From Oscillospiraceae bacterium (GTDB taxonomy: Bacteria; Bacillota; Clostridia; Oscillospirales; Ruminococcaceae), in the NCBI GenBank assembly GCA_031260665.1, contig JAISLD010000036.1, positions 1 through 64,000 of the forward strand: a DNA stretch of 64,000 bases, in the 5' to 3' direction. The notes under the pieces were generated by a model. It did no database searches, had not been told where the DNA came from, and saw only the letters and a list, made by a program, of their open reading frames with translations. Each line of letters opens with the position of its first letter. The first letter of the stretch is position 1. Below are positions 1-64,000 of this stretch, one piece after another. Both the position numbers and the translations under genes were made by a program.

Positions 1-341
1 ATTACAACAGCCTTTTGAAAAAGGTCACGGTGTCGGACAACAAGGCGAAGCTCTTGGGTCTTGGCTACGAGGAAGCTCTTGCTGGCGAAACCGCCGAAGC
101 TATGACGAACGGCGAACTCGACAAGGTTTTCGCAAATCAGAAGAAACACCTTGAATCCCTCGAAAAGAAAATTCGTGCCGATGTTCTGAAAGACACGCCT
201 AAACCCGGTAAAGATACTGTCCCCGGCGCAGTTGATTATCAGAAGAAAATCGAAGAAGCGCAGAAAAATGGGGACATGAGTGCGGCGGCGTACTATACGA
301 GACTTGCCGCACAAGAAGAAGCAACGCCCCCCACCACTTAA
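1..341 (+). CDS. Phage scaffold-like protein, C-terminal part (5' end outside window)
   Basis: The reading frame is open to the left window edge, so the TTG at base 15 used by the ORF track is probably internal and this is the end of a longer protein. What is visible is a charged, helical, coiled-coil-like stretch (MTNGELDKVFANQKKHLESL) followed by a low-complexity Pro/Thr tail. A protein of this composition immediately before the major capsid gene is typical of capsid scaffolding proteins (DUF4355-like), which are removed during procapsid maturation. That role is inferred from position and composition; no catalytic motif is visible. It ends 24 bases before the capsid start, in one late operon. 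Confidence 0.5.
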   Translation, partial: YNSLLKKVTVSDNKAKLLGLGYEEALAGETAEAMTNGELDKVFANQKKHLESLEKKIRADVLKDTPKPGKDTVPGAVDYQKKIEEAQKNGDMSAAAYYTRLAAQEEATPPTT

Positions 342-365
342 TTTTGAAAAGGAGAGTTGAAAGAT

Positions 366-1394
366 ATGGCAGACGTTTTGGCTACCAGCTTTGGAGTATT
401 GAATTACTCCGGTATGCTCTTTAACAAGGGCAACATTCGCACTCCCTTGAGTGCAATCATCGGTTCTCGTGCAAAAACCACTAACCATGTGGAATTCATT
501 ACCGGGCAGGAGTACACCTCCGGCGGCGGTGAACAGCCGAGCATTTCCGAGAACGCTTCTCTTACTGCTCCCGAAGCTACGGTTGTAACTCGTGAGCAGA
601 AAACCAACGTCACTCAGATTTTCATGGAAGCCGTTGGCGTTTCTTATGCCAAGCAGAGCAACATGGGTACTCTGTCCGGCGTGAACATTGCAAGTCAACA
701 GGCCAACCCCATCAACGAGCTTGACTTCCAAGTAGCCGCAAAAATGCAGAAGGTGAATCGTGACATTGAGTACACCTTCATCAATGGTGTTTTCAACAAA
801 GCAACCACTGACGCTACGGTGAACAAGACTCGTGGTCTCGTTACCGCTATCACTACCAACACCAAGGCAATGGGGTCTAAGCCCCTCGGTCTGTGGGATA
901 TTGCCGACATGGTGAAGAAAATCTACGGTGCAAATGCCCCTACAGATGGTCTTTGCCTGTGGTGTGACGCTACCACGCTGTTTCAGATTAACGCTGACGC
1001 TACGAACAACGGTCTTTCCGTAGTTCCTGCTTCTCGTGAAATCAACGGTATCGCCCTGTCCAGTGTAGTCACTCCTATCGGCGTGGTTTACCTGTTCCTT
1101 GGCGAGTTCCTTCCTGCCGGAACTGCTCTGTTGCTGAACCTCGGCGTTATCGCCCCTGTGTATCAGCCTGTTCCCGGTAAGGGCAATTTCTTCCTTGAGC
1201 CGCTGGCTAAGACTGGTGCTGGTGAAAAGTATCAGCTTTTCGGTCAGATTGGTCTCGACCACGGGCCGGAATGGTATCACGGTAAATTCACTGGCATTGC
1301 TCAGACCTTCACCGCTCCTACCTACAGCCGTAAGGTCTTCATTGCCAACGATTCCGATAACCCTGTCAACACCAAGGAAGTCACCGCTGGCTAA
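366..1394 (+). CDS. Major capsid protein, SU10/DUF5309-like
   Basis: A 342-residue protein placed between a scaffold-like gene and head-tail connectors, the standard position of the major capsid protein. The sequence has the style of the SU10-type (DUF5309) HK97-fold capsids: an N-terminal 'TPLSAIIGSRAKTTNHVEFI' strand region, a 'TNVTQIFMEAVGVS' segment, then a helix with 'AAKMQKVNRDIEYTFINGV'. The track begins at a TTG (357), but ATG 366 is a better start because AAGGAGAG lies at a suitable distance upstream. It would assemble the icosahedral head. The family call is recognition by eye; the capsid role is supported by both sequence and order. Confidence 0.85.
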   Translation: MADVLATSFGVLNYSGMLFNKGNIRTPLSAIIGSRAKTTNHVEFITGQEYTSGGGEQPSISENASLTAPEATVVTREQKTNVTQIFMEAVGVSYAKQSNMGTLSGVNIASQQANPINELDFQVAAKMQKVNRDIEYTFINGVFNKATTDATVNKTRGLVTAITTNTKAMGSKPLGLWDIADMVKKIYGANAPTDGLCLWCDATTLFQINADATNNGLSVVPASREINGIALSSVVTPIGVVYLFLGEFLPAGTALLLNLGVIAPVYQPVPGKGNFFLEPLAKTGAGEKYQLFGQIGLDHGPEWYHGKFTGIAQTFTAPTYSRKVFIANDSDNPVNTKEVTAG

Positions 1395-1419
1395 TAAACG
1401 ATAAAGGAGGTACACAGTC

Positions 1420-1758
1420 ATGAACGCAACTGAAAAACTCGCTATGCTCAAAGTCCTTGTAGACGTTAAAGGAGATACGCAGGATTTGGCTCTGACTGTG
1501 TACCTTGCTTTAGCTGGAAAGAAAATTATCAACAAGGCGTTTCCGTATGACTCCACACAGACCGAAGTACCGTCCCGATATGATTTCCTTCAATGCGAAA
1601 TCGCCGCCTATCTTTGGAACAAACGAGGTGCGGAAGGTGAGACTTCTCACAGTGAAAACGGTGTAAGCCGTTCTTACGAAAACGCAGATGTACCCTCCTC
1701 CATGCTGAAAGAAATCGTACCGTACTGCGGTTCGATTCGGGAGGTGGCGAGAGAATGA
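1420..1758 (+). CDS. Phage head-tail connector protein (gp6-like)
   Basis: A 112-residue, mostly helical protein directly after the capsid gene. The pattern (N-terminal 'EKLAMLKVLVDVKGDTQDLALTVYLALAGKKIINKAFPY') is that of gp6/gp15-type head-tail connectors, which form a ring beneath the portal to receive the tail. A strong AAAGGAGG sits before the ATG. Its stop overlaps the next start (ATGA), indicating translational coupling. No enzymatic motif is visible, and the exact connector class is inferred from synteny. Confidence 0.75.
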   Translation: MNATEKLAMLKVLVDVKGDTQDLALTVYLALAGKKIINKAFPYDSTQTEVPSRYDFLQCEIAAYLWNKRGAEGETSHSENGVSRSYENADVPSSMLKEIVPYCGSIREVARE

Positions 1759-2159
1759 GGTGCATGAGCAGGAATAAGGTCACTTTTTTCTACGCTCTTT
1801 ATGAGCGCAAGGAAGCAATCACGGACGATTATGGGAACACGACTGGCGAGTTTGAGGTAATCTACGGAAATCCGTTGGAGTATTCGGCAAATATCTCAGC
1901 CGCCAAAGGAGAAACACAGACTCGGCAATTCGGAGAAAACGAGGTCTATGACAAAGTTATTGTGGCGGACAACACCGTCCCTCCGATTGACGAGTATTCG
2001 GTCTTGTGGATAGACACCTTACCACAGCTTGACGAGACCGGGGCATTGGCTACGGACGAGACCGGGAAGGTAATTACTCCCTATGACTACATCGTGACAA
2101 AAGTTGCTCGTAGCTTGAACAGCGTTTCCATTGCTGTAAGCAAGGTGAAAGTCCAATGA
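1755..2159 (+). CDS. Phage head closure / head-tail adaptor protein
   Basis: A 134-residue beta-rich protein in the slot between gp6-like connector and gp10-like gene, where head closure (SPP1 gp16-like) proteins are found. It contains alternating strands such as 'NKVTFFYALYERKEAITDDY' and 'YSVLWIDTLPQLDE'. ATG 1755 overlaps the previous stop. A second in-frame ATG at 1764 has no usable ribosome binding site, so the first is preferred. It likely seals the packaged head. The role is inferred from gene order plus size. Confidence 0.65.
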   Translation: MRCMSRNKVTFFYALYERKEAITDDYGNTTGEFEVIYGNPLEYSANISAAKGETQTRQFGENEVYDKVIVADNTVPPIDEYSVLWIDTLPQLDETGALATDETGKVITPYDYIVTKVARSLNSVSIAVSKVKVQ

Positions 2160-2677
2160 AAAAGACGGTTATCAGCTTCGGATTGTCTGAGCGAGAAATC
2201 GGCAAGGCAATTAAGGAACTTGAGCAGTACAAGCAGGAACTCATTCGCAAGACTGCTCTCCTTCGGGAGAAGGTTGCGGATAGGATTGCGAGTCTTGCTC
2301 GTAGTGGATTCAATGGTGCGGTTGTGGACGATGTGTTGAAAGGCGGCGTAAAAACAGCGCAAGTCGATGTTTCGCTGAACAACACAAATGATGTCTCACT
2401 GGTAATCGCAAACGGCGAAGACGCTATATGGGTAGAATTTGGAGCTGGCGTATTTCACAACGGTTCTGCCGGGTCTTCTCCTCACCCGGAAGGTTCTGCT
2501 CTCGGATTCACGATTGGCGGCTACGGCAAAGGCATGGGTAAAAAAGAAGTTTGGGGGTACTACGAGGGAGACGAACTTCGACTCACTCACGGTACACCAG
2601 CGATTATGCCGATGTACAATGCCGTGAAAACAGTCTGTGACGAGATAGCTGATATTGCAAGGGAGGTATTTGAATGA
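2156..2677 (+). CDS. HK97 gp10-like minor head-tail protein
   Basis: A 173-residue protein with the hallmarks of the HK97 gp10 family: an N-terminal helical coiled segment, a central 'IWVEFGAGVFHN', a glycine-rich 'GYGKGMGKKEVWGYY' and a C-terminal 'THGTPAIMPMYNAV'. The family acts in head-tail joining. ATGA overlaps at both ends (2156 and 2674) place it in a tightly coupled cassette. Family recognition is good; the precise structural position is inferred. Confidence 0.8.
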   Translation: MKKTVISFGLSEREIGKAIKELEQYKQELIRKTALLREKVADRIASLARSGFNGAVVDDVLKGGVKTAQVDVSLNNTNDVSLVIANGEDAIWVEFGAGVFHNGSAGSSPHPEGSALGFTIGGYGKGMGKKEVWGYYEGDELRLTHGTPAIMPMYNAVKTVCDEIADIAREVFE

Positions 2678-3078
2678 TTGACGTAGAGACTGAGCTTTTT
2701 TCAGAGGTGTCAAGTAAAGTCCGGGAGAGATACCCGAACATCAACATGACAGGCGAGTACGTCAAGTCACCTTCTGATTTCCCTTGCGTGTCACTGGTTG
2801 AGGTGGACAATGCAACATTCCGCAATACGCAGACAACCGAAAGTCAAGAAAATCATGTGGTGGTCATGTACGAGCTGAATGTCTATTCCAACAAAACCAA
2901 AGGCAAAAAGGCTGAGTGTAAAGAGATAGTAGCGTTCATTGATGAACTGTTGATGGAGCTGAATTTCACAAGAATTATGCTTGAGCCTGTGCCAAACCAA
3001 GACAATGCAACAATTTACCGTATGCTTGGGCGTTACCGGGCAATCGTTTCAAAAAACAAAACCATCTATAGGAGGTAA
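2674..3078 (+). CDS. Phage tail terminator / tail completion protein
   Basis: A 134-residue protein located between the gp10-like gene and the tail tube gene, the usual slot for tail terminators (lambda gpU / SPP1 gp17 type). It has an alternating helix/strand pattern ('ENHVVVMYELNVYSN', then 'KKAECKEIVAFIDELLMELN') consistent with that small alpha/beta fold. It would cap the tail tube and join it to the head. The assignment rests on size, fold pattern and order rather than a specific motif. Confidence 0.65.
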   Translation: MIDVETELFSEVSSKVRERYPNINMTGEYVKSPSDFPCVSLVEVDNATFRNTQTTESQENHVVVMYELNVYSNKTKGKKAECKEIVAFIDELLMELNFTRIMLEPVPNQDNATIYRMLGRYRAIVSKNKTIYRR

Positions 3079-3083
3079 AAATC

Positions 3084-3509
3084 ATGGCAATTTCGACTTA
3101 TAAGATTTTCCTTATGAAGAAGGGCGAGGGTAGCACATACGCCAAGCTCATTAACATTAAGGATTTTCCCGATTTGGGCGGTTCGCCCGAAATGCTTGAA
3201 ACTACCACCCTGTCTGACAAAATGCAGACGTATATTCCGGGTATTCAGTCCCTTGACGCTCTTGAGTTTACCGCCAACTACACCAAGGAGGATTACACCA
3301 CGCTCAAAGCTCTTGAAGGTGTTGAGCATGAGTACGCCGTTTGGTTCGGCGGCACGGAAACTGGCGGCGTGATTACGCCCACTGGCTCGGACGGTAAGTT
3401 TGAGTTCAAAGGTCAGCTTTCGGCGTTCCCTGTTGGCGGCGGCGTGAATGAGGTAGTTGACATGACAGTTACTATCGCTCCTTCCACCCCCATCGAACTC
3501 GCAGAGTAA
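3084..3509 (+). CDS. Major tail tube protein
   Basis: A 141-residue protein with an AGGAGG ribosome binding site, immediately before the tail assembly chaperones, where siphovirus tail tube proteins lie. The sequence 'LGGSPEMLETTTLSDKMQTY' followed by 'FTANYTKEDY' and beta-rich repeats is the pattern of Firmicutes phage major tail proteins. It would polymerise around the tape measure to make the tail tube. Confidence is high because both sequence style and synteny agree. Confidence 0.8.
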   Translation: MAISTYKIFLMKKGEGSTYAKLINIKDFPDLGGSPEMLETTTLSDKMQTYIPGIQSLDALEFTANYTKEDYTTLKALEGVEHEYAVWFGGTETGGVITPTGSDGKFEFKGQLSAFPVGGGVNEVVDMTVTIAPSTPIELAE

Positions 3510-3532
3510 AAAAATTATAGGAGGACAGTAAA

Positions 3533-3862
3533 ATGGCAAAGCAGTTGAGTTTCAATTTTGAGGATAAGGAATACACCTTGGAGTTCACTCGTAGGACAGT
3601 TACGGAAATGGAGAAGAAAGGGTTTGTTGCTTCGGACATCACCGATAAGCCCATGACCACTCTCCCGGCTCTGTTCGCTGGTGCATTTCTTGCACACCAC
3701 AGGTTCGTCAAGGAAGACGTAATCAATGACATCTATTCCAAACTTACCAAGAAGGAAGACCTTATCGGCAAGCTGGCTGAAATGTACAACGAACCGATTA
3801 TGGCTCTTGTGCAAGAGCCGGAGGAAGACAAGGGAAACGTGAACTGGACAGTGACTTGGTAA
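3533..3862 (+). CDS. Tail assembly chaperone, short product (gpG-like, DUF5055)
   Basis: A 109-residue protein ('MAKQLSFNFEDKEYTLEFTR...') of the DUF5055-like tail chaperone type, between the tail tube and tape measure genes. Such proteins coat the tape measure during tail assembly. Near its 3' end the zero frame reads G GGA AAC, a canonical slippery heptamer at 3832-3838. A ribosome slipping by -1 there continues into the overlapping ORF without a stop, giving a fusion of about 255 residues (join 3533..3838, 3838..4299). This matches the lambda G/GT arrangement, whose slip site is GGGAAAG. Confidence 0.8.
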   Translation: MAKQLSFNFEDKEYTLEFTRRTVTEMEKKGFVASDITDKPMTTLPALFAGAFLAHHRFVKEDVINDIYSKLTKKEDLIGKLAEMYNEPIMALVQEPEEDKGNVNWTVTW

Positions 3863-3919
3863 GTGACTCGCTGTCCTCCACTGAGGGGAGTGGTGGTGTA
3901 ACTGCCACTGCTCCCCTCA
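3832..3919 (+). promoter_or_regulatory. Programmed -1 ribosomal frameshift signal (GGGAAAC plus hairpins)
   Basis: The heptamer GGGAAAC (3832-3838) is phased as G GGA AAC in the 3533 frame, the X XXY YYZ rule for -1 slippage. Seven bases downstream begins a stem: GGACAGTGA (3846-3854) pairs with TCGCTGTCC (3868-3876), with one G-U pair and a 13-base loop. A second long stem, TGAGGGGAG... (from 3882) with ...CTCCCCTCA (to 3919), follows. Spacing of a structured RNA 5-9 bases after the slip site is the established stimulator geometry. The -1 frame then runs 153 codons to the stop at 4297-4299. Confidence 0.85.
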
Positions 3920-4299
3920 AAACTTACACCGAGAAATTCAATGAGTTGTTCCCCTATTACCTCTCCATCGGTATGACCGAGGAGCAGTATTGGGACAAGG
4001 ACAACCAACTCGTGATTGCTTACAGGAAAGCGGACGAACTGAGAATGGCTCGGAAAAATCAAGAGCTGTGGCTACAGGGAGCTTATTTCTATGACGCTCT
4101 GTGCCGGGTGTCTCCAATCCTTCATGCCTTTGCTAAAAAAGGAACGAAGCCCTCCCCATATCTTGCGGAAGCCTATGCTTTGACCGAAAAGCAAGCAGAA
4201 CTCGTGCAGGAGGAAAAATCGAAGAAAGTCTTTGATAAGGGCAAAAAAATGATGGAAGGATTCATGGCACAGCATAATCAAAAATTCGGAAGGAAGTGA
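3856..4299 (+). CDS. Tail assembly chaperone T-part, made as a -1 frameshift fusion
   Basis: This 147-residue ORF opens with a TTG that has no convincing ribosome binding site and overlaps the end of the chaperone ORF by 7 bases. The frame is open upstream through 3838, so the true product is most likely the C-terminal part of a gpGT-like fusion made by -1 frameshifting. The protein is helical and charged, with 'FNELFPYYLSIGMTEEQYWD', a pattern common in Firmicutes phages next to the tape measure. In lambda the GT form bridges the chaperone to the tail tube protein; that role is inferred here from architecture. Confidence 0.75.
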   Translation: MVSDSLSSTEGSGGVTATAPLKTYTEKFNELFPYYLSIGMTEEQYWDKDNQLVIAYRKADELRMARKNQELWLQGAYFYDALCRVSPILHAFAKKGTKPSPYLAEAYALTEKQAELVQEEKSKKVFDKGKKMMEGFMAQHNQKFGRK

Positions 4300-4304
4300 G
4301 GAAA

Positions 4305-7300
4305 ATGTCTACGACAATCGAATCGTTACAGGTTGAGGTTCAATCCAGTGCGACCTCTGCGGTTAGTGGAATAGACGCACTTGCTTCCTCGCTTGGTAAG
4401 TTAAAGTCCGCAACCAAGGGCGGCGTTGGGTTGACCGCTGTCGCAAAACAGCTTACCACTCTGAACAACGCCTTGAACGGTATCAGTGGTGCAAATGCAG
4501 ACAATCTGAACAAACTCGCACAGGGTTTGCAGACACTTTCCTCGTGTGGGAATCTCAAGCTATCGTCTTCTGTTCCCACACAGATAACCAATATCGGCAC
4601 GGCGGTCAAGTCTCTCAGTGGGACTGATTTCTCCGTACTTTCTCGCCTTGCCAATTCTCTTACGCCTTTAGAGAATGTCGGCAAGTCGAACTTGAACAGT
4701 TTCATATCGCAGTTGCAGAGACTACCTCAAGCGGTACAGGCACTCAATTCTGTAAACATGGGAGGATTGAGCAGTAAACTTGCGGAGCTTGTATCGGCAC
4801 TGAGTCAGCTTTCCAACATGGGTAAGAACAATTTGACATCGTTCGTCACTCAGTTGAACAAGATTCCAAAACTGATGGAGAATTTGAAAAATGTAGACAT
4901 GAGGACGCTCTACAATCAAATTCAGTCGCTTGTTAGAGTGTTCACACCATTGGCTACTCAGATGGAAAAGGTGTCCGCTGGTTTTGCGGCTTTCCCCACT
5001 CGTATTCAAAGACTTATTGCGGACAATGAGAAACTGGCAACCTCTAACGCCAAAACAGGCACGAGCTATGTGAACCTTGCGGCAAAAATCGGTATAGCGT
5101 ATGTTGCGCTTACGAGAATTGCTCGTGTTGTTGCGTCCTTTATCGTGAAGTCGAACCAGTACGTTGAGGATTTGAACCTGTTCACCGCTTCAATGGGTAA
5201 GTACGCAGATGAAGCTAAGAAATACGCAGAGAGCGTGGCCGACATCATTGGTATTGACCCGGCGGAATGGCTGAGAAATCAAGGTATCTTCATGACACTT
5301 GCAACAGGCTTTTGCGTTGTGAGTGACAGAGCGTACATCATGAGTCAGAACTTGACTCAGCTCGGCTATGACATTTCGTCTTTTTTCAATATCAGCTTTG
5401 CTGATTCCATGCAGAAGCTACAGTCCGGCATTGCTGGCGAACTTGAACCTCTCCGTAGGCTCGGCTATGACCTTTCAGTAGCTCGACTGCAACAGGAAGC
5501 ATACACGCTCGGTATCAAGAAGAAAATCTCGGCAATGACACAGGCTGAAAAAGCAGAGTTGCGCTACTACGCCATCATGACACAGGTCACAGTCGCTCAA
5601 GGCGATATGGCTCGTACATTGATTGCTCCTGCTAATCAGATTCGTATTTTGCAAGCACAGGTTACTCAGTGCGCTCGTGCGCTTGGTAATATCTTTATCC
5701 CGGCTCTGAACGCTGTCCTTCCTTACGCTATCGCTTTGGCGAAGGTGATTAGAATGGTGGCGGACGTTATCTCAAGCCTGTTCGGGTTTTCTCTCCCGGA
5801 GATAGACTACAGCGGCTTGAATGGTGCGGCTGGTGGTGCAGACGATGTAGCTAATGGTCTTGGTGACGCAACCAAGAAAGCAAAGGAACTCAAAAAAGCT
5901 CTAATTGGCATTGACGAACTTAACGTTCTCAGTCCGCCGGAGGATTCCGACAGCGGTACTGGTATCGGCGGAGCTGGCGGTCTTGGATTTGAACTGCCTA
6001 CTTATGACTTCATCAATGACGCAGTAACCAGCAAAATTGATGAAATCGTGCAGAAGATGAAAGAATGGCTCGGCATAGCCGATGGAATTGATTCTTGGGC
6101 AGAGTTCTTCGACACTCGTTTAGGTAAGATTCTGTTGGCCGTAGGTGCAATCGGTGCAGGACTTGCCGCATGGAAGATTGCCAAGGGAATTACCGACTTC
6201 TTCAAGACTATCTCCTCGTTCAAGGGATTTAATATCTCCTTGGCTTCGATTGGCGGTCTTGGCTTGCTTTCTGACCTCAACGAGTTCATCAAGTATTTCA
6301 AGGACTTCGTAGAGAATGGGGCTACCTTCCAAAACGTAACAGGAATGATAAGTGAGTTTGCTGGTGCGATTGGTGACTCCATGATTATCTTAGGCAACGT
6401 CAAAGTTGGCGGTGCTTTGAAAGTGGCACAGGGTATCGGTGAAATTGCAGTCGCAATTAAGGACATTTCTGAGAGTGGAGTGAATTGGGACAATGCCAAT
6501 ACCGCTATCAGAGGTTTGACGAATATTGCAATCGGTATCGGTGTCTTCACTGGCAATCTCAAGGTTGCCGCTTGGGGCTTGGCAATACAGGGCTTCACCG
6601 CCATCATTACCGAAATCGGTGATAACTGGAACGCTATAAAACAAGGCGATTGGAGTGGAGTGGACGTTGCTACGCTGGCTATCGGTGCGCTGGAAGTATT
6701 GGGCGGACTGGCTATTGCGCTGGACGTGTTCTCCAAGCTCAAGGGTGTAGTTTCAATCGGTAAGTCGGCAGAAGCGGTTAAGACCGTATCTGACGCTACA
6801 GGCAATCTGAGCAACACCGTAAGTACAGGTCTTTCCCCGAACCTTTCCACTCTTACTAAAAACCTTGGTATGGGGATTGTGATTGTCGCAGAGGTTGCGG
6901 CGGCGGCATTGCTTATCACAGGCGCAATTATCCTGCTCGGAATGGAGCTGGAACAGGTCGGTATCGCTTGGCAACCTGTCATTGACAACGGCGGCACAGT
7001 TGCGGCGGCAATGGGTATCGGAGTCGGTATCTTAGCGGCAATCGGCGTTGTGACCGCTCTCTTAGGCTCTGTAGGTACACCGCTTATTGTAAACATTGCT
7101 CTCGGCGTGGCTATCTTGGCAGAGCTGGGTATCGCCGCTGGTCTCTTTTTAATAGAGATTTGGGCGATAGGAAAGGGTTTAGACGAAATTGGCAAGGCAT
7201 GGCAACCTGTACTGGACAATGGTGACACCATTGCGAAAGGTATTGGACTTGGCACTGCTTTACTGGTTGGGATAGGGGTTGTCACTGCCGCTCTCGGCGT

Positions 7301-8807
7301 GGCTACCGTGGCAAGCGCAGGACTGTTGCCTTTGGCTATTGGTCTTGGTACTGCTATCCTCGTGGAGCTGGCTATAGCCGTGGTGCTGTTCATCGAAAGT
7401 CTTGTGGCTGTGGCAAAAGAACTTGGAAACAACCTTGCCCCGGCTCTCGATGATTTGAACGGAAAACTCCCCGGTTTGACTACCGATATGTCCGACTTCG
7501 TAGACTTCATGACTGCGTTTGCCGGAGAGGTTGTCAGATATACAGGAGCGAGTGCTGTCGCTGGATTGTCCGCAACAATCGACACGATTATCGGTTGGTT
7601 CACTCAAGACCCTATCGAGAAAATGAAGAACGATGTAGAGAAAATCGCAGGACAGGTGAAAGAGTTGAACGACAAGCTGAATGTAGCTGTCCCCGAACTG
7701 AAAACCGCAGTCGGTTTGTTGGCAGAATATGTTGACTTTGTTGATAAGCTCGGCACTGTAGCCGGGTCAAGTGGAACGGTGAAACTCTCCGAAGGTCTGA
7801 AAGTGAACTTGAAGACTGTAGGTGAAAACATCGTGACAGGGTTCAACGAAGGTGTCAAAAACAAGTATTCCACGATTCAGACCACGATAACAAATTGGGG
7901 TAGTGATGTTCAAAAGTGGTTCAACAATTCCTCTTTCGGTGGCGTGAACAAGGAGAAATTCGCCACCTATGCAAACGACATCGTGAACGGCTTCAAAGAT
8001 AAGATTTCCTCGTCCTCCGGCAACACCAAGAGCAGTATTACCTCTTGGGCTACCAACCTAAAAACGTGGTTCACAAGCAGTAGCTTCGGCGGAATAAACA
8101 AGGAGACCTTCGAGAAGTACGCAAACGACATCGTGAACGGCTTCAAGAATGGCATTGTTGGTCAGTCCGAAAGTGCAAAGAGTGGAATGACTACTTGGGC
8201 TAATAATACCAAGAAATACTTCACCGACATAGTATCGTCCAGCACTTTCTATGACATTGCGAAAGATGTCATTAAGGGCTTCAACAACGGTATCAATGAT
8301 TTCTACGACCTCTCTCGTTCCTATATGCGTAGATGGGCGAATGACGCAAAAGAGACCTTTAAGGAAGCTCTGGATTCCAATTCTCCGTCCAAAGTCTTCG
8401 AGCAAATAGGCGGAGATACAGTCCTCGGCTACAACCTCGGCATATCCCGGATTGGCAAGACCACGAGAGGTGTTGTGAACACTTGGGCGGACTCTTTTGT
8501 GAGCGTCAGCCCGGTCATGAGTTTCGCCGTGGACACCTCTGCATTGAGGTACTACAGCAGTGATTCCTTCGCCAAGTCCGTCTCTGCAAATGTCACGAGC
8601 AATAGTTCCGTTGCTGTCTCCGGCTTTAAGGAGGGCATGGAGGAATTCTATCGTGAGTACATCGAGCCTACGATGTCTCAAATGGCAGAGGATATGCGCC
8701 GACAGGCGGACAAGAACGAGCAGACCATCGTCCAAGTTGGCAACCGTGTCGTATCGGACGCTGTGACTACACAACAGAAAGCCAACGGATATGTGTTTGC
8801 AAAGTAA
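4305..8807 (+). CDS. Tail tape measure protein
   Basis: A 1,500-residue protein, by far the longest prophage gene, directly after the chaperone pair: the tape measure, which sets tail length and helps DNA pass the membrane. The N-terminal part has many short Ser/Leu heptad-like repeats. The centre holds several hydrophobic membrane-like segments separated by a repeated 'W.PV.DNG' motif. The C-terminal third has about four tandem modules of roughly 55 residues ending 'YANDIVNGFK', then the tape-measure signature 'SPSKVFEQIGG'. The track starts at GTG 4296; ATG 4305 fits the upstream GGAAG better and yields the usual 'MSTTIESLQVEV' N-terminus. Confidence 0.93.
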   Translation: MSTTIESLQVEVQSSATSAVSGIDALASSLGKLKSATKGGVGLTAVAKQLTTLNNALNGISGANADNLNKLAQGLQTLSSCGNLKLSSSVPTQITNIGTAVKSLSGTDFSVLSRLANSLTPLENVGKSNLNSFISQLQRLPQAVQALNSVNMGGLSSKLAELVSALSQLSNMGKNNLTSFVTQLNKIPKLMENLKNVDMRTLYNQIQSLVRVFTPLATQMEKVSAGFAAFPTRIQRLIADNEKLATSNAKTGTSYVNLAAKIGIAYVALTRIARVVASFIVKSNQYVEDLNLFTASMGKYADEAKKYAESVADIIGIDPAEWLRNQGIFMTLATGFCVVSDRAYIMSQNLTQLGYDISSFFNISFADSMQKLQSGIAGELEPLRRLGYDLSVARLQQEAYTLGIKKKISAMTQAEKAELRYYAIMTQVTVAQGDMARTLIAPANQIRILQAQVTQCARALGNIFIPALNAVLPYAIALAKVIRMVADVISSLFGFSLPEIDYSGLNGAAGGADDVANGLGDATKKAKELKKALIGIDELNVLSPPEDSDSGTGIGGAGGLGFELPTYDFINDAVTSKIDEIVQKMKEWLGIADGIDSWAEFFDTRLGKILLAVGAIGAGLAAWKIAKGITDFFKTISSFKGFNISLASIGGLGLLSDLNEFIKYFKDFVENGATFQNVTGMISEFAGAIGDSMIILGNVKVGGALKVAQGIGEIAVAIKDISESGVNWDNANTAIRGLTNIAIGIGVFTGNLKVAAWGLAIQGFTAIITEIGDNWNAIKQGDWSGVDVATLAIGALEVLGGLAIALDVFSKLKGVVSIGKSAEAVKTVSDATGNLSNTVSTGLSPNLSTLTKNLGMGIVIVAEVAAAALLITGAIILLGMELEQVGIAWQPVIDNGGTVAAAMGIGVGILAAIGVVTALLGSVGTPLIVNIALGVAILAELGIAAGLFLIEIWAIGKGLDEIGKAWQPVLDNGDTIAKGIGLGTALLVGIGVVTAALGVATVASAGLLPLAIGLGTAILVELAIAVVLFIESLVAVAKELGNNLAPALDDLNGKLPGLTTDMSDFVDFMTAFAGEVVRYTGASAVAGLSATIDTIIGWFTQDPIEKMKNDVEKIAGQVKELNDKLNVAVPELKTAVGLLAEYVDFVDKLGTVAGSSGTVKLSEGLKVNLKTVGENIVTGFNEGVKNKYSTIQTTITNWGSDVQKWFNNSSFGGVNKEKFATYANDIVNGFKDKISSSSGNTKSSITSWATNLKTWFTSSSFGGINKETFEKYANDIVNGFKNGIVGQSESAKSGMTTWANNTKKYFTDIVSSSTFYDIAKDVIKGFNNGINDFYDLSRSYMRRWANDAKETFKEALDSNSPSKVFEQIGGDTVLGYNLGISRIGKTTRGVVNTWADSFVSVSPVMSFAVDTSALRYYSSDSFAKSVSANVTSNSSVAVSGFKEGMEEFYREYIEPTMSQMAEDMRRQADKNEQTIVQVGNRVVSDAVTTQQKANGYVFAK

Positions 8808-8819
8808 GGGGGTACGGTA

Positions 8820-9191
8820 ATGTCTTATTTGGCAATTAACGGTTATGAATTACCTCCTCCGAAGCGAGGAGTACACCCTATCGTAACTACGATGGTGGAC
8901 GCTGGCAGAAATGCCAACGGAGCAGTTGTGGGTCAGCGTGTGGGTCGAGACCAGTACAAGATAGACGGTCTTGAGTGGTCTTGGCTCACCGCCGCTCAAT
9001 GGAGTCGCATACTCAGTATTCTCAGCAGTTTCTTTGTGTATGTGACCTTCATTGACCCGGTGTCGAACTCCCCGAAGACCATCAAAATGTACCCCGGTGA
9101 TAGAACCGCCGAACCCTATTGGGTCGATGGGAACGGAAAGCCGACACACTACAGAAATTGCAAAATGAATCTTGTTGATGTTGGCGAGTAA
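8820..9191 (+). CDS. Small distal tail-associated protein
   Basis: A 123-residue protein between the tape measure and a large tail protein. It contains 'DAGRNANGAVVGQRVGRDQYKIDGLEWSWL', a pattern seen in small tail proteins of Clostridia phages at this locus. The C-terminal 'KMNLVDVGE' is a short strand. It has GGGGG-rich ribosome binding sequence before the ATG. It probably belongs to the tail tip near the distal tail protein. No catalytic function is evident, and the name is positional. Confidence 0.6.
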   Translation: MSYLAINGYELPPPKRGVHPIVTTMVDAGRNANGAVVGQRVGRDQYKIDGLEWSWLTAAQWSRILSILSSFFVYVTFIDPVSNSPKTIKMYPGDRTAEPYWVDGNGKPTHYRNCKMNLVDVGE

Positions 9192-9202
9192 GGAGTGATT
9201 TT

Positions 9203-11428
9203 ATGCAAAAAGTCTCAAAAGCATATCAAGATAGCATGAAATCTACTCTCCGAGAGAGGGCATACATCATGCTCTCTTTCGGGCTTGTCAATCAAGAAGC
9301 ACAGGCAAAAGCGAAAATTGCCCCCGGTGATTTCGCCTATTACTCAAACGACAGCAATGTCTTCGGTGAAAGTACCGATGATACCATATACGCTACGCTT
9401 GAGGAGGGTTTCACGAAGGTAGATGGCTCGATGTTCTTCCTTCCTCGGCAGAATCAGTCGAACACCTATCTCAATACAGGTCTTGTCAGCAGACAGCTTC
9501 TCACACAGGCGATTTTCGAGTTGACAATCAACCTCAACATGATTGCTACTGACTTCAAGGGTATTACCATCAATTTCGGTGAGAACTACCCGGTGAACTT
9601 CGACATGGTAGGCAGTGGCGGTCAGACCATCGAATATCGGAATAACACGAAGTCTCTGTTCACTACTGAGGAGGTTCTTGAAAACACGACTCAAGTCAAA
9701 CTGGTGGTCTACTCCATGAAAAACCCTCAGAGTAGGCTTCGTATCTACTCCGTCCGCTTTGGCTACGGTCTTGTTTATTATAACAACGATGTAATAAATT
9801 CGGCTCTTGATAGCTACGTTTCGCCCATCGGAGCGGACGTACCGCAGATTGACTTTACGGTACAGCTCAAGAACTACGACCATTACTTCAATGTCGATAA
9901 TCCAAAATCAGCAATCAACTTCCTTGAGACTGGACAGGAAATGGAAATCCACTACGGCTATCAGCTCCCCAATGGGGGCGGTATTGAGTGGATTCAAGGA
10001 AACCGTCTTCTTTGCTCCGAGTGGGAGTCGGACGATTACACAGCTACGATTCGCTGTCAAGACATCTTCCGTAATATGGACTCCGAGTTCTACAAGGGAA
10101 TGTACAACAGTGCAGGAGTGAGCTACTTCGATTTGGCAGTCGATGTTTTAGCGGACGCTGGCTTGGTGGATTACTACATCGACCCACAGCTCAAGACGCT
10201 ATTTACCAAGAACCCTTTGCCGAGGGTGAAGCACAAAGAAGCGTTGCAAATTATCGCCAATGCGTGTCGCTGTGTCCTGTCTCAGACAAGGCTCGGCAAG
10301 GTTCAGATAAAATCGAACTTTGTCCCGGAAGCGGCGGCAAGCACCGACAGCGAAGCGGCGTACTCCAACATTGCGAATATCTTAGACGGTTCGGACAAGG
10401 ACGAATATGGTTCGCTGGCAACCAACTACACAACAGTAGGCGGCACGATGTTCTTCCTTCCTCGAAATCTCAACGGAAATGTTCTCAACACTGGCTTTGT
10501 TTCAGCAGAGCAGTCCGGGGCAGACGGTACATTTCAGACAAATCCAATGATTACGGTTACGCAGGAAGTCGCTTGTATGTACTACGGCGTAAGACTGGTA
10601 TTCGGACACGCTCTCCCGGCAGAGTTCATCATTCGCACTTATAACGATGGTGCGTTGGTGACGGAGTATCATTGTGGCTCGGACGAAATTGAGAAGACAA
10701 CGATTCTTCATAATCCATTTGATGATTTCGATGTCATGACGATTGAGTTCGTAAAAACCGCTGAACCGTATAACCGCATTGTGCTTAACAATTTCAGTTT
10801 TGGCGATATAACGAGCTTCACCATGAGCCGCAACGATATGACCTCCTCTCCGAAAGCAATCAAGCAGGAGCTTGTGAAAGAGGTTGTTGTTCCTTGCTAC
10901 AGTTACCAAAACGGTACGGTTGAAGAAAGTCTTCTGAGCGAGGAGGTTACGGTTGTCGTTGGTGACGTAGAGACCTTCTTCGTGGGAGAACCCTCTTACA
11001 ATTTCAGAGCCGCTATCGAAAATGTGGCAAACGGTGTGACGATATTGGACTCCGGCAATTACTACGTCAAATTGCGATTTAATGTCACAGGCACACACCG
11101 ATTGGAGGTTTTCGGTTATCGCTACAAAATCGTTGAGCGGTACGCAGTGAAGTCCCTCAATAATCGTGGCAAAACAGTCAAATGGGAAAATCCTCTCATG
11201 TCGGATATAGCAATGGCTACCGACCTTGCCGAGTGGCTTGGAGACTATTACGCTTCCGGCATTGAGTACGAGTACACCACGAGAGGAAACCCGGAACTCG
11301 ATGTAAATGACATCATTTATCAAGAGAACGAGTTTCACAACGGCATGAAGGTGAACGTATATCGCCAAACTCTTGAGTTTAGTCAGAGCTTTTCGGGCAA
11401 GGTCACTGCTCGAAGGATAGGAGGTTAA
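9203..11428 (+). CDS. Large tail tip/baseplate structural protein with internal duplication
   Basis: A 741-residue protein with a strong TAAGGAG ribosome binding site, located where distal-tail and tail-associated proteins occur. It contains two related modules: one near residues 50-100 with 'GSMFFLPRQNQSNTYLNTG' and one near residues 400-440 with 'GTMFFLPRNLNGNVLNTG'. Both are preceded by an acidic segment and followed by a beta-rich domain, which suggests duplicated carbohydrate-binding-like or jelly-roll domains. A central segment ('IDFTVQLKNYDHYFNVDNP') resembles phage baseplate hub proteins. Its position just before the DGR target suggests it forms the platform for the receptor-binding protein. 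Function is inferred. Confidence 0.65.
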   Translation: MQKVSKAYQDSMKSTLRERAYIMLSFGLVNQEAQAKAKIAPGDFAYYSNDSNVFGESTDDTIYATLEEGFTKVDGSMFFLPRQNQSNTYLNTGLVSRQLLTQAIFELTINLNMIATDFKGITINFGENYPVNFDMVGSGGQTIEYRNNTKSLFTTEEVLENTTQVKLVVYSMKNPQSRLRIYSVRFGYGLVYYNNDVINSALDSYVSPIGADVPQIDFTVQLKNYDHYFNVDNPKSAINFLETGQEMEIHYGYQLPNGGGIEWIQGNRLLCSEWESDDYTATIRCQDIFRNMDSEFYKGMYNSAGVSYFDLAVDVLADAGLVDYYIDPQLKTLFTKNPLPRVKHKEALQIIANACRCVLSQTRLGKVQIKSNFVPEAAASTDSEAAYSNIANILDGSDKDEYGSLATNYTTVGGTMFFLPRNLNGNVLNTGFVSAEQSGADGTFQTNPMITVTQEVACMYYGVRLVFGHALPAEFIIRTYNDGALVTEYHCGSDEIEKTTILHNPFDDFDVMTIEFVKTAEPYNRIVLNNFSFGDITSFTMSRNDMTSSPKAIKQELVKEVVVPCYSYQNGTVEESLLSEEVTVVVGDVETFFVGEPSYNFRAAIENVANGVTILDSGNYYVKLRFNVTGTHRLEVFGYRYKIVERYAVKSLNNRGKTVKWENPLMSDIAMATDLAEWLGDYYASGIEYEYTTRGNPELDVNDIIYQENEFHNGMKVNVYRQTLEFSQSFSGKVTARRIGG

Positions 11429-11430
11429 AT

Positions 11431-11862
11431 ATGGCTTGGGAAACACCTAAAACTAACTGGCACGGCACGACTGACGCAAGCGGAAATTATGTCGGAGACA
11501 GGTTCAATGCGGTTGATTTCAACCGTATCAAGAACAATCTCACCTACCTTCGGGAATTGGCAATCAAGCTCTACGAGGAGTTCTTCATTGTGTCTCTTGG
11601 GGCTGACCGTACCCCTGTGAACTACTTTTATGCTGACGAAATCAATCAGCTTGAGGAAAATTTGGAGACCGTCAACACGAATACGCTTCGTAGGTCTTAC
11701 GGCTCTGCACCTGTCTACGTTGACAATGGCAATACCCCGGACTTTAACGAATTGAATCGGTTGGAACGTGCCATTCTCGACCTTTACGATAGACTCACCA
11801 ATGAGTTTGAGGGAAGACGAATGTTCACATGGAATTTCGGAATGAAAGGAGGAGGTTTATAA
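11431..11862 (+). CDS. Phage tail-associated protein, unknown function
   Basis: A 143-residue protein starting 2 bases after the previous stop, with AGGAGG upstream. It opens 'MAWETPKTNWHGTTD' and has two similar acidic/helical segments ('FNAVDFNRIKNNLTYLRELA' and 'DFNELNRLERAILDLYDR'), probably a small internal repeat. The next gene also begins 'MAW' and has an 'IDANRMNEALNTL' segment, so the two may be adapter proteins of one tail fibre. No function can be assigned from motifs. Confidence 0.6.
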   Translation: MAWETPKTNWHGTTDASGNYVGDRFNAVDFNRIKNNLTYLRELAIKLYEEFFIVSLGADRTPVNYFYADEINQLEENLETVNTNTLRRSYGSAPVYVDNGNTPDFNELNRLERAILDLYDRLTNEFEGRRMFTWNFGMKGGGL

Positions 11863-12555
11863 ATGGCATGGACACTATTACCTGTTAACTATACGGACGC
11901 TGTGTGGAGCGGACTCAAACGGTACAACCAAGTTAGTAACGAGGACGGTACTGTCTCGTTCCAAGATGTGACTCAGTATAGCAACAAAGAAACCTCGTTC
12001 TTCGGTGCTATAGACGCAAACCGTATGAACGAAGCACTAAACACTCTCATGTCTATGGTGGAGAACGGCACTGACCTTTACGGAGCGTTTCAGAACTACT
12101 TCAACACGCAAAAGGGATTGTTTGAGGACACCGCTGACGCTACCCAAGCGGATTTCACCTCTTACGTTGCCGCTCTGAGGGTCGAGGGAGACCATGCAAT
12201 CGACAGCATTAAGGTTGATTACAGAGCAGAAATGAACGTGTTTGAGAGTCAACAGCAAGCCCTTTTCACCACATGGTTTGATTTTATTAAGGGTCAACTC
12301 GGCTCAGACGTTGCCGGGAATTTGCAAAATCAAATCAACGCTCTTGACACGAAGACTGACGGTTTCGACCCTCGCACCACTGTTTTTTCGCAAGATGGCA
12401 AGAACATAACCGAGACCTACGGTGTCAAGAGAATCGAAACGGAGTTCGTGTCTAACAGCACGATTGTCCAAAAGCTCTACGAGAACAACGTGCTTGCTGT
12501 CACAAAGACAATCACATTCAATGCTGACGGAAGCATAAACGAGGAGGTAAATTAA
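11863..12555 (+). CDS. Tail fibre/adapter protein upstream of the DGR target
   Basis: A 230-residue protein starting immediately after the previous stop with AGGAGG upstream. The N-terminus 'MAWTLLPVNYTDAVWSGLKR' is followed by an alpha-helical region with 'GAFQNYFNTQKGLFEDTAD' and 'VFESQQQALFTTWFDFIKGQ', a pattern common in tail proteins of gut Firmicutes phages. The C-terminal 'VQKLYENNVLAVTKTITFNA' is beta-rich. It probably connects the tail tip to the receptor-binding protein encoded next. No enzymatic residues are visible. Confidence 0.6.
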   Translation: MAWTLLPVNYTDAVWSGLKRYNQVSNEDGTVSFQDVTQYSNKETSFFGAIDANRMNEALNTLMSMVENGTDLYGAFQNYFNTQKGLFEDTADATQADFTSYVAALRVEGDHAIDSIKVDYRAEMNVFESQQQALFTTWFDFIKGQLGSDVAGNLQNQINALDTKTDGFDPRTTVFSQDGKNITETYGVKRIETEFVSNSTIVQKLYENNVLAVTKTITFNADGSINEEVN

Positions 12556-14487
12556 ATGGGTTGGGCAGAAGCAAAATGGACGGTTGACAGTATCTTGCAG
12601 AAGATAGGTCAAGCTCCGAACAATATGAGAGCTTTTACAGCTTTCCCACTTTCTGCGACAAGTCTTGGGTTGCGCTTCTTAGAACCCGAAGACAGCTATG
12701 CGGACGGTAATCTTATTTGTTCTGTGAAGGGTGTCATGGTTCGCATGAGTACCACGGCTTATCCTACGAACATCAACGAAGGTACGCTTGTGGTTGACAA
12801 TCAAAACCTTGGAGCATATGAGACTGAGCCGTTTGTTATCGAAAATCTTACTGAGAGTACGGCTTACTACTTCTCGGCGTTCCCTTACTCCGTACAGGGA
12901 GTTTACAATTTGTCGAGCAACTCAAGTAACCGTTCCTCGGCTTCTCCTGCCGCCGGAGAAGCAGTCACGGTCAATGTAACCATTGATGATACGACAGGCT
13001 TCACCAGCGTCACGGTGACTTGTGTCAACGAGACTGACCCGGCGGCTACGTCAAGTAAAACCATCACTCCGACACTCAGCACAGCAAACTTTGTTGTTCC
13101 CATTGGTGACACCTATCATATCGGGTACGGTGCGGCGGACGGTTATTCCAAGCCGAACAACACGGCTCCCAAGGTCTCTGTGGCTGGTGCAAGCACGACC
13201 TATGAAGCGACTTATTACTATTTCTCCGCAACCATCAATGTCACTTACCCTGTGGGCGCAACCGTGACCTGTGTGTGCGAATCTACAAGCTATACCGCTC
13301 CTACCACTACTGGTAGCTATGCGTTTATAGTCCATAAGGTCGGCACTTGGGTTATCACTGCAACGCAAGGCTCAAACGTAGCGTCCACCTCTGTCGCAAT
13401 CACAACGGACGGTCAGACTGCCACCGTGGAACTTTCTTTCGTGAAAATCTACGGTATCAGCCGTGACATTACTTCGTCCTCTCCTGTTTGGGCGAGAACG
13501 GACAGTGCCGTTGGGAAGACCGCTACTGCTTCTGTGGGCGTAACCGCCGGGGTAAGTGATTTCGACATCTGTGAGCCTTGGAGCGGTATCGTGAGAGAAA
13601 CGCTTGCAAGCGGTGACGTGATGGTGAAGATTCCGAAATTCTACTTCCAACGCTACAAAGAGGGCAATGTTGAACATATCAGAATCGCTGATAAGTCCAC
13701 CCAAGGATTCACAGTTCACCCTCTATTCAAACACGCAGGAGTGGAAAGAGACTTCGCCTATGTCGGTGCTTACAAGACTTCCAGCAATAACAAATCTGTT
13801 TCCGGGGCAAGTCCGCAAGCGTCTCAAACAAGGGCAGTGTTCCGTACAAATGCGAAAGCAAAGGGTAGCGGTTGGGGATTGATTGACATTGCGGCTCTGT
13901 CTGCGATTCAAATGCTTATTCTCGTGGAGTTCGCAACGAACAATGTGCAGACCGCAATCGGTAGAGGATATTGCGACAGCAACAGTGCCGCACTCAGCGT
14001 AGGTTCTTGCAATACTGTTCCGAACCTCACTGGTAGACCTTCCGGCACGGACAGTAAGACCGATGTCGTATGGAGAGGTATCGAAGGGCTGTGGGGCAAT
14101 GTTTGGGAATGGGTAGACGGTGTGAACTGGAATGACGGTACTTATTATGTCTGCAATGACCCTTCCAAGTATGCAGATGATACCGCAACCAACTACACAC
14201 AGCTTTCCTTCGCAGGAGCTACGAACTGGTCTTCCTCCTATATCACCACCGAGGGGCTTGACACAGGTAGCAATGCTCATATCATGCTTCCTTCCGCCGC
14301 CGGAAGCGGTAGCGAGACCACATATCAGTGTGACGCTTGCTGGTCTTCTACAGGTTGGCGGGTGTTCCAACGCGGCGGTGCTTGGGTTGATGGGTCGGCG
14401 TGCGGTCTGTTTGCGGCTCATTTGGGCAACGCTTCCTCGACTTCCGGCGTGTACGTTGGCTCTCGCCTGCTTTATTTGCCCTCCTAA
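12556..14487 (+). CDS. DGR target: receptor-binding-type protein with C-terminal variable C-type-lectin-like domain
   Basis: A 643-residue protein. Residues about 1-130 carry a fibronectin-like segment, about 130-300 carry Ig-like/carbohydrate-binding repeats, and about 300-643 form a formylglycine-generating-enzyme/C-type-lectin-like domain ('AIQMLILVEFATNN', 'GLWGNVWEWVDGVNW'). The last 43 residues hold the variable repeat: 'RGGAWVDGSACGLF' against the template-coded HGGNWNNGSKCGLF. Variable positions are R606, A609, V611, D612, A615, A620, H622, G624, A626, T629, G631, V632, Y633, V634 and also W601 and R602. This is the architecture of known DGR-diversified ligand-binding proteins such as Mtd. 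It likely binds the host surface; the ligand is unknown. Confidence 0.88.
   Translation: MGWAEAKWTVDSILQKIGQAPNNMRAFTAFPLSATSLGLRFLEPEDSYADGNLICSVKGVMVRMSTTAYPTNINEGTLVVDNQNLGAYETEPFVIENLTESTAYYFSAFPYSVQGVYNLSSNSSNRSSASPAAGEAVTVNVTIDDTTGFTSVTVTCVNETDPAATSSKTITPTLSTANFVVPIGDTYHIGYGAADGYSKPNNTAPKVSVAGASTTYEATYYYFSATINVTYPVGATVTCVCESTSYTAPTTTGSYAFIVHKVGTWVITATQGSNVASTSVAITTDGQTATVELSFVKIYGISRDITSSSPVWARTDSAVGKTATASVGVTAGVSDFDICEPWSGIVRETLASGDVMVKIPKFYFQRYKEGNVEHIRIADKSTQGFTVHPLFKHAGVERDFAYVGAYKTSSNNKSVSGASPQASQTRAVFRTNAKAKGSGWGLIDIAALSAIQMLILVEFATNNVQTAIGRGYCDSNSAALSVGSCNTVPNLTGRPSGTDSKTDVVWRGIEGLWGNVWEWVDGVNWNDGTYYVCNDPSKYADDTATNYTQLSFAGATNWSSSYITTEGLDTGSNAHIMLPSAAGSGSETTYQCDACWSSTGWRVFQRGGAWVDGSACGLFAAHLGNASSTSGVYVGSRLLYLPS
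14354..14473 (+). repeat. DGR variable repeat (VR) at the 3' end of the target gene
   Basis: Aligned to 14567-14686 with a constant offset of 213 bases and no gaps. Over 14356-14473 (118 bases) there are 25 mismatches. 24 fall on adenines of the template copy (24 of its 32 adenines), replaced by G, C or T; one is a template C read as T (14450 versus 14663). The two bases before (14354, 14355) are further A-to-G and A-to-T changes. The last identical part, GGCTCTCGCCT with CTT, is the likely initiation-of-mutagenic-homology end. The repeat covers codons 601-639 of the target. Confidence 0.95.
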
Positions 14488-14493
14488 GGGGGT

Positions 14494-14513
14494 GTGGGGG
14501 ATTTCTCCCCCAC
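14494..14513. repeat. DGR target-recognition inverted repeat (8-bp stem, 4-base loop)
   Basis: GTGGGGGA (14494-14501), loop TTTC, TCCCCCAC (14506-14513): a perfect 8-bp palindromic stem with a 4-base loop, 7 bases after the target stop and 20 bases after the VR. On the minus strand the loop reads GAAA. In phage BPP-1 an 8-bp inverted repeat with a 4-base GNRA-like loop just after VR is needed for retargeting. The TR copy lacks it, as in BPP-1. It has no following T-run, so it is unlikely to be a simple terminator. Confidence 0.75.
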
Positions 14514-14566
14514 AAGTGGGTTGAGCAAATGAAAGAGAAGAACTCATGAGCAACAAGGCGAACAGT

Positions 14567-14686
14567 AAAAGCGAGTGTTCCAACACGGCGGTAATTGGAA
14601 TAATGGGTCGAAATGCGGTCTGTTTACGGCTAATTTGAACAACACTTCCTCGAATTCCAACACGAACATTGGCTCTCGCCTACTTT
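14567..14686 (+). repeat. DGR template repeat (TR)
   Basis: A non-coding copy of the VR lying between the target gene and the reverse transcriptase. In the VR-equivalent frame it carries nine AAY codons, the hallmark of DGR templates because adenine mutagenesis of AAY gives many amino acids but no stop codon. It would encode HGGNWNNGSKCGLF-like sequence and is preceded by an in-frame TAA, so it is not itself translated in that frame. It is expected to be transcribed and reverse-transcribed with adenine-directed errors, then copied into the VR. Confidence 0.95.
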
Positions 14687-14801
14687 TGTTAAAGCGTAAA
14701 AACCATAAAATACTGTTTCGCCGTACCCATTGGTAAAAAATAGTTTGGAGGGATAGGGTCAGTAGGTTCATTCTCGAAAGCCCTATAAGAGACAAAAGCA
14801 G
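14687..14801 (+). ncRNA. DGR spacer RNA region between TR and RT (putative)
   Basis: 115 bases separate the TR from the RT start codon and contain no plausible gene. In BPP-1 the RNA spacer downstream of TR primes and templates cDNA synthesis, so the corresponding region here is the likely functional TR-spacer RNA. It is A-rich with purine runs and has short complementarities such as GAAAGCCCT with AGGGATAGGG. No dedicated promoter is obvious, so it is probably made by read-through of the late operon. Role inferred from position only. Confidence 0.5.
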
Positions 14802-15899
14802 ATGAAAAGATTTGGATTCCTATACGAACAGATAGTCTCGGTTGAAAACTGCAAAGCGGCTATTATAAATGCTTCTGCGAAGAAACGAAGACGAAAGTCT
14901 GTGCAGGACATCACGAGCAATTTGGATTACTATGCTTCCGATTTATCGAAGCGGTTGATTGCTTTGGATTTCCTCACACCCTACAGAACTCGAATGATAA
15001 GGGACGGTCTTTCGGGGAAACAGAGGGAGCTACAAATACCTTCCTTTTACCCCGACCAATGCGCTCACCACGCAATCGTACAGATACTTCAACCTATCTT
15101 TATGAAATCGTCTTACCATTGGAGTTGCGCAAATATACCCAACAGGGGAATAGACCGTGCTTGCAAAGGCGTGGAGAGAGCCACGGTGAGAGACACCAAA
15201 CACGCAAAATACTGCGTGAAGATGGACATTCACAAATTCTATCCCTCTATTCCGCACGACAAACTCAAGGCTCGTCTTCGAGAGAAAATCAAGGACGAGA
15301 AAGCACTACAGATTATCGACAAGGTAATTGACTCCCATTCTCCGGGAATTCCAATCGGGAATTACACCTCGCCGTGGTTGGCGGAGTTCTATCTTCAACC
15401 GTTGGACTGGTTCATCAAACAGACGCTTGGGGTAAGACACTATATCCGCTATGCCGATGATTTGGTGCTAATAGGCAGTAACAAGCGAGAACTGCGAAAA
15501 GCAATGAACGCCATCATGGAGTTCATAAAGGACTTGGGCATGGAAGTGAAGCACGATTACCAGTTGTTTCGGATTCAGCGAAATTGCAAAGAGAAGAAAC
15601 AGCGCAAAGGTCGAAAGATTGACTTCGTTGGTAGGTGCTTCGGGATAGGTTTTACCACTATCCGAAAGAGACGTGCGCTGGCTCTTATGAGACAGAGCAG
15701 ATATATTCAGAAGCTCCAACGGACAAATCGTCCTGTGCCGTACAGAGTGGCTTCCGGCTTCTTGTCTCGATGTGCCTGTTTCAAACACACCAACTCGCAA
15801 GCTATGAAGAAAAAATACTACGACACTGTGAACATCAAAAAGCTAAAGGAGGTAATCAGCAATGAGAGTAAGAGGAAATGTCTCGCCCAATGCGCTTGA
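14802..15899 (+). CDS. DGR reverse transcriptase
   Basis: A 365-residue RT. Visible motifs: 'CVKMDIHKFYPSIPHDKL' (catalytic Asp about 142), 'GIPIGNYTSPWLAEFYL' (motif 4, residues 183-199), and 'HYIRYADDLVLIG' (catalytic YADD, residues 217-220). The thumb-like C-terminus is basic. DGR RTs usually have [IVL]GxxxSQ in motif 4; here it is IGNYTSP, so the SQ glutamine is proline. The gene follows the TR and is the only RT in view, and the adenine-specific VR/TR pattern identifies the class. Its ribosome binding site is poor, suggesting low expression. Its 3' end overlaps the next gene by 38 bases. Confidence 0.92.
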   Translation: MKRFGFLYEQIVSVENCKAAIINASAKKRRRKSVQDITSNLDYYASDLSKRLIALDFLTPYRTRMIRDGLSGKQRELQIPSFYPDQCAHHAIVQILQPIFMKSSYHWSCANIPNRGIDRACKGVERATVRDTKHAKYCVKMDIHKFYPSIPHDKLKARLREKIKDEKALQIIDKVIDSHSPGIPIGNYTSPWLAEFYLQPLDWFIKQTLGVRHYIRYADDLVLIGSNKRELRKAMNAIMEFIKDLGMEVKHDYQLFRIQRNCKEKKQRKGRKIDFVGRCFGIGFTTIRKRRALALMRQSRYIQKLQRTNRPVPYRVASGFLSRCACFKHTNSQAMKKKYYDTVNIKKLKEVISNESKRKCLAQCA

Positions 15900-16200
15900 C
15901 ATCGAACCGTATGCCCCTACGTTGGGGTATGTGGAGGTCAGACTTCGTGAGAATATCAATGAACTCTCCGTATCTGACGAAATGACCGAGACCCCCATCA
16001 CAATGTACGAATATGACGAGTACACGTTCGTTCTGAGGGAAAAGGAGGGTTTACAGGCGGACATCGAAGCCAATATGGACGATTGGCTTACGACAGGCCG
16101 CACCTTGGAGGTTGACCCAATGGCAACGCTATATGTAACTGCGAGAGTCAGTGCCATTGACGAATACACGGAGGAACTTATCAAGGAGGGATTACTGTAA
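15862..16200 (+). CDS. Small phage tail-region protein upstream of XkdX-like gene
   Basis: A 112-residue acidic protein starting inside the RT gene with a strong AAAGGAGG ribosome binding site at 15845-15852. It is beta-rich in the middle ('TPITMYEYDEYTFVLREKEG') and ends with 'YTEELIKEGLL'. Proteins of this style precede XkdX genes in tail modules. It was considered as an Avd accessory factor, but Avd proteins are basic four-helix bundles and this one is acidic and strand-rich. Function unknown. Confidence 0.65.
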   Translation: MRVRGNVSPNALDIEPYAPTLGYVEVRLRENINELSVSDEMTETPITMYEYDEYTFVLREKEGLQADIEANMDDWLTTGRTLEVDPMATLYVTARVSAIDEYTEELIKEGLL

Positions 16201-16361
16201 TGAGTACCTTAGTCGAAAGTTTGAAAAGGCTTTACACAAAGCAAAGGCTCACCAAAGAGCAAATGGTCGAAAGGGTTGAAAAAGGTACTATCACGGCGGA
16301 GGAGTACAAATATGTCACCACTGAGGAGTATGTTTTGCCGGGAGATTCGCCCATAGGCTAA
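16200..16361 (+). CDS. XkdX-like small phage protein (53 residues)
   Basis: A 53-residue ORF too short for the ORF track. It begins at ATG 16200, overlapping the previous stop (TAATG), preceded by AAGGAGG. The sequence 'LKRLYTKQRLTKEQMVERVE' and 'GTITAEEYKYVTTEEY' follows the XkdX pattern (hydrophobic/Tyr helix, then G-x-I-T-x-E-E-Y). XkdX proteins are small tail-module proteins of Bacillus/Clostridia phages of unknown exact role. Overlap and ribosome binding site strongly support that it is real. Confidence 0.75.
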   Translation: MSTLVESLKRLYTKQRLTKEQMVERVEKGTITAEEYKYVTTEEYVLPGDSPIG

Positions 16362-16392
16362 TCCGAGAAAACCTTAAAAGGGAGGACACCAT

Positions 16393-16713
16393 ATGATTTC
16401 AGCAACCACACTACTCGTCAGCATTGTCGGAGCTATCTTTGCAAGCACAGGGTTTTGGGCTTTCCTCACCGCTATGATTCAGCGGAGAGACAAGAAGGAA
16501 AGCGCAGAAGCTCAAATGCTCAAAGGGCTTGGGCATGACCGAATTTGCTACCTCGGTTCGTGCTACATGGCACAAGGCTTTATCACAAAGGACGATTACG
16601 AGAATCTTCACGATTACTTGTATTCTCCCTATAAAAAGCTTGGTGGGAACGGCACGGCTGAAAAAATCATGAAAGAGGTAGACAAGCTACCCATGAAAGA
16701 AAAGGAGGGTTAA
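16393..16713 (+). CDS. Phage small membrane protein next to lysis genes
   Basis: A 106-residue protein with one N-terminal membrane helix (about residues 4-28, 'TTLLVSIVGAIFASTGFWAF') and a soluble tail with 'GLGHDRICYLGSCYMAQGFI' and 'YKKLGGNGTAEKIM', a pattern recurrent in phage lysis modules. GGGAGGA precedes the ATG. It is followed 2 bases later by the endolysin. It may assist or regulate lysis, but it is not a classical holin by sequence. Function inferred. Confidence 0.65.
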   Translation: MISATTLLVSIVGAIFASTGFWAFLTAMIQRRDKKESAEAQMLKGLGHDRICYLGSCYMAQGFITKDDYENLHDYLYSPYKKLGGNGTAEKIMKEVDKLPMKEKEG

Positions 16714-16715
16714 TT

Positions 16716-18026
16716 ATGGCTTTCACAAACAGTTCCTTAGTGACGTATAAACGCCTTACGTCACACTGTACGAAGAACCGAAACCATGCTATCGACACTA
16801 TTACGATTCACTGCATTGTAGGTCAATGGACAGCGAAGCAAGGTTGCGACTACTTTGCTACCACAGACCGTGACTGTTCCTCGAACTACATCGTAGGCAA
16901 GGACGGTTCAATCGGTCTCTCGGTTGAAGAAAAAGACCGTTCGTGGTGTTCTTCCTCAAGCTCCAACGACCACAGGGCAATCACTATCGAAGTTGCAAGC
17001 GACACCACTCACCCTTATGCAGTTACAGCTCAAGCGTATGCGGCACTGATTGACCTCGTGACGGACATTTGCAAGCGAAACAACATCAAAGAGTTGAAAT
17101 GGAAAGCGGACAAGTCCCTCATTGGACAGGTGGACAAGCAGAACATGACCGTTCACCGCTGGTTCGCCGCTAAAGCGTGTCCGGGTGAGTATCTGTATGA
17201 ACGGCACAGTGCGATTGCCGCAGAGGTCAACAAACGCTTGGGTACTGTAGCGAAGCCGCCTGTGGTGGTTACTCCTACTCAGCCTACGACCACCGTAGAC
17301 GTGGCGAAGACCATTTGGGACTTCTTTATCGGCAAGGGTCTCAATGCCTGTGCTGTGGCTGGTCTTATGGGTAATCTGTATGCGGAAAGTGCTTTGAAGC
17401 CTACCAATTTGCAGAACACCTATGAACAGAAGCTCGGCCTTTCCGACAGTGCCTATACACAGGCGGTGGACAATGGGTCTTATACGAACTTCGTAAAAGA
17501 TTCCGCCGGGTACGGTCTCGCTCAGTGGACATACTGGTCTCGCAAACAGGCTCTCCTCCAATACGCTCAGAAGGTCAAGAAATCTATCGGTGACTTGACT
17601 ATGCAGTTGGAGTTCTTGTGGCAGGAGCTACAGAGCTACACAAGCGTCACGAAGACGCTGAAAGCCGCTACCTCTATCCAAGTAGCGTCTGACGCTGTAC
17701 TTACAGGATATGAGCGTCCTGCCAATCAGAGTGACGCTGTGAAGGTCAAGAGGGCTGGTTACGGTAAGAAATACTACGACCAGTACGCTTCCAGCACAGC
17801 AAAGCCTACAACCCCCACAGCGTCAGTGCCGTATCTCGTGAAAGTGGACGCTTCGGTTCTCAATATCCGAAAGCAACCTACCACGAGTTCGGCCATAACG
17901 GGGGCAATCAAAGACAAGGGTGTTTATACGATTGTCGAGGAAGCAAGCGGCGCAGGAGCGACACGATGGGGTAAGCTCAAGAGCGGTGCTGGCTGGATTT
18001 CCCTCGACTACACCAAGAGGGCATAA
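16716..18026 (+). CDS. Endolysin: amidase-2, phage-tail-lysozyme-like and SH3 domains
   Basis: A 436-residue lysin. Residues about 25-170 are an N-acetylmuramoyl-L-alanine amidase (amidase-2) domain with zinc/catalytic motifs 'DTITIHCIVG', 'SSNYIVGKDGSI' and 'VHRWFAAKACPGEYL'. Residues about 200-355 resemble the phage tail lysozyme domain ('AVAGLMGNLYAESALKP', 'SAGYGLAQWTYWSRK'). The C-terminus (about 367-436) is an SH3-type wall-binding domain ('VLNIRKQPTTSS'). Two catalytic domains in one lysin would cut both the peptide bond and the glycan. AGGAGG precedes the ATG, and the gene sits between small membrane genes of the lysis cassette. Confidence 0.9.
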   Translation: MAFTNSSLVTYKRLTSHCTKNRNHAIDTITIHCIVGQWTAKQGCDYFATTDRDCSSNYIVGKDGSIGLSVEEKDRSWCSSSSSNDHRAITIEVASDTTHPYAVTAQAYAALIDLVTDICKRNNIKELKWKADKSLIGQVDKQNMTVHRWFAAKACPGEYLYERHSAIAAEVNKRLGTVAKPPVVVTPTQPTTTVDVAKTIWDFFIGKGLNACAVAGLMGNLYAESALKPTNLQNTYEQKLGLSDSAYTQAVDNGSYTNFVKDSAGYGLAQWTYWSRKQALLQYAQKVKKSIGDLTMQLEFLWQELQSYTSVTKTLKAATSIQVASDAVLTGYERPANQSDAVKVKRAGYGKKYYDQYASSTAKPTTPTASVPYLVKVDASVLNIRKQPTTSSAITGAIKDKGVYTIVEEASGAGATRWGKLKSGAGWISLDYTKRA

Positions 18027-18028
18027 CC

Positions 18029-18334
18029 GTGGGAACACGGTACAGGCGCAGGAAGAAAACACCGTTGGAGTTCTCGAAGAAGATTTTACTCTTTGCGGCT
18101 CTTGTGAACGTGGTGGTAATTGTCTTCACGATGATAATGATTTGGCGGACAAACGATTTGTCACCGTTGGCATATCTCATTCCGGCCATTGCCGCTGAGA
18201 CTGCCACAGGTACAGGTTTCTACTATGCCAAGGCGAAGGTGGAAAACCGTATCAAGCTCATGAAGCAGAATCGGATTGACCCCACGGAGAACACATTCAA
18301 CGACACTTACAACAATATAGGAGGTTTAGGATAA
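18029..18334 (+). CDS. Phage two-helix membrane protein, holin-like
   Basis: A 101-residue protein starting at GTG with AAGAGGG upstream. A basic N-terminus ('GTRYRRRKKTPLEF') precedes two membrane helices ('ILLFAALVNVVVIVFTMIMIW' and 'AYLIPAIAAETATGTGFYY'-like). The C-terminal tail is charged. Size, topology and place between endolysin and the second holin-like gene suggest a lysis-associated membrane protein. Its stop overlaps the next start (TAATG). Confidence 0.65.
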   Translation: MGTRYRRRKKTPLEFSKKILLFAALVNVVVIVFTMIMIWRTNDLSPLAYLIPAIAAETATGTGFYYAKAKVENRIKLMKQNRIDPTENTFNDTYNNIGGLG

Positions 18335-18651
18335 TGACTATTGATTTGACACAGGTGGTAATTGCGGTACTCACACTTATTTTCGGCTGTATCTCTGCTT
18401 TTTTGATTCCGTATCTGAAAAGCAAGCTCACTGCCGAACAGCTCAGTAAGGTCAAGTTTTGGGTAAACATTGCAGTCGAAGCGGCTGAAATGATTTATGT
18501 CGGAACTGGCAGAGGGCAGGAAAAGAAAGACTACGTTCTGAAATTCTTGAACAGTAAGGGCTTCACACTCAATGTGGCTGAAATCGACAATCTCATTGAA
18601 TCGGCTGTTCTCGAACTCAAGACAAAAACAAAAGAGGAAGCAAGCGTTTAA
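18334..18651 (+). CDS. Phage holin, LL-H family
   Basis: A 105-residue protein with one N-terminal membrane segment ('VVIAVLTLIFGCISAFLIPYL') and a soluble helical tail with 'FWVNIAVEAAEMIYVGTGRGQEK' and 'VLKFLNSKGF'. This is the pattern of the LL-H holin family (Phage_holin_6). It would form membrane lesions that release the endolysin. AGGAGG precedes the overlapping ATG. It is the last prophage gene, 74 bases from the 3' end of ssrA. Confidence 0.8.
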   Translation: MTIDLTQVVIAVLTLIFGCISAFLIPYLKSKLTAEQLSKVKFWVNIAVEAAEMIYVGTGRGQEKKDYVLKFLNSKGFTLNVAEIDNLIESAVLELKTKTKEEASV

Positions 18652-18673
18652 CTTACTTCCTCTATCTGTAGGA

Positions 18674-18718
18674 CAAATCCGAAGCAATGCTTCACGAAAA
18701 ACACGGTGTTCGGATTTG
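18674..18718. repeat. Inverted repeat at the prophage-ssrA junction
   Basis: CAAATCCGAA (18674-18683) and TTCGGATTTG (18709-18718) form a perfect 10-bp inverted repeat with a 25-base interior, between the last phage gene and ssrA. It may be the late-operon terminator structure or an integrase/excisionase arm site. It has only a weak following T-run (CACTGTTTGG), so it is not a clear intrinsic terminator. Confidence 0.55.
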
Positions 18719-18725
18719 CACTGTT

Positions 18726-19068
18726 TGGTGGAGCCGAGGAGAATCGAACTCCTGTCCGAAAATACTTCACGCGGTTTTTCTACAAGCTTAGTCAATCGTA
18801 ATCTCAGCGCACGGCAGACAAGTGACAGACCACCGTGCGAGCCGCCTTTGATAAAACGCCGCTTAAAGGCATAGGCGGCGAGGTTTGCCGTTTAGTTTAC
18901 GCCCGAATCCGTGTCAACGGCAAAGCTCGGTCGGACGCAAGCAGCCCTTAGGCTGCTTGGAGTTCTAATTTATTGTTAGCGTTTATTTGTTTTTGCCCGG
19001 ATTAAACAGACGTGCGGCTGTGCTTGCTTAACTGCGCCGGATATCCCCGTCGAAACCTTTACGGCCCC
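18726..19068 (-). ncRNA. ssrA: Transfer-messenger RNA
   Basis: About 343 bases. The 5' end reads GGGGCCGTAAAGGTTTCGAC and the 3' end GGAGTTCGATTCTCCTCGG + CTCCACCA; the two ends pair to make the tRNA-like acceptor stem, and CCA is encoded. The tag reading frame starts at GCT (complement of 18980) and ends at TAA (18948-18950): ANNKLELQAA. A hairpin (CAAGCAGCC with GGCTGCTTG) follows the tag stop. tmRNA with SmpB rescues stalled ribosomes and marks the nascent chain for proteolysis. The prophage abuts its 3' end, a known integration target. Confidence 0.96.
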
Positions 19069-19082
19069 AAGGTGTATCTTAC

Positions 19083-19111
19083 ATTATAACATTATGCTCT
19101 ACTCTTGTCAA
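19083..19111 (-). promoter_or_regulatory. Sigma-A promoter of ssrA
   Basis: Read on the minus strand: TTGACA (19106-19111), 17-base spacer, TATAAT (19083-19088). Both hexamers match consensus exactly. The likely start lies about 7-8 bases after the -10, some 10 bases before the mature tmRNA 5' end at 19068. Confidence 0.85.
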
Positions 19112-19250
19112 GCGGCTGTGAGTGTGACAGCTTGTCGATTTATGTAACCTTTTGTATTATTTAAGCAGAAATTCCGCTCCTGTGGGAGCGGCTCGGTGTC
19201 CGACTGGCGATAAAGTTAACGCGACACGTTGTTAATTATGTAACCACTTA

Positions 19251-19280
19251 GTGTTCTCTCCCCCAATGGAGAGAGAACAC
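19251..19280. repeat. GTGTTCTC hairpin repeat, copy 1
   Basis: GTGTTCTCTC (19251-19260) pairs with GAGAGAACAC (19271-19280), 10 bp with a 10-base loop. A related hairpin with shared flanks (taacyaytya before, AACACG..GTTTCTTC-like after) lies at 59799-59835. Located in the 192-base stretch between the ssrA promoter and the 3' end of spoIVB, which holds nothing else I can identify. It may be a member of a dispersed intergenic repeat family; without a T-run it is not a clear terminator. Confidence 0.6.
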
Positions 19281-19303
19281 GGTTGCTTCAATGGGCGTTC
19301 AAA

Positions 19304-20521
19304 TCACGCCGCCTTGCTCACATCTTGCCTGCTCACTTCAATCTGCAGCGACTTGTCATACATATTCTCGGCGAATATCGCGTATCCTCTCGTCACATCG
19401 CCGACAAACACGTGTGTCACCGCACCCGCAAGTCTGCCGTTTTGTATAATCGGGCTGCCGCTCATTCCCTGTGCGATACCGCCTGTTGTATTAAGCAGTT
19501 CGGGGTCAGTCACACGGACAATCATATTTTTTACGGCGTTTGTTTCGTCATAGTTTATCTTTTCGATTATGACCGAGTAGGCTTTCGCTTCACTGCCGCC
19601 CACCGTTGATAGTATCTCCGCCGCGCCTGTCTTTACCTCTTGCTTGAACGCCATCGGAATCTCTCCCGTTATCGCGGGCGGGTTTTCCATTTTGCCGAAC
19701 ACACCCGAATCGGTGTTGAACGCAATCGTTCCTATTGCCACCTCAGACAGGAACGAACCGCAGAGTTCACCGGGTGCGCCTTTCTTCCCCTTGACCACGC
19801 GATTGATTGACACAGGCACCGCGTGCCCCTCAGACAGCGGCATAAGTTTGCCCGTGTCGCCGTCACAGACACCGTGCCCCAGCCCCGCGAATACACCTGT
19901 CGCCTTGTCGTAATAAGTCACCGTGCCGATACCGGCCGTGCTGTCACGCACCCACACGCCTATCTTGTATTCTCCGCTTTCAATAGACTTCGTCGGTGTG
20001 ACAGAGAGCGTCATAGGCGAGCCGTCGCGTATCAGTTCCACTTCGGCGGACTTCGGCGCAAGTGCCACAGCGTCGGCGATATCATCGTTGTCGGTAATCT
20101 TGACACCGTTGATTCGCAAGATATTGTCGCCTGCTTTTATCCCCGCGTCTTTCGCGGGAGAGCTGCCGCCTATATAGCCGAAGTCAGTCACCACCACACC
20201 GATGGTCAGCATTTTTATCCCAAACGGCGTGCCGCAAGGGATAAGGTTCGGTCTGTCTGTTCGTTCAATCTGAATGTCTTTTATCCCAAACATACCGAAC
20301 AAAGACAAGCGAGCGGTCTGCCTGCTTGGCGCGGCTGATAAAGTTTGCCGATAGGTTTCGATTGGAGTTATTTTTATATAATGAGTGCCGAGTTCTCCGT
20401 ACGGGTCGTCGGTGTACGACAGCTTTTCGGGCAACTCGGCTGTGAAATGCCCCAGCACCGCGGCTAACGTGACCGCCGACACCGCTAAGACGGCGTAAGA
20501 GAACCGAAGTAGTTTTTTCAT
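19304..20521 (-). CDS. spoIVB: SpoIVB-type peptidase (stage IV sporulation protein B, S55)
   Basis: A 405-residue protein with an N-terminal membrane anchor (about residues 5-27), a PDZ domain (about 105-175, 'GGSSPAKDAGIKAGDNILRING') and a C-terminal S55 serine protease domain. Motifs include 'GVFAGLGHGVCDGDTGKLMP' (catalytic His), 'GGIAQGMSGSPIIQNGRLAG' (catalytic Ser) and 'THVFVGDVTRGYAIF'. SpoIVB is secreted from the forespore and triggers pro-sigma-K processing. In relatives it usually precedes spo0A, which is absent here. AGGAAAAGGA precedes the ATG. It implies a spore-forming ancestry. Confidence 0.92.
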   Translation of the reverse strand: MKKLLRFSYAVLAVSAVTLAAVLGHFTAELPEKLSYTDDPYGELGTHYIKITPIETYRQTLSAAPSRQTARLSLFGMFGIKDIQIERTDRPNLIPCGTPFGIKMLTIGVVVTDFGYIGGSSPAKDAGIKAGDNILRINGVKITDNDDIADAVALAPKSAEVELIRDGSPMTLSVTPTKSIESGEYKIGVWVRDSTAGIGTVTYYDKATGVFAGLGHGVCDGDTGKLMPLSEGHAVPVSINRVVKGKKGAPGELCGSFLSEVAIGTIAFNTDSGVFGKMENPPAITGEIPMAFKQEVKTGAAEILSTVGGSEAKAYSVIIEKINYDETNAVKNMIVRVTDPELLNTTGGIAQGMSGSPIIQNGRLAGAVTHVFVGDVTRGYAIFAENMYDKSLQIEVSRQDVSKAA

Positions 20522-20785
20522 TAAGAATCCTTTTCCTGTGGTGTTGCGGCAAGCCGCTCGCCGAAAGCCGGCGTAAGCGTTACCTACGGAAGTTCATTCC
20601 CGCGAATAAGTCGTTAATGGCGTTTGCCATCTGCACGACTTGCCGCTTTATTACTATGTGTCGCGAAACGGCGAATTATTAAAGGAAATGTTCCGCACCG
20701 ATACCAAACGAACAGCGGAAACTATCTGTCGGGCATAATTGGTTCGTATGGCTTAGTTTATGTGCATGGATTGCCAACGTCGGTT

Positions 20786-20822
20786 AACATATACTACAAC
20801 CGGTTAAACTTTTAGTTTAACC
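20786..20822. repeat. 37-base direct repeat D, copy 1
   Basis: Starts AACATATACTACAACC and ends with the palindrome GGTTAAAC-ttttA-GTTTAACC (8-bp stem, 5-base loop). Identical to 20955-20991 by eye, offset 169 bases. The two copies bracket element C1. Confidence 0.85.
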
Positions 20823-20853
20823 TTCGCCGCTTCGCGGTGGTCGCGGCTACGGC

Positions 20854-20922
20854 GCGGATTTAACCGTCCTGATACGCCGTTTCGCGGCTTTGCCGCGTGG
20901 GCGCGTATGCGCCCAAACTTAA
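20854..20922. repeat. 69-base dispersed palindromic element C, copy 1
   Basis: Contains GCGGCTTTGCCGC-like and GGGCGCGTATGCGCCC palindromes. A second copy lies at 41195-41263 with only three substitutions over 69 bases (T/C, T/A, G/A), two of them in hairpin loops/centres. It lies in the 5' region of a gene in both cases (upstream of the Nudix gene here, of yerC there). Confidence 0.85.
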
Positions 20923-20945
20923 AAACACTTTAGTGTTTTTAAGTT
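20916..20945. terminator. Perfect 14-bp A/T-rich hairpin
   Basis: AACTTAAAAACACT (20916-20929), loop TT, AGTGTTTTTAAGTT (20932-20945). The A-run on one arm and T-run on the other make it a possible bidirectional intrinsic terminator, or a hairpin belonging to the repeat composite. Overlaps the end of element C1. Confidence 0.5.
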
Positions 20946-20954
20946 AACGGCTAT

Positions 20955-20991
20955 AACATATACTACAACCGGTTAAACTTTTAGTTTAACC
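20955..20991. repeat. 37-base direct repeat D, copy 2
   Basis: Same sequence as 20786-20822, including the GGTTAAAC/GTTTAACC stem. It ends 18 bases before the -35 box of the Nudix promoter. Confidence 0.85.
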
Positions 20992-21009
20992 GGCTATATA
21001 GCTTGTCGG

Positions 21010-21038
21010 TTGACATATATATAAAAGTGTGGTAGAAT
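21010..21038 (+). promoter_or_regulatory. Sigma-A promoter of the Nudix gene
   Basis: TTGACA (21010-21015), 17-base spacer of alternating A/T, TAGAAT (21033-21038). The gene start at 21089 is about 43 bases after the expected transcription start. Confidence 0.75.
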
Positions 21039-21088
21039 AAAAAGACTAAAAGCGAGATGAAGTGAACAAAGAGAGAGGGGGCGGCGGC

Positions 21089-21502
21089 TTGAATTATGAG
21101 AGGTCCTGCGGTGCGGTGATATACCGCAAGCACCACGGCAACACCGAGGTGTTGTTGATACAGCACACACATTCGGGTTACTGGTCGTTCCCAAAGGGGC
21201 ACCAAAACGAGGGAGAAACCGACGCGCAAACGGCTCTCCGTGAAATAAAAGAAGAAACAGGGCTCGACGTTTACATCGATGAGAGCTTCTGCGAAGCCGT
21301 TCAGTTCTCACCACGAAGAGGAACGATGAAAACCGTGATATACTTCATCGCTTCACTCAAAAGCCGCGAGGTTATCCCGCAGTATGAGGAGATTACCGAC
21401 TATCGTTGGGTGGAGGTGACGCAGGCAATCAACCTGCTGACTTATGAGAACGACAAAACGATTATCACCAGAGCAAAGAACTTCATTCAGTTTCACGTTT
21501 AA
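21089..21502 (+). CDS. Nudix hydrolase, Ap4A-hydrolase-like
   Basis: A 137-residue Nudix protein if it starts at TTG 21089, which has AGAGGGGG upstream; the track start (GTG 21062) lacks a comparable site. The Nudix box GX5EX7REUXEEXGU is complete: 'GHQNEGETDAQTALREIKEE' followed by TGL. Short size, 'YWSFPKGH' before the box and a C-terminal 'LLTYENDKTIITRA' resemble bis(5'-nucleosyl)-tetraphosphatases, which hydrolyse Ap4A-type dinucleotides. The substrate is inferred. It ends in a strong shared terminator facing the next, convergent gene. Confidence 0.85.
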   Translation: MNYERSCGAVIYRKHHGNTEVLLIQHTHSGYWSFPKGHQNEGETDAQTALREIKEETGLDVYIDESFCEAVQFSPRRGTMKTVIYFIASLKSREVIPQYEEITDYRWVEVTQAINLLTYENDKTIITRAKNFIQFHV

Positions 21503-21515
21503 TATAAAGCAAAAA

Positions 21516-21546
21516 CAAAGCCCCTCTTACTATAAGAGGGGCTTTG
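21516..21546. terminator. Bidirectional intrinsic terminator
   Basis: CAAAGCCCCTCTTA (21516-21529), loop CTA, TAAGAGGGGCTTTG (21533-21546): a perfect 14-bp stem flanked by A-rich and T-containing sequence, between convergent genes (Nudix + and 21558-21911 -). Confidence 0.85.
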
Positions 21547-21557
21547 CTCTGTCACGC

Positions 21558-21911
21558 TCAACTCGCGAGAGTGTTGCCGAGGGTTTCTTCTACCGCAAAT
21601 GTTGACGGAGCGATGAAAGTGTAGATTTCGGCCGATTCCCCCGTCCCTTTGACGAGGGCGCAGTCGTAGATATAGCCGCTCTCCGTCAGTGCCGCTGTTT
21701 CTGCCGAGGTCAGCTTCAGCAGCAGCCCGTCCTCTGTGTAACTAAGCAGCGTCAGCTCCCGCTTCAGCAGCGGCTCGGTGTCGCCGCGATTCTTCTTGAG
21801 GGTGAACACGATTTTGTCGCTTGAGTTAAGGATATACTCTTCGCCGCAGAGTGTCGGCACGATTTTGATGTGAACCGTGTCGCCCCTGTTCACCGTGATG
21901 GTCTTGTCCAT
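21558..21911 (-). CDS. Small beta-rich protein resembling phage baseplate N-domains
   Basis: A 117-residue protein with AAAGGAAACC before its ATG. The pattern 'MDKTITVNRGDTVHIKIVP', then 'DKIVFTLKKN' and 'YIYDCALVKG...TFIAPSTFAVEETL' resembles the N-terminal domains of phage baseplate/tail proteins (BppU-type). It stands alone between housekeeping genes with no other phage genes nearby, so it may be a domesticated or left-over phage gene, or a general host beta-sandwich protein. Similarity is by eye only. No catalytic residues are visible. Confidence 0.55.
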   Translation of the reverse strand: MDKTITVNRGDTVHIKIVPTLCGEEYILNSSDKIVFTLKKNRGDTEPLLKRELTLLSYTEDGLLLKLTSAETAALTESGYIYDCALVKGTGESAEIYTFIAPSTFAVEETLGNTLAS

Positions 21912-21984
21912 AGGTTTCCTTTCGTTTCGTATGTTGATAATAACATTCTACCACGAAAGTAAACTGCAAATCAATGCAAGTTGT

Positions 21985-24345
21985 TTACTTAATTAACCTT
22001 TGGGCAATATCCGCTCCCTCTTTTGCGTCTTTGGCGTAGAAATCAGCTCCGATTGATTTCGCGTATTCCTCCGACAACACCGCGCCGCCCACAATCGTCT
22101 TGACGTGAGGCAGGTTAGCTTTAAGCAAACGCACGGTTTCTTCCATTGCAGGCAGAGTCGTCGTCATAAGAGCCGACAACCCAACTAAGAACGCGCTGTG
22201 TTCTTTCGCCGCTGTCAGTATCTTCTCGGGTGGTACGTCGCGGCCAAGGTCGATTACCGCGAAGCCGTAGCTTTCAAGCAGCACCTTGACGATGTTCTTG
22301 CCTATGTCATGCACATCGCCCTTGACCGTTGCAAGCACGATGACGCCCTTGTTTTGGCTCACGCCGCTTTTCAGCAGTTCGCCGCGTATCAGTTCAAAGC
22401 AGGCGCTCGCCGCGTCAGCCGCCTTGATAAGTTGCGGCAAGAACATCTTGCCTTTACCAAACGCCGTCCCCACCTCGTCAAGTGCCGGGATAATGAACTC
22501 GTCGGCTATCTGAAGCGGTGGTTTGCCACTGTCTATCATCGCGGCAGTCTGCTGTGTCGCGTCTGCGGTCAGACCGCACGCCACCGCGTCAAACAGCGGC
22601 AGGATATCGCTTGAAGCGGGTTTCTTGGGTGAGGCGGCGACTTGTGAGTAAACCTCGGCGTATTCGTCCGCGTGACCGTTCAGTGCCGCAAAGGCGCGAA
22701 ATGCCGTGCTTATCGCTTCGATGTTTGGGTTGACAATCGGGAGTGTCAGCCCGCGGTCAAGCGCAAGCGTGAGGAACGCCGCGTTTATTCCCTCGCGATT
22801 CGGCAGACCAAACGAGATGTTTGACACACCGAGCGTTGTTTTCACGCCAAGCTGTTTCTTCACAAAGGACAGCGTGTCAAGCGTCACCGCCGCGTTGCCG
22901 CTTCCCGCCCCGATTGTCAGCGTCAAGCAGTCGATGATTACGTTGTCGCGTGGAATCCCGTGGGTTTCGGCCGCTTCTATTATCCGCTTTGCTATCTCAA
23001 GTCTGCCTGCCGCTGTATCGGGAATCCCGTCTTTATCAAGGCACAGCCCCACCACAGCCGCCCCGTACTTCGCAACAAGCGGCAGTATCCTTTCAAGCAC
23101 CTCGGGGTCGCCGTTCACCGAGTTGACGAGCGGCTTGCCATTGTAGACACGCAGCGTTTGCTCCAACGCTTCGGCTTTTGCCGAATCAAGCTGCAGCGGC
23201 AAGTCACAGACACTCTGAACGGCAAGCACCGTGTCACGAAGCGCTGCCGCTTCGTCAATGCCGGCAAGCCCCGTGTTTATGTCAAGAATCTCGGCTCCCG
23301 CCTCTTGCTGTTCCACCGCTTGCCGCATTGCGTACGAGGTGTCGCCGTTTGTCAGCGCACTCTTGAAGAGCGGCTTGCCTGTCGGGTTGATTCGTTCACC
23401 GACCATTCGCGGTCGTTCAAATGTGACGACACGCCCTGCCGAACAAACCGCGCCGATATCGCCGCTTGTTTCAGTCGGCTTGAATCCGTTTGTCGCGTTT
23501 ATCAGATGAGCAATATGTTGCGGAGTTGTTCCGCAACAACCGCCAAGCATTTTCACTCCCAATTCCGCGTAGAGTTTCATCTGCTTTGCAAACTCAGCCG
23601 CAGTCAAGGCGAACACGCCTGTCGTTGGGTCGGGAAGCCCCGCGTTTGGCTTCACCATCACGGGTTTGTCGGTGAAGCGCAGCATCTCGCGGACAGTCGA
23701 AAGCAAGTCGGCAGGACCAAGCGAGCAGTTGACTCCGATAACGTCAGCACCAAGTCCGCCGAGTGTGAGAGCGGCGGCGGAGGGCGGCGTGCCCGTGAAC
23801 GTCCGTCCGTTTGGTTCATAGGTCATTGAGATAATGACGGGCAGGCGCGTGTTCTCTTTGGCGGCAAGCACCGCCGCTTTCGCTTCAAGCAAATCGGAAA
23901 AGGTTTCAGCGAGAATGAGGTCCGCTCCCGCTTCTTCCCCTGTCGCCATTATCTCACGAAACAAATCATACGCTTCTTCAAACGACATTGTGCCAAGTGG
24001 AGCAAGTTGTTCACCAAGCGGCGCGACGTCAAGAGCAACAAGCGCGCCGCCGCCGAGAGCCGCCTTTGTGAGGCGCACGTTCTCGGTGATTATCGCCTTG
24101 AAGTCAAGACCAAGCGGCTCAAGTTTCAGTCTGCTTGCCCCGAAGGTGTTGGCACATATCACACGTGACCCCACCTCGAGATAGGCTTTCGCCGCTTTGC
24201 TCACCACATCGGGCGCGGAGAACGCGAGTTCAGAGGAAACGCAGAAGCTGATGTTCGCGGCTTTCGCGAAGTCATAGAGCAGTGTGCCTTGCGCCCCGTC
24301 CGCAATGATAAAGTCGTCCGACGCTAAAAGTTCATTAAATGTCAT
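21985..24345 (-). CDS. metH: Cobalamin-dependent methionine synthase lacking the activation domain
   Basis: A 786-residue MetH. Residues about 1-285 are the homocysteine domain with zinc-ligand regions 'GVNCSLGP' and 'GGCCGTTPQHI'. About 310-560 is the pterin-binding domain (starts 'GERINPTGKPLFKS'). About 575-786 is the cobalamin domain with the B12 motif 'GDVHDIGKNIVKVL' (DxHxxG). It makes methionine from homocysteine with methyl-THF. E. coli MetH is about 1,227 residues; the missing C-terminal AdoMet activation domain is supplied by the adjacent upstream gene, with which it overlaps by 4 bases (ATGA). Confidence 0.93.
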   Translation of the reverse strand: MTFNELLASDDFIIADGAQGTLLYDFAKAANISFCVSSELAFSAPDVVSKAAKAYLEVGSRVICANTFGASRLKLEPLGLDFKAIITENVRLTKAALGGGALVALDVAPLGEQLAPLGTMSFEEAYDLFREIMATGEEAGADLILAETFSDLLEAKAAVLAAKENTRLPVIISMTYEPNGRTFTGTPPSAAALTLGGLGADVIGVNCSLGPADLLSTVREMLRFTDKPVMVKPNAGLPDPTTGVFALTAAEFAKQMKLYAELGVKMLGGCCGTTPQHIAHLINATNGFKPTETSGDIGAVCSAGRVVTFERPRMVGERINPTGKPLFKSALTNGDTSYAMRQAVEQQEAGAEILDINTGLAGIDEAAALRDTVLAVQSVCDLPLQLDSAKAEALEQTLRVYNGKPLVNSVNGDPEVLERILPLVAKYGAAVVGLCLDKDGIPDTAAGRLEIAKRIIEAAETHGIPRDNVIIDCLTLTIGAGSGNAAVTLDTLSFVKKQLGVKTTLGVSNISFGLPNREGINAAFLTLALDRGLTLPIVNPNIEAISTAFRAFAALNGHADEYAEVYSQVAASPKKPASSDILPLFDAVACGLTADATQQTAAMIDSGKPPLQIADEFIIPALDEVGTAFGKGKMFLPQLIKAADAASACFELIRGELLKSGVSQNKGVIVLATVKGDVHDIGKNIVKVLLESYGFAVIDLGRDVPPEKILTAAKEHSAFLVGLSALMTTTLPAMEETVRLLKANLPHVKTIVGGAVLSEEYAKSIGADFYAKDAKEGADIAQRLIK

Positions 24346-24926
24346 AATATTCCCAAAACCGCGCTGATTGTCTTGCGCGGCGTCATAATGCCGCTTGTGG
24401 TGACGGTCACGCCGATACTTCTGTGTGAATCGAGAAGCGAGAGAAACTCACGCTGATATGATAGCTCAAAGTCGCCGTATCCCGGGCTGTACCGTGAAAC
24501 AGAATGTGAAAACTTGAATTCTTCGCGGAACAGTGCTTCCGCTTTATTTGCCGCTTGCTCGACCGCGCCGCTTGCCAAGCAGTCGAGATAGAACGCCGCA
24601 AGCTGACTTGTCGCGCCTGCTCGCCTTATCTGTGAATCGATTGCCGCCCCAAGTGTGACCGCAAACATCACGCCGCGTCTGCAAGAGGCAAGGTGGTCGG
24701 CAATATCACTGCCGCTGAACTCCGAGTCGCCGCTTTCACTCACCGAGAACAACCGATAACAGCATTTCGGCGGCTTGTCCGCAAGTAGCGACTGAATCAC
24801 GCTTTGCCCATTCGTGAACTCCTCGTCGGGAATGTCTAAACCCGCAAGCTGAAGCGACCACGCGGTGTCAAGCGTTTCAATCGGCAGATACGCGGTGAAC
24901 ACGCGACCGGCGAGAGCGATGTTCAC
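24342..24926 (-). CDS. Stand-alone MetH reactivation (AdoMet-binding) domain
   Basis: A 194-residue protein with the MetH activation domain pattern: 'RYSPGYGDFELSYQREFLSL' and a C-terminal 'SGIMTPRKTISAVLGIL'. This domain binds AdoMet and helps reductively methylate oxidised cobalamin. Here it is a separate gene between metF and the truncated metH, with ATGA overlaps on both sides (24923-24926 and 24342-24345). The three genes cover the last two steps of methionine synthesis and the reactivation partner in one transcript. Confidence 0.85.
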   Translation of the reverse strand: MNIALAGRVFTAYLPIETLDTAWSLQLAGLDIPDEEFTNGQSVIQSLLADKPPKCCYRLFSVSESGDSEFSGSDIADHLASCRRGVMFAVTLGAAIDSQIRRAGATSQLAAFYLDCLASGAVEQAANKAEALFREEFKFSHSVSRYSPGYGDFELSYQREFLSLLDSHRSIGVTVTTSGIMTPRKTISAVLGIL

Positions 24927-25756
24927 AAAAACAAGTGGCGGACGTTCTCGCCGATACGTCGAGCCACAGCGGGGCGGTTCATTGTGTAGAGATGAATCCC
25001 GTCGGCATCGTTGGCAAGCAGCTCCGCAATTTGTTCAACCGCGTAAGCGCAACCCGCGTCGAACAACGCTTCGGTGCTGCCGCCAAACTTAGCGAGCAGT
25101 TTTGTGAACTTCGGCGGCAACGAAGCGCCGGACAACGACACCATTCGTTTAATCTGGTTTGCCGAGGTGATAGGCATTATCCCGGGATAAAGCGGTATCG
25201 TTATGCCTTTCGCTCTCGCTTTGTCGGCAAAGCGAAACCACGCGGCGTTGTCAAAAAAAAGCTGACTATAGAGTGCCGACACCCCTGCCTGCGCCTTGAT
25301 TGCAAGGTGTTCAACGTCGAGGTCAAGATTGTCACATTCTGAGTGACACTCGGGGTAACACGCGCCGTAAACGGTGAAGCGAGGGTGACTTTGCCGAATA
25401 TGTGCAACCAACTCACTCGCGTACTTGAACTTGCCTGTCGGCGTTTCTCCCGCCACCTTGTCGCCACGAAGCGCCATAACAGACGTGACGCCGCTGTCGT
25501 AAAGATTCGTTAACTCCGCGTCTATGTCGGTGATTGACGAGTTAAGGCAGGTGAGGTGAGCTACAGACGGCGTGTTCAGTTTGTTGACGATATACGCGGC
25601 GAATTTTTCGGTTTCACCGCCGCCTGTGCCGCCTGCGCTGTAGGTCACGCTGATTGAGTCGGGTTTCATCGCGGCAAACTCATAGAGTGCGGGGTAGAGC
25701 TTTTCTTCGGGATAGTTCTTGTTCGGGGGAAACACCTCGAATGTAAACTTCTTCAT
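24923..25756 (-). CDS. metF: 5,10-Methylenetetrahydrofolate reductase
   Basis: A 277-residue TIM-barrel protein with 'FEVFPPNKNYPEEKLYPAL' at the N-terminus (catalytic Glu region), 'SVTYSAGGTGG', 'ALRGDKV' and 'QLFFDNAAWFRFADKARA', the motifs of MetF. It reduces methylene-THF to methyl-THF, the substrate of MetH. AAGGAATTG precedes the ATG. It is the first gene of the met operon, with a promoter at 25790-25818. The C-terminus has 'GIHLYTMNRP' as in the family. Confidence 0.93.
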   Translation of the reverse strand: MKKFTFEVFPPNKNYPEEKLYPALYEFAAMKPDSISVTYSAGGTGGGETEKFAAYIVNKLNTPSVAHLTCLNSSITDIDAELTNLYDSGVTSVMALRGDKVAGETPTGKFKYASELVAHIRQSHPRFTVYGACYPECHSECDNLDLDVEHLAIKAQAGVSALYSQLFFDNAAWFRFADKARAKGITIPLYPGIMPITSANQIKRMVSLSGASLPPKFTKLLAKFGGSTEALFDAGCAYAVEQIAELLANDADGIHLYTMNRPAVARRIGENVRHLFL

Positions 25757-25789
25757 ATATCAATTCCTTGGTTGACTTGGTACGTCATA

Positions 25790-25818
25790 AGAATAGCACA
25801 TTAACGGAGAAAAGTCAA
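25790..25818 (-). promoter_or_regulatory. Promoter of the metF-metH operon
   Basis: On the minus strand: TTGACT (25813-25818), 17-base spacer, TATTCT (25790-25795). It lies just upstream of metF (ATG at 25756). No S-box or other methionine riboswitch is recognisable in the short leader. Confidence 0.7.
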
Positions 25819-25825
25819 CATTTGC

Positions 25826-25854
25826 TTTACTTTTAATCAGCTTTGTGGTATACT
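25826..25854 (+). promoter_or_regulatory. Promoter of hybrid kinase 1
   Basis: TTTACT (25826-25831), 17-base spacer, TATACT (25849-25854), about 38 bases before ATG 25892. It lies only 7 bases from the divergent met promoter, so the two may interfere with each other. Confidence 0.6.
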
Positions 25855-25891
25855 GATATTTGATTAACGTGTGTCTTGTCTAAGGGTACAT

Positions 25892-28800
25892 ATGAAAACC
25901 AACTCAACTAACGGCGACGACAGATATCTGAATCGCAAAGTGTTCATTCGCCCCAACACCATAAAGATTAGCCACCCCGAAGCGGTGCTTTTGTTTGTTG
26001 CGTTTGTCATTATCTCCGTGGTCAGTTGCGTGTCAATCAGCGCGTCACTCTCAAAAAGCCTTGCCGAAAACATTCACGATACGCTTCAGATGTCAAGTAA
26101 GCTGATTGAGTCGGTGATATCGGACAAAGAGTTTATCCTCTCCGAAACGGTCAGCGCCGCCGAGAAGATTCTCGAGAACGGCGGCGACATCACCGATATC
26201 AGCGACATTGTTATCGGCAACACATACAATATAATAGAGAACGGCGGCGCCGCAGACGGCTTTGTCTTGCTGTACGCGGTGGTAGACGGCGTTTACACAA
26301 ACGGCAAAAACCAAACAATCAGCGAGAACTACTTTCCTGAAAGCAACAGGTGGTACAACAGTGCGGTTGCGGCAAAAGGCGACACGGTTGTGACTTACAC
26401 ACTCACTTCACAGCGAATAGACAGGCAGTTTGTGACGTTCAGCCGTGCGTTTTACACCGAGGGCGGCAGGTTGTCCGGTGTTGTCGGCGTTGACGTGGAA
26501 CTGCATAAGCTATTGTCCCACTTCAACTCAACCAAACTCGGCAGCAACGGATACTTCGTCATAGTTGACGAACGGCTTGACGTTATCTCCCACACCGACT
26601 TCGCTTTGATTGGGCAAAACCTTGAGTACATCAGCCCAACGCTTCTTGCCGCCGTGAAGAACGCCGAGAACAGCAAGTTCACGACACAGCGCACCACGAA
26701 TTTTCAGAACACGAGCGTAAGCATCGGCGCGCTGAAGTTAGCGAACGGCTGGTTCGTGCTTGAAGTTGTGCCCACCGCGCCTTATTACAGAGGGATACGC
26801 ACCATAGCGTCAACCCTCATCAGCTTTGCCCTCATTCTCACCTGTGCCTTTTCGTTTCTCATCATACGAATGTCAGCCGAGAGAACCCGTGCCAAGAAAG
26901 AAAGCAGCTGGAAAACCTCGCTTCTCATTCGCACATCAAGCGAGATTCGTGCCCCGATGAACTCGATTATCGAGATGAGCGAACTCGCTTTACGTGAGAA
27001 AACCTCGCTCACTGTCAGCGAGTATCTCGGCGAAATCAAAGCGGCGGGGAGCAGCTTGTTCGCTTCCATCAACGATATTCTCGACTTCTCGAACGTAGAG
27101 AGCGGCACATTAAACATCATTGAAGAGAAATATCAGCTGTCGCTGCTGATTGGCGACCTTGTCGGCGTTACACGGGCGCGGATAGCGAAGCGACCTATCC
27201 GCTTTATTGTCAGCGTCAGCCCCGACATACCGAGCAAGCTTATCGGCGACGAAACACGTGTGCGCCACATCGTCACCAATATGCTCGGCAACGCCGTGAA
27301 CCACACGACCGAGGGCTTTATCAAGCTGACAGTGTCGCACGAGCCGATGAAGAACGACAAACTGAAGCTGATATTTACGGTGGAGGACAGCGGCACGGGA
27401 ATCCGACGCGAGGACTTGCCGCTTCTGTTCGGTGGCTTCACCAGCGAAAATCGCAGACGAAACGTGGCGCTCGGCTTGCCGATAGCGCGCAGTCTTTGCC
27501 TTGCAATGGGCGGCGATATCTATGCAAACAGTGTTTTCGGTGAAGGCTCGACCTTCACGGCGATGGTTCAGCAGACTGCTGTTTCAGATAAAAAAGTTGC
27601 TGAAGTGACGGACCGTGAAAAGAAGAACGTGCTGCTCTTCGACACAGAGGACGCGGACGCCGAATCGCTGATACACGCGCTCGACAGCCTCGGCGTGGTG
27701 TCGCTTCGTGCCGCGAGCGAAGACAAATTCTTGTCGGAACTGACGAGCGGCGAGTACAGCCACGCGTTTTTCCGCTCCTCTGTGGCGAAAAATCTGTTAG
27801 AGCGTGTCGGTTCGCCGCGACCGCGAACCAAACTGGTTGAACTGGTTGACACATTTAAGTCAGCGGCGGAGTTTCAGCAAGTTGTGCTGCCCGTTTACGC
27901 CGTGTCTGTCGCGAGTGTGCTGAACGACACGGCTCCTCGTGAACGAGTGAGCCTGTCGGACGTGACGTTTGAAGCGCCGTCGGCTCGTGTTCTCGTGGTT
28001 GACGACATCGCTTCAAACCTCAAGATTGCCGACAGAATGTTACAACCGTACCGCATCGACGTTCGCACCTGTATCAGCGGCAAAGAAGCGGTTGACGCGG
28101 TTCGCACCACGAAGTTTGACCTTGTGCTTATGGACCACATGATGCCCGTAATGGACGGGATACAGACGACTACAGAGATACGTTCACTGAGCGGCAGCCG
28201 ATACAAAAATCTGCCGATTATTCTCTTGACAGCGAACAACGCCGCTGATATGCGTGACAAATATGCCGCAGCCGGCTTTAACGACTGCCTTGAGAAGCCG
28301 CTTGAGTCATACAGCCTAAACAAAACGCTTGAGAAGTGGCTGCCGAAAGAAAAGCGGATTAAACGGGTCAAGCCGCGGCTCAAAGCGAAACGTGAGTTGG
28401 TGCCCAGCATTGCGGGAATGGACGTGTCAAAGGGAATCACGCTGACAGGTGGCACGGAACGCGACTACATCACGGTGCTGAAACTCTTTGTGCAAGACGT
28501 CGAGCGTGACGTGTCGTTCCTCCGCGCTTACAACACGGACGGCGACCTCAAGGGCTTTGAGGTGGCGGTCTGCGGGCTTCAAAGTGCGGCGGCAGGCATA
28601 GGCGCGACCTCTGTGGGCGAACGACTGCCGCTTTTGCGCCGTGCCGCCAAAAACTCCGACCGCTCTTATATCTTGAAGAACCGTGCGCTTTATACCGCTG
28701 AACTCAGCGCAATGGCCGACACGGTGCGTGCCGCGATAGCCGAGATTGAAAAGGAATGGCAAAGCGGCGCGGATATCAAGCCGAGAATTGACACGCTGAA

Positions 28801-29014
28801 GCACCTCAAGGTCGCCCTCAAGTCAAACGATATGCGCCTGACCGACAAGCTGATGAGCGAACTCGAGGCGCAGAAGTTTGACGCTGAAACATCGGCACAG
28901 ATTGAAAAGATTGCGGAAGCGGTGCTGATATCGGAAAACGAAACAGCGGTGCAACTGGTTGACGAACTTTGTTATGAAGCTGAAACGCAAACGGAGAGCA
29001 AAAGTGGAGAATAA
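25892..29014 (+). CDS. Hybrid histidine-kinase-like protein with both His acceptors lost (paralogue 1)
   Basis: A 1,040-residue membrane protein: TM1 (about 28-52), dCache-like extracellular sensor, TM2 (about 295-318), HisKA-like, HATPase, a degenerate receiver, a receiver and a C-terminal Hpt-like domain. The H-box reads 'TSSEIRAPMN' instead of SHEIRTPMN, so the phospho-accepting His is Ser350. In the Hpt-like helix 'AVCGLQSAAAGIGA' Cys894 stands at the His position. The receiver keeps its Asp748 ('LMDHMMPVMDG'). The ATP pocket is partly changed ('NVALGLPIA' for GTGLGLSI) but N- and G1-boxes persist. ATG 25892 has AAGGG upstream. It is paralogous to 32180-35329 and may act as a non-autophosphorylating partner. 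Confidence 0.85.
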   Translation: MKTNSTNGDDRYLNRKVFIRPNTIKISHPEAVLLFVAFVIISVVSCVSISASLSKSLAENIHDTLQMSSKLIESVISDKEFILSETVSAAEKILENGGDITDISDIVIGNTYNIIENGGAADGFVLLYAVVDGVYTNGKNQTISENYFPESNRWYNSAVAAKGDTVVTYTLTSQRIDRQFVTFSRAFYTEGGRLSGVVGVDVELHKLLSHFNSTKLGSNGYFVIVDERLDVISHTDFALIGQNLEYISPTLLAAVKNAENSKFTTQRTTNFQNTSVSIGALKLANGWFVLEVVPTAPYYRGIRTIASTLISFALILTCAFSFLIIRMSAERTRAKKESSWKTSLLIRTSSEIRAPMNSIIEMSELALREKTSLTVSEYLGEIKAAGSSLFASINDILDFSNVESGTLNIIEEKYQLSLLIGDLVGVTRARIAKRPIRFIVSVSPDIPSKLIGDETRVRHIVTNMLGNAVNHTTEGFIKLTVSHEPMKNDKLKLIFTVEDSGTGIRREDLPLLFGGFTSENRRRNVALGLPIARSLCLAMGGDIYANSVFGEGSTFTAMVQQTAVSDKKVAEVTDREKKNVLLFDTEDADAESLIHALDSLGVVSLRAASEDKFLSELTSGEYSHAFFRSSVAKNLLERVGSPRPRTKLVELVDTFKSAAEFQQVVLPVYAVSVASVLNDTAPRERVSLSDVTFEAPSARVLVVDDIASNLKIADRMLQPYRIDVRTCISGKEAVDAVRTTKFDLVLMDHMMPVMDGIQTTTEIRSLSGSRYKNLPIILLTANNAADMRDKYAAAGFNDCLEKPLESYSLNKTLEKWLPKEKRIKRVKPRLKAKRELVPSIAGMDVSKGITLTGGTERDYITVLKLFVQDVERDVSFLRAYNTDGDLKGFEVAVCGLQSAAAGIGATSVGERLPLLRRAAKNSDRSYILKNRALYTAELSAMADTVRAAIAEIEKEWQSGADIKPRIDTLKHLKVALKSNDMRLTDKLMSELEAQKFDAETSAQIEKIAEAVLISENETAVQLVDELCYEAETQTESKSGE

Positions 29015-29540
29015 ACTCTATACGGTGCTGATTGCAGACGACAGCCTCACCACGCTGAAGATTTGCAAGAACATATTAAGCGAATCCTACGTGGTTCACA
29101 CGGTGCAGTCGGCTGAAAAGATGTTTGAGCTGCTTGGTCGTCTGTCCCCCGATTTAATTTTACTTGACATTGAAATGCCGACGACCGACGGATACGCGGC
29201 AATCAAGAAGCTGAAGTCCTCTGTCGCAACAAGCAAGATACCCGTGGTGTTCTTCACGGCGCAAAGCACCAACAACGGCAGCGAACTTGAGGGGCTGGAA
29301 TTAGGCGCGGAGGATTACATCTTCAAGCCGTTCTCTCCCGCGTTGTTCAAGCAAAGAATCGGCAATCACATAAAATGGGCGCACGAACGGGAACAGCGTA
29401 CGCGTTTCGGTGAACTGCTGGCCGAGCAAGCGGCGGAACTCGCAGAGTTAAGCGCGCTTGTTCAAAGCGACGACAAAGCGGCTTCAATCACCCGTTCGCT
29501 GACAGAACGAACAGTATTGATACGTGATGAACTGAACTGA
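29004..29540 (+). CDS. Receiver-only response regulator paired with kinase 1
   Basis: A 178-residue protein if it starts at GTG 29004, which has GGAG upstream and overlaps the kinase stop by 11 bases; the longer track start lacks such a site. A single receiver domain has acidic 'IADDS', acceptor 'LILLDIEMPTTDGY', 'FFTAQS' and Lys in 'YIFKPF'. The C-terminal helix carries no DNA-binding domain. Such stand-alone receivers relay phosphate or interact with partner proteins. The order kinase then receiver repeats at 32180-35802. Confidence 0.8.
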   Translation: MENKLYTVLIADDSLTTLKICKNILSESYVVHTVQSAEKMFELLGRLSPDLILLDIEMPTTDGYAAIKKLKSSVATSKIPVVFFTAQSTNNGSELEGLELGAEDYIFKPFSPALFKQRIGNHIKWAHEREQRTRFGELLAEQAAELAELSALVQSDDKAASITRSLTERTVLIRDELN

Positions 29541-29563
29541 ATTAAACGAAAGGGCGATATAAA

Positions 29564-30433
29564 ATGGTACAACTTTCTTACAACAATTACACAGCGGTGA
29601 TAACCGAGTTGGGCGCGGAACTCCGTTCGCTGAAACTAAGCACGGGCAGAGAGCTGATGTGGCAAGCAGACCCGCGGTTCTGGGGGAAAACTTCGCCTGT
29701 TTTGTTTCCGCTGGTCGGTTGCCCACGAGGAAAGAAAGCGTTGTTCGGCGGGATAGAATTCCCCGCGACACGCCACGGCTTTGCCCGTGATGTTCCGTTT
29801 GATTATTCAAAAATAACAGCTAACGAAGCGTCTTTTACACTGAACAGCAGTGAAGCGACCAAGGAACTCTATCCGTATGACTTCAAGTTTGTCATCAAAT
29901 ATCGCTTGCTCGGCGACAGGCTGAAACTGACTTACGCGGTGACGAACAAAGGCGATGTGCCGCTGCCGTTTTGCATTGGCGCGCACCCCGCTTTCAACCT
30001 GCCGTTTGGTGCGAACGAGAGTTTCTCCGACTATAAAGCCGTGTTTGAAACCAAAGTCACCGCCTCAACGCCCGACTTCAACGGCGAAACATTCTCAAGC
30101 ACATCACGAACAGCAAGACTGACCGACAGCGACATTTTCCCGCTGAATTACGCCGACTATGTGAATGACGTGGTGTTCTTCGACGACATCAAGGCAAACA
30201 GCCTGACCCTCACAAAAGACGGTACACACGGCGTCAAGGTTGGTTGGCAAGGATTCACGGGCGTGGGACTCTGGACGCCGACAGGTATGGAAGCACCGTT
30301 TGTTTGTGTTGAACCGTGGTGCGGCAGCGCCGACTTTGACAACGACCCACCCGAGTTTGAAAAGCGGCGCGGCGTTCAAACAGCGGCGGCAGGGGAAACG
30401 CTTAGGTATGAAATGATTATCTCGGAGGTGTAA
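29564..30433 (+). CDS. Aldose 1-epimerase family protein (LacX-like)
   Basis: A 289-residue protein of the aldose-1-epimerase/LacX fold. Visible signatures: 'AVITELGAELRSLKLSTGRE', 'ATRHGFARDVPF', 'FCIGAHPAFNLPF' (catalytic His) and 'CVEPWCGSADF' (catalytic Glu). Members interconvert anomers of hexoses or hexose phosphates. AAAGGG precedes the ATG. It sits with hprK and signalling genes, compatible with a sugar-related role. The exact substrate cannot be told. Confidence 0.85.
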   Translation: MVQLSYNNYTAVITELGAELRSLKLSTGRELMWQADPRFWGKTSPVLFPLVGCPRGKKALFGGIEFPATRHGFARDVPFDYSKITANEASFTLNSSEATKELYPYDFKFVIKYRLLGDRLKLTYAVTNKGDVPLPFCIGAHPAFNLPFGANESFSDYKAVFETKVTASTPDFNGETFSSTSRTARLTDSDIFPLNYADYVNDVVFFDDIKANSLTLTKDGTHGVKVGWQGFTGVGLWTPTGMEAPFVCVEPWCGSADFDNDPPEFEKRRGVQTAAAGETLRYEMIISEV

Positions 30434-30437
30434 GCGT

Positions 30438-30848
30438 ATGAACATCGAGAAACTGAAAGCGAATTACGGCGATGTGCGTTGGTACGACCGCAAGCGTACG
30501 CTCTTTGGGTTGCCGCTTTCTTTCACGGTCTACATCTTGACAGACAAAAAATTCTATGTCAGAACAGGGCTGTTCAACATAAAAGAAATCAACACGGATT
30601 TGTATAAAATCACCGACTACAACCTCAGCTTGCCGCTGTCACAGCGGATATTCGGTTGCGGCAGCATCAAGGTTCTCGCTAAAGACGTGGACACCCCCGA
30701 ATATCTCATCAAGTCGGTTAAAACCCCACGCGTGGTTGTTCACACACTTGACGAAACGGTCGAGGCGGAGCGCAGCAAGTATATGATTCGCGGAAGGGAT
30801 ATGTTCGGGGCGGCTGACGGTTCGCCGCACCACCACGGGGAATTTTAA
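30438..30848 (+). CDS. Bacterial PH-like domain protein, unknown function
   Basis: A 136-residue soluble protein with alternating strands: 'KRTLFGLPLSFTVYILTDKK', 'FYVRTGLFNIKEINTDLYKI' and 'GCGSIKVLAKD'. This is the pattern of small bacterial PH (YdbS/bPH2-like) domains, which usually bind membranes or other proteins. The C-terminus is unusual, with 'GSPHHHGEF'. It is positioned 4 bases after the epimerase and overlaps the hprK start (TAATG). The family call is tentative. Confidence 0.6.
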   Translation: MNIEKLKANYGDVRWYDRKRTLFGLPLSFTVYILTDKKFYVRTGLFNIKEINTDLYKITDYNLSLPLSQRIFGCGSIKVLAKDVDTPEYLIKSVKTPRVVVHTLDETVEAERSKYMIRGRDMFGAADGSPHHHGEF

Positions 30849-31816
30849 TGATAAAAGATTTAAGCGTCACGTTCAAAGAGATAGTCGAAGAATTCAAGTT
30901 AGAGGTGCTTTACTCACCCTATAGCATAGAAAACATTCACATAAAGACCGCGGACGTGAACAGGCCGGGGCTTCAGCTTGCGGGTTTCTACGAATATTAC
31001 GACAACTCGCGGATACAGATAGCGGGCAAGGCCGAGTTCGCTTATATGGAACAGAAGCCGATTGATGAACGCGTTGACGCGTTTGACGACTTCTTCTCCA
31101 CCAAGCCTCCCGTGTTCATAGTAACTCGTGGTATGGAAATATTCCCCGAGATATACACAGTGGCGGCTCACTATGAGGTGCCGCTTTTTCGCAGTGCTTC
31201 TCCTACATCTGAGTTCACCGCGAAATTGATACACTTTCTTGGCATAAAGCTCGCCCCACGAATCACGCGGCACGGCGTGCTGATTGAAGTTTACGGTGAG
31301 GGCGTGCTGATTATCGGGGACAGCGGAGTCGGCAAAAGCGAAGCGGCAATCGAACTCGTGAAGCGGGGTCACCGCCTTGTGGCTGACGACGCTGTGGAGA
31401 TACGGCGCACATCTGACATCACACTGGTCGGCAGCTCACCCGACAATATTCGTCACTTCTTGGAGTTACGCGGCATTGGGATAATCAACGCAAGGCAGCT
31501 GTTCGGTATGGGCGCGATAAAGATTGACGAGGAAATCGACCTTGTTGCGGGGCTTGAGCTTTGGGATTCAAGCAAGATGTACGACCGAATGGGCGTGGAC
31601 AACCGCTTCATCTCAATCTTGGGCGTGAAAGTCCCGCACGTCACTATTCCCGTGAAACCGGGGCGAAACATCGCGGTTATCCTTGAAGTCGCCGCGATGA
31701 ACAACCGACAAAAGAAGATGGGATACAACGCGGCGCAAGACTTGCTTGAGCGGCTTGGCACCAGTATGGAACCTCAAGATGAAATTGTGGACTTCTTAGA
31801 CGAAAGCAGCATGTGA
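30848..31816 (+). CDS. hprK: HPr kinase/phosphorylase
   Basis: A 322-residue protein with the HprK N-terminal domain (about 1-130) and a C-terminal kinase domain containing the P-loop 'IIGDSGVGKSEAAIELVKRG', 'RLVADDAVEI' and the HprK signature 'LELRGIGIINARQLFGMGAI'. It phosphorylates HPr Ser46 in response to glycolytic state and removes it again, linking carbon catabolite control with the PTS. Its ATG overlaps the previous stop. In relatives it often neighbours lgt; here the neighbours differ. High confidence. Confidence 0.95.
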   Translation: MIKDLSVTFKEIVEEFKLEVLYSPYSIENIHIKTADVNRPGLQLAGFYEYYDNSRIQIAGKAEFAYMEQKPIDERVDAFDDFFSTKPPVFIVTRGMEIFPEIYTVAAHYEVPLFRSASPTSEFTAKLIHFLGIKLAPRITRHGVLIEVYGEGVLIIGDSGVGKSEAAIELVKRGHRLVADDAVEIRRTSDITLVGSSPDNIRHFLELRGIGIINARQLFGMGAIKIDEEIDLVAGLELWDSSKMYDRMGVDNRFISILGVKVPHVTIPVKPGRNIAVILEVAAMNNRQKKMGYNAAQDLLERLGTSMEPQDEIVDFLDESSM

Positions 31817-31844
31817 GTCGGTGCCTGACAGGCAATAAGTTAAT
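31817..31844. repeat. Dispersed repeat E, copy 1
   Basis: GTCGGTGCCTGACAGGC followed by AATAAGTTAAT. Related copies: 39825-39847, 39848-39870, and the reverse complement at 47541-47557. The core contains the palindrome-like GCC-TGTCGG/CCGACA-GGC. Confidence 0.75.
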
Positions 31845-32030
31845 GGGATACGTTGTAGTTAAGCAAACAAAACGGTTGCCGCTTTATACGAAAGCGGGCA
31901 TTAAGCCAAATTTTATACGCTGGGGGCGCATAATGCGTCCTTTGCTTTTGTCTGTATACCCGAGGGCGACCGGAAAGCCCTTGCCGCTCCCGCAGGGGCG
32001 AAATCTCCGCAAAATGAATTGTTTAAGTTG

Positions 32031-32059
32031 TTGACATTGCTTGACAAATAAGGTATAAG
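32031..32059 (+). promoter_or_regulatory. Promoter upstream of hybrid kinase 2 (distal)
   Basis: TTGACA (32031-32036), 17-base spacer containing a second TTGACA (32041-32046), TATAAG (32054-32059), about 115 bases before the kinase ATG. Confidence 0.65.
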
Positions 32060-32100
32060 CAGTTAATCGGCATTTATTCAAAGAAATATGCAAATATCCC

Positions 32101-32130
32101 TTGACATTACAGCATGTTTAAGGTTTAGAA
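32101..32130 (+). promoter_or_regulatory. Possible second promoter of hybrid kinase 2 (proximal)
   Basis: TTGACA (32101-32106) followed by TTTAGA after 17 bases, or TAGAAT after 19. Either -10 is weaker than the distal promoter. Confidence 0.45.
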
Positions 32131-32179
32131 TGAATACTGTCGTTGACTTAACGACGTTTGATGAAAGAAAGAAACCAAA

Positions 32180-35100
32180 ATGAAACCAATTTCGTTCAAG
32201 GCGCTCGCGACTGCTCTTGTCGTCTGCATTGTCGCGACAGGGGCGGTTATGATATCGGGTTCGGTGTCGTCGGGGAGCAGCGTGCGGCGATACTCGCTGT
32301 TACATATCGCTCAACAGAATATCCGCGAAGCGTATAAAATCGACGACTGGCTTGTCGACCAAGCCCACTATGTGTCCTCTCTCGCCACGAATGTTGAGCA
32401 TTTGACGACACTGCCGCAAGATGAGCTGTCGAATATGCTGAAAGACTACGCAAACGACAACGAGCAGTATCAGCGCGTCTACATCGGCTATCCCGACGGC
32501 ACAACCTGTTCCACCGACGTTTACAGCAAGGGATACCTCACCACGTGGTTCGCCTATGAGCGGCCGTGGTATATCGGGGCGGCACAAGACGTAACCTCCG
32601 TGTTCGTGACCGACCCGTACGAGGATTCCAACACGGGCAACACCTGCATTTCTTTCTCCAAAGCGATTGTAGATAACGGCGAGCTTGTCGGCGTTCTCGC
32701 TGTCGATGTCTATGTTGACGTGATGTTCAACGCAATGGAGATAGGCAAGAGTTACACAAGCGACCTTGATATTCACAGCCTAAAGTTCATACTGACGCGT
32801 TCTGACGGTGAAGCGGTGTTGACACAACGGGGAATCGCGACAGCAAGCAAATATCTCACACCGACAGAAGAAGAAAGCGCGTTTTATCGCGACAACCTCA
32901 CGTCTGAGGGGCTTGAGAACATTGAATACGAGGTGATGAACGACTTAGACGGCACACCTGTCTACTGTGTGGGGCAAAACATTCCGCTGACAGGCTGGAC
33001 TCTCTACACTCTCGTTCCTGTGTCGGCAGCCGACTTGCCCGTGCTGACGCGCATTGTCCTCATGACTGCCGCTTCCGTGTTGTTTCTGCTGATAACCGCC
33101 GTGCTTATCTTCACAATGCAGCGTGGGCTTCGGCGCGCCGTGGCTACTGCTGAAACCGAATCACAAACAAAGTCGCTTTTCTTAGCGAATATGAGCCACG
33201 AGATACGCACCCCGATGAACGCGGTAATCGGTATGTCGGAGTTGGCGCTTCGTGAGGACCTGCCCGCCACGGCTTACAGTTACGTTGCGGGGATATATCA
33301 AGCGGGGTCAAACCTGCTTGCTATCATCAACGATTTGCTTGACCTCTCGAAGATAGAAGTCGGGCGTTTTGAAATCATTGACGGCGATTATTACCTTGCG
33401 TCGGTTATAAACGATGTTATCAATATGACGCAGACACGTTTGGTTGAAAAGTCACTCAAGTTTCTCACGTTTATCGACGCGAACCTGCCGAACAAACTAA
33501 ACGGCGACCCTGTCCGTATTCGTCAAGTGATGATAAACATCTTGTCAAACGCGGTGAAGTACACCGAGTCGGGTTTCGTCAGCTTTTCAGTTACGGGTGA
33601 GTACACAGACACGGGCGTGAAGCTGATTGTCACTGTCGCCGACAGTGGAATGGGCATAAAGAAAGAGGACAAGCAAAAAGTGTTCAGCAACTTTGCCCGT
33701 GTGAACAACGAAGCGGTGGCAAAGATTGAGGGCACGGGGCTTGGTCTATCGATTACCAAACACTTGTGCGAGATAATGCACGGGTCAATTGACTTTGAAA
33801 GCACGTTTGGCGTAGGTACGGAGTTCAAGGCGATTATCCCGCAGAAAGTCGTGTCTGACGACAAGTTGGCTGAAGTGAAAGCCAAAAACATCGCGGTGCT
33901 GTTTTTTGAGGACGATGAGGTGCTGATAGAATCGGCTGTCCGCACGTTTAATTCTTTGAAAATAGAATACAAACTGGTTCACAACGTGAACGACTTGTCA
34001 ATAGAACTGAAGAAACGCGCGGCTTATCCCGGCGGCAAAGAATACTCGCACGTTTTCATCAAAAACGATATCATAAACTATGTGCTTGAGGACATAAAGA
34101 ACATCGAGTCCGACATTATCCCCGTGGCAATGGTCGATTACACCAAAGAGATGATAAAGTACGGCGTTGACAGCATTGCCGTGCCTATCCACGCGATATC
34201 TGTCTCGAATGTGCTGAACGGTGAAAAAGGCGTGGCGGAGATGAACAACCCAAAGAACATCATTCGGTTTATCGCGCCGGACGCGAGGATTTTGCTTGTT
34301 GACGACGTGGTGACGAACCTCACCGTCGGTTCGGGACTCTTGCGCCCCTATCGAATGAAAATCGACTGCTGTGTAAGCGGCGGTGAAGCGATAGACTTGG
34401 TTCAAAAAAACAAGTATGACCTTGTGCTTATGGACCACATGATGCCCGTAATGGACGGCATTGAAGCGACAAAGCGAATCAGAGCGTTGGCTGAAACAAA
34501 CAGCAACTGCAAAAACTTGCCGATAATAGCACTGACAGCGAACGCGGTGCATGGTATGCGCGAGATGTTCATCTCAAACGGAATGGACGACTACATAGCG
34601 AAGCCGATAGACTCAAGCAAGCTCTACGCGGTTATGGACAAGTGGATACCGAAAGAGAAGCAGAAGAAAAGCACTTTCACGGTGGACACCAACTCCACAA
34701 ACCAAGGAGCGGAGCTTCTGAGAAAAGAGCTGAGTGACAACAACATACTCGACGTGTCGGCTGCAATCTCGATTGTCGGCACAATGGACAGCCTTGCCAA
34801 TGCGCTTGTGCAGTTTTATCGCGACTTGGACAGCTACATTTATCAGATAAACAACGACTTTGAAACGGAGAACTGGGCTGACTACATCATCAAGGTGCAC
34901 GCCGTGAAAAGCGTGTTCGCTACGGTGGGGGCGAAAGAGTTGGCTTCGTTTGGTCGGCGGCTTGAGAGTGCGGCGAAAGGCGGCAACTTTGCTCTCTGTG
35001 CGGGTGAAACCGTGAGGTTTTGCGATTTAATGCGGGACTTCAAGGCAAAGCTGTCAAAGACAAGCTTGTCTGAACACAAAAAAGAAAAGGCAAAGCAAGA

Positions 35101-35329
35101 AATGACTCAAGGCGACGCCAAAATCGCCGCCGAGATACTCGGTCGGCTTGCGGTGGTCTGTGAGGAGGGCAAACTTGACGAATCAAGCGAGATAGCGGAG
35201 GAGCTTCAGCGGTTCAAGTTTCAGCGAAGCCTGCAAGACAGCGTCAACGATATTGTAGAATTAGTCGGGGAGTTGGAACTCGACGAAGCCGCGGAGAAAT
35301 GCGGCGACATTATAGGGAGAATATTATGA
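32180..35329 (+). CDS. Hybrid histidine kinase, dCache-HisKA-HATPase-receivers-Hpt (paralogue 2)
   Basis: A 1,049-residue hybrid kinase: TM1 (about 8-30), dCache-like sensor with 'WYIGAAQDVTSVFVTDPYED', TM2 (about 290-313), HisKA with intact 'NMSHEIRTPMNAVIGM' (His340), HATPase ('NILSNAVKYTESG', 'DSGMGIKKED', 'GTGLGLSI'), a degenerate receiver, a receiver with Asp752 ('LMDHMMPVMDG') and a C-terminal Hpt with His907 ('KVHAVKSVFATVGA'). The complete phosphorelay set contrasts with paralogue 1 at 25892. It overlaps the downstream receiver gene by ATGA. The sensed ligand is unknown, although dCache domains often bind amino acids or related small molecules. Confidence 0.9.
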   Translation: MKPISFKALATALVVCIVATGAVMISGSVSSGSSVRRYSLLHIAQQNIREAYKIDDWLVDQAHYVSSLATNVEHLTTLPQDELSNMLKDYANDNEQYQRVYIGYPDGTTCSTDVYSKGYLTTWFAYERPWYIGAAQDVTSVFVTDPYEDSNTGNTCISFSKAIVDNGELVGVLAVDVYVDVMFNAMEIGKSYTSDLDIHSLKFILTRSDGEAVLTQRGIATASKYLTPTEEESAFYRDNLTSEGLENIEYEVMNDLDGTPVYCVGQNIPLTGWTLYTLVPVSAADLPVLTRIVLMTAASVLFLLITAVLIFTMQRGLRRAVATAETESQTKSLFLANMSHEIRTPMNAVIGMSELALREDLPATAYSYVAGIYQAGSNLLAIINDLLDLSKIEVGRFEIIDGDYYLASVINDVINMTQTRLVEKSLKFLTFIDANLPNKLNGDPVRIRQVMINILSNAVKYTESGFVSFSVTGEYTDTGVKLIVTVADSGMGIKKEDKQKVFSNFARVNNEAVAKIEGTGLGLSITKHLCEIMHGSIDFESTFGVGTEFKAIIPQKVVSDDKLAEVKAKNIAVLFFEDDEVLIESAVRTFNSLKIEYKLVHNVNDLSIELKKRAAYPGGKEYSHVFIKNDIINYVLEDIKNIESDIIPVAMVDYTKEMIKYGVDSIAVPIHAISVSNVLNGEKGVAEMNNPKNIIRFIAPDARILLVDDVVTNLTVGSGLLRPYRMKIDCCVSGGEAIDLVQKNKYDLVLMDHMMPVMDGIEATKRIRALAETNSNCKNLPIIALTANAVHGMREMFISNGMDDYIAKPIDSSKLYAVMDKWIPKEKQKKSTFTVDTNSTNQGAELLRKELSDNNILDVSAAISIVGTMDSLANALVQFYRDLDSYIYQINNDFETENWADYIIKVHAVKSVFATVGAKELASFGRRLESAAKGGNFALCAGETVRFCDLMRDFKAKLSKTSLSEHKKEKAKQEMTQGDAKIAAEILGRLAVVCEEGKLDESSEIAEELQRFKFQRSLQDSVNDIVELVGELELDEAAEKCGDIIGRIL

Positions 35330-35802
35330 ACGAAAGTAATGAAATGACGGCGGTAGAAGCACAGGCGCAGGTAGTGACCACGCCGCCCGTGGCGGTCGTC
35401 GGCAAACCGCGCATCTCATCAAAGCAAATCATCTTGGCGGTGGACGACGTAAGTATGCACCTCATTCGTGTGCGCGAGATTCTCGGTGAGAAGTTTGACG
35501 TGAGGATTGCAAAGAGCGGCGAAGCGGCACTGCGTATCCTGCAAAAGACACTGCCCGACTTGATGCTGATTGACATTGAAATGCCGATGATGGACGGGTT
35601 TCAGTTGGCTGAAAAGGTGCGCTCGTTTGACGGAACGAAAGACATCAAAATTGCGTTTCTTACGTCAAACTCACAAAGCGAGTTTGTGGTGAAGGGAATG
35701 GAGCTTGGTATATCGGACTATGTGCTGAAGCCGTTCAACGCGGAGAAACTGCGGACACGCGTCTATGCAATGCTTGATTTGCCGATTCCCATAACGGAAT
35801 AA
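35326..35802 (+). CDS. Receiver-only response regulator paired with kinase 2
   Basis: A 158-residue single receiver with an N-terminal extension rich in Ala/Val. Acceptor 'LMLIDIEMPMMDGFQLAEKV', 'LTSNSQ' and Lys in 'YVLKPF' are intact; acidic pair 'AVDDVS'. ATG 35326 overlaps the kinase stop (ATGA) with GGGAG upstream; the track start at 35299 lies inside the kinase. It likely accepts phosphate from the kinase's Hpt. No output domain is present. A strong terminator follows. Confidence 0.82.
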   Translation: MNESNEMTAVEAQAQVVTTPPVAVVGKPRISSKQIILAVDDVSMHLIRVREILGEKFDVRIAKSGEAALRILQKTLPDLMLIDIEMPMMDGFQLAEKVRSFDGTKDIKIAFLTSNSQSEFVVKGMELGISDYVLKPFNAEKLRTRVYAMLDLPIPITE

Positions 35803-35810
35803 ACAACAAA

Positions 35811-35843
35811 ACAAAAAGGTGAGTGTTATGCTCACCTTTTTGT
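35811..35843. terminator. Intrinsic terminator between convergent operons
   Basis: ACAAAAAGGTGAG (35811-35823), loop TGTTATG, CTCACCTTTTTGT (35831-35843). It ends the kinase 2 operon on + and, with its A-run, can serve the glutamate synthase operon on -. Confidence 0.85.
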
Positions 35844-35862
35844 TATTTAACTTATGTGTGAC

Positions 35863-36594
35863 CTAATTCTGGCAGTAGAACTGCTTGTATGGGTTCGAGG
35901 AGTTCGGGGTCAACGTGTAGAAGTGTGACGAAAGAATCTCGTCGGCGTTTCCGCCGAAATACTCGGTGTATTTACGCACAAACGGAGCGAACAGCTCTTT
36001 ATCCGCGTCAGTCGCGTCACTAAGCACAATCTGTGAGGGCAAACCCTCGAACTTCGCTTCTGAACGAATGAATATTTTGCCGCCGTGCATACCTGTCGCA
36101 GGGAAACCGCCGACAGGCGACACATCACTCGGCGTGTCAAGCCCAAGCAGCAGGATAATCCCACCTGCCTGATACTCGCCGAGAAAGTCGCCCGCTTTGC
36201 CGCCAATGACGATGACGGGCCGATGTTCACGATATTCTTTCATGTGAATACCGACGCGATAACCGACGTTGCCTTTGATGAACACGTTGCCGCTTCGCAT
36301 ACCGTAACCCGTGGTGTCGCCGCAGTTGCCGTGAATGACAATCTCGCCGCTGTTCATCGTGTCAGCCACCGCGTCTTGCGCGTTGCCGTTCACGACAATG
36401 CGGCTGCCGTTTAAGTAAGCGCCGAGAGCGTTGCCCGGGATTCCGTCAATCGTGATGTTCTTGCCGCTTGTTCCCGCACCGAGATAGCGGTGACCACACG
36501 CGTTCTTGATGAATATATCGCTGTCGCCGGTCGCTTTTATCCGTTCGTTCACTTCTTTGTAGTGAACGCCCGCCCCGTTTATCTCGTATGACAT
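35863..36594 (-). CDS. Glutamate synthase GXGXG-domain protein (split GltB C-terminus)
   Basis: A 243-residue right-handed beta-helix protein with regularly spaced Gly repeats ('GTSGKNITIDGIPGNALGAY', 'GNCGDTTGYGMRSGNVFIKG', 'GGKAGDFLGEYQAGGIIL'), matching the GXGXG domain that forms the C-terminal part of large glutamate synthase subunits. Here it is a separate polypeptide, the last gene of a five-gene operon that together contains glutaminase, FMN synthase, ferredoxin and FAD reductase parts. Its ATG overlaps the previous stop (TAATG). It is structural and bridges the catalytic domains. Confidence 0.88.
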   Translation of the reverse strand: MSYEINGAGVHYKEVNERIKATGDSDIFIKNACGHRYLGAGTSGKNITIDGIPGNALGAYLNGSRIVVNGNAQDAVADTMNSGEIVIHGNCGDTTGYGMRSGNVFIKGNVGYRVGIHMKEYREHRPVIVIGGKAGDFLGEYQAGGIILLLGLDTPSDVSPVGGFPATGMHGGKIFIRSEAKFEGLPSQIVLSDATDADKELFAPFVRKYTEYFGGNADEILSSHFYTLTPNSSNPYKQFYCQN

Positions 36595-37850
36595 TACACC
36601 TGCCCCCCTAACTTCTCTTTGCGATAACTCTTGCCGTAGAGCATAAGGCGCGGCGACTTCTCGAGTTCCGTCACGTCAACGTCAGACAGCGACGTTTGCT
36701 CGCGGATAAGCGAGGTGTAAATCCCTGCACGGTCAACCTCATCGATGAGGATATAACCGACCAGCTTGTTCTCCCCGAACACGAGCTTCTTGTATCCCGT
36801 GACGTTGCCGCTTTTGTCTTTTATCTGCTCGGCATAGACCTTGCCGTCTGTTCTCATCGAGTCGCCCGCCGATATGACGTGAAGCCCGAAGAAACCAATC
36901 GCGTTCATCGGTATCGCTTTGTCATAGGGCATTTCGCCGCCCGCCATTGACACGCCCGCCGCTTCACCTTGAAGATACGCGTTCGGCAGCAACGCCAAGA
37001 TTTTGTCTTTCCCTGCCGTTATGTCAAAGCTCTCGGTGCAGTCGCCCGCCGCATATACGTTGTCAAGCGTTGTTTTTTGGAATTTGTCGGTCTTTATCCC
37101 GAGTCCCACTTCGCCGCCCGCTTCTTTCACAAGCTCCGTGTTCGGCCGAACACCGACAGCTAAGACCAGCACGTCAAAGTCAACCTTGTCGCCGTTCTTC
37201 AGGTAGGCTGTGGCTTCGTCAAACTTATCCGCGACTGTGCCGAGGATAAACTTCGCTCCGTTTTGCTCAAGCCGCGCCTTTATAAGCGCGCTGCCCTCAT
37301 CGTCAAGCACGCTGGGCATAACTTTCGCCGCCATATCTATGACGGTGACGGCGACGCCACGAAGGAGAAGTGCTTCCGCCGCTTTCAGCCCGATAAGCCC
37401 CGCCCCGACAATGAGTGCGGACTTTGCGCCGTTTGTCACGAGGCCGTCGATTGCTATCGACGAGTCGAGGTCCATAAACGTGAACTTGTTCTTCACGTTA
37501 TCAAGCCCTGTCATCGGCGGCACAAACGGCTTTGAGCCGGTTGCCACAAGCAGTTTGCCGAACGCAATCTCTTCACCTGACGACAGCGTGACGCTTGAAG
37601 CGTTCAGCTTTGCCACACGTTTGCCGAGGAGAGTGCTGACGTTGTTGTCTGTATAGAAGTTTTCACCGCGATAAAAGATTTTGTCGTGTTTCGTCTGACC
37701 GCCCAAGCGATAGCTGATAAGCGGACGCGAGTAGGTGCGGTGCGGCTCGTCTGATATAATGACAATCGGCGTGTCTTTGTCGAGTTTGCGAATTCCCTCA
37801 ACGCAGCCGATTGCCGCCGCCGAGTTTCCGATGATAACGTAGTTTAACAT
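36594..37850 (-). CDS. FAD-dependent NAD(P)H oxidoreductase of the split glutamate synthase operon
   Basis: A 418-residue flavoprotein with an N-terminal FAD site 'MLNYVIIGNSAAAIGCVEGI' (GxGxxA-like) and an NAD(P) site 'GAKSALIVGAGLIGLKAAEA', then 'VYAAGDCTE'. It resembles pyridine nucleotide-disulfide oxidoreductases without an evident redox-active CxxxxC pair. In this operon it probably supplies electrons from NAD(P)H through the ferredoxin. The true start is ATG 37850, overlapping the ferredoxin stop (TAATG); the track start is inside that gene. Confidence 0.85.
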   Translation of the reverse strand: MLNYVIIGNSAAAIGCVEGIRKLDKDTPIVIISDEPHRTYSRPLISYRLGGQTKHDKIFYRGENFYTDNNVSTLLGKRVAKLNASSVTLSSGEEIAFGKLLVATGSKPFVPPMTGLDNVKNKFTFMDLDSSIAIDGLVTNGAKSALIVGAGLIGLKAAEALLLRGVAVTVIDMAAKVMPSVLDDEGSALIKARLEQNGAKFILGTVADKFDEATAYLKNGDKVDFDVLVLAVGVRPNTELVKEAGGEVGLGIKTDKFQKTTLDNVYAAGDCTESFDITAGKDKILALLPNAYLQGEAAGVSMAGGEMPYDKAIPMNAIGFFGLHVISAGDSMRTDGKVYAEQIKDKSGNVTGYKKLVFGENKLVGYILIDEVDRAGIYTSLIREQTSLSDVDVTELEKSPRLMLYGKSYRKEKLGGQV

Positions 37851-38284
37851 TATTCTCTGTCCTCCAATACAATCGCTTTGTTCGGACAGCCCTCGACACA
37901 CGCGGGAGTGGCGTTTCGTGACAAGCAAAGGTCGCACTTCGTGATAACGTGCGCTTCTTCGTCACGAACGATACAACCGTAAGGACAGGACAACACACAA
38001 GTGAGGCACCCGACACAGCGTGTCTGGTCACAAACGATAACGCCGTCGTTCACCGAGAGCGCACCTGTGATACAGCCCTTCACGCAGTATGGCACGGCAC
38101 AGTGGCGGCACTGCACCGCAAAGTTTACGTCTGTGCCTTCTTCCACACGGATACGCGGCAGTGGCTTTTTCTCGCGGGAGAACGCCTTAACTAAGTCGCG
38201 TTCGCCGCTGTTCATTCCCGCACAATAATATTCGCAGAGGTGGCAGCCAAGGCACCATTCCTCATTGACATAGACTTTTTTCAT
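37850..38284 (-). CDS. 4Fe-4S ferredoxin-type electron carrier (HycB-like)
   Basis: A 144-residue polyferredoxin with Cys clusters 'CLGCHLCEYYC', 'CRHCAVPYCVKGC', 'CVGCLTCVLSCPYGC' and 'CDLCLSRNATPACVEGCP', enough for about four [4Fe-4S] clusters. It is the HycB/DmsB-like pattern and would pass electrons between the FAD protein and the FMN synthase subunit. AAAGGAAAC precedes the ATG. Position within the operon supports this, though the electron path is inferred. Confidence 0.9.
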   Translation of the reverse strand: MKKVYVNEEWCLGCHLCEYYCAGMNSGERDLVKAFSREKKPLPRIRVEEGTDVNFAVQCRHCAVPYCVKGCITGALSVNDGVIVCDQTRCVGCLTCVLSCPYGCIVRDEEAHVITKCDLCLSRNATPACVEGCPNKAIVLEDRE

Positions 38285-38295
38285 ATTTGTTTCCT

Positions 38296-39810
38296 TTATA
38301 TCGCGGTACCCGCGTGTTTCACCCCAAGAAGCTCAAGTTCAACCTCGTTCAGCCCAACTCCACGAAGCATAAGTCTGTTGCCGCGCAGCGCTTCAATCGA
38401 GTTTATGCCCATTCCACCCATCAGTTCCTTTATCTCGTGGTCCCACGCGTGAACGATGTTGACAAGGCGTTTGTAACCGATTTCGGGGTTCAGCCGCTTC
38501 ACGAGTTCGGGTTTCTGTGTGGCGATGCCCCAGTTGCAGAGTCCGCGTTGACAGTCGCGGCAAAGGTGGCAACCGAGTGCAAGCAGTGCCGCAGTTCCTA
38601 TGTAAACCGCGTCCGCACCCAGTGCAACGGCTTTCACCGCGTCGGTTGAGCAGCGGATACTGCCGCCGACCACCAAGCTTACGTTGTCACGTATGCCTTC
38701 TTCACGCAGGCGGAAGTCCGCTTGTGCGAGTGCCAGTTCAATCGGAATACCCACGTTGTCGCGTATCCTTGTGGGCGCCGCGCCTGTTCCGCCGCGGAAT
38801 CCGTCAATCGCTATGATATCCGCTCCGCTTCTCGCAACACCTGAAGCGATAGCCGCGACGTTGTGAACAGCCGCTATCTTCACGATAACGGGTTTCTTGT
38901 ACTCGGTCGCTTCTTTCAACGAGAGAACAAGCTGACGCAAGTCCTCGATTGAATAGATATCGTGGTGAGGCGCAGGTGAAATCGCGTCTGTTCCCATAGG
39001 AATCATTCGTGTTCGCGACACGTCCTCAAGGATTTTCGCCCCGGGTAGGTGACCGCCGATACCGGGTTTCGCCCCTTGACCTATCTTTATCTCAATCGCC
39101 GCGCCCGTGTCGAGATAGTCTTTATGCACACCGAAACGCCCGCTTGCCACTTGAACAATCGTGTTCGGTCCGTACTCGTAGAAGTCTTTATGAAGCCCGC
39201 CCTCTCCCGTGTTGTAGAAAATACCGAGTTCTTTCGACGCTTTTGCGAGTGACGCGTGCGCGTTGTAGCTGATTGAACCGTAACTCATCGCGGAGAACAT
39301 AATCGGTGTGGAAAGCTCAAGGTGAGGGGCTGTGTTGCTGAGAACCAAGTCGCCCTCGCTATCATATTTTACCTCATTTGACTTCTTTCCGAGGAACACT
39401 CTCGTTTCCATCGGTTCACGAAGAGGGTCAATAGACGGGTTGGTGACTTGCGAAGCGTTCAGCAGCAGTTTGTCCCAATAAATCGGGAACTCCTCGGGGT
39501 TGCCCATTGCCGACAGCAGTATGCCGCCTGTTTCCGCTTGCTTGTACGCTTCCACCATCAGCTGCTGACGCCAGTTGACGTTTTTACGGAAGCGGTTCTC
39601 GTTCGGGAGAATCTTCAGTGCTTTTGTGGGGCAGAGCGACACGCAGCGTTGGCAGTCAACGCAGTCTGTTTCGTTGCAGAGCATTGTGTCAAGCTCTTCG
39701 TCATAATAGTGAACTTCGTTTGAGCATTGTCGTTCGCAGACGCGGCACTTTATGCACCGTGTGTGGTCGCGAACCACGTCGAAGTTTGCCGGTATATAAT
39801 TTATCGCCAT
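38296..39810 (-). CDS. Glutamate synthase FMN/Fe-S domain (split GltB core)
   Basis: A 504-residue protein: two N-terminal ferredoxin motifs ('CIKCRVCERQCS' and 'CVDCQRCVSLCP'), then the FMN-binding TIM barrel of glutamate synthase with 'MFSAMSYGSISYNAHASLAK', 'IGQGAKPGIGGHLPG', 'IAIDGFRGGTGAAP' and a C-terminal Cys-rich 'CHLCRDCQRGLCNWGIAT'. It converts 2-oxoglutarate plus ammonia from glutamine to glutamate. ATG 39810 has AAGGAG upstream; the track start is 33 bases further out. This is the archaeal/Clostridia-type split form. Confidence 0.93.
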   Translation of the reverse strand: MAINYIPANFDVVRDHTRCIKCRVCERQCSNEVHYYDEELDTMLCNETDCVDCQRCVSLCPTKALKILPNENRFRKNVNWRQQLMVEAYKQAETGGILLSAMGNPEEFPIYWDKLLLNASQVTNPSIDPLREPMETRVFLGKKSNEVKYDSEGDLVLSNTAPHLELSTPIMFSAMSYGSISYNAHASLAKASKELGIFYNTGEGGLHKDFYEYGPNTIVQVASGRFGVHKDYLDTGAAIEIKIGQGAKPGIGGHLPGAKILEDVSRTRMIPMGTDAISPAPHHDIYSIEDLRQLVLSLKEATEYKKPVIVKIAAVHNVAAIASGVARSGADIIAIDGFRGGTGAAPTRIRDNVGIPIELALAQADFRLREEGIRDNVSLVVGGSIRCSTDAVKAVALGADAVYIGTAALLALGCHLCRDCQRGLCNWGIATQKPELVKRLNPEIGYKRLVNIVHAWDHEIKELMGGMGINSIEALRGNRLMLRGVGLNEVELELLGVKHAGTAI

Positions 39811-39824
39811 ATATTTGACTCCTT

Positions 39825-39870
39825 GTTGGTGCTCGACAGGCAATTATGTCGGTGCCCGACAGGCAACTAT
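39825..39870. repeat. Tandem copies of repeat E (2 x 23 bases)
   Basis: Two adjacent 23-base units: GTTGGTGCTCGACAGGCAA+TTAT and GTCGGTGCCCGACAGGCAA+CTAT, with three substitutions. They lie in the 106-base gap between the two glutamate synthase genes. Same family as 31817-31844 and 47541-47557. Confidence 0.8.
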
Positions 39871-39916
39871 CGTTGCGTGAGTGGCAACCCTGTGCTTAAA
39901 GTTAGAACATTAAACT

Positions 39917-41008
39917 TCACTTGTTCAGTCTGACTATTATCGGCTCGCCGCCACGTGGCGACAACACGCCGTCTATATCGGGGCAGATTGCACGGATAGC
40001 GCACTCTTCACTCGCGACATACACCGTGTCGTCTTTCTCGGCGTAGACCATAGAGCGGAGCTTCAGCCTGTCGTTAAGTGCCATAAACCCGCCCTCAAAG
40101 CCGAGCATAATGGAGAACGGACCCGTGACCAGCAAACTTGGGAAGTTCGCTCGGATATATCGGAGGATACCGCGTTCTTTCTCGGTGTACTTCGCCGACG
40201 ATTCAATCTCACTCCAAAACGGCGACGCGATGACCTTTGCCGCGTCCTCAAGTTTCATTCCGAGTTTTCTGTTTAGATAATCGAAGATGTAGGTTATCGC
40301 TTCGGTGTCGGTGAGGAGGTCGCAGTGATAGCCGTGCATTTCAACGAAGTTGCGGTTGACGGCATACGAGGATATCTCTCCGTTGTGAACGATAGTGTAG
40401 TCAAGCATAGCGAACGGGTGCGCGCCGCCCCACCAACCGGGTGTGTTGGTGGGGTAACGCCCGTGTGCGGTCCAGCAGTGACCTTTGTATTCTTCAAGTT
40501 TGTAGTATTCACCCACATCTTCGGGGTACCCCACAGCCTTGAACACGCCCATATTCTTTCCGCTTGAAAAAACATACGCACCGTCTATGTTGTGGTTAAT
40601 ACTTGTCACACATTGCGCGACATACTCGCGTTCGTCAAGTTGATTTGACTTCAGCTTGCTGGTACGGCAATCAACGAAGTAACGCCAGATGAGCGGGGCT
40701 TTGCCTATGCCGGGGTGTTCCCTCACGGGGATAGTCGAGCAATCGACGACCTCAAAATGCTCTGATATAAAGTCGTCGCCCACTTTGCGTGTCGCTTCGT
40801 CGTCATAGAACACGTGAAACGCGTACTTGTCCGCGTATTCGGGATAGATACCGTACCCCGCAAAGCCGCCGCCCAGCCCGTTTGAGCGTTCTTTCATATA
40901 CGAGATTGACGTAACGATGTCGGCTCCGCTTCGGCGTTCACCGTTGCGGTTGATAAAGCCGCTGATAGCGCAACCCGACGGTATTCTTACTTGACCTTCT
41001 TTTAACAT
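39917..41008 (-). CDS. Class II glutamine amidotransferase domain of split glutamate synthase
   Basis: A 363-residue GATase-2 protein. The expected N-terminal catalytic Cys appears as 'RIPSGCAISGFINRNGERRS', about residue 12, so a short propeptide may be removed or the start lies later. Further motifs: 'GHCWTAHGRYPTNTPGWWGG', 'IVHNGEISSYAVNR' and 'LLTDTEAITYIFDYL'. It releases ammonia from glutamine for the synthase subunit. ATG 41008 has AGGAAAGGA upstream; the track's earlier start lies before the promoter's likely start site. First gene of the operon. Confidence 0.9.
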   Translation of the reverse strand: MLKEGQVRIPSGCAISGFINRNGERRSGADIVTSISYMKERSNGLGGGFAGYGIYPEYADKYAFHVFYDDEATRKVGDDFISEHFEVVDCSTIPVREHPGIGKAPLIWRYFVDCRTSKLKSNQLDEREYVAQCVTSINHNIDGAYVFSSGKNMGVFKAVGYPEDVGEYYKLEEYKGHCWTAHGRYPTNTPGWWGGAHPFAMLDYTIVHNGEISSYAVNRNFVEMHGYHCDLLTDTEAITYIFDYLNRKLGMKLEDAAKVIASPFWSEIESSAKYTEKERGILRYIRANFPSLLVTGPFSIMLGFEGGFMALNDRLKLRSMVYAEKDDTVYVASEECAIRAICPDIDGVLSPRGGEPIIVRLNK

Positions 41009-41069
41009 AATATGTAAGTCCTTTCCTAAGAACGAGTGTTCAGCAGCATATGCAGACACGAACTTAGTA

Positions 41070-41098
41070 ATTATACCATTCTTCGCATAGTTTGTCAA
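41070..41098 (-). promoter_or_regulatory. Promoter of the split glutamate synthase operon
   Basis: On the minus strand: TTGACA (41093-41098), 17-base spacer, TATAAT (41070-41075), both perfect. The expected start is about 55 bases before ATG 41008. Confidence 0.85.
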
Positions 41099-41122
41099 TA
41101 GGTTATTGTTGGCTAATATATC

Positions 41123-41151
41123 TTGACTTTAGTGTGTTAAAGTGATATAAT
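41123..41151 (+). promoter_or_regulatory. Promoter of the yerC-hslO operon
   Basis: TTGACT (41123-41128), 17-base spacer, TATAAT (41146-41151). It is divergent from the glutamate synthase promoter, 25 bases away, and leaves a leader of about 130 bases containing repeat element C2. Confidence 0.8.
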
Positions 41152-41194
41152 TACATCACTTGTTATTATAGTAGGTTAAATTAAAAACGCAGGA

Positions 41195-41263
41195 GCGGAT
41201 TTAACCGCCCTGATACGCCGTTTCGCGGCTTAGCCGCGTGGGCGCATATGCGCCCAAACTTAA
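41195..41263. repeat. 69-base dispersed palindromic element C, copy 2
   Basis: Same as 20854-20922 with three substitutions. It lies in the transcribed leader of yerC, ending 24 bases before the ATG, so its hairpins (GGGCGCATATGCGCCC and GCGGCTTAGCCGC) could influence expression. Confidence 0.85.
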
Positions 41264-41287
41264 GCAATTTCACCTCAAAGGAAACTA

Positions 41288-41593
41288 ATGAACACACATA
41301 TTGACCACGAAATGGCGCGACTCTTCTACGAAGCGGTGCTGTCACTCGGCGACCCCGATGAATGTGAGAGTTTCTTCGGCGACCTCTGCACCACAGGCGA
41401 ACTCCGCGCTATCGCACAGCGTTTCTATGTCGCCAAGCTGTTGTCGGAAGGAAAGATTTACACCGATATCGCGGCTGAAACAGGCGCGTCCACCGCGACA
41501 ATCTCGCGTGTCAACCGCGTCGTCACCGCTCCGCTTCCTCCGCGTGGCGGTTGCCGCGAGATAATCAAACGATTAGAGGATATGAACGGCTGA
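41288..41593 (+). CDS. yerC: YerC/YecD-type TrpR-like transcriptional regulator
   Basis: A 101-residue protein of the TrpR-like YerC/YecD family: 'LFYEAVLSLGDPDECESFFG', 'LCTTGELRAIAQRFYVAKLL' and an HTH 'YTDIAAETGASTATISRVNR'. AAAGGAAACT precedes the ATG. The regulated genes in relatives are not well defined. Its stop overlaps the hslO start (TGATG), so the two are coupled, though a functional link is not evident. Confidence 0.88.
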   Translation: MNTHIDHEMARLFYEAVLSLGDPDECESFFGDLCTTGELRAIAQRFYVAKLLSEGKIYTDIAAETGASTATISRVNRVVTAPLPPRGGCREIIKRLEDMNG

Positions 41594-42417
41594 TGGCAAA
41601 GATAGTGAGGGCGTTGTCAGAGGACGGTGGCGCGTTTGCGGCGGCGATTGACGCGGCTGATATGGTGAACGAGTTGATTCGTATACATGGGCTGAACGTG
41701 TCGGCGGCGGCTCACCTTGGCAAACTTGCGCTTGCCTGTTCACTAATGGGTTCGCTGATGAAAAACAGCGGCGATAAACTGACGCTGTCTGTGAACAGCG
41801 GCGGCACTCTCGGTTCGCTTCTTGCCGAATCGGACTATATGGGGAACGTGCGCGCCAAAGCGGACAACCCGCACGCGTTTGAAGAGCCGCTTGTGACAGG
41901 AAGCGGCACGTTTCACTCAATAAAAGACATCGGACTGAAGGTTCCTCATTCGGCACAGGTTCCGCTTCAGTCGCCCGATATCGCCGACAATGTTATGGCG
42001 TATTATATCCTCAGCGAACAAATCCCGACGTTTTGTGCGTTTCAGCTGTCGTTTGAGGGTGGCAAAGCCGTTTATGCAGGGGGATACATCGTTCAGGCGC
42101 TTCCTCCCGTGTCAAAAGAAGTTATAAAACAAATTGAGGTGAACGCCGCTGTTCCCGTTGCGCTCGGCACCAACGCCGAGCAGCTTGCTCTCGCCGCTCT
42201 CGCCGGAATGAACGCGAATCTTCTTGATTCGTGGGACTGCTTTGTTCACTGTTCTTGTTCAGCTGAACACACCATTGATATGCTTGCGGCGTTGCCTAAG
42301 CCTGACCTCGAGGCTTTGTTCGTTGACGGCGAGAATATCGAGGTCTGTTGCGACTTTTGCGGCAAGAGGTACGTTTTCAATTCGGAACAAGCGAAGAAAC
42401 TAATCAGTTTAGAGTAA
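41593..42417 (+). CDS. hslO: Hsp33 redox-regulated chaperone
   Basis: A 274-residue Hsp33. The C-terminal zinc centre is complete: 'CSCS' (about residue 218) and 'CDFC' (about 259). The N-terminal fold has 'AHLGKLALACSLMGSLMKNS' and 'GTLGSLLAESDYMGNVRA'. Under oxidative stress the cysteines form disulfides and activate holdase function. The track start (41551) lies in yerC; ATG 41593 is the coupled start. High confidence. Confidence 0.95.
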   Translation: MAKIVRALSEDGGAFAAAIDAADMVNELIRIHGLNVSAAAHLGKLALACSLMGSLMKNSGDKLTLSVNSGGTLGSLLAESDYMGNVRAKADNPHAFEEPLVTGSGTFHSIKDIGLKVPHSAQVPLQSPDIADNVMAYYILSEQIPTFCAFQLSFEGGKAVYAGGYIVQALPPVSKEVIKQIEVNAAVPVALGTNAEQLALAALAGMNANLLDSWDCFVHCSCSAEHTIDMLAALPKPDLEALFVDGENIEVCCDFCGKRYVFNSEQAKKLISLE

Positions 42418-42421
42418 CATT

Positions 42422-43066
42422 ATGGAAAAACCGCAGAGAATCCTCATCGTTCACCCCGACAACGCGGTGCGTGACAAACTGCAGTTCGCTTTAATCAACG
42501 CGGGATTTGCGGCGTTTGGGGCGGCTGACTTTGACGACGGCTTGTCGAAAGCCGCCGAGTATCGCCCCGCTCTCGCGTTTGTGGCTGATGGTGCGGCTTC
42601 GTTTCGTGGGTCGGCAAACATCTTTGTCGTTGCGATGAACGCGGGAGCGGCAGGCGACACCGACGACTTTCTTCTGCCGCCGTTTCGCCCCGAAGAAGCC
42701 GTGCTTCGTGCCAAAGCCCTGCTGAAGTCACAGACAACTGAAGAAGAACACGAATCGGTGTCGCTTCTCGTGTCTTATGACGGGCTTGTCGTTGACAAAA
42801 GCAAGTATGAACTTCGTGTTGACGGCACGTCAATCAGCACACCTCCGCGTGAGCTTGAGCTGCTTTATCATCTCGCCGCTAATCCAAACCGCGTGTTCAC
42901 CCGCAACCAGTTGCTTGACGACCTTTGGGGGTTTGAATACTTCGGCGACACACGCACCGTTGATGTTCACGTCAGGCGTTTACGCAAAAAACTCGGCTCA
43001 AACCCCGACAGACGTTGGGAGCTAAAGACCGTGTGGGGCATCGGATACAAGTTTTCAACCGAATAA
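42422..43066 (+). CDS. OmpR-type response regulator with degenerate receiver
   Basis: A 214-residue protein with a C-terminal winged-helix domain that looks functional ('PPRELELLYHLAANPNRVFT', 'TVDVHVRRLRKKLG', 'TVWGIGYKFS'). The receiver has 'ILIVHPDNAVR' where DD is normal, no clear acceptor Asp at 'PALAFVADGAAS', and Pro for the conserved Lys ('FLLPPF'). It therefore probably does not use the normal phosphorylation switch. No kinase gene is adjacent. It follows hslO by 4 bases, suggesting co-transcription. Confidence 0.85.
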   Translation: MEKPQRILIVHPDNAVRDKLQFALINAGFAAFGAADFDDGLSKAAEYRPALAFVADGAASFRGSANIFVVAMNAGAAGDTDDFLLPPFRPEEAVLRAKALLKSQTTEEEHESVSLLVSYDGLVVDKSKYELRVDGTSISTPPRELELLYHLAANPNRVFTRNQLLDDLWGFEYFGDTRTVDVHVRRLRKKLGSNPDRRWELKTVWGIGYKFSTE

Positions 43067-43078
43067 GGAGGTATAACT

Positions 43079-45076
43079 ATGCCGGCATTTGACAACGCAG
43101 TGATTTATCACATCTATCCGCTTGGATATTGCGGGTGCCCCCCGCAAAACAGCTACACGCAAAGCGGCAGCCCTATCCTTCGTGTAATCGAGCAGCTGCC
43201 GATACTGAAAGCGCAAGGGTTCAACACGATTTTCTTCGGTCCGTTGTTCGAGTCGTCACGCCACGGGTATGACACCGCAGACTACCGCAAACTTGACTCG
43301 CGGCTCGGTACCAACGATGATTTTAAGAAAGTGTGCGCCGAAATCCACGCACTCGGTATGCGCGTGATAGTGGACGGCGTGTTCAATCACGTTGGGCGTG
43401 AGTTCTGGGCGTTCAAAGATCTGCTTCAGCACAAACTATCCAGCCGATACAAAGACTGGTTTCACGTCCGTGACGGCAACTCAAACTACAACGACGGATT
43501 TTGGTACGAGGGCTGGGAGGGACACTTTGAACTCGTGAAGCTGAATCTCTACAACCCCGAGGTGAAAGAACACATCTTTGACAGCGTAAAACTCTGGCGC
43601 GACGAGTTTGGACTTGACGGGCTTCGCCTTGACGTTGCGTATTGTTTGGAGCCAAACTTTCTCAAAGAGCTGCACACTCGCTGCAAGTCGCTCTCGCCTG
43701 ACTTTTGGATAATGGGCGAGGCGATTCACGGCAACTATGCCACTTGGGCGAACAACGAGATGTGCGACAGCGTGACAAACTACGTTTGCTACAAGGGGCT
43801 GTACTCCAGCTTCAACTCGCTCAATATGTTTGAGATTGCGCACTCGCTGAACCAGCAGTACAGCAGCAACAACTGGGGCAACGTACGCGGTCGTTTTCTC
43901 TACTGCTTTGCCGACAACCACGATGTAAGCCGCGTCGCCTCAATACTGACTAACAAAGAGCATCTCGCCCCGCTTTACACCCTGCTGTTCACTATGCCGG
44001 GCGTGCCGGGTGTCTACTACGGCTCTGAATACGCGGTCACGGGCGAGAAGTCAAAGGGCGACAGCGACTTGCGGCGTGAGTTTAAGCTGTCGGAAGCGAA
44101 AGCAATTCCTCTCACCTCACACATCGCAAAGTTAGCGAAGGCGCACACCAAGCTGAAGCCGCTCTGTGTCGGCGATTACCGCCATATCATTCTGCAAAAC
44201 AAGTTCTTCGCGTTTGAACGCGAGCTAAACGGCGACAAAGTCTTTGTTCTCATCAACGCCGACAGTGGACCCAGCACGTTCAACCTGTGGGGCGACGGCG
44301 AGTATGTCGATGTGCTGTCGGGAGATATCGTCAACACATCGGCGCCGATTACGCTGCCCGCTTATCAGTCGGCGGTGCTGGCAAAGAGCTACGTCCCCGA
44401 TGAGCTGACTATCTCGCTTCCCGCGTCGCCGCTGAAACAACTGCTTGATACCAAGCCGAAAGCCCTGCTTATCGACCTTGACGGCACGCTGACCGACACC
44501 GAAGCGGACTTCCTTGAAGCGATGAAGAACGGGCTGAAATTGCTGAATCTCACGCTGACGGACGGCACAGCGGAGCGAATTGTCGGTGGGAACGCCGTTT
44601 ACTACAAAGAAACGCTTGAGGAGCAGCTTGGGGCGGCGAACGCCGACAAGATGTACGCTTTAATCACGAAACTGCGGCTTGAGAAGTGGGACAGCCAAGG
44701 CGTGAAGCTGATTGATGGTGCCGAGGAACTGCTGAAGAACGCCAAACGCGACGGCATAAAGCTTGCTCTCGTCACATCGACGGCACGGGACTTGACTTTC
44801 GCGAAACTTGCGTACGCAAGGGTGCTTAGCCTGTTTGACGTTATCGTCACAGCTGAATGTTACGAGGGGTTCAAACCGTCGCCCGCACCGTATCTCAAAA
44901 CGCTTGAGCTGCTTCAGATTCCTGCCGCCGATTGCCTTGCCTTTGAGGACAGCGCGCCCGGTCTGCTGTCGGCGACTGCCGCAGGGCTGCGCACTGTGCT
45001 GATTGCCGGTGTGGTTGATGTTGATGAAACGGTAGCTGAAAAAGCCGAAGTGATAATCAAGAATTTCGAGTTATAA
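43079..45076 (+). CDS. GH13 alpha-amylase-family enzyme fused to a HAD phosphatase/beta-phosphoglucomutase-like domain
   Basis: A 665-residue fusion. Residues about 1-440 are a GH13 glycosidase: 'FGPLFESSRHGYDTADYR', 'VIVDGVFNHVGREF', 'GLRLDVAYCL' (nucleophile Asp), 'FWIMGEAIHGN' (acid/base Glu) and 'FADNHDVSR'. Residues about 460-665 are a HAD hydrolase with 'LLIDLDGTLTDTEADF', 'LALVTSTARDLTFAKL' and 'CLAFEDSAPGLLSA', closest to beta-phosphoglucomutase/phosphatases. Pairing an alpha-glucoside-active enzyme with a sugar-phosphate HAD suggests maltodextrin or sucrose-phosphate-type metabolism, but the substrate is unknown. AAGGAGG precedes the ATG. Confidence 0.85.
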   Translation: MPAFDNAVIYHIYPLGYCGCPPQNSYTQSGSPILRVIEQLPILKAQGFNTIFFGPLFESSRHGYDTADYRKLDSRLGTNDDFKKVCAEIHALGMRVIVDGVFNHVGREFWAFKDLLQHKLSSRYKDWFHVRDGNSNYNDGFWYEGWEGHFELVKLNLYNPEVKEHIFDSVKLWRDEFGLDGLRLDVAYCLEPNFLKELHTRCKSLSPDFWIMGEAIHGNYATWANNEMCDSVTNYVCYKGLYSSFNSLNMFEIAHSLNQQYSSNNWGNVRGRFLYCFADNHDVSRVASILTNKEHLAPLYTLLFTMPGVPGVYYGSEYAVTGEKSKGDSDLRREFKLSEAKAIPLTSHIAKLAKAHTKLKPLCVGDYRHIILQNKFFAFERELNGDKVFVLINADSGPSTFNLWGDGEYVDVLSGDIVNTSAPITLPAYQSAVLAKSYVPDELTISLPASPLKQLLDTKPKALLIDLDGTLTDTEADFLEAMKNGLKLLNLTLTDGTAERIVGGNAVYYKETLEEQLGAANADKMYALITKLRLEKWDSQGVKLIDGAEELLKNAKRDGIKLALVTSTARDLTFAKLAYARVLSLFDVIVTAECYEGFKPSPAPYLKTLELLQIPAADCLAFEDSAPGLLSATAAGLRTVLIAGVVDVDETVAEKAEVIIKNFEL

Positions 45077-45087
45077 TAAGCAACAGC

Positions 45088-45126
45088 AAAACAACAACCC
45101 CCTCATCATGAGGGGGTTGTTGTTTT
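45088..45126. terminator. Bidirectional intrinsic terminator
   Basis: AAAACAACAACCCCCTCAT and its reverse complement ATGAGGGGGTTGTTGTTTT flank a single C, giving a very long stem with flanking A- and T-runs. It separates the GH13 gene (+) from the chemotaxis receptor (-). Confidence 0.9.
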
Positions 45127-45139
45127 GTTTTGCTTTCGA

Positions 45140-47203
45140 TTAAAGCGAGATGTCTTGTCTTAGCTTGAACTTCGCTACGTTTGCCGCGAGAATGTTCGAC
45201 TGTGCATTCAGCTCTTCGCTTGAAGCCGCCGATTCTTCCGCTGTTGCGCTGTTGCGCTGAACAACCTCGCTCACTTGCTCGATTGCTTCGTTGATTTGTG
45301 TGATTGCCGTGTTCTGCTCGTCGCTTGAGATTGCGATACCGCTGACGATAACCGCCGACTCGTTGATTCCGCTGACAATCTCGCCGAGTGAAACCGCTGT
45401 TTCGCTTGCTATCTGTGCGCCGAGTTCCGCTTTCTTCATCGAGTTCTCGATAAGCGCACCTGTTTCTTTTGCCGCTGCCGCCGACTTGCTCGCCAGGTTC
45501 CGCACTTCGTCAGCCACGACAGCAAAGCCTTTGCCTGCCTCGCCTGCGCGCGCCGCTTCGACTGCCGCGTTGAGAGCCAGAATGTTTGTCTGGAAAGCGA
45601 TATCGTCGATAACCTTGATAACCTTGGAGATATCTTGGCTTGCCTTGTTGATTTCTTGCACCGCACTGGTCATCTCGCCCATTTGGCTGTTGCCCTTTTC
45701 GGCGTTTGCCTTGATTACATTAGCGAGAGCCGCCGCGTTGTTTGCCATCTCTGTGTTTTCTTTGGTCTTGCTGCTTACGTCAGCAATGCTTGCCGACAAC
45801 TGCTGCACGGTCGCCGCCTGTTCGGTCGAGCCTTGTGCCAGCGACTGCGCCCCTTCTGATATCTGCGTTGCGCCCGACTGAACTTCAGCTGTCGCGCTGT
45901 TGATGTCGCGGAACAAACCGTTGAGGTTTGAAAGCATTTTGTGCAGTGAGTTGCCCATAAGGTCGTCGGGTGAGAGAACCGACACTTCGGCGGTGAGGTC
46001 GCCTGCCGCAACTGTGCCGAGCTTTTGCCCAATCTCGCCAAGGCGGCGGGCCATTGTGCCAAGCACGCCGACCGACTGTGCAACTTCGTCTTTGCCTTCC
46101 GAGATTGTACGCATTTGCTGCCATTCTTGCTCGGAGAAAGTCACGCGGCCTTTAACGCCGACTTCAGACAGAATGTTTGAGAGGAACTGCACGGGGCCCG
46201 TGATAGATTTGTTGATTGTGATTGCCATTGTGAGCGCGACGATTACCGCGAAGATAACGATTGCGATAACGATGATAAGCGCGATAACCGCGATGTTGCT
46301 TGCTGTTTCAATCTGCTTGACAACGAGGTCGGTTGTGATTGTGTTCAGCTTGTCAAACTCTGTGAGTGCTGTTGTTGAGAAGTTGCCCGCGTCAACAACG
46401 AGGCTGTCAATCGTTCTGTTTGCTGTTGAATAGCTTTCATACGCGGTTTGGTATGCCGCGGCATATGTGATGACGTCGTCCATCATTTTTTTGGTGTTTG
46501 ACGATTGGAATTCACTTTTTATTGATTCAATTTTAGCAATCATATCGGTAATGCTTTTGTCAGCTGTCGCTTCGTCAGCCGCTACCCAGTATGTAACCGA
46601 ACTTCTGATGTTCAGTCGAACGTCGATTGCCGTGTTTACGACGTCGTTGATGTCCTTAAGCTGTTTTGCGTGGCGCAGTGTGTCCGCTTGAACCGTGTCT
46701 TTCGATATTGAGTCAAACAAATAGTTGTTCAGTTCGCTGAGCTTGTCGACAAACTCGCCGCCCGCCGTCGTGATTTGGTCTTTCGCTGTTGCGGCAGCGG
46801 CATAAGCGTCTTTCACTTTCACCGTGGCGTTGTAATAGTCGGTGGTTGCTTTGTTGGCGTCGGTGACATTGGTGAGGTATTGCCCGAGGAGAGCCTTGTT
46901 GTCGTTTACGTTCTTTTCGGCTGTCGCCATATCTGTTTCTTCAAGGTTATAGGCGTCGGTCAACGCCTTGAAGCTGTCGTCTGTGTAGACGAGGAACATT
47001 TTGTTTGCGGGGATACGCATTTCGTAGAAATACGAACGGGTGCTGGACAACGAGTCGTTGAACTCGTTCGCGGTTTCAATGTTTTTCACCGCGTTAATGC
47101 TCATTAGGTTGGTAATGACGACGGCAATAGCGATAACTGCCATAAGGGCAATCGCCGCTCCAAATCCGATGAACAGTTTTTGCGAGATTTTCAGGTTCTT
47201 CAT
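45140..47203 (-). CDS. Methyl-accepting chemotaxis protein
   Basis: A 687-residue MCP: TM1 (about 10-33), a helical 4HB-type periplasmic sensor region (about 34-315), TM2 (about 316-345, '[20 protein letters not shown]'), a linker/HAMP-like part and the cytoplasmic domain with the signature '[20 protein letters not shown]' and '[20 protein letters not shown]'. The sensor is rich in Asp/Thr, ligand unknown. ATG 47203 has AAGGAG upstream; the track start is 12 codons earlier. It implies chemotaxis genes elsewhere in the genome. Confidence 0.93.
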
Positions 47204-47349
47204 TTGTTCGCTCCTTGAATAGATTATGAATGTCCGCACCGGCGAAAGAGTGACGATGATAGGGTGATACTATATTAGTATCGTTTGGTTTCGCGATAAC
47301 TTTAGTTGTTCTCAAATGTTCTTTTGCGGTTACACCTAAATTACATCAT

Positions 47350-47378
47350 ATTATAGCATAGCCGTTTTCGTTTGTCAA
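47350..47378 (-). promoter_or_regulatory. Promoter of the chemotaxis receptor
   Basis: On the minus strand: TTGACA (47373-47378), 17-base spacer, TATAAT (47350-47355), perfect hexamers. It leaves a leader of about 140 bases. Confidence 0.85.
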
Positions 47379-47467
47379 TACGATTTTCACAATTTACTTG
47401 CTTTTCCATTAAAATTTGTGGTTCTTCGTCACGGTCAACAACCGCGGCGTACATTCCGAAGGTCAAG

Positions 47468-47504
47468 GGCGACGTATCCTATAAACTCTATAGCCTTTCG
47501 GGCA
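47468..47504. repeat. 37-base direct repeat F, copy 1
   Basis: GGCGACGTATCCTATAAACT... ending CTTTCGGGCA. It differs from copy 2 at three positions. It is followed by AATAAGCTAAT, also seen after repeat E copy 1 as AATAAGTTAAT, so the E and F families are related. Confidence 0.8.
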
Positions 47505-47515
47505 ATAAGCTAATC

Positions 47516-47552
47516 GGCGACGTATTCTATAAGCTCTATAGCCTGTCGGGCA
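47516..47552. repeat. 37-base direct repeat F, copy 2
   Basis: GGCGACGTATTCTATAAGCT... ending CTGTCGGGCA. Copies 1 and 2 are spaced 48 bases start to start. Confidence 0.8.
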
Positions 47553-47557
47553 CCGAC
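47541..47557 (-). repeat. Dispersed repeat E, inverted copy
   Basis: GCCTGTCGGGCACCGAC, the reverse complement of the E core GTCGGTGCCCGACAGGC found at 39848. It overlaps the end of repeat F copy 2 and abuts the -35 box of the ABC transporter promoter. Confidence 0.8.
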
Positions 47558-47586
47558 TTGCGTTTCTTTTGATATTATGGTATACT
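47558..47586 (+). promoter_or_regulatory. Promoter of the ABC transporter operon
   Basis: TTGCGT (47558-47563), 17-base spacer, TATACT (47581-47586), about 88 bases before ATG 47681. Confidence 0.65.
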
Positions 47587-47680
47587 AAGCAAAGTATGCT
47601 CTAATTATTTTGCGCACGGGCTCGCCCCGTTGGGGCAACCGCCCTTTTATTCTTACACAGAGAAACAGAACGAGGTATAT

Positions 47681-48586
47681 ATGCCGCTTGAAGTTACCAA
47701 CCTAATCAAACGCTATGGCGACAAACTTGCCGTCAACGGTTTGACGTTCTCGCTCACCAAACCCGGTGTTATGGCGCTGCTTGGCACCAACGGAGCGGGC
47801 AAAACCACATCGATACGCATTATTCTCGGTATGCTGTCGAAAGACGGCGGCTCGGTGCTGTGGAACGGCACGCCTCTCAAGGCGACCGAATCGCCTGTCG
47901 GTTATCTCGCGGAAGAGCGGGGATTATACCCAAAGTATAAAGTCATCGACCAAATCAAGTACTTTGCCAAACTGAAAGGCTTGCGCGGCGACAAAGCAAA
48001 GGCGCGTATCGACTATTGGTTCGACCGCCTTGAAATCGCGGAGTACCTCACCAAGACAGCGTCACAGTTGTCAAAGGGCAACCAGCAAAAGGTTCAGCTT
48101 GCGGCGGCGCTCATTAGCGAACCTGAGTTGCTTATCCTTGACGAGCCGCTGTCCGGACTCGACCCGGTGAACAGCGACTTGTTCAAGTCGGTTATCCGCG
48201 AGGAGATTGACAAAGGCAAGTTCATCATTATGTCGTCACACCAAATGGCGACAGTCGAGGAGTTCTGCGAGGACATCATCATTATGCACCGCGGCGAAAC
48301 GGTGCTTCAAGGCAACCTCAACATAATAAAGAAGAGCCGTGGTCGCGTCAACTTGTCAATCAAGTCGGACGGGGATATCAAGCCGATTGCCGCCGAGTGT
48401 GGGCTTCAGCTTGTCAGCGAAACACCAAACGGCATTGACTTCAAGATTCAGCGTGAAAAGCAAGCGGCGGAGTTTTTACATCAACTGGTTGACCGCGGCA
48501 TCACGCCTGTTCGCTTCGACCTGCGTGAGCCGTCGCTCCACGAGATATTCGTTGAAAAAGCGGGTCACGCCGACGAAAGCCTGTAG
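47681..48586 (+). CDS. ABC-2 transporter ATP-binding protein
   Basis: A 301-residue ABC ATPase: Walker A 'LGTNGAGKTTSIRIILGML', signature 'LSKGNQQKVQLAAALISEPE', Walker B 'LLILDEPLSGLDP' and the His switch 'MSSHQMATVEEFCE'. The C-terminal part has the extra domain of NatA/CcmA-type exporters. It energises the permease encoded next. ATG 47681 follows AACGAGG; the track start lies 51 bases upstream without a better site. Na+ or drug export is typical of such pairs, but the substrate cannot be told. Confidence 0.9.
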   Translation: MPLEVTNLIKRYGDKLAVNGLTFSLTKPGVMALLGTNGAGKTTSIRIILGMLSKDGGSVLWNGTPLKATESPVGYLAEERGLYPKYKVIDQIKYFAKLKGLRGDKAKARIDYWFDRLEIAEYLTKTASQLSKGNQQKVQLAAALISEPELLILDEPLSGLDPVNSDLFKSVIREEIDKGKFIIMSSHQMATVEEFCEDIIIMHRGETVLQGNLNIIKKSRGRVNLSIKSDGDIKPIAAECGLQLVSETPNGIDFKIQREKQAAEFLHQLVDRGITPVRFDLREPSLHEIFVEKAGHADESL

Positions 48587-48686
48587 AGAATATTAAAAAA
48601 CGGGTTGGGGACGTAGCCCCATTTGAGAGAGAAAAGTCCCAAGCGGCTTTGCCGCGAGTGACAAGACTTTTCGAACGGAGAATAAT

Positions 48687-50066
48687 ATGTTAAAAGACAT
48701 CAAAGGTTGGCGTGACGTGTTCTCGTTCACCGCGATACAAACGGTCACGTCGAAGAGTTTCATCATCAGCGGCGCGCTTCTTGTCGCGTTGTTCACGGCG
48801 TTCGCGTTGTCGTTCAATCTCATTATCCCGGGATATATCCGTGACCAACAGGCGAAAGAAGGCGCGGATCTCAAGGTACAGCAGGGTTACACCGCTTATG
48901 TTTCGTATGACGGCACGAACAACAAACTTATTGACAAGGCAATCGAATCAACAGGCGGCACGGTTCGGTCGTCGCTGTTGTCGTCAACCGATGAAGATAC
49001 GCGTATGCAACAGATACGCACAGGGACAGACACACTTGAAATCGTGATTGAGGAAGAAAAAGGCGACTACACCGTCACGGTTTATCGCCCCGAAGACGAG
49101 AGCGTTATCTCCAAAAAGTTTGTCGACCACCTGAACGACCTCATACGCGACGCAATCAAAGACACGCTGCTTGTTGACAACGGTGTCGCCCCCGAAAACC
49201 TCAACAAGGTGAAGCCCGCCGTCTGGACCTACCAAACAATCGCGGGCGACAAAACCAACAGCGAAATCACACAAATGCTTGGTATGGTGGTGCCGATGGT
49301 GGTGACGTTGGTGCTGTTTATGTTCATATTCCTCTTTGCCACGTTTGTGGCACAGAGTATCGCTCAAGAGAAATCTTCGCGTGTTATGGAACTGCTGCTC
49401 ACGTCCGTTCGTCCGCTTGCCGTTATCATTGGCAAAGTTCTCGCAATGGGAACGGTCGCCTTGGTTGAAATGGTCGTGATGTTCGCTATTCCCGCACTCG
49501 CGGCAGGGCTTACCGCGCCTGTCGGTATCCTCGGCGAGCTTAACGGCACGGTAACACCCGAAACAGCGGAGATTGCGGCTATCGCGGCGGAGATTCAGCC
49601 AATGCTTGACACGATAACGCCGCTCAACATCTTAGCCACGGTGGTGATATTTATCCTTGGTTTCTTGTTTTACGCGCTTCTTGCCGGGCTTGTCGGCGCG
49701 ACAGTCAGCCGCATTGAGGATTTGCAGCAAGCAATGCTGCCGTTCTCGTGCAGTGGACTTGTCGGAATGTATCTCGCTTACATACCCGCGGCGTTCACCT
49801 CCATATCAGACGGCGCCGACAAGATAACAAAGTTTGCTCGGTTGTTCCCGCTGTCGTCGCCGTTTGCCTTGCCGTCGGGCATATTCCTCGGTCAGATGAG
49901 CGCCGTTAACATCATCGTCGCGATACTTGTGCTTGCTGTCTGTGTCATAGGGATGGCGTTTCTCACCTCAAAGGTTTACGAGTATCTTATTCTTCACACA
50001 GGTGACCGAGTGAAGTTTATGTCGCTGTTTGGCATAGCGAAGAACAACAAAGCGGAAGCGAGATAA
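48687..50066 (+). CDS. ABC-2 transporter permease (NatB-like)
   Basis: A 459-residue permease with one N-terminal helix (about 25-50), a soluble extracytoplasmic domain (about 55-200) and about five C-terminal helices with 'FLFATFVAQSIAQEKSSRVM', the ABC-2 signature. It pairs with the upstream ATPase. ACGGAGAAT precedes the ATG. The 100-base gap before it holds a GC-rich hairpin but no clear terminator, so the two are likely co-transcribed. The next gene follows with no gap. Confidence 0.88.
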   Translation: MLKDIKGWRDVFSFTAIQTVTSKSFIISGALLVALFTAFALSFNLIIPGYIRDQQAKEGADLKVQQGYTAYVSYDGTNNKLIDKAIESTGGTVRSSLLSSTDEDTRMQQIRTGTDTLEIVIEEEKGDYTVTVYRPEDESVISKKFVDHLNDLIRDAIKDTLLVDNGVAPENLNKVKPAVWTYQTIAGDKTNSEITQMLGMVVPMVVTLVLFMFIFLFATFVAQSIAQEKSSRVMELLLTSVRPLAVIIGKVLAMGTVALVEMVVMFAIPALAAGLTAPVGILGELNGTVTPETAEIAAIAAEIQPMLDTITPLNILATVVIFILGFLFYALLAGLVGATVSRIEDLQQAMLPFSCSGLVGMYLAYIPAAFTSISDGADKITKFARLFPLSSPFALPSGIFLGQMSAVNIIVAILVLAVCVIGMAFLTSKVYEYLILHTGDRVKFMSLFGIAKNNKAEAR

Positions 50067-51230
50067 ATGCAAGAACTCTTATTACGCGTACTTGAGTGGC
50101 TGAAAGACTACTTCAGGCGGCTGAACAAGCCGCTCATACTCCTTTGTCTGCTCGCTTGCGCGTTCAGCGTTGTTTTGCTGTACACTTTGTGTGAAAACGA
50201 AGTCAGCCCGTTTGTGAAACCGCGTCACTACAAAATGCAGATTGCAATGACCTCACTCGGCACGGTCTTTGCTTTGATACTGTCGGGGATAAACTATCGT
50301 TCCATCGCGAAACTCTGGTACATCTACGCGCCTGCCGCTCTTTTGCTTGTCACTTTGCTGTTCACGCCACTCGGAATAACAGTCGCGGGTGCAGACGACA
50401 TCGGGTGGCTAAGCCTTGGCTTCACGTCCATTCAGCCGTCTGAGTTTCTCAAAATCGCGTTTATCCTCTCGTTTTCATACCACATCAGCAAGATAGGCGA
50501 GCGAATCGCCACTCTGCCGCATTTGCTTCTCCTTTGCGTACACGGTGCGATACCCGTTGGACTGATTGCCTTGACAGGCGACGACGGTACTGCCCTTGTG
50601 TTTGCCGTTATCTTCGTCTTTATGCTGTTTGCCGCAGGAGTGAGGTGGCGTTACGTCATACTCGGCGTGGCGGCTGTGCCCGCTTTCGCGTTTGTAGTTT
50701 GGCGTTATATAATGAAGCCGCACCAGCAAATGCGCTTTCTTGTTATCTACGACCCCACGGTGCGTGAGGAGCAGGTGCAGAATCTCTTTTATCAGCAGTA
50801 CAAAAGCCTTGCGGCACTCGGAACAGGCGGGCTGAAAGGCACGGGGCTGATTGGCGGCGACTACGTTTATGTGTCGGAGATACAAACCGACTTTATATTC
50901 GCTTACATCGGCAACGCACTTGGTTTTCTCGGGTGCGCCGCCACCGCTGTTCTGCTTGCGACGATATGCTTTATGGTGCTTTACGTCGCGTATTCAGCGA
51001 AAGACACACTCGGTCGAATGGTCTGCATTGGCGTATTCACTATGCTGTTTGTTCACTCGTTTATCAATATAGGAATGGTTATCGCGGTGTTCCCCGTCGT
51101 CGGGATACCGCTGCCGTTTATCAGTGCGGGCGGCAGCTCTCTGCTTGCTCTCTATCTCTGTATCGGTCTTGTAATGTCGGTCTATTCGCACCGTGAAGTA
51201 AAACGATATATGTTTTCAACCAAAACTTAA
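50067..51230 (+). CDS. SEDS-family cell-shape/division protein (RodA/FtsW)
   Basis: A 387-residue, roughly ten-helix SEDS protein: 'GFTSIQPSEFLKIAFILSFS' (conserved QPSE), 'TGDDGTALVFAVIFVFML' (Asp needed for glycosyltransfer), 'GTGGLKGTGLIGGDYV' and C-terminal 'IPLPFISAGGSSLLALYL'. SEDS proteins polymerise glycan strands with a partner PBP. RodA is somewhat favoured over FtsW because no division-cluster genes are adjacent. It begins directly after the permease stop. Confidence 0.88.
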   Translation: MQELLLRVLEWLKDYFRRLNKPLILLCLLACAFSVVLLYTLCENEVSPFVKPRHYKMQIAMTSLGTVFALILSGINYRSIAKLWYIYAPAALLLVTLLFTPLGITVAGADDIGWLSLGFTSIQPSEFLKIAFILSFSYHISKIGERIATLPHLLLLCVHGAIPVGLIALTGDDGTALVFAVIFVFMLFAAGVRWRYVILGVAAVPAFAFVVWRYIMKPHQQMRFLVIYDPTVREEQVQNLFYQQYKSLAALGTGGLKGTGLIGGDYVYVSEIQTDFIFAYIGNALGFLGCAATAVLLATICFMVLYVAYSAKDTLGRMVCIGVFTMLFVHSFINIGMVIAVFPVVGIPLPFISAGGSSLLALYLCIGLVMSVYSHREVKRYMFSTKT

Positions 51231-51238
51231 GGATTTTA

Positions 51239-52291
51239 ATGATATCTTCTGTATTACTGGCCGTTGACGACGGCACCTACGATGTTGACAGCTCACTCGA
51301 CGAACTCGCGGAGCTTCTTAAGACAGCGGGCGGCGAAGCCGTGGCTCGTGTGACGCAAAAGCGTGACAAGCCCGACTCTCACACCTGCTTTGGTTCAGGT
51401 AAACTTGAAGAAACAGCGGAGTTCATCAAAGCAAACGCGGTGGAGCTTGCTGTGTTTGACAACGAGTTGTCGTCAAGCCAAACGCGTGGTGCCGAGGAAA
51501 TACTGGGGTGCCGTGTTATCGACCGCACAATGCTGATTCTCGACATCTTCGCGGCGAGAGCGTTGTCCGCTGAGGGCAAACTGCAAGTGGAGTTAGCACA
51601 GCTTCGTTACACATTGCCGAGGCTTTCAAGCGCGAGCAAGGGGCTGTCGCGGCAAGGCGGCGGCATAGGCGCGAGAGGACCGGGCGAAACAAAACTTGAA
51701 ACAAGCAAGCGGCACGTCCGTGAGAAGATACTTCACCTTGAACGTGAGCTTGAGGCGTTGTCGCAAAAGCGGTCGCAGTCGCGTCAGCGTCGCCGCAAAG
51801 ACGGGCGGCTGACCGCCGCGATTGTTGGTTACACAAACGCCGGCAAGTCAACTCTCCTCAACAAGCTGACCAAAGCGGGCGTGCTGTCTGAGGACAAACT
51901 CTTCGCGACACTCGATCTCACCTCAAGGGGGCTGTATCTCCCAAACGGCGCGACCGTGACCGTGACAGACACCGTGGGACTGATTCGGCGGCTTCCTCAC
52001 CACCTTGTCGAGGCGTTCAAGTCAACGCTTGAGGAAGCGGCGTTCTCTGATGTGCTGATTCACGTCATAGATGTATCCGACCCCGAATGGCACGAGAAGA
52101 AGCAGACAGCGGTTGACACGCTCGCTTCACTCGGGTGCGGCGATATCCCCGTGCTGAATCTCTATAACAAAGCGGACAAGTTAGCTGAACAGCCGGTTGA
52201 TATAGACGGTGTGTTCCTGTCGGCAAAGTCAGGCGAGGGAATTGACGAGATGAAGCGGCGACTTGCGGACTTACTCGGCGACAGCTTCTGA
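51239..52291 (+). CDS. hflX: Ribosome-associated GTPase HflX
   Basis: A 350-residue GTPase. Residues about 1-185 are the HflX N-domain with 'FGSGKLEETAEFIKANAVEL' and 'QGGGIGARGPGETKLETSKR'. The G domain has G1 'GYTNAGKSTLLN', G3 'DTVGLI' and G4 'NKAD'. HflX splits stalled 70S ribosomes under stress. AAGGA precedes the ATG. Family assignment is firm. Confidence 0.95.
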   Translation: MISSVLLAVDDGTYDVDSSLDELAELLKTAGGEAVARVTQKRDKPDSHTCFGSGKLEETAEFIKANAVELAVFDNELSSSQTRGAEEILGCRVIDRTMLILDIFAARALSAEGKLQVELAQLRYTLPRLSSASKGLSRQGGGIGARGPGETKLETSKRHVREKILHLERELEALSQKRSQSRQRRRKDGRLTAAIVGYTNAGKSTLLNKLTKAGVLSEDKLFATLDLTSRGLYLPNGATVTVTDTVGLIRRLPHHLVEAFKSTLEEAAFSDVLIHVIDVSDPEWHEKKQTAVDTLASLGCGDIPVLNLYNKADKLAEQPVDIDGVFLSAKSGEGIDEMKRRLADLLGDSF

Positions 52292-52305
52292 AAGGATAAC
52301 CACAA

Positions 52306-53778
52306 ATGCTTTTCAATAATTATGACGTTGTTATCGTCGGGACAGGCGTGTCCGGTCTCTATGCGGCTCTCAATCTCGGCAGTTCGCTTCGTGTGCTTAT
52401 GCTGTCTAAAGCGGACTTCAACGTCTGCAATTCATCACTCGCTCAAGGAGGAGTGGCGGCTGTTATCGACCAAACCGAGGACAGCTTTGACAGGCACGCA
52501 AACGACACGCTGACAGCGGGAGGCTTCACCAACGACAAAGAACATCTCGCTGTGTTGGTCGAAAGCGGACCTAAAGAGATAGAGAAGCTGTTGTCATACG
52601 GTGTTCAGTTTGACCGCGACGACAACGGCGAGCTTTCGCTGGCGCTTGAGGGCGGACATTCACGGCGGCGAATCGTTCACAGCAAGGACAGCACGGGCTT
52701 TTCGATTGTGTCAACACTGACCGACCGCGTGAAACTTATGCCAAACGTCAAAATCAGCGAGAACGCCGCGTTAGTTGGCTTCGAGAAACGCGGAGACAAA
52801 TTTCTGCTTGATATTTATAAAGACAAGCGGCACGTTTACGTCAGCGCGGCGACTTGCCTCTTCGCGACAGGCGGGATAGGCAGGCTTTACGAATACACGA
52901 CCAACTCGACGATAGCGACAGGCGACGGCATTTTCTTCGCGCTTGAAGCGGGAGCCGAGGTGAAGAACCTTTCGCTCATTCAGTTTCACCCCACCGCGTT
53001 CGCTTCCAAAGACAAAGAGTGCTTTCTTATATCAGAAGCGGTGCGGGGAGAGGGCGCGATTCTGCTGAACGGCAAAGGTGAACGCTTTATGCCGACATAC
53101 GAACCCGAAAGAAAAGAGCTTGCCCCCCGCGACGTGGTGTCGCGCTGTATTCTCGCGGAGCAGGCAAAGACAGGGAGCGGCGACTTCTTTCTTGACATAT
53201 CGTTCAAAGAAGCAAGCGCGGTGAAGGCGCGGTTCCCGATGATATATGAACGTGTGCTTCAAAAGGGATACGACATCACAAAGACTCCGATTCCGATATA
53301 TCCGTGTCAACATTATCTTATGGGCGGCATAAACGTCGACACAGTGGGACGAACAGACGTTGACGGACTTTACGCCGCAGGTGAATGCGCCCACACAGGC
53401 GTTCACGGGAACAACAGGCTTGCAAGCAACTCGTTGCTTGAAGCACTTGTCTTTGCGGGAACGACCGCCGTTGATATCAACGAGCGGTATTCACCGAGTG
53501 ACGTCACTGAAATAAACATAAACGATTACATCCCGACGACGGGCGTGTTCTTGCACAATAGTTTTTGTGCGGAAGTGCGGCGGATAATGCAAGCGGCTTA
53601 CTTCATTGAGCCAAACCTCACCGAATGTGAACGCGGACTGAAGCGACTGAACGAGATGACGGCTGTGCTTGCGCAAACAACCTGCGAACCCACACCCGAA
53701 TATGCCGAAACCAAGTCGGCAGTGCGGCTTGCCACGATAATACTCGGCGAGATTCTTTTCGGCAGACAAAACATATGA
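52306..53778 (+). CDS. nadB: L-aspartate oxidase
   Basis: A 490-residue flavoprotein of the NadB/SdhA family: FAD site 'DVVIVGTGVSGLYAALNLGS', 'SSLAQGGVAAV', 'EGGHSRRRIVHSKDSTG' and 'GECAHTGVHGNNRLASNSLL'. It oxidises aspartate to iminoaspartate for NAD synthesis. nadA and nadC are not adjacent. GAAAGGA precedes the ATG. Its stop overlaps mnmA (ATGA). The C-terminal helical domain is present and length is near normal. Confidence 0.92.
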   Translation: MLFNNYDVVIVGTGVSGLYAALNLGSSLRVLMLSKADFNVCNSSLAQGGVAAVIDQTEDSFDRHANDTLTAGGFTNDKEHLAVLVESGPKEIEKLLSYGVQFDRDDNGELSLALEGGHSRRRIVHSKDSTGFSIVSTLTDRVKLMPNVKISENAALVGFEKRGDKFLLDIYKDKRHVYVSAATCLFATGGIGRLYEYTTNSTIATGDGIFFALEAGAEVKNLSLIQFHPTAFASKDKECFLISEAVRGEGAILLNGKGERFMPTYEPERKELAPRDVVSRCILAEQAKTGSGDFFLDISFKEASAVKARFPMIYERVLQKGYDITKTPIPIYPCQHYLMGGINVDTVGRTDVDGLYAAGECAHTGVHGNNRLASNSLLEALVFAGTTAVDINERYSPSDVTEININDYIPTTGVFLHNSFCAEVRRIMQAAYFIEPNLTECERGLKRLNEMTAVLAQTTCEPTPEYAETKSAVRLATIILGEILFGRQNI

Positions 53779-54845
53779 AACAAAAGGTTCTCGCCGCAAT
53801 GAGCGGCGGCGTTGACAGTTCAGCGGCTGTCATTCTGCTGAAAGACGACTTCGATGTGGTCGGCGTGACGCTGAAGCTGTTTGACTATGCCGACGAGGAG
53901 AAGCGCGGCTGCTGCACCGAAGCGGACGCGGTGTTTGCCGCTCAAGCGGCGGCAAAGTGCGGCATACCGCACTACACGTTCAATTACACCGAGTTGTTCA
54001 CCCGCGAGGTGATAGAGAAGTTCTCGCGTCAGTATATCGACGGTCTTACACCGAACCCGTGTATCGACTGCAACACGTTCGTCAAGTTTGGCGCGTTGTT
54101 TGACAGAGCAGACGAGCTTGGCTGTGACTACATCGCAACGGGTCACTACGCTGTTTGCGAGTTTGACCAAGACAGCGGTCGTTATCTGCTGAAGAAATCG
54201 CCGTCAGATAAAGACCAATCCTATGTGCTTTACACGTTGACGCAAGAGAACCTGAGCCGCGTGTTGTTCCCACTCGGCGCGTTCACCGACAAAGCGGAGG
54301 TGCGCCGACTTGCGTTTGAGCACGGCTTTGAAAACCACCGCAAACCCGATTCGCAGGATATCTGCTTTGTGCCCGACGGCGACTACGCCGCGTTTCTCCG
54401 TCGGTTTGCGGGTGTGAAGTCAGAAGCAGGCGACTTTATAAGTCAAAGCGGCGAGGTTATCGGCAGGCACGGCGGTCACTTGAAGTACACAATCGGGCAG
54501 CGGCGTGGGCTTGGCGTGGGTTTCGGCAAGCCGATGTACGTTTGCGGTAAGAACCCGCAGTCAAACGAAGTGGTGCTGACGGAAGAAAGCGGCTTGTCGT
54601 CGGGCGGCTTTGTCGCGAATCAGCTGAACTGGATTGCGATAGAGAACCTTGACGGCAACCTCACCTGCAAAGTAAAGACGCGGTATCGGCAAGCTGAAGT
54701 CCCCTGTGAAGTAACGTCAACAAAAGACGGCGGCGTTCGTGTCGAGTACGCCGAACCACAAAAAAAAGCCGCACCGGGTCAACGCGCCGTGTTCTATGAC
54801 GGAAACGTGGTGATAGGCGGCGGCGTCATTGTCGGGAATCTTTAA
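53775..54845 (+). CDS. mnmA: tRNA-specific 2-thiouridylase
   Basis: A 356-residue MnmA: P-loop-like 'MSGGVDSSAAVILLKDDFDV', 'CCTEADAVFAAQAAAKCGIP', catalytic Cys in 'LTPNPCIDCNTFVKFG', 'ATGHYA' and second Cys in 'SQDICFVPDGDY'. The C-terminal part has 'HLKYTIGQRRGLGVGFGKPM'. It makes s2U34 in tRNAs for Lys, Glu and Gln. Start overlaps nadB's stop. It ends just before the degV promoter. Confidence 0.95.
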   Translation: MKQKVLAAMSGGVDSSAAVILLKDDFDVVGVTLKLFDYADEEKRGCCTEADAVFAAQAAAKCGIPHYTFNYTELFTREVIEKFSRQYIDGLTPNPCIDCNTFVKFGALFDRADELGCDYIATGHYAVCEFDQDSGRYLLKKSPSDKDQSYVLYTLTQENLSRVLFPLGAFTDKAEVRRLAFEHGFENHRKPDSQDICFVPDGDYAAFLRRFAGVKSEAGDFISQSGEVIGRHGGHLKYTIGQRRGLGVGFGKPMYVCGKNPQSNEVVLTEESGLSSGGFVANQLNWIAIENLDGNLTCKVKTRYRQAEVPCEVTSTKDGGVRVEYAEPQKKAAPGQRAVFYDGNVVIGGGVIVGNL

Positions 54846-54846
54846 G

Positions 54847-54875
54847 TTGACAACCTTTTTCAGAAATGGTATAAT
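54847..54875 (+). promoter_or_regulatory. Promoter of the degV-uvrC-rsmD-coaD operon
   Basis: TTGACA (54847-54852), 17-base spacer, TATAAT (54870-54875), perfect, directly after the mnmA stop and about 56 bases before ATG 54939. Confidence 0.85.
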
Positions 54876-54938
54876 AAGAACACCTATATGTTCACAGCGA
54901 TATCGCTGAAAGAATACTTATATAAAAGGGGAACATCT

Positions 54939-55811
54939 ATGTCATTTACGATAATCACGGATACAGGTTCGGACTTATCCACCGAATATGCCAAGAAGCA
55001 CAGCATAGTGATGGCGGAACTGAAAGCGTTCTCGGGAGAGGACCCAATCCCAACGTGGGGCAGCCTTGAGGACCCGTCGTGGATAAAAGACGTTTACGCA
55101 AGGCTTCGCCGCAAAGAGCATATCACGACCAGTTGCGTCAACCTTGAAGAATTTGAAACGATGTTTGAGAAGCTCGCGGCTGAAGGCAGCGACTTCATTT
55201 GCATATCGATATCATCGGGAATCTCGGCGACTTATGGGTTTGCCGCAGACGCGGCGGCACACGTTCGCGAGAAATACCCTGAACGAAAGATTTACGTTGT
55301 GGACAGCCTTTCGGCTTCGCTTGGGCAGGGATTGTTCGTTGATTTCGCCGTCAAACTTCGTGCCGAGGGCAAGAGCGTCAGCGAAACGTATCTGTGGCTT
55401 GACGAAAACCGCCGCAATGTCTGCCACTGGTTCACGGCTGACGACCTGTTCTTCTTGCAACGGGGCGGCAGAGTGAGCATTGCGGCGGCAATTGCGGGCA
55501 CAATGCTTGGCATAAAGCCCGTGCTTCACGTTGACAATGACGGCAAGCTGATTCCAATGGAGAAAGTGCGCGGCAGAAAAGCCGCGCTCAAGGCACTCGT
55601 TGACCATATGGAGCAAACAGCGGTGAACCCGGGCAAGCAGAAAGTCTTTATATCTCACGGCGACTCGCTTGAGGACTGCAAGTATGTGGAGAAACTTATA
55701 CGCGAACGCTTCGGCACCAAAGAATTCGTGGTTGATTATATCAAGCCGATGATTGGCGCACACTCGGGACCCGGTTGCATCGCCTTGTTCTTCTACGGAA
55801 ACGAGCGTTGA
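54939..55811 (+). CDS. DegV family fatty-acid-binding protein
   Basis: A 290-residue DegV protein: 'FTIITDTGSDLSTEYAKKHS' (N-domain), 'TSCVNLEEFETMFEKLA', 'ISISSGISATYGFA' and 'GTMLGIKPVLHVDNDGKLIP'. In Gram-positives related FakB proteins present fatty acids to FakA kinase, which is not adjacent here. ATG 54939 has AAAGGGGAAC upstream; the track start is 51 bases earlier. Its stop overlaps the uvrC start. Confidence 0.9.
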   Translation: MSFTIITDTGSDLSTEYAKKHSIVMAELKAFSGEDPIPTWGSLEDPSWIKDVYARLRRKEHITTSCVNLEEFETMFEKLAAEGSDFICISISSGISATYGFAADAAAHVREKYPERKIYVVDSLSASLGQGLFVDFAVKLRAEGKSVSETYLWLDENRRNVCHWFTADDLFFLQRGGRVSIAAAIAGTMLGIKPVLHVDNDGKLIPMEKVRGRKAALKALVDHMEQTAVNPGKQKVFISHGDSLEDCKYVEKLIRERFGTKEFVVDYIKPMIGAHSGPGCIALFFYGNER

Positions 55812-57691
55812 CAGACGACATTCGCGACGACACGCCTGAACAAGAACAGGAACAAACGCAGTACGAGTACAACTCACGGCTGCCGTTTCTTCGTGACAAA
55901 GCAAACAGGTTGCCGCTTGCATCGGGCGTTTATCTGATGAAAGACAAGTCGGGCAAGGTAATCTATGTCGGCAAGGCAAAGCAGCTGAAGAACCGCGTAA
56001 GCTCGTACTTTCGCGGTGTTGAGAGCCACGCGTTCAAGACGTATAAACTTGTTGAGAAGATACACGACTTTGACTTCATCGTCACACCGAGTGAGCTTGA
56101 CGCGCTTGTCCTCGAGTCGTCACAGATTAAACAGCGAAGCCCAAAGTATAACATTCTGCTGAAAGACGCAAAGGGAGCAAATTACATCAAAATCAGCGGC
56201 GGTGAGTTTCCGCGGCTGTCGTATGCTTTGCAGAAAGACGACCCGACCGCCGTTTACCTCGGTCCGTATGCCGAGGGCTTCACTATCAGACGCACAGTCG
56301 AGGACGCAAACGGTATCTTTCGCCTGCCCACTTGTTCTCGCGTGTTCCCGCGTGACTTCGGCAAGGAACGACCGTGCCTCAACCTACACATCAAGAAGTG
56401 TATGGGCGTTTGCACAGGCAGGATTTCCGCTGATGAATACAAATCGTCGGTTGACTCCGCTCTTCGCTACATCAAGGGAGGCAGCAAGGAGAGCATAGAG
56501 CGGCTGACACTGCAGATGAACACAGCGGCGGAGCGGCTTGAGTTTGAAAAAGCGGCGAAGTATCGCGACCAGATAGCGGCGATAACGCGTGCCGAACACA
56601 GCCAAAGCGTGATGACCGAACGCACATACGCGTTTGACTTGCTTGCCGTGTCGCAAAACGCCGGATTGTCGGCGGTGACGGTGATAAAGTATCGTGACGG
56701 CAAGCTGATTGACAAAGAGAATTTCTTTCTCGGCGATGAGTACCCACCCGAGGAAACGCGATACGACTTTATACTGAACTATTACGCGAAAGACGAAACC
56801 CCGAAAGAACTGCTGCTTGACGGTGAGGTGAACGACCGCGAGTTGCTGGAAGAATACTTGACAGGCAAACGCGGCGGCAAAGTGACCGTCGCGATACCGA
56901 AACGCGGCGAGGGGCTGACGCTTGTCACCTTAGCAAAGAGCAACGCCGCCGAGTATCTCGCACTTCGTGTGGGGCGCACCTCATCGGAGGTGTCGGCACT
57001 TGAGGAGTTGTCGAAAACGCTTGGACTGTCAAAGACACCGCAGAGAATCGAGTGCTATGACATATCGAATATGGGCAACGAGTCGATAGTCGCGGCGATG
57101 ACAGTCTGGAAGAACGGGCGCGCGTTCAAGCAGGGATACCGCAAGTTTCATATCAAAACGACTCAAGGCGCGAACGACACGGGTTCAATGGCTGAAACGC
57201 TTGAGCGGCGGCTCACCTCGCTTAAAGAAGAACGCGAGGGTTGGAACGAACGCCCCGACTTGATTTTACTTGACGGGGGAAAAGGGCAGGTGTCGGCAGT
57301 CAAAGAAGTAGCGGAGCGGCTCGGCTTTGCCGACATACCGCTCTTTGGCTTGACCAAAGACGACAAGCACCGTACACGTGCCGTCACGAGCGACGACGGT
57401 GAAATACGAATCAACGAGAATCGCCGGGTATTCAAGTTTCTGACGGAGATGCAAGACGAAACGCACCGCTTCGCGATAGGTTTTATGAAGCAAAGCCACG
57501 CAAAGCAAGCTCACAGCAGTATACTTGAAAAAGCGGACGGCATTGGGAAGAAACGCGCCGAGAACTTGCTCAAGACCTTTAAGACCAAGGCTGCGCTGAA
57601 GTCGGCGACCGTCGAAGAACTGAAAGCGGCGACGAAGCTGTCCGACGAGAAAGCCGAGAATCTAAAGAAATACATCGAGGAGAACTTGTGA
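55808..57691 (+). CDS. uvrC: UvrABC excinuclease subunit C
   Basis: A 627-residue UvrC. GIY-YIG nuclease (about 40-130, 'SGVYLMKDKSGKVIYVGKAK'), Cys-rich linker ('CLNLHIKKCMGVCTGR'), UVR motif ('AAERLEFEKAAKYRDQIAAI'), the RNase H-like nuclease ('IECYDISNMGNESIVAAMTV') and a C-terminal helix-hairpin-helix ('ILEKADGIGKKRAENLLKTF'). It makes the dual incisions of nucleotide excision repair. The likely start is TTG 55808, which overlaps the degV stop with GGAAACGAG upstream; an earlier TTG at 55775 is less likely. Confidence 0.95.
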   Translation: MTDDIRDDTPEQEQEQTQYEYNSRLPFLRDKANRLPLASGVYLMKDKSGKVIYVGKAKQLKNRVSSYFRGVESHAFKTYKLVEKIHDFDFIVTPSELDALVLESSQIKQRSPKYNILLKDAKGANYIKISGGEFPRLSYALQKDDPTAVYLGPYAEGFTIRRTVEDANGIFRLPTCSRVFPRDFGKERPCLNLHIKKCMGVCTGRISADEYKSSVDSALRYIKGGSKESIERLTLQMNTAAERLEFEKAAKYRDQIAAITRAEHSQSVMTERTYAFDLLAVSQNAGLSAVTVIKYRDGKLIDKENFFLGDEYPPEETRYDFILNYYAKDETPKELLLDGEVNDRELLEEYLTGKRGGKVTVAIPKRGEGLTLVTLAKSNAAEYLALRVGRTSSEVSALEELSKTLGLSKTPQRIECYDISNMGNESIVAAMTVWKNGRAFKQGYRKFHIKTTQGANDTGSMAETLERRLTSLKEEREGWNERPDLILLDGGKGQVSAVKEVAERLGFADIPLFGLTKDDKHRTRAVTSDDGEIRINENRRVFKFLTEMQDETHRFAIGFMKQSHAKQAHSSILEKADGIGKKRAENLLKTFKTKAALKSATVEELKAATKLSDEKAENLKKYIEENL

Positions 57692-58242
57692 GAATCATAA
57701 CGGGCAGATTACGCGGCAGAAAACTGCGGCAGCCGACAGGAAACGACATCAGACCAACGACCGACATCGTGAAAGAAGCGGTGTTCAGCATAATACAGTT
57801 TGACATCGAGGGCAAGGTTTTTCTTGATTTGTTCAGCGGTACGGGGCAAATGGGGCTTGAGGCGTTCAGCAGAGGTGCGGCAAAGGTTTACTTCGCCGAT
57901 TCGTCAGCAGAAAGCGTCAAGTTGATAAAGAAGAACGTCGAGTCTTGCGACATTGAGGATTCATCTTGCCTTGTAATCAAGAACACACACGCGAGCGCAC
58001 TGCTGAAAAGCCTGACCGAGAAAGTTGGTGTGGCGTTTCTCGACCCGCCGTTTGAACGTGGACACCTCGAGAAGCACCTGCCGTTATTGGTGCCTTGTAT
58101 GAGCGACGACGGCATAATTATATGCGAACACGAGGTGGGGCTGGAGCTTCCGCGTGAGGTTGACACGTTTGCTGTTCACAAGACATACAAATACGGAAAA
58201 ACCGCGCTCACGGTTTACACGAGCGGGGCGGTCGAGGAATGA
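57688..58242 (+). CDS. rsmD: 16S rRNA (guanine966-N2)-methyltransferase
   Basis: A 184-residue methyltransferase with the RsmD start 'MRIITGRLRGRKLRQPTGND', 'RPTTDIVKEAVFSII', the SAM motif 'VFLDLFSGTGQMGLEAFSRG' and the N-methylation motif 'DPPF'. GTG start overlaps uvrC's stop (GTGA). It precedes coaD, a conserved rsmD-coaD pairing in many Firmicutes. Length is as usual. Confidence 0.94.
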   Translation: MRIITGRLRGRKLRQPTGNDIRPTTDIVKEAVFSIIQFDIEGKVFLDLFSGTGQMGLEAFSRGAAKVYFADSSAESVKLIKKNVESCDIEDSSCLVIKNTHASALLKSLTEKVGVAFLDPPFERGHLEKHLPLLVPCMSDDGIIICEHEVGLELPREVDTFAVHKTYKYGKTALTVYTSGAVEE

Positions 58243-58724
58243 AGAAAGCAATCTATCCCGGCAGCTTTGACCCCGTGACCTTCGGGCATATTGATATAAT
58301 CGAGCGTGCCGCCAATCTTTTTGGTGAAGTGACGGTCTTGGTGTCGAACAATCCCGACAAGAACACATCGTTCAGCTATGACGAACGACTGTCGTTCATA
58401 AAAAAAGTCACGATGAAATATCCCAACGTAAAGACCGATATGTTAGACGGACTTTTGGTGGATTACTTCCGTGACCACAACGCCGACGTGATAATCAAAG
58501 GACTGCGCGCAATGTCGGACTTTGAGTTTGAGTTTCAGCAGGCGCTTGTAAACAAAGACTTGTTCCCGAAAGCGGAAACCGTGTTTCTTTGTGCCAATGT
58601 GTCGGGGACGTTCTTGTCCTCGAGCATGGTGAAGCAAGTCGCGATGTTTGGCGGCGACATAAGCTCGTTTGTTCCGCAAGACATAATAAACGATATCTAC
58701 AGAAGAGTGAAAAGGAAAGCGTGA
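58239..58724 (+). CDS. coaD: Phosphopantetheine adenylyltransferase
   Basis: A 161-residue CoaD with 'KKAIYPGSFDPVTFGHIDII' (TxGH motif), 'VIIKGLRAMSDFEFEFQQAL' and 'SSSMVKQVAMFGGDISSFVP' (SSS/T signature). It makes dephospho-CoA from phosphopantetheine. ATGA overlap with rsmD. All substrate-binding motifs are present. Confidence 0.95.
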   Translation: MKKAIYPGSFDPVTFGHIDIIERAANLFGEVTVLVSNNPDKNTSFSYDERLSFIKKVTMKYPNVKTDMLDGLLVDYFRDHNADVIIKGLRAMSDFEFEFQQALVNKDLFPKAETVFLCANVSGTFLSSSMVKQVAMFGGDISSFVPQDIINDIYRRVKRKA

Positions 58725-58728
58725 GAGT

Positions 58729-59217
58729 ATGGCGAACTTTGAAGAAACCTTGTCTGAAGTGCAGGAGATAGTTGACGGGGCACCCGGGATTCCGTTTTCT
58801 GACAACTGCATAATCAACCGCGGTCGTATGCAGGAACTTCTCCACACGGCGCGTATTCACCTGCCCGATGAGATGAAGCAGGCAAGCTCTGTGGTGTCGC
58901 GGCGCGGGATTATCTTGAAAGAAGCGGAGGACAAGTCGGCTGATATCTTGCGGCGAACCGAGGAGCAAGTGAAGCGAATGACCGAAGCGCACGTTATCAC
59001 GGCGCAGGCGCAGGAGTATGCGCGGCACATCACCGCCGACGCTCAAGAGAAATCGCGCGACATTCTCGGCGGGACATACAAGTTTGTCGAGGATACACTG
59101 GCGAAGCTGAACGATATCCTTGCGGCCGATATGGTCGAGGTGAAAAAGACGCTGAGTGTGCTGAAAGACAGGACGAGCCAGCAAGTCAAAGAGATAAACA
59201 ACGCGGGAAAGAAATAA
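58729..59217 (+). CDS. Coiled-coil protein downstream of coaD, unknown function
   Basis: A 162-residue, strongly helical protein with a long heptad-like central part ('ILRRTEEQVKRMTEAHVITA', 'AQEYARHITADAQEKSRDIL'), reminiscent of ATP-synthase b-subunit-like or DivIVA-type coiled coils, but no membrane helix. It follows coaD by 4 bases and is often present at this locus in Clostridia. Possibly a cell-envelope or cytoskeletal scaffold. Function unknown. Confidence 0.65.
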   Translation: MANFEETLSEVQEIVDGAPGIPFSDNCIINRGRMQELLHTARIHLPDEMKQASSVVSRRGIILKEAEDKSADILRRTEEQVKRMTEAHVITAQAQEYARHITADAQEKSRDILGGTYKFVEDTLAKLNDILAADMVEVKKTLSVLKDRTSQQVKEINNAGKK

Positions 59218-59232
59218 GTCAGTGCCTGCGCA

Positions 59233-59748
59233 TTACTGTTCGGACTTATCGTCTGCGGTTATCGTGACGACAGGCAGTTCAACGATTGACAGGTTCACTT
59301 TCCCGTCAGACGAGATGTCAATGACACCGTAGGTCACGGGGTTTTTCCCGCGTGGGCAGTCGAGGCTGCCGGGGTTCATCACGTAAACGCCGTTTGTGTA
59401 TTCGGTCTTGTAGAGGTGCGTGTGACCGTAAAGCGCAATACTGCAGCTGCGGTCTTTCGCCGCTTCAATCAGCTTTGACGTGCCGTTTTTCACGTCAAGC
59501 GTGTCCCCATGAACGCAGTAGATGTTGAACACACCTGCCGCCACAACGACCTGCGACTTCGCGAGGTTAAAGTCACAGTTTCCTTTCACAAAGACAAACC
59601 GTTGTTGAGGGAACATCTTCTCAACATCGTCAAACTCGTTGTATCCGTCGCCAAGATGAATGAACAAGTCGGAATCGAGGTTCAGTTCAACCGCTCTTTT
59701 CAGATTGTGAAAGTTCCTGTGAGTATCCGCGAACACTGTTATTTTCAT
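59233..59748 (-). CDS. YfcE/MJ0936-type metallophosphoesterase
   Basis: A 171-residue phosphoesterase with all metal motifs: 'FADTHRN' (DxH), 'HLGDGYNE' (GD), 'VKGNCDFN' (GNC/D), 'CVHGD' and 'YGHTHLYK'. The family hydrolyses phosphodiesters in vitro; the physiological substrate is unknown. AAAGGC precedes the ATG. It is convergent with the coaD operon and divergent from dut. Confidence 0.92.
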   Translation of the reverse strand: MKITVFADTHRNFHNLKRAVELNLDSDLFIHLGDGYNEFDDVEKMFPQQRFVFVKGNCDFNLAKSQVVVAAGVFNIYCVHGDTLDVKNGTSKLIEAAKDRSCSIALYGHTHLYKTEYTNGVYVMNPGSLDCPRGKNPVTYGVIDISSDGKVNLSIVELPVVTITADDKSEQ

Positions 59749-59798
59749 AGAATGCCTTTAACTTGAGTAAGATATTAGCGATGATTAGTAACTATTCA

Positions 59799-59835
59799 GT
59801 GTTCTCCTCTCCGCCTAAGACGGGGAGGAGAACAC
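59799..59835. repeat. GTGTTCTC hairpin repeat, copy 2
   Basis: GTGTTCTCCTC pairs with GAGGAGAACAC; the stem extends to about 15 bp with one G-U pair and a loop near CTAAGA. It is related to the hairpin at 19251-19280, including flanks. It lies in the transcribed leader of the phosphoesterase gene (promoter 59886-59914). Confidence 0.65.
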
Positions 59836-59885
59836 GAGTTTCTTCGCCTGAATGAGTGAGGCGACTCTGTAATATTGTCTACGAT

Positions 59886-59914
59886 ATTATACCATTTTGT
59901 CTGACTTCTGTCAA
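59886..59914 (-). promoter_or_regulatory. Promoter of the metallophosphoesterase gene
   Basis: On the minus strand: TTGACA (59909-59914), 17-base spacer, TATAAT (59886-59891), perfect. It leaves a leader of about 130 bases that carries the GTGTTCTC hairpin. Confidence 0.85.
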
Positions 59915-59934
59915 ACCTGAACGGACTTTACCCA

Positions 59935-60381
59935 ATGTATATGAACGATTTGCGAATCAAACTGCTTCACCAAAACGCCAAGCCGCCTACTCGGCAGACC
60001 TACGGCAGCGTCGGTTACGACATATCCGCGTGTATCGACGAGCCGCTTGTTATCAAGCCGAATGAACGGGTGAAAATCCCGACGGGTTTCGCTATTGCGT
60101 TGCCGCAAGGATACGCGGCGTTCATCTACGCGAGAAGCGGGCTTAGCTTCAAGCACGGGCTTATCCCCGCAAACGGTGTCGGCGTGATTGACTCCGATTA
60201 TCGCGGCGAAGTGGGCGTCTGCCTGCTTAATCTTTCCGACAAATCGTTCACGGTGAACCCGGGCGACCGAGTGGCACAAATGGTGATAACACGGTGCGAA
60301 CTCCCCGAACTGATTGAAGTGGAAGAACTCGGTCAGACAGAACGCGGCACAAACGGCTTCGGTTCGACAGGCACAACATAA
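59935..60381 (+). CDS. dut: dUTP diphosphatase
   Basis: A 148-residue dUTPase with all five motifs: 'GSVGYDISA', 'ARSGLSFKHGL', 'GVGVIDSDYRGEVGVCL', 'GDRVAQMVI' and 'RGTNGFGSTG'. It hydrolyses dUTP to dUMP, limiting uracil in DNA. The start is unclear: ATG 59935 or 59941, neither with a strong ribosome binding site, and no + promoter is evident because the stretch upstream is the divergent promoter. Followed by a terminator. Confidence 0.93.
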   Translation: MYMNDLRIKLLHQNAKPPTRQTYGSVGYDISACIDEPLVIKPNERVKIPTGFAIALPQGYAAFIYARSGLSFKHGLIPANGVGVIDSDYRGEVGVCLLNLSDKSFTVNPGDRVAQMVITRCELPELIEVEELGQTERGTNGFGSTGTT

Positions 60382-60383
60382 AC

Positions 60384-60415
60384 AAAGAAACTCTCCTGTA
60401 AGTGAGAGTTTCTTT
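60384..60415. terminator. Intrinsic terminator after dut
   Basis: AAAGAAACTCTC (60384-60395), loop of 8, GAGAGTTTCTTT (60404-60415) followed by TTGG. It ends dut on + and can also terminate minus-strand transcription after tRNA-Gln. Confidence 0.8.
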
Positions 60416-60416
60416 T

Positions 60417-60492
60417 TGGTTGGGCTACCTGGATTCGAACCAGGGAAATGACGGAGTCAAAGCCCGTTGCCTTACCGCTTGGCTATAGCCCA
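60417..60492 (-). tRNA. tRNA-Gln (anticodon TTG)
   Basis: 76 bases including an encoded CCA. The acceptor stem TGGGCTA/TAGCCCA is perfect, the D-arm and the T-loop TTCGAAT with its CCTGG/CCAGG stem are normal, and the anticodon loop CTTTGAC gives TTG for Gln. It follows tsf in the same direction, 42 bases after the tsf stop. Confidence 0.96.
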
Positions 60493-60497
60493 GTTTC

Positions 60498-60524
60498 GCG
60501 GCAAGTCGACGGAGAACTTGCCGC
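60498..60524. repeat. Hairpin between tsf and tRNA-Gln
   Basis: GCGGCAAGT (60498-60506) and ACTTGCCGC (60516-60524), 9 bp with a 9-base loop. It lacks a T-run on the minus strand, so it may be a processing or attenuating element rather than a terminator; read-through from tsf into the tRNA is likely. Confidence 0.6.
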
Positions 60525-60533
60525 TTATTAGAT

Positions 60534-61454
60534 TTACTTTACCATTGAGGCAACTTCGTCTGCAAAGTTGTCTTCTTTCTTCTGAATCCCCTCGCCCTTT
60601 TCGTATCTCGTGAACGCCTCAACATCAAAGCCGTGACCCACTTCTTTGATGTACTGTTCAACTGTTTTGCTCGGGTCTTTAACGAAAGGCTGGTCAAGCA
60701 GGCAGATTTCCGCCGCGAACTTGCTCATTCTGCCGTCAACAATCTTGACGAGAACCGCCTCGGGCTTCGGCTTCTTGCTCTCTTCGTTTTCTTTACGCGC
60801 CAAACCAAGTTGAATCTCTTTTTCGTTTGAGATAACTTCAGCGGGGACTTCGCTTTGCCGCACATATTGCGGTGCGCTCGCCGTGATTTGCAGCAGCAGG
60901 TCTTTCGCTGCTTGCTTCACTTCGGGGGCGTTGTTGTCGTCGCTCTTCACCAAGATGATAGTGCCGATTATGCTGCCGCCGCCATCGTGAAGATATGAGT
61001 ACAAATCTCCCGTGAACTTCTTGAATCTGCGAATTTGGATATTCTCGCCGATTGTAGCGATACGTTCGGTCAGAATCTCGCCGAGTGTTTCGCTTTGGTT
61101 CGGCGGTGTCAGCGACTTCAGCGTTTCAACGTCAGCCGCGTCGTTTGCGAGAACCGTGTCGGCAACAATGTTAACGAACTCGATGAACCGTTCGGCTTTC
61201 GCCGCGAAGTCAGTCTCGCTGTTCACTTCGACCACCACGCCGACTTTCTTTTCGTCGTCAATTTTCACTGCAACGAGTCCTTCAGCGGCGATACGCCCCG
61301 ATTTCTTCGCGGCTTTCGCCAGTCCGCGTTCACGCAGCAGCTTGATTGCCGCTTCAACGTCGCCGTTCGTTTCTTCGAGGGCACGTTTGCAGTCCATCAT
61401 ACCGCAGTTGGTGCGTTCTTTCAGGTTTTTTACGTCTTGTGCAGATATAGCCAT
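60534..61454 (-). CDS. tsf: Elongation factor Ts
   Basis: A 306-residue EF-Ts: N-terminal UBA-like 'VKNLKERTNCGMMDCKRALE', 'AAIKLLRERGLAKAAKKSGR' and 'VNSETDFAAK'. It recycles EF-Tu-GDP. It follows rpsB by 6 bases, the normal rpsB-tsf order. AGGAGAAT precedes the ATG. The N-domain reads TNCGMMDC where TGAGMMDC/TGVGLMDC is common. Confidence 0.96.
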   Translation of the reverse strand: MAISAQDVKNLKERTNCGMMDCKRALEETNGDVEAAIKLLRERGLAKAAKKSGRIAAEGLVAVKIDDEKKVGVVVEVNSETDFAAKAERFIEFVNIVADTVLANDAADVETLKSLTPPNQSETLGEILTERIATIGENIQIRRFKKFTGDLYSYLHDGGGSIIGTIILVKSDDNNAPEVKQAAKDLLLQITASAPQYVRQSEVPAEVISNEKEIQLGLARKENEESKKPKPEAVLVKIVDGRMSKFAAEICLLDQPFVKDPSKTVEQYIKEVGHGFDVEAFTRYEKGEGIQKKEDNFADEVASMVK

Positions 61455-61460
61455 ATCTTA

Positions 61461-62207
61461 CTATTCTCCTGTCGTTTCAGCGGTTTCGGGCTTGTCGGTT
61501 GTGGGTTCTTCTTCTTCGCCTATGTCGCCCTGCTTGGTTTCGATGATAGCGTCAGCCATTGCGCCCGCAATCAGCTTAACGGCACGGATAGCGTCGTCGT
61601 TGCCGGGGATAACCCAGTCGATTTCATCGGGGTCGCAGTTGGTGTCAACAATGGCGACAATCGGGATACCGAGCTTTCTTGCTTCGGCGACCGCGATTCT
61701 CTCTTTCTTCGGGTCAACAATGAAGAGCGCACCCGGCAATCTCTTCATGTTGCGGATACCGCCGAGGAACTTCTCGAGTTTTTCTATCTCTAAGTTGAGT
61801 TTGATGACTTCTTTTTTCGGGAGCAGATTGAACGTGCCGTCTTGCGACATCGTTTGCAGCTGCTCAAGCCGACGAATACGACGCTGAATTGTCTTGAAGT
61901 TCGTCATCATTCCGCCGAGCCAACGTGCGTTGACATAGTGTGCGCCTGCGCGTGACGCTTCTTCTTTGATTGACTCAGCCGCTTGCTTCTTGGTGCCGAC
62001 AAAGAGAATCTCTTTTCCTTCGGCTGCCACGGAGTTTACGAACCTGTACGCGTCGTCTAACTTGCGCACGGTCTTTTGCAAGTCGATGATGTAGATACCG
62101 TTACGTTCCGTGAAGATGTACGGTTCCATTTTCGGGTTCCAACGCCTTGTCTGGTGTCCGAAGTGAACGCCTGCTTCAAGGAGTTGTTTCATTGAAACTA
62201 CTGCCAT
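61461..62207 (-). CDS. rpsB: 30S ribosomal protein S2
   Basis: A 248-residue S2 with '[20 protein letters not shown]', '[20 protein letters not shown]', '[12 protein letters not shown]' and '[20 protein letters not shown]'. The C-terminus is an acidic tail with Glu/Thr repeats. ATG 62207 follows AGGAGAACC; the track start is upstream in the leader. First gene of the rpsB-tsf operon. Confidence 0.97.
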
Positions 62208-62303
62208 TTGGTTCTCCTGTTTACGTTTGATTTGGCTTGTCCGCGTGATTTTGCCCAACGTAACAACGAACAAGCAAGATTCGCGCTTTAAGGCGCAGGA
62301 AAT

Positions 62304-62332
62304 ATTATAGCATATTCTGTGAGCCTTGTCAA
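62304..62332 (-). promoter_or_regulatory. Promoter of rpsB-tsf
   Basis: On the minus strand: TTGACA (62327-62332), 17-base spacer, TATAAT (62304-62309), perfect. The leader of about 90 bases contains a small GCGC-CTTAAA-GCGC hairpin that might serve autoregulation. Confidence 0.85.
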
Positions 62333-62440
62333 GAGGCGGCGCTTCTGTTTTTGTTTTCTTTTAAGCAGCTGTTTTGTCGGCAACGCGACACGTCGCTGAC
62401 GGTTGCGCAAATTGTTTCTTAACAAAAAATAAAAAAACAC

Positions 62441-62469
62441 TTGACAAACGATTTAGGTTGTGTTACACT
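62441..62469 (+). promoter_or_regulatory. Promoter of hrcA-grpE
   Basis: TTGACA (62441-62446), 17-base spacer, TACACT (62464-62469). The CIRCE operator begins 5 bases after the -10, so HrcA binding would block transcription. Confidence 0.8.
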
Positions 62470-62473
62470 ATAT

Positions 62474-62500
62474 TTAGCACTCAACAAGGCAGAGTGCTAA
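62474..62500. promoter_or_regulatory. CIRCE operator (HrcA binding site)
   Basis: TTAGCACTC (62474-62482), 9 bases, GAGTGCTAA (62492-62500): a perfect CIRCE inverted repeat. HrcA binds it and represses the heat-shock operon; misfolded protein load frees GroE-dependent HrcA activity. Confidence 0.96.
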
Positions 62501-62528
62501 CACATACCGAGATTAACTTTAAGAACGA

Positions 62529-63575
62529 ATGGTTATGGAAAGAAAGTTTCAGATACTTGAGGCGGTGATAGACGAGTATATCCGCACAGGCGAACCTGTA
62601 GGTTCAGGCACAATCAAAGACAGACTGCCGTTTGCGGTGTCCCCCGCGACAATTCGTGCCGAGATGTCGGCATTGGAAGCGGAGGGGTACCTCGGTCACC
62701 CTCACACATCAGCGGGGCGAGTGCCGACTGTTCGCGGTTATCGGCTCTACATCGACCGAATGGGCGGCGCGGCTGTGTCAATCTCCGAGGAGGAGAAGCA
62801 GAAACTCGATAACTTCTTTGAGGGGCTTGAGGGCGAGGGCGACGAAACGATTATCGACACGGCGTCACACGCGTTGTCGGAGATAACGCGCTGTGCCATT
62901 GTCGCTACCGATACGTCGGCACGCTTCTCGGTCATCACCAAGGTTGACGTTATCCCGACAGGGCGGCGAATGTACGTTTTGCTTCTCGTCACATCGGCGG
63001 GAGATATCAAGAACCGTGTCTGCCGCTTGTCGTTCGACCTCACGAAAGAACAAACCGATTTCTTCATCGATTTCGTCCGCAACAATCTCGAGGGCGCGTC
63101 GCCCGAGCTTCTCACCCCCGATTTCTTTGAAGAGCTATCCATTGCGCTCGGCAACTATGTGATGACGCTGGCTCCACTGCTGAAAGTAGTCGCGGAGTTA
63201 TCCGAGGAGATGAAAACGCGGCGAGTTCTCGTCAAAGGTGAAACGATACTGATTGAAAGCGGGGACATAGGCAAGAACCAGCTGATATCTCTGCTTGAAC
63301 ACCGAAACGAAGTGACAGAGCTGTTTGACGGGGCGTTCAGCGGAATCAGCGTGGTGTTTGGCGAAGAACTAAGCGGTGAACGAAGCATTGTGGTGCAAAA
63401 CGGCGCGCTCTTATCGGGGGCGTTCAGCAAAGACGGCAAGCCTGCGGGCAGCCTTGGCGTTATCGGTCCGCTTAGGCTCGACTATAAAAAGATAATCCCA
63501 TATATAGAGTATTTCACGCAGAAAGTAACAGGAATTCTTTCGGGAGAAAAGGAGGAAGAGAAAGACAGTGAGTGA
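62529..63575 (+). CDS. hrcA: Heat-inducible transcription repressor HrcA
   Basis: A 348-residue HrcA: N-terminal winged helix ('QILEAVIDEYIRTGEPVGSG', 'SPATIRAEMSALEAEGYLGH', 'HTSAGRVPTVRGYRLYID') and C-terminal 'SLGVIGPLRLDYKKIIPYIE'. It represses its own operon through the CIRCE site 29 bases upstream. Starts at ATG 62529 or 62535, with only a weak AAGAACGA site. Its stop overlaps grpE. Confidence 0.95.
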   Translation: MVMERKFQILEAVIDEYIRTGEPVGSGTIKDRLPFAVSPATIRAEMSALEAEGYLGHPHTSAGRVPTVRGYRLYIDRMGGAAVSISEEEKQKLDNFFEGLEGEGDETIIDTASHALSEITRCAIVATDTSARFSVITKVDVIPTGRRMYVLLLVTSAGDIKNRVCRLSFDLTKEQTDFFIDFVRNNLEGASPELLTPDFFEELSIALGNYVMTLAPLLKVVAELSEEMKTRRVLVKGETILIESGDIGKNQLISLLEHRNEVTELFDGAFSGISVVFGEELSGERSIVVQNGALLSGAFSKDGKPAGSLGVIGPLRLDYKKIIPYIEYFTQKVTGILSGEKEEEKDSE

Positions 63576-64000
63576 TAAACCAAAGAAGCACAAAGGAGAA
63601 CCCGAAGCCACTAAACCTGCGACAAAAGAAGCGGAAGCGGACGTAGTGGTGGAGGAGAAGCCCGCTGAACCCGTGCAGGAGCAGATAAAACCGGCGGCAA
63701 ACGAAGCGGAGAAGCTTCGTGAGCAGCTGATGCGGCAAATGGCTGAATACGACAACTATCGCAAGCGCACAGCCCGCGAGAGAGCGGAGCTTGAACCCGA
63801 GGTAACGGCAAAGGTGCTGACAAAGTTCCTGTCTATTCTTGACAATCTTGACAGGGCGCTCACGCAAGGTTGCTCTGACGAGGGATTCCTGACGGGGATA
63901 AAGCTCGTGAGGGATAACTTCACGGCACTGCTTGAAGAGTCGGGCGTGAGCGAGATAGACACGAGCGGCAAGTTCGACCCGGCGCTTCATCAAGCAATAA
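63568..64000 (+). CDS. grpE: GrpE nucleotide exchange factor (3' end outside window)
   Basis: A GTG-start ORF with GGAGG upstream, overlapping hrcA by 8 bases and open to the right edge (144 codons seen), so it is absent from the ORF track. It has the acidic/basic low-complexity N-terminus of GrpE, then 'LREQLMRQMAEYDNYRKRTA' and 'LTKFLSILDNLDRAL'-like helices, and reaches 'KFDPALHQAI', the start of the conserved C-terminal GrpE motif. It releases ADP from DnaK. dnaK and dnaJ probably follow. Confidence 0.93.
   Translation, partial: MSDKPKKHKGEPEATKPATKEAEADVVVEEKPAEPVQEQIKPAANEAEKLREQLMRQMAEYDNYRKRTARERAELEPEVTAKVLTKFLSILDNLDRALTQGCSDEGFLTGIKLVRDNFTALLEESGVSEIDTSGKFDPALHQAI

Follow-up and report, generated by a model that had tools for sequence, protein, structure and literature searches.

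It is very likely, with a probability that we put at about 0.96, that the cassette at positions 12556-15899 is a phage-borne diversity-generating retroelement (DGR), in which a tail-protein gene ending in a variable repeat (VR) is followed by a hairpin, a template repeat (TR), an RNA spacer and a reverse transcriptase (RT). The window analysed here is the whole stretch of 64,000 nucleotides at the start of contig JAISLD010000036.1, from an Oscillospiraceae bacterium, and the features within it are collected in Table 1. A first-pass annotation, made from the letters alone, had named the same parts, and every one of them was located; its description of the element as complete holds for these parts but not beyond them, since no Avd gene was found and the prophage runs off the contig on its left side. 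As far as sequence can tell, the cassette is a genuine and apparently functional DGR of a well-known kind, one clean example added to the many known.

Table 1. Positions of the cassette parts and of the prophage edge within the window.
Feature	Position	Strand	Basis
Phage tail protein gene (target; 643 aa) with predicted C-terminal C-type-lectin-like domain	12556..14487	+	phrog_5302 3e-65; model matches TaqVP, Mtd
Variable repeat (VR)	14358..14473	+	22/23 differences from TR at TR adenines
Hairpin 3' of VR, 9-bp stem, TTTC loop	14493..14514	+	stem conserved in relatives
Template repeat (TR), non-coding	14571..14686	+	self-comparison, positional alignment with VR
Template RNA spacer (very likely)	14687..14801	+	RT-18 (RF03021) match 14724-14801
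Spacer helices	14724-14727/14732-14735 and 14753-14758/14781-14786	+	predicted
Reverse transcriptase of DGR type (365 aa; IGNYTSP in motif 4; YADD active site)	14802..15899	+	PF00078, phrog_1423, best solved relative 8ub7
Host tmRNA gene, right edge of prophage	18726-19068	-	phage module ends, host genes follow

Adenine-directed divergence in a phage tail protein

Self-comparison of positions 12000-16500 yields one strong direct repeat, formed by a VR at the 3' end of the target gene, ending 14 nt short of the end of the open reading frame, and a TR placed between the target gene and the RT. The two align without gaps over 116 bp with 23 differences, all but one at TR adenines (22 of the 30 adenines are changed), a concentration with a hypergeometric p of 4e-16. 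The adenine is replaced by G at 16 positions, by C at four and by T at two, and the sole remaining difference in this core is a C in the TR that reads T in the VR at 14450. The figures given in the first-pass annotation (118 bases, 25 differences, 24 of 32 adenines and one C/T) are reproduced exactly when the alignment is extended to 14356; the two positions beyond the core form an ambiguous edge, and the strict 116-bp core was used for the statistics. Within that core 14 residues of the protein are altered and two changed codons are silent, close to the earlier estimate of about 15 altered residues. A search of the whole genome with the TR returned nothing above chance other than the TR and VR themselves, with no second DGR target elsewhere, and the element therefore has one target; the genome also holds one RT of the DGR kind.

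The inverted repeat earlier described as flanking the VR is real: TGTGGGGGA-TTTC-TCCCCCACA begins 19 nt after the VR, just outside the target reading frame. Most members of the family carry a G5/C5 stem about as far from the VR, with loops that vary, and stems of at least 7 occur in 4% of random stretches drawn from the same loci. Phage DGRs studied earlier carry GC-rich stems of 7-10 bp, placed 4-34 bp after the VR and bearing 5'GRNA loops (PMC3240598); the GC-rich stem of the cassette and its distance fit that description, whereas its TTTC loop departs from GRNA.

A Pfam search with the target protein gave no match. A profile of 26 related C-termini matches 5vf4 (1.3e-13), and an AlphaFold2 model of the target C-terminus (pLDDT 82, pTM 0.87) finds its best PDB match in the Thermus DGR variable protein TaqVP, at an E value of 1e-12 and a moderate TM-score (0.55), followed by Bordetella Mtd variants and sulfatase-modifying-enzyme-like folds. 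These matches of profile and predicted structure to solved DGR variable proteins argue for the C-type-lectin-like domain that had been asserted from the sequence, and the position and family of the target suggest that it may be a receptor-binding protein.

Upstream of the target lie head and tail genes, among them those for an SU10-type major capsid protein and a tail tube, and on the downstream side the RT is accompanied by small genes and by those for an endolysin and a holin. The contig starts inside the phage, and the phage module stops at the tmRNA, past which there are host genes such as those for a SpoIVB-type peptidase and methionine synthase; the phage is therefore integrated, with its right junction at the tmRNA, which bears out the earlier assignment to a prophage. 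The tmRNA is a probable site of attachment. The assembly showed no second copy of its end that would make a convincing left attachment site, and no phage records similar at the DNA level were found.

The reverse transcriptase and its motif 4

The RT matches PF00078 (3.6e-18) and phrog_1423 (1.3e-90), and it groups with the RTs of loci with adenine-biased TR/VR pairs in a tree whose rows include no non-DGR outgroup. Among solved structures the profile of the RT family ranks 8ub7 first (E 1e-54), which we take to be the BPP-1 RT complex, with group II intron RTs far behind at 1e-34. In motif 4, the (I/V/L)GxxxSQ signature that is common among DGR RTs, and not strictly defining, is replaced by IGNYTSP. 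An SP ending is found in group II RTs as well, and models for group II, retron and Drt3a enzymes appear among the NCBIfam matches of the protein, as might be expected if the gene encoded a defence RT, or belonged to a retron or group II intron, and happened to lie beside an unrelated gene duplication. These matches all fall far below their cut-offs, however, the DGR RT structure is the one ranked first in the profile search, plain duplication leaves the adenine-only divergence unexplained, and the same arrangement, with its adenine-biased TR/VR pairing, is common to 63 related loci, so that we assign this explanation a very small probability. With scores so far under the cut-offs, group II, retron and DRT identities of the RT were rejected.

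For an enzyme read as a DGR RT, the SP ending is a known variation, here with many examples, because it has been documented both in DiGReF, where 15 of 155 DGRs deviate in the last two residues of the SQ motif, SP included (PMC3521204), and in the published DGR of the crAss-like phage crAssE-Sib, which has a GxxxSP RT (PMC11054128). Those elements likewise have RTs that depart from SQ, but they belong to other phages, and here ten relatives of one clade combine SP with an adenine pattern that was verified. Among about 85 tabulated loci SP occurs in the clade of the cassette (nine distinct RTs on one fork, support 100/100) and separately in L128, with SA in two sister rows of the SP clade. SP and SQ loci are alike in the fraction of adenines changed (0.60 versus 0.61, p = 0.80), in the rate of change at other bases (0.8% versus 0.7%, p = 0.66) and in the spectrum of A to G, C or T changes (p = 0.55), and no distinct mutation spectrum was found for SP enzymes. 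The SP clade thus keeps the adenine-only pattern, and the Q of the SQ signature therefore seems dispensable for errors at adenines. DGRs of the SP type may escape tools that look for SQ. A separate observation concerns crAssphage cr52_1 (L016, 5001-6023), in which the standard code puts six stops in the RT frame, perhaps because a stop codon is recoded, and in which all 22 differences of the neighbouring TR/VR pair (22 of 22) fall at A; with these stops in frame under that code, it was left out of the RT alignment.

The spacer RNA and the accessory protein

The spacer matches the Rfam family RT-18 at 43.8 bits, against a curated threshold of 41.3. In this DGR lineage RT-18 very likely forms the spacer of the template RNA, because it occupies the same place, between TR and RT, in 40 of the 51 scanned loci with an identified TR/VR and because its predicted structure covaries: an alignment of 37 spacers predicts ten pairs, nine of them with compensatory changes on both sides as a raw pair count. 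Taken singly, the spacer has an unremarkable folding energy (z = 0.38), and the structure shows in the alignment only. Carriers of RT-18 include L008, L009, L040 and L066, in L018 the match precedes the RT (1500-base flank of the locus), and RT-17 overlaps RT-18. The spacer of BPP-1 is folded; it recruits the complex of RT and Avd, and cDNA synthesis is primed from an adenine within it (PMC12875486). By analogy, RT-18 would most naturally be read as the counterpart of that folded spacer, and placing it there gives the Rfam family a testable role.

Other DGR lineages carry the Rfam families RT-4 and RT-14 at the TR-to-RT position (L014 4858-4974; L021 2084-2270, minus strand), and these placements suggest that a DGR spacer role may be shared by several of the RT-n RNA families. 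RT-4 precedes the RT in Faecalibacterium phage Epona, and an RT-14 match lies directly 3' of the TR in the congener G045.

Searches for the accessory protein Avd, a common though not strictly defining DGR component, gave no match to PF22296 (bAvd) in the whole host genome, a 95.6% complete assembly, none to PF05635 in the genome, and none to the bAvd model in 49 related records, many of which are fragments. The 112-aa gene at 15862-16200, which overlaps the end of the RT and was considered as an accessory gene, has no family match in Pfam, PHROG or NCBIfam. Avd is essential in BPP-1 (PMC12875486), and an Avd too divergent for the model is conceivable, one congener scoring below the cut-off, which leaves room for an element that depends on Avd from another source or on a substitute that escapes recognition. 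We consider such a dependence rather unlikely, given that the host genome and the related records are without a bAvd match, that the VR and TR lie too close together to leave room for the gene, and that the same PF22296 search does detect Avd in three congeners (L138, L139 and L137, two above the cut-off and one just below), where it adjoins their own DGR RTs. One of these three, G066, has an Avd-bearing DGR together with an RT-18 DGR that has no second Avd, and more generally Avd is nearby in 62% of DGR RTs in complete genomes, DGRs that lack it being known (PMC8934634). The lineage seems to work without a recognisable Avd, and would thus offer a minimal RT-plus-RNA system for comparison with BPP-1. 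Our broader proposal, which we advance tentatively and consider rather unlikely, is that RT-18 marks a large Avd-independent phage DGR lineage in which structured spacer RNA and RT alone would carry out the recruitment and priming for which BPP-1 uses RT together with Avd, and that RT-18, RT-17, RT-4 and RT-14 serve different DGR lineages as the spacers of their template RNAs.

Recent activity, mechanism and known systems

There is good evidence that the DGR has recently been active in the lineage of the cassette, because L043 and L046, two members of the SP clade with identical TRs, diverge in the VR (13 VR differences, 13 of 13 at TR adenines) against only 6 differences across the 1500 bp upstream of the VR. 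This comparison, made within the same RT clade, speaks for the earlier description of the element as active or recently active, for which a comparison of the VR with related prophages had been proposed. In the more distant SQ pair L080/L081 an ungapped comparison over 7 kb shows 20 substitutions, all of them in the VR and all at TR adenines. These two pairs, along with L069/L070 and L101/L012, are close phage pairs with identical TRs whose VRs differ almost solely at template adenines, and they are good material for gauging DGR turnover. A further DGR, with 29 of 29 TR/VR differences at adenines, was seen in a Methanosaeta genome assembly (L041, 1991-2281).

A once functional DGR that has since decayed, now silent with its VR fixed in the lysogen, might also present an element without a detectable Avd and with one non-A difference in its VR, and the comparisons that indicate activity are between sequences of relatives. 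Yet the RT frame is full length with its YADD intact, the reading frame is kept across the VR, the single non-A difference matches what is seen in relatives (0.8% of non-A sites), and the whole lineage seems to be without Avd while its members still diversify; we consider decay improbable.

For a functional element the mechanism, judged from sequence, is adenine-specific mutagenic retrohoming. The TR and the folded RT-18-type spacer would most likely be transcribed as a template RNA, the spacer would recruit the RT and set priming near the 3' end of the TR, and the RT, in copying the TR into cDNA, would make errors opposite adenines alone. With the 3' end common to TR and VR and the downstream hairpin as guides, this cDNA would then take the place of the VR at the end of the tail-protein gene, and the phage would in this way vary a C-type-lectin-like tail tip, probably shifting the host surface that it binds. 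The process seems to run without a recognisable Avd and with SP in place of SQ in motif 4 of the RT. Direct support for this scheme comes from the parts themselves, the adenine-only pattern, the conservation of spacer structure, the fold class of the target and the VR-only divergence of close relatives; transcription, priming, cDNA integration and receptor switching are modelled on the BPP-1 prototype.

The nearest relatives are a Lacrimispora defluvii contig (L040) and the IMG/VR contigs L003, L006, L007, L043, L044, L047 and L059, with RTs 63-85% identical to that of the cassette. They have in common with it the SP motif, a homologous spacer, the hairpin and the target family, and their TR/VR differences are almost exclusively at adenines, each with TR and VR sequences of its own. 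DGR-type elements of Butyrivibrio phage Arawn and Lactobacillus phage LBR48 are more remote, with RTs 37-40% identical, and differ from the cassette in having the SQ motif. Arawn has the same order of target, TR and RT, with 9 of 9 TR/VR differences at A, and its spacer is not called as RT-18; LBR48 has RT-18 upstream of the RT, and a TR/VR was not found in its linear record, which starts near the RT. With the BPP-1 DGR (mtd-avd-TR-brt) the cassette shares adenine-specific divergence of VR from TR, a tail-tip gene of predicted C-type-lectin-like fold whose 3' end carries the VR, a hairpin after the VR, a structured spacer between TR and RT, and a related RT. It differs from BPP-1 in having no avd, its VR-TR gap being too short for one, in a motif 4 that ends in SP, in a hairpin loop that is TTTC rather than GRNA, and in its target protein. 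As departures from the prototype, the SP motif and the lack of a recognisable Avd both lie inside known DGR variation.
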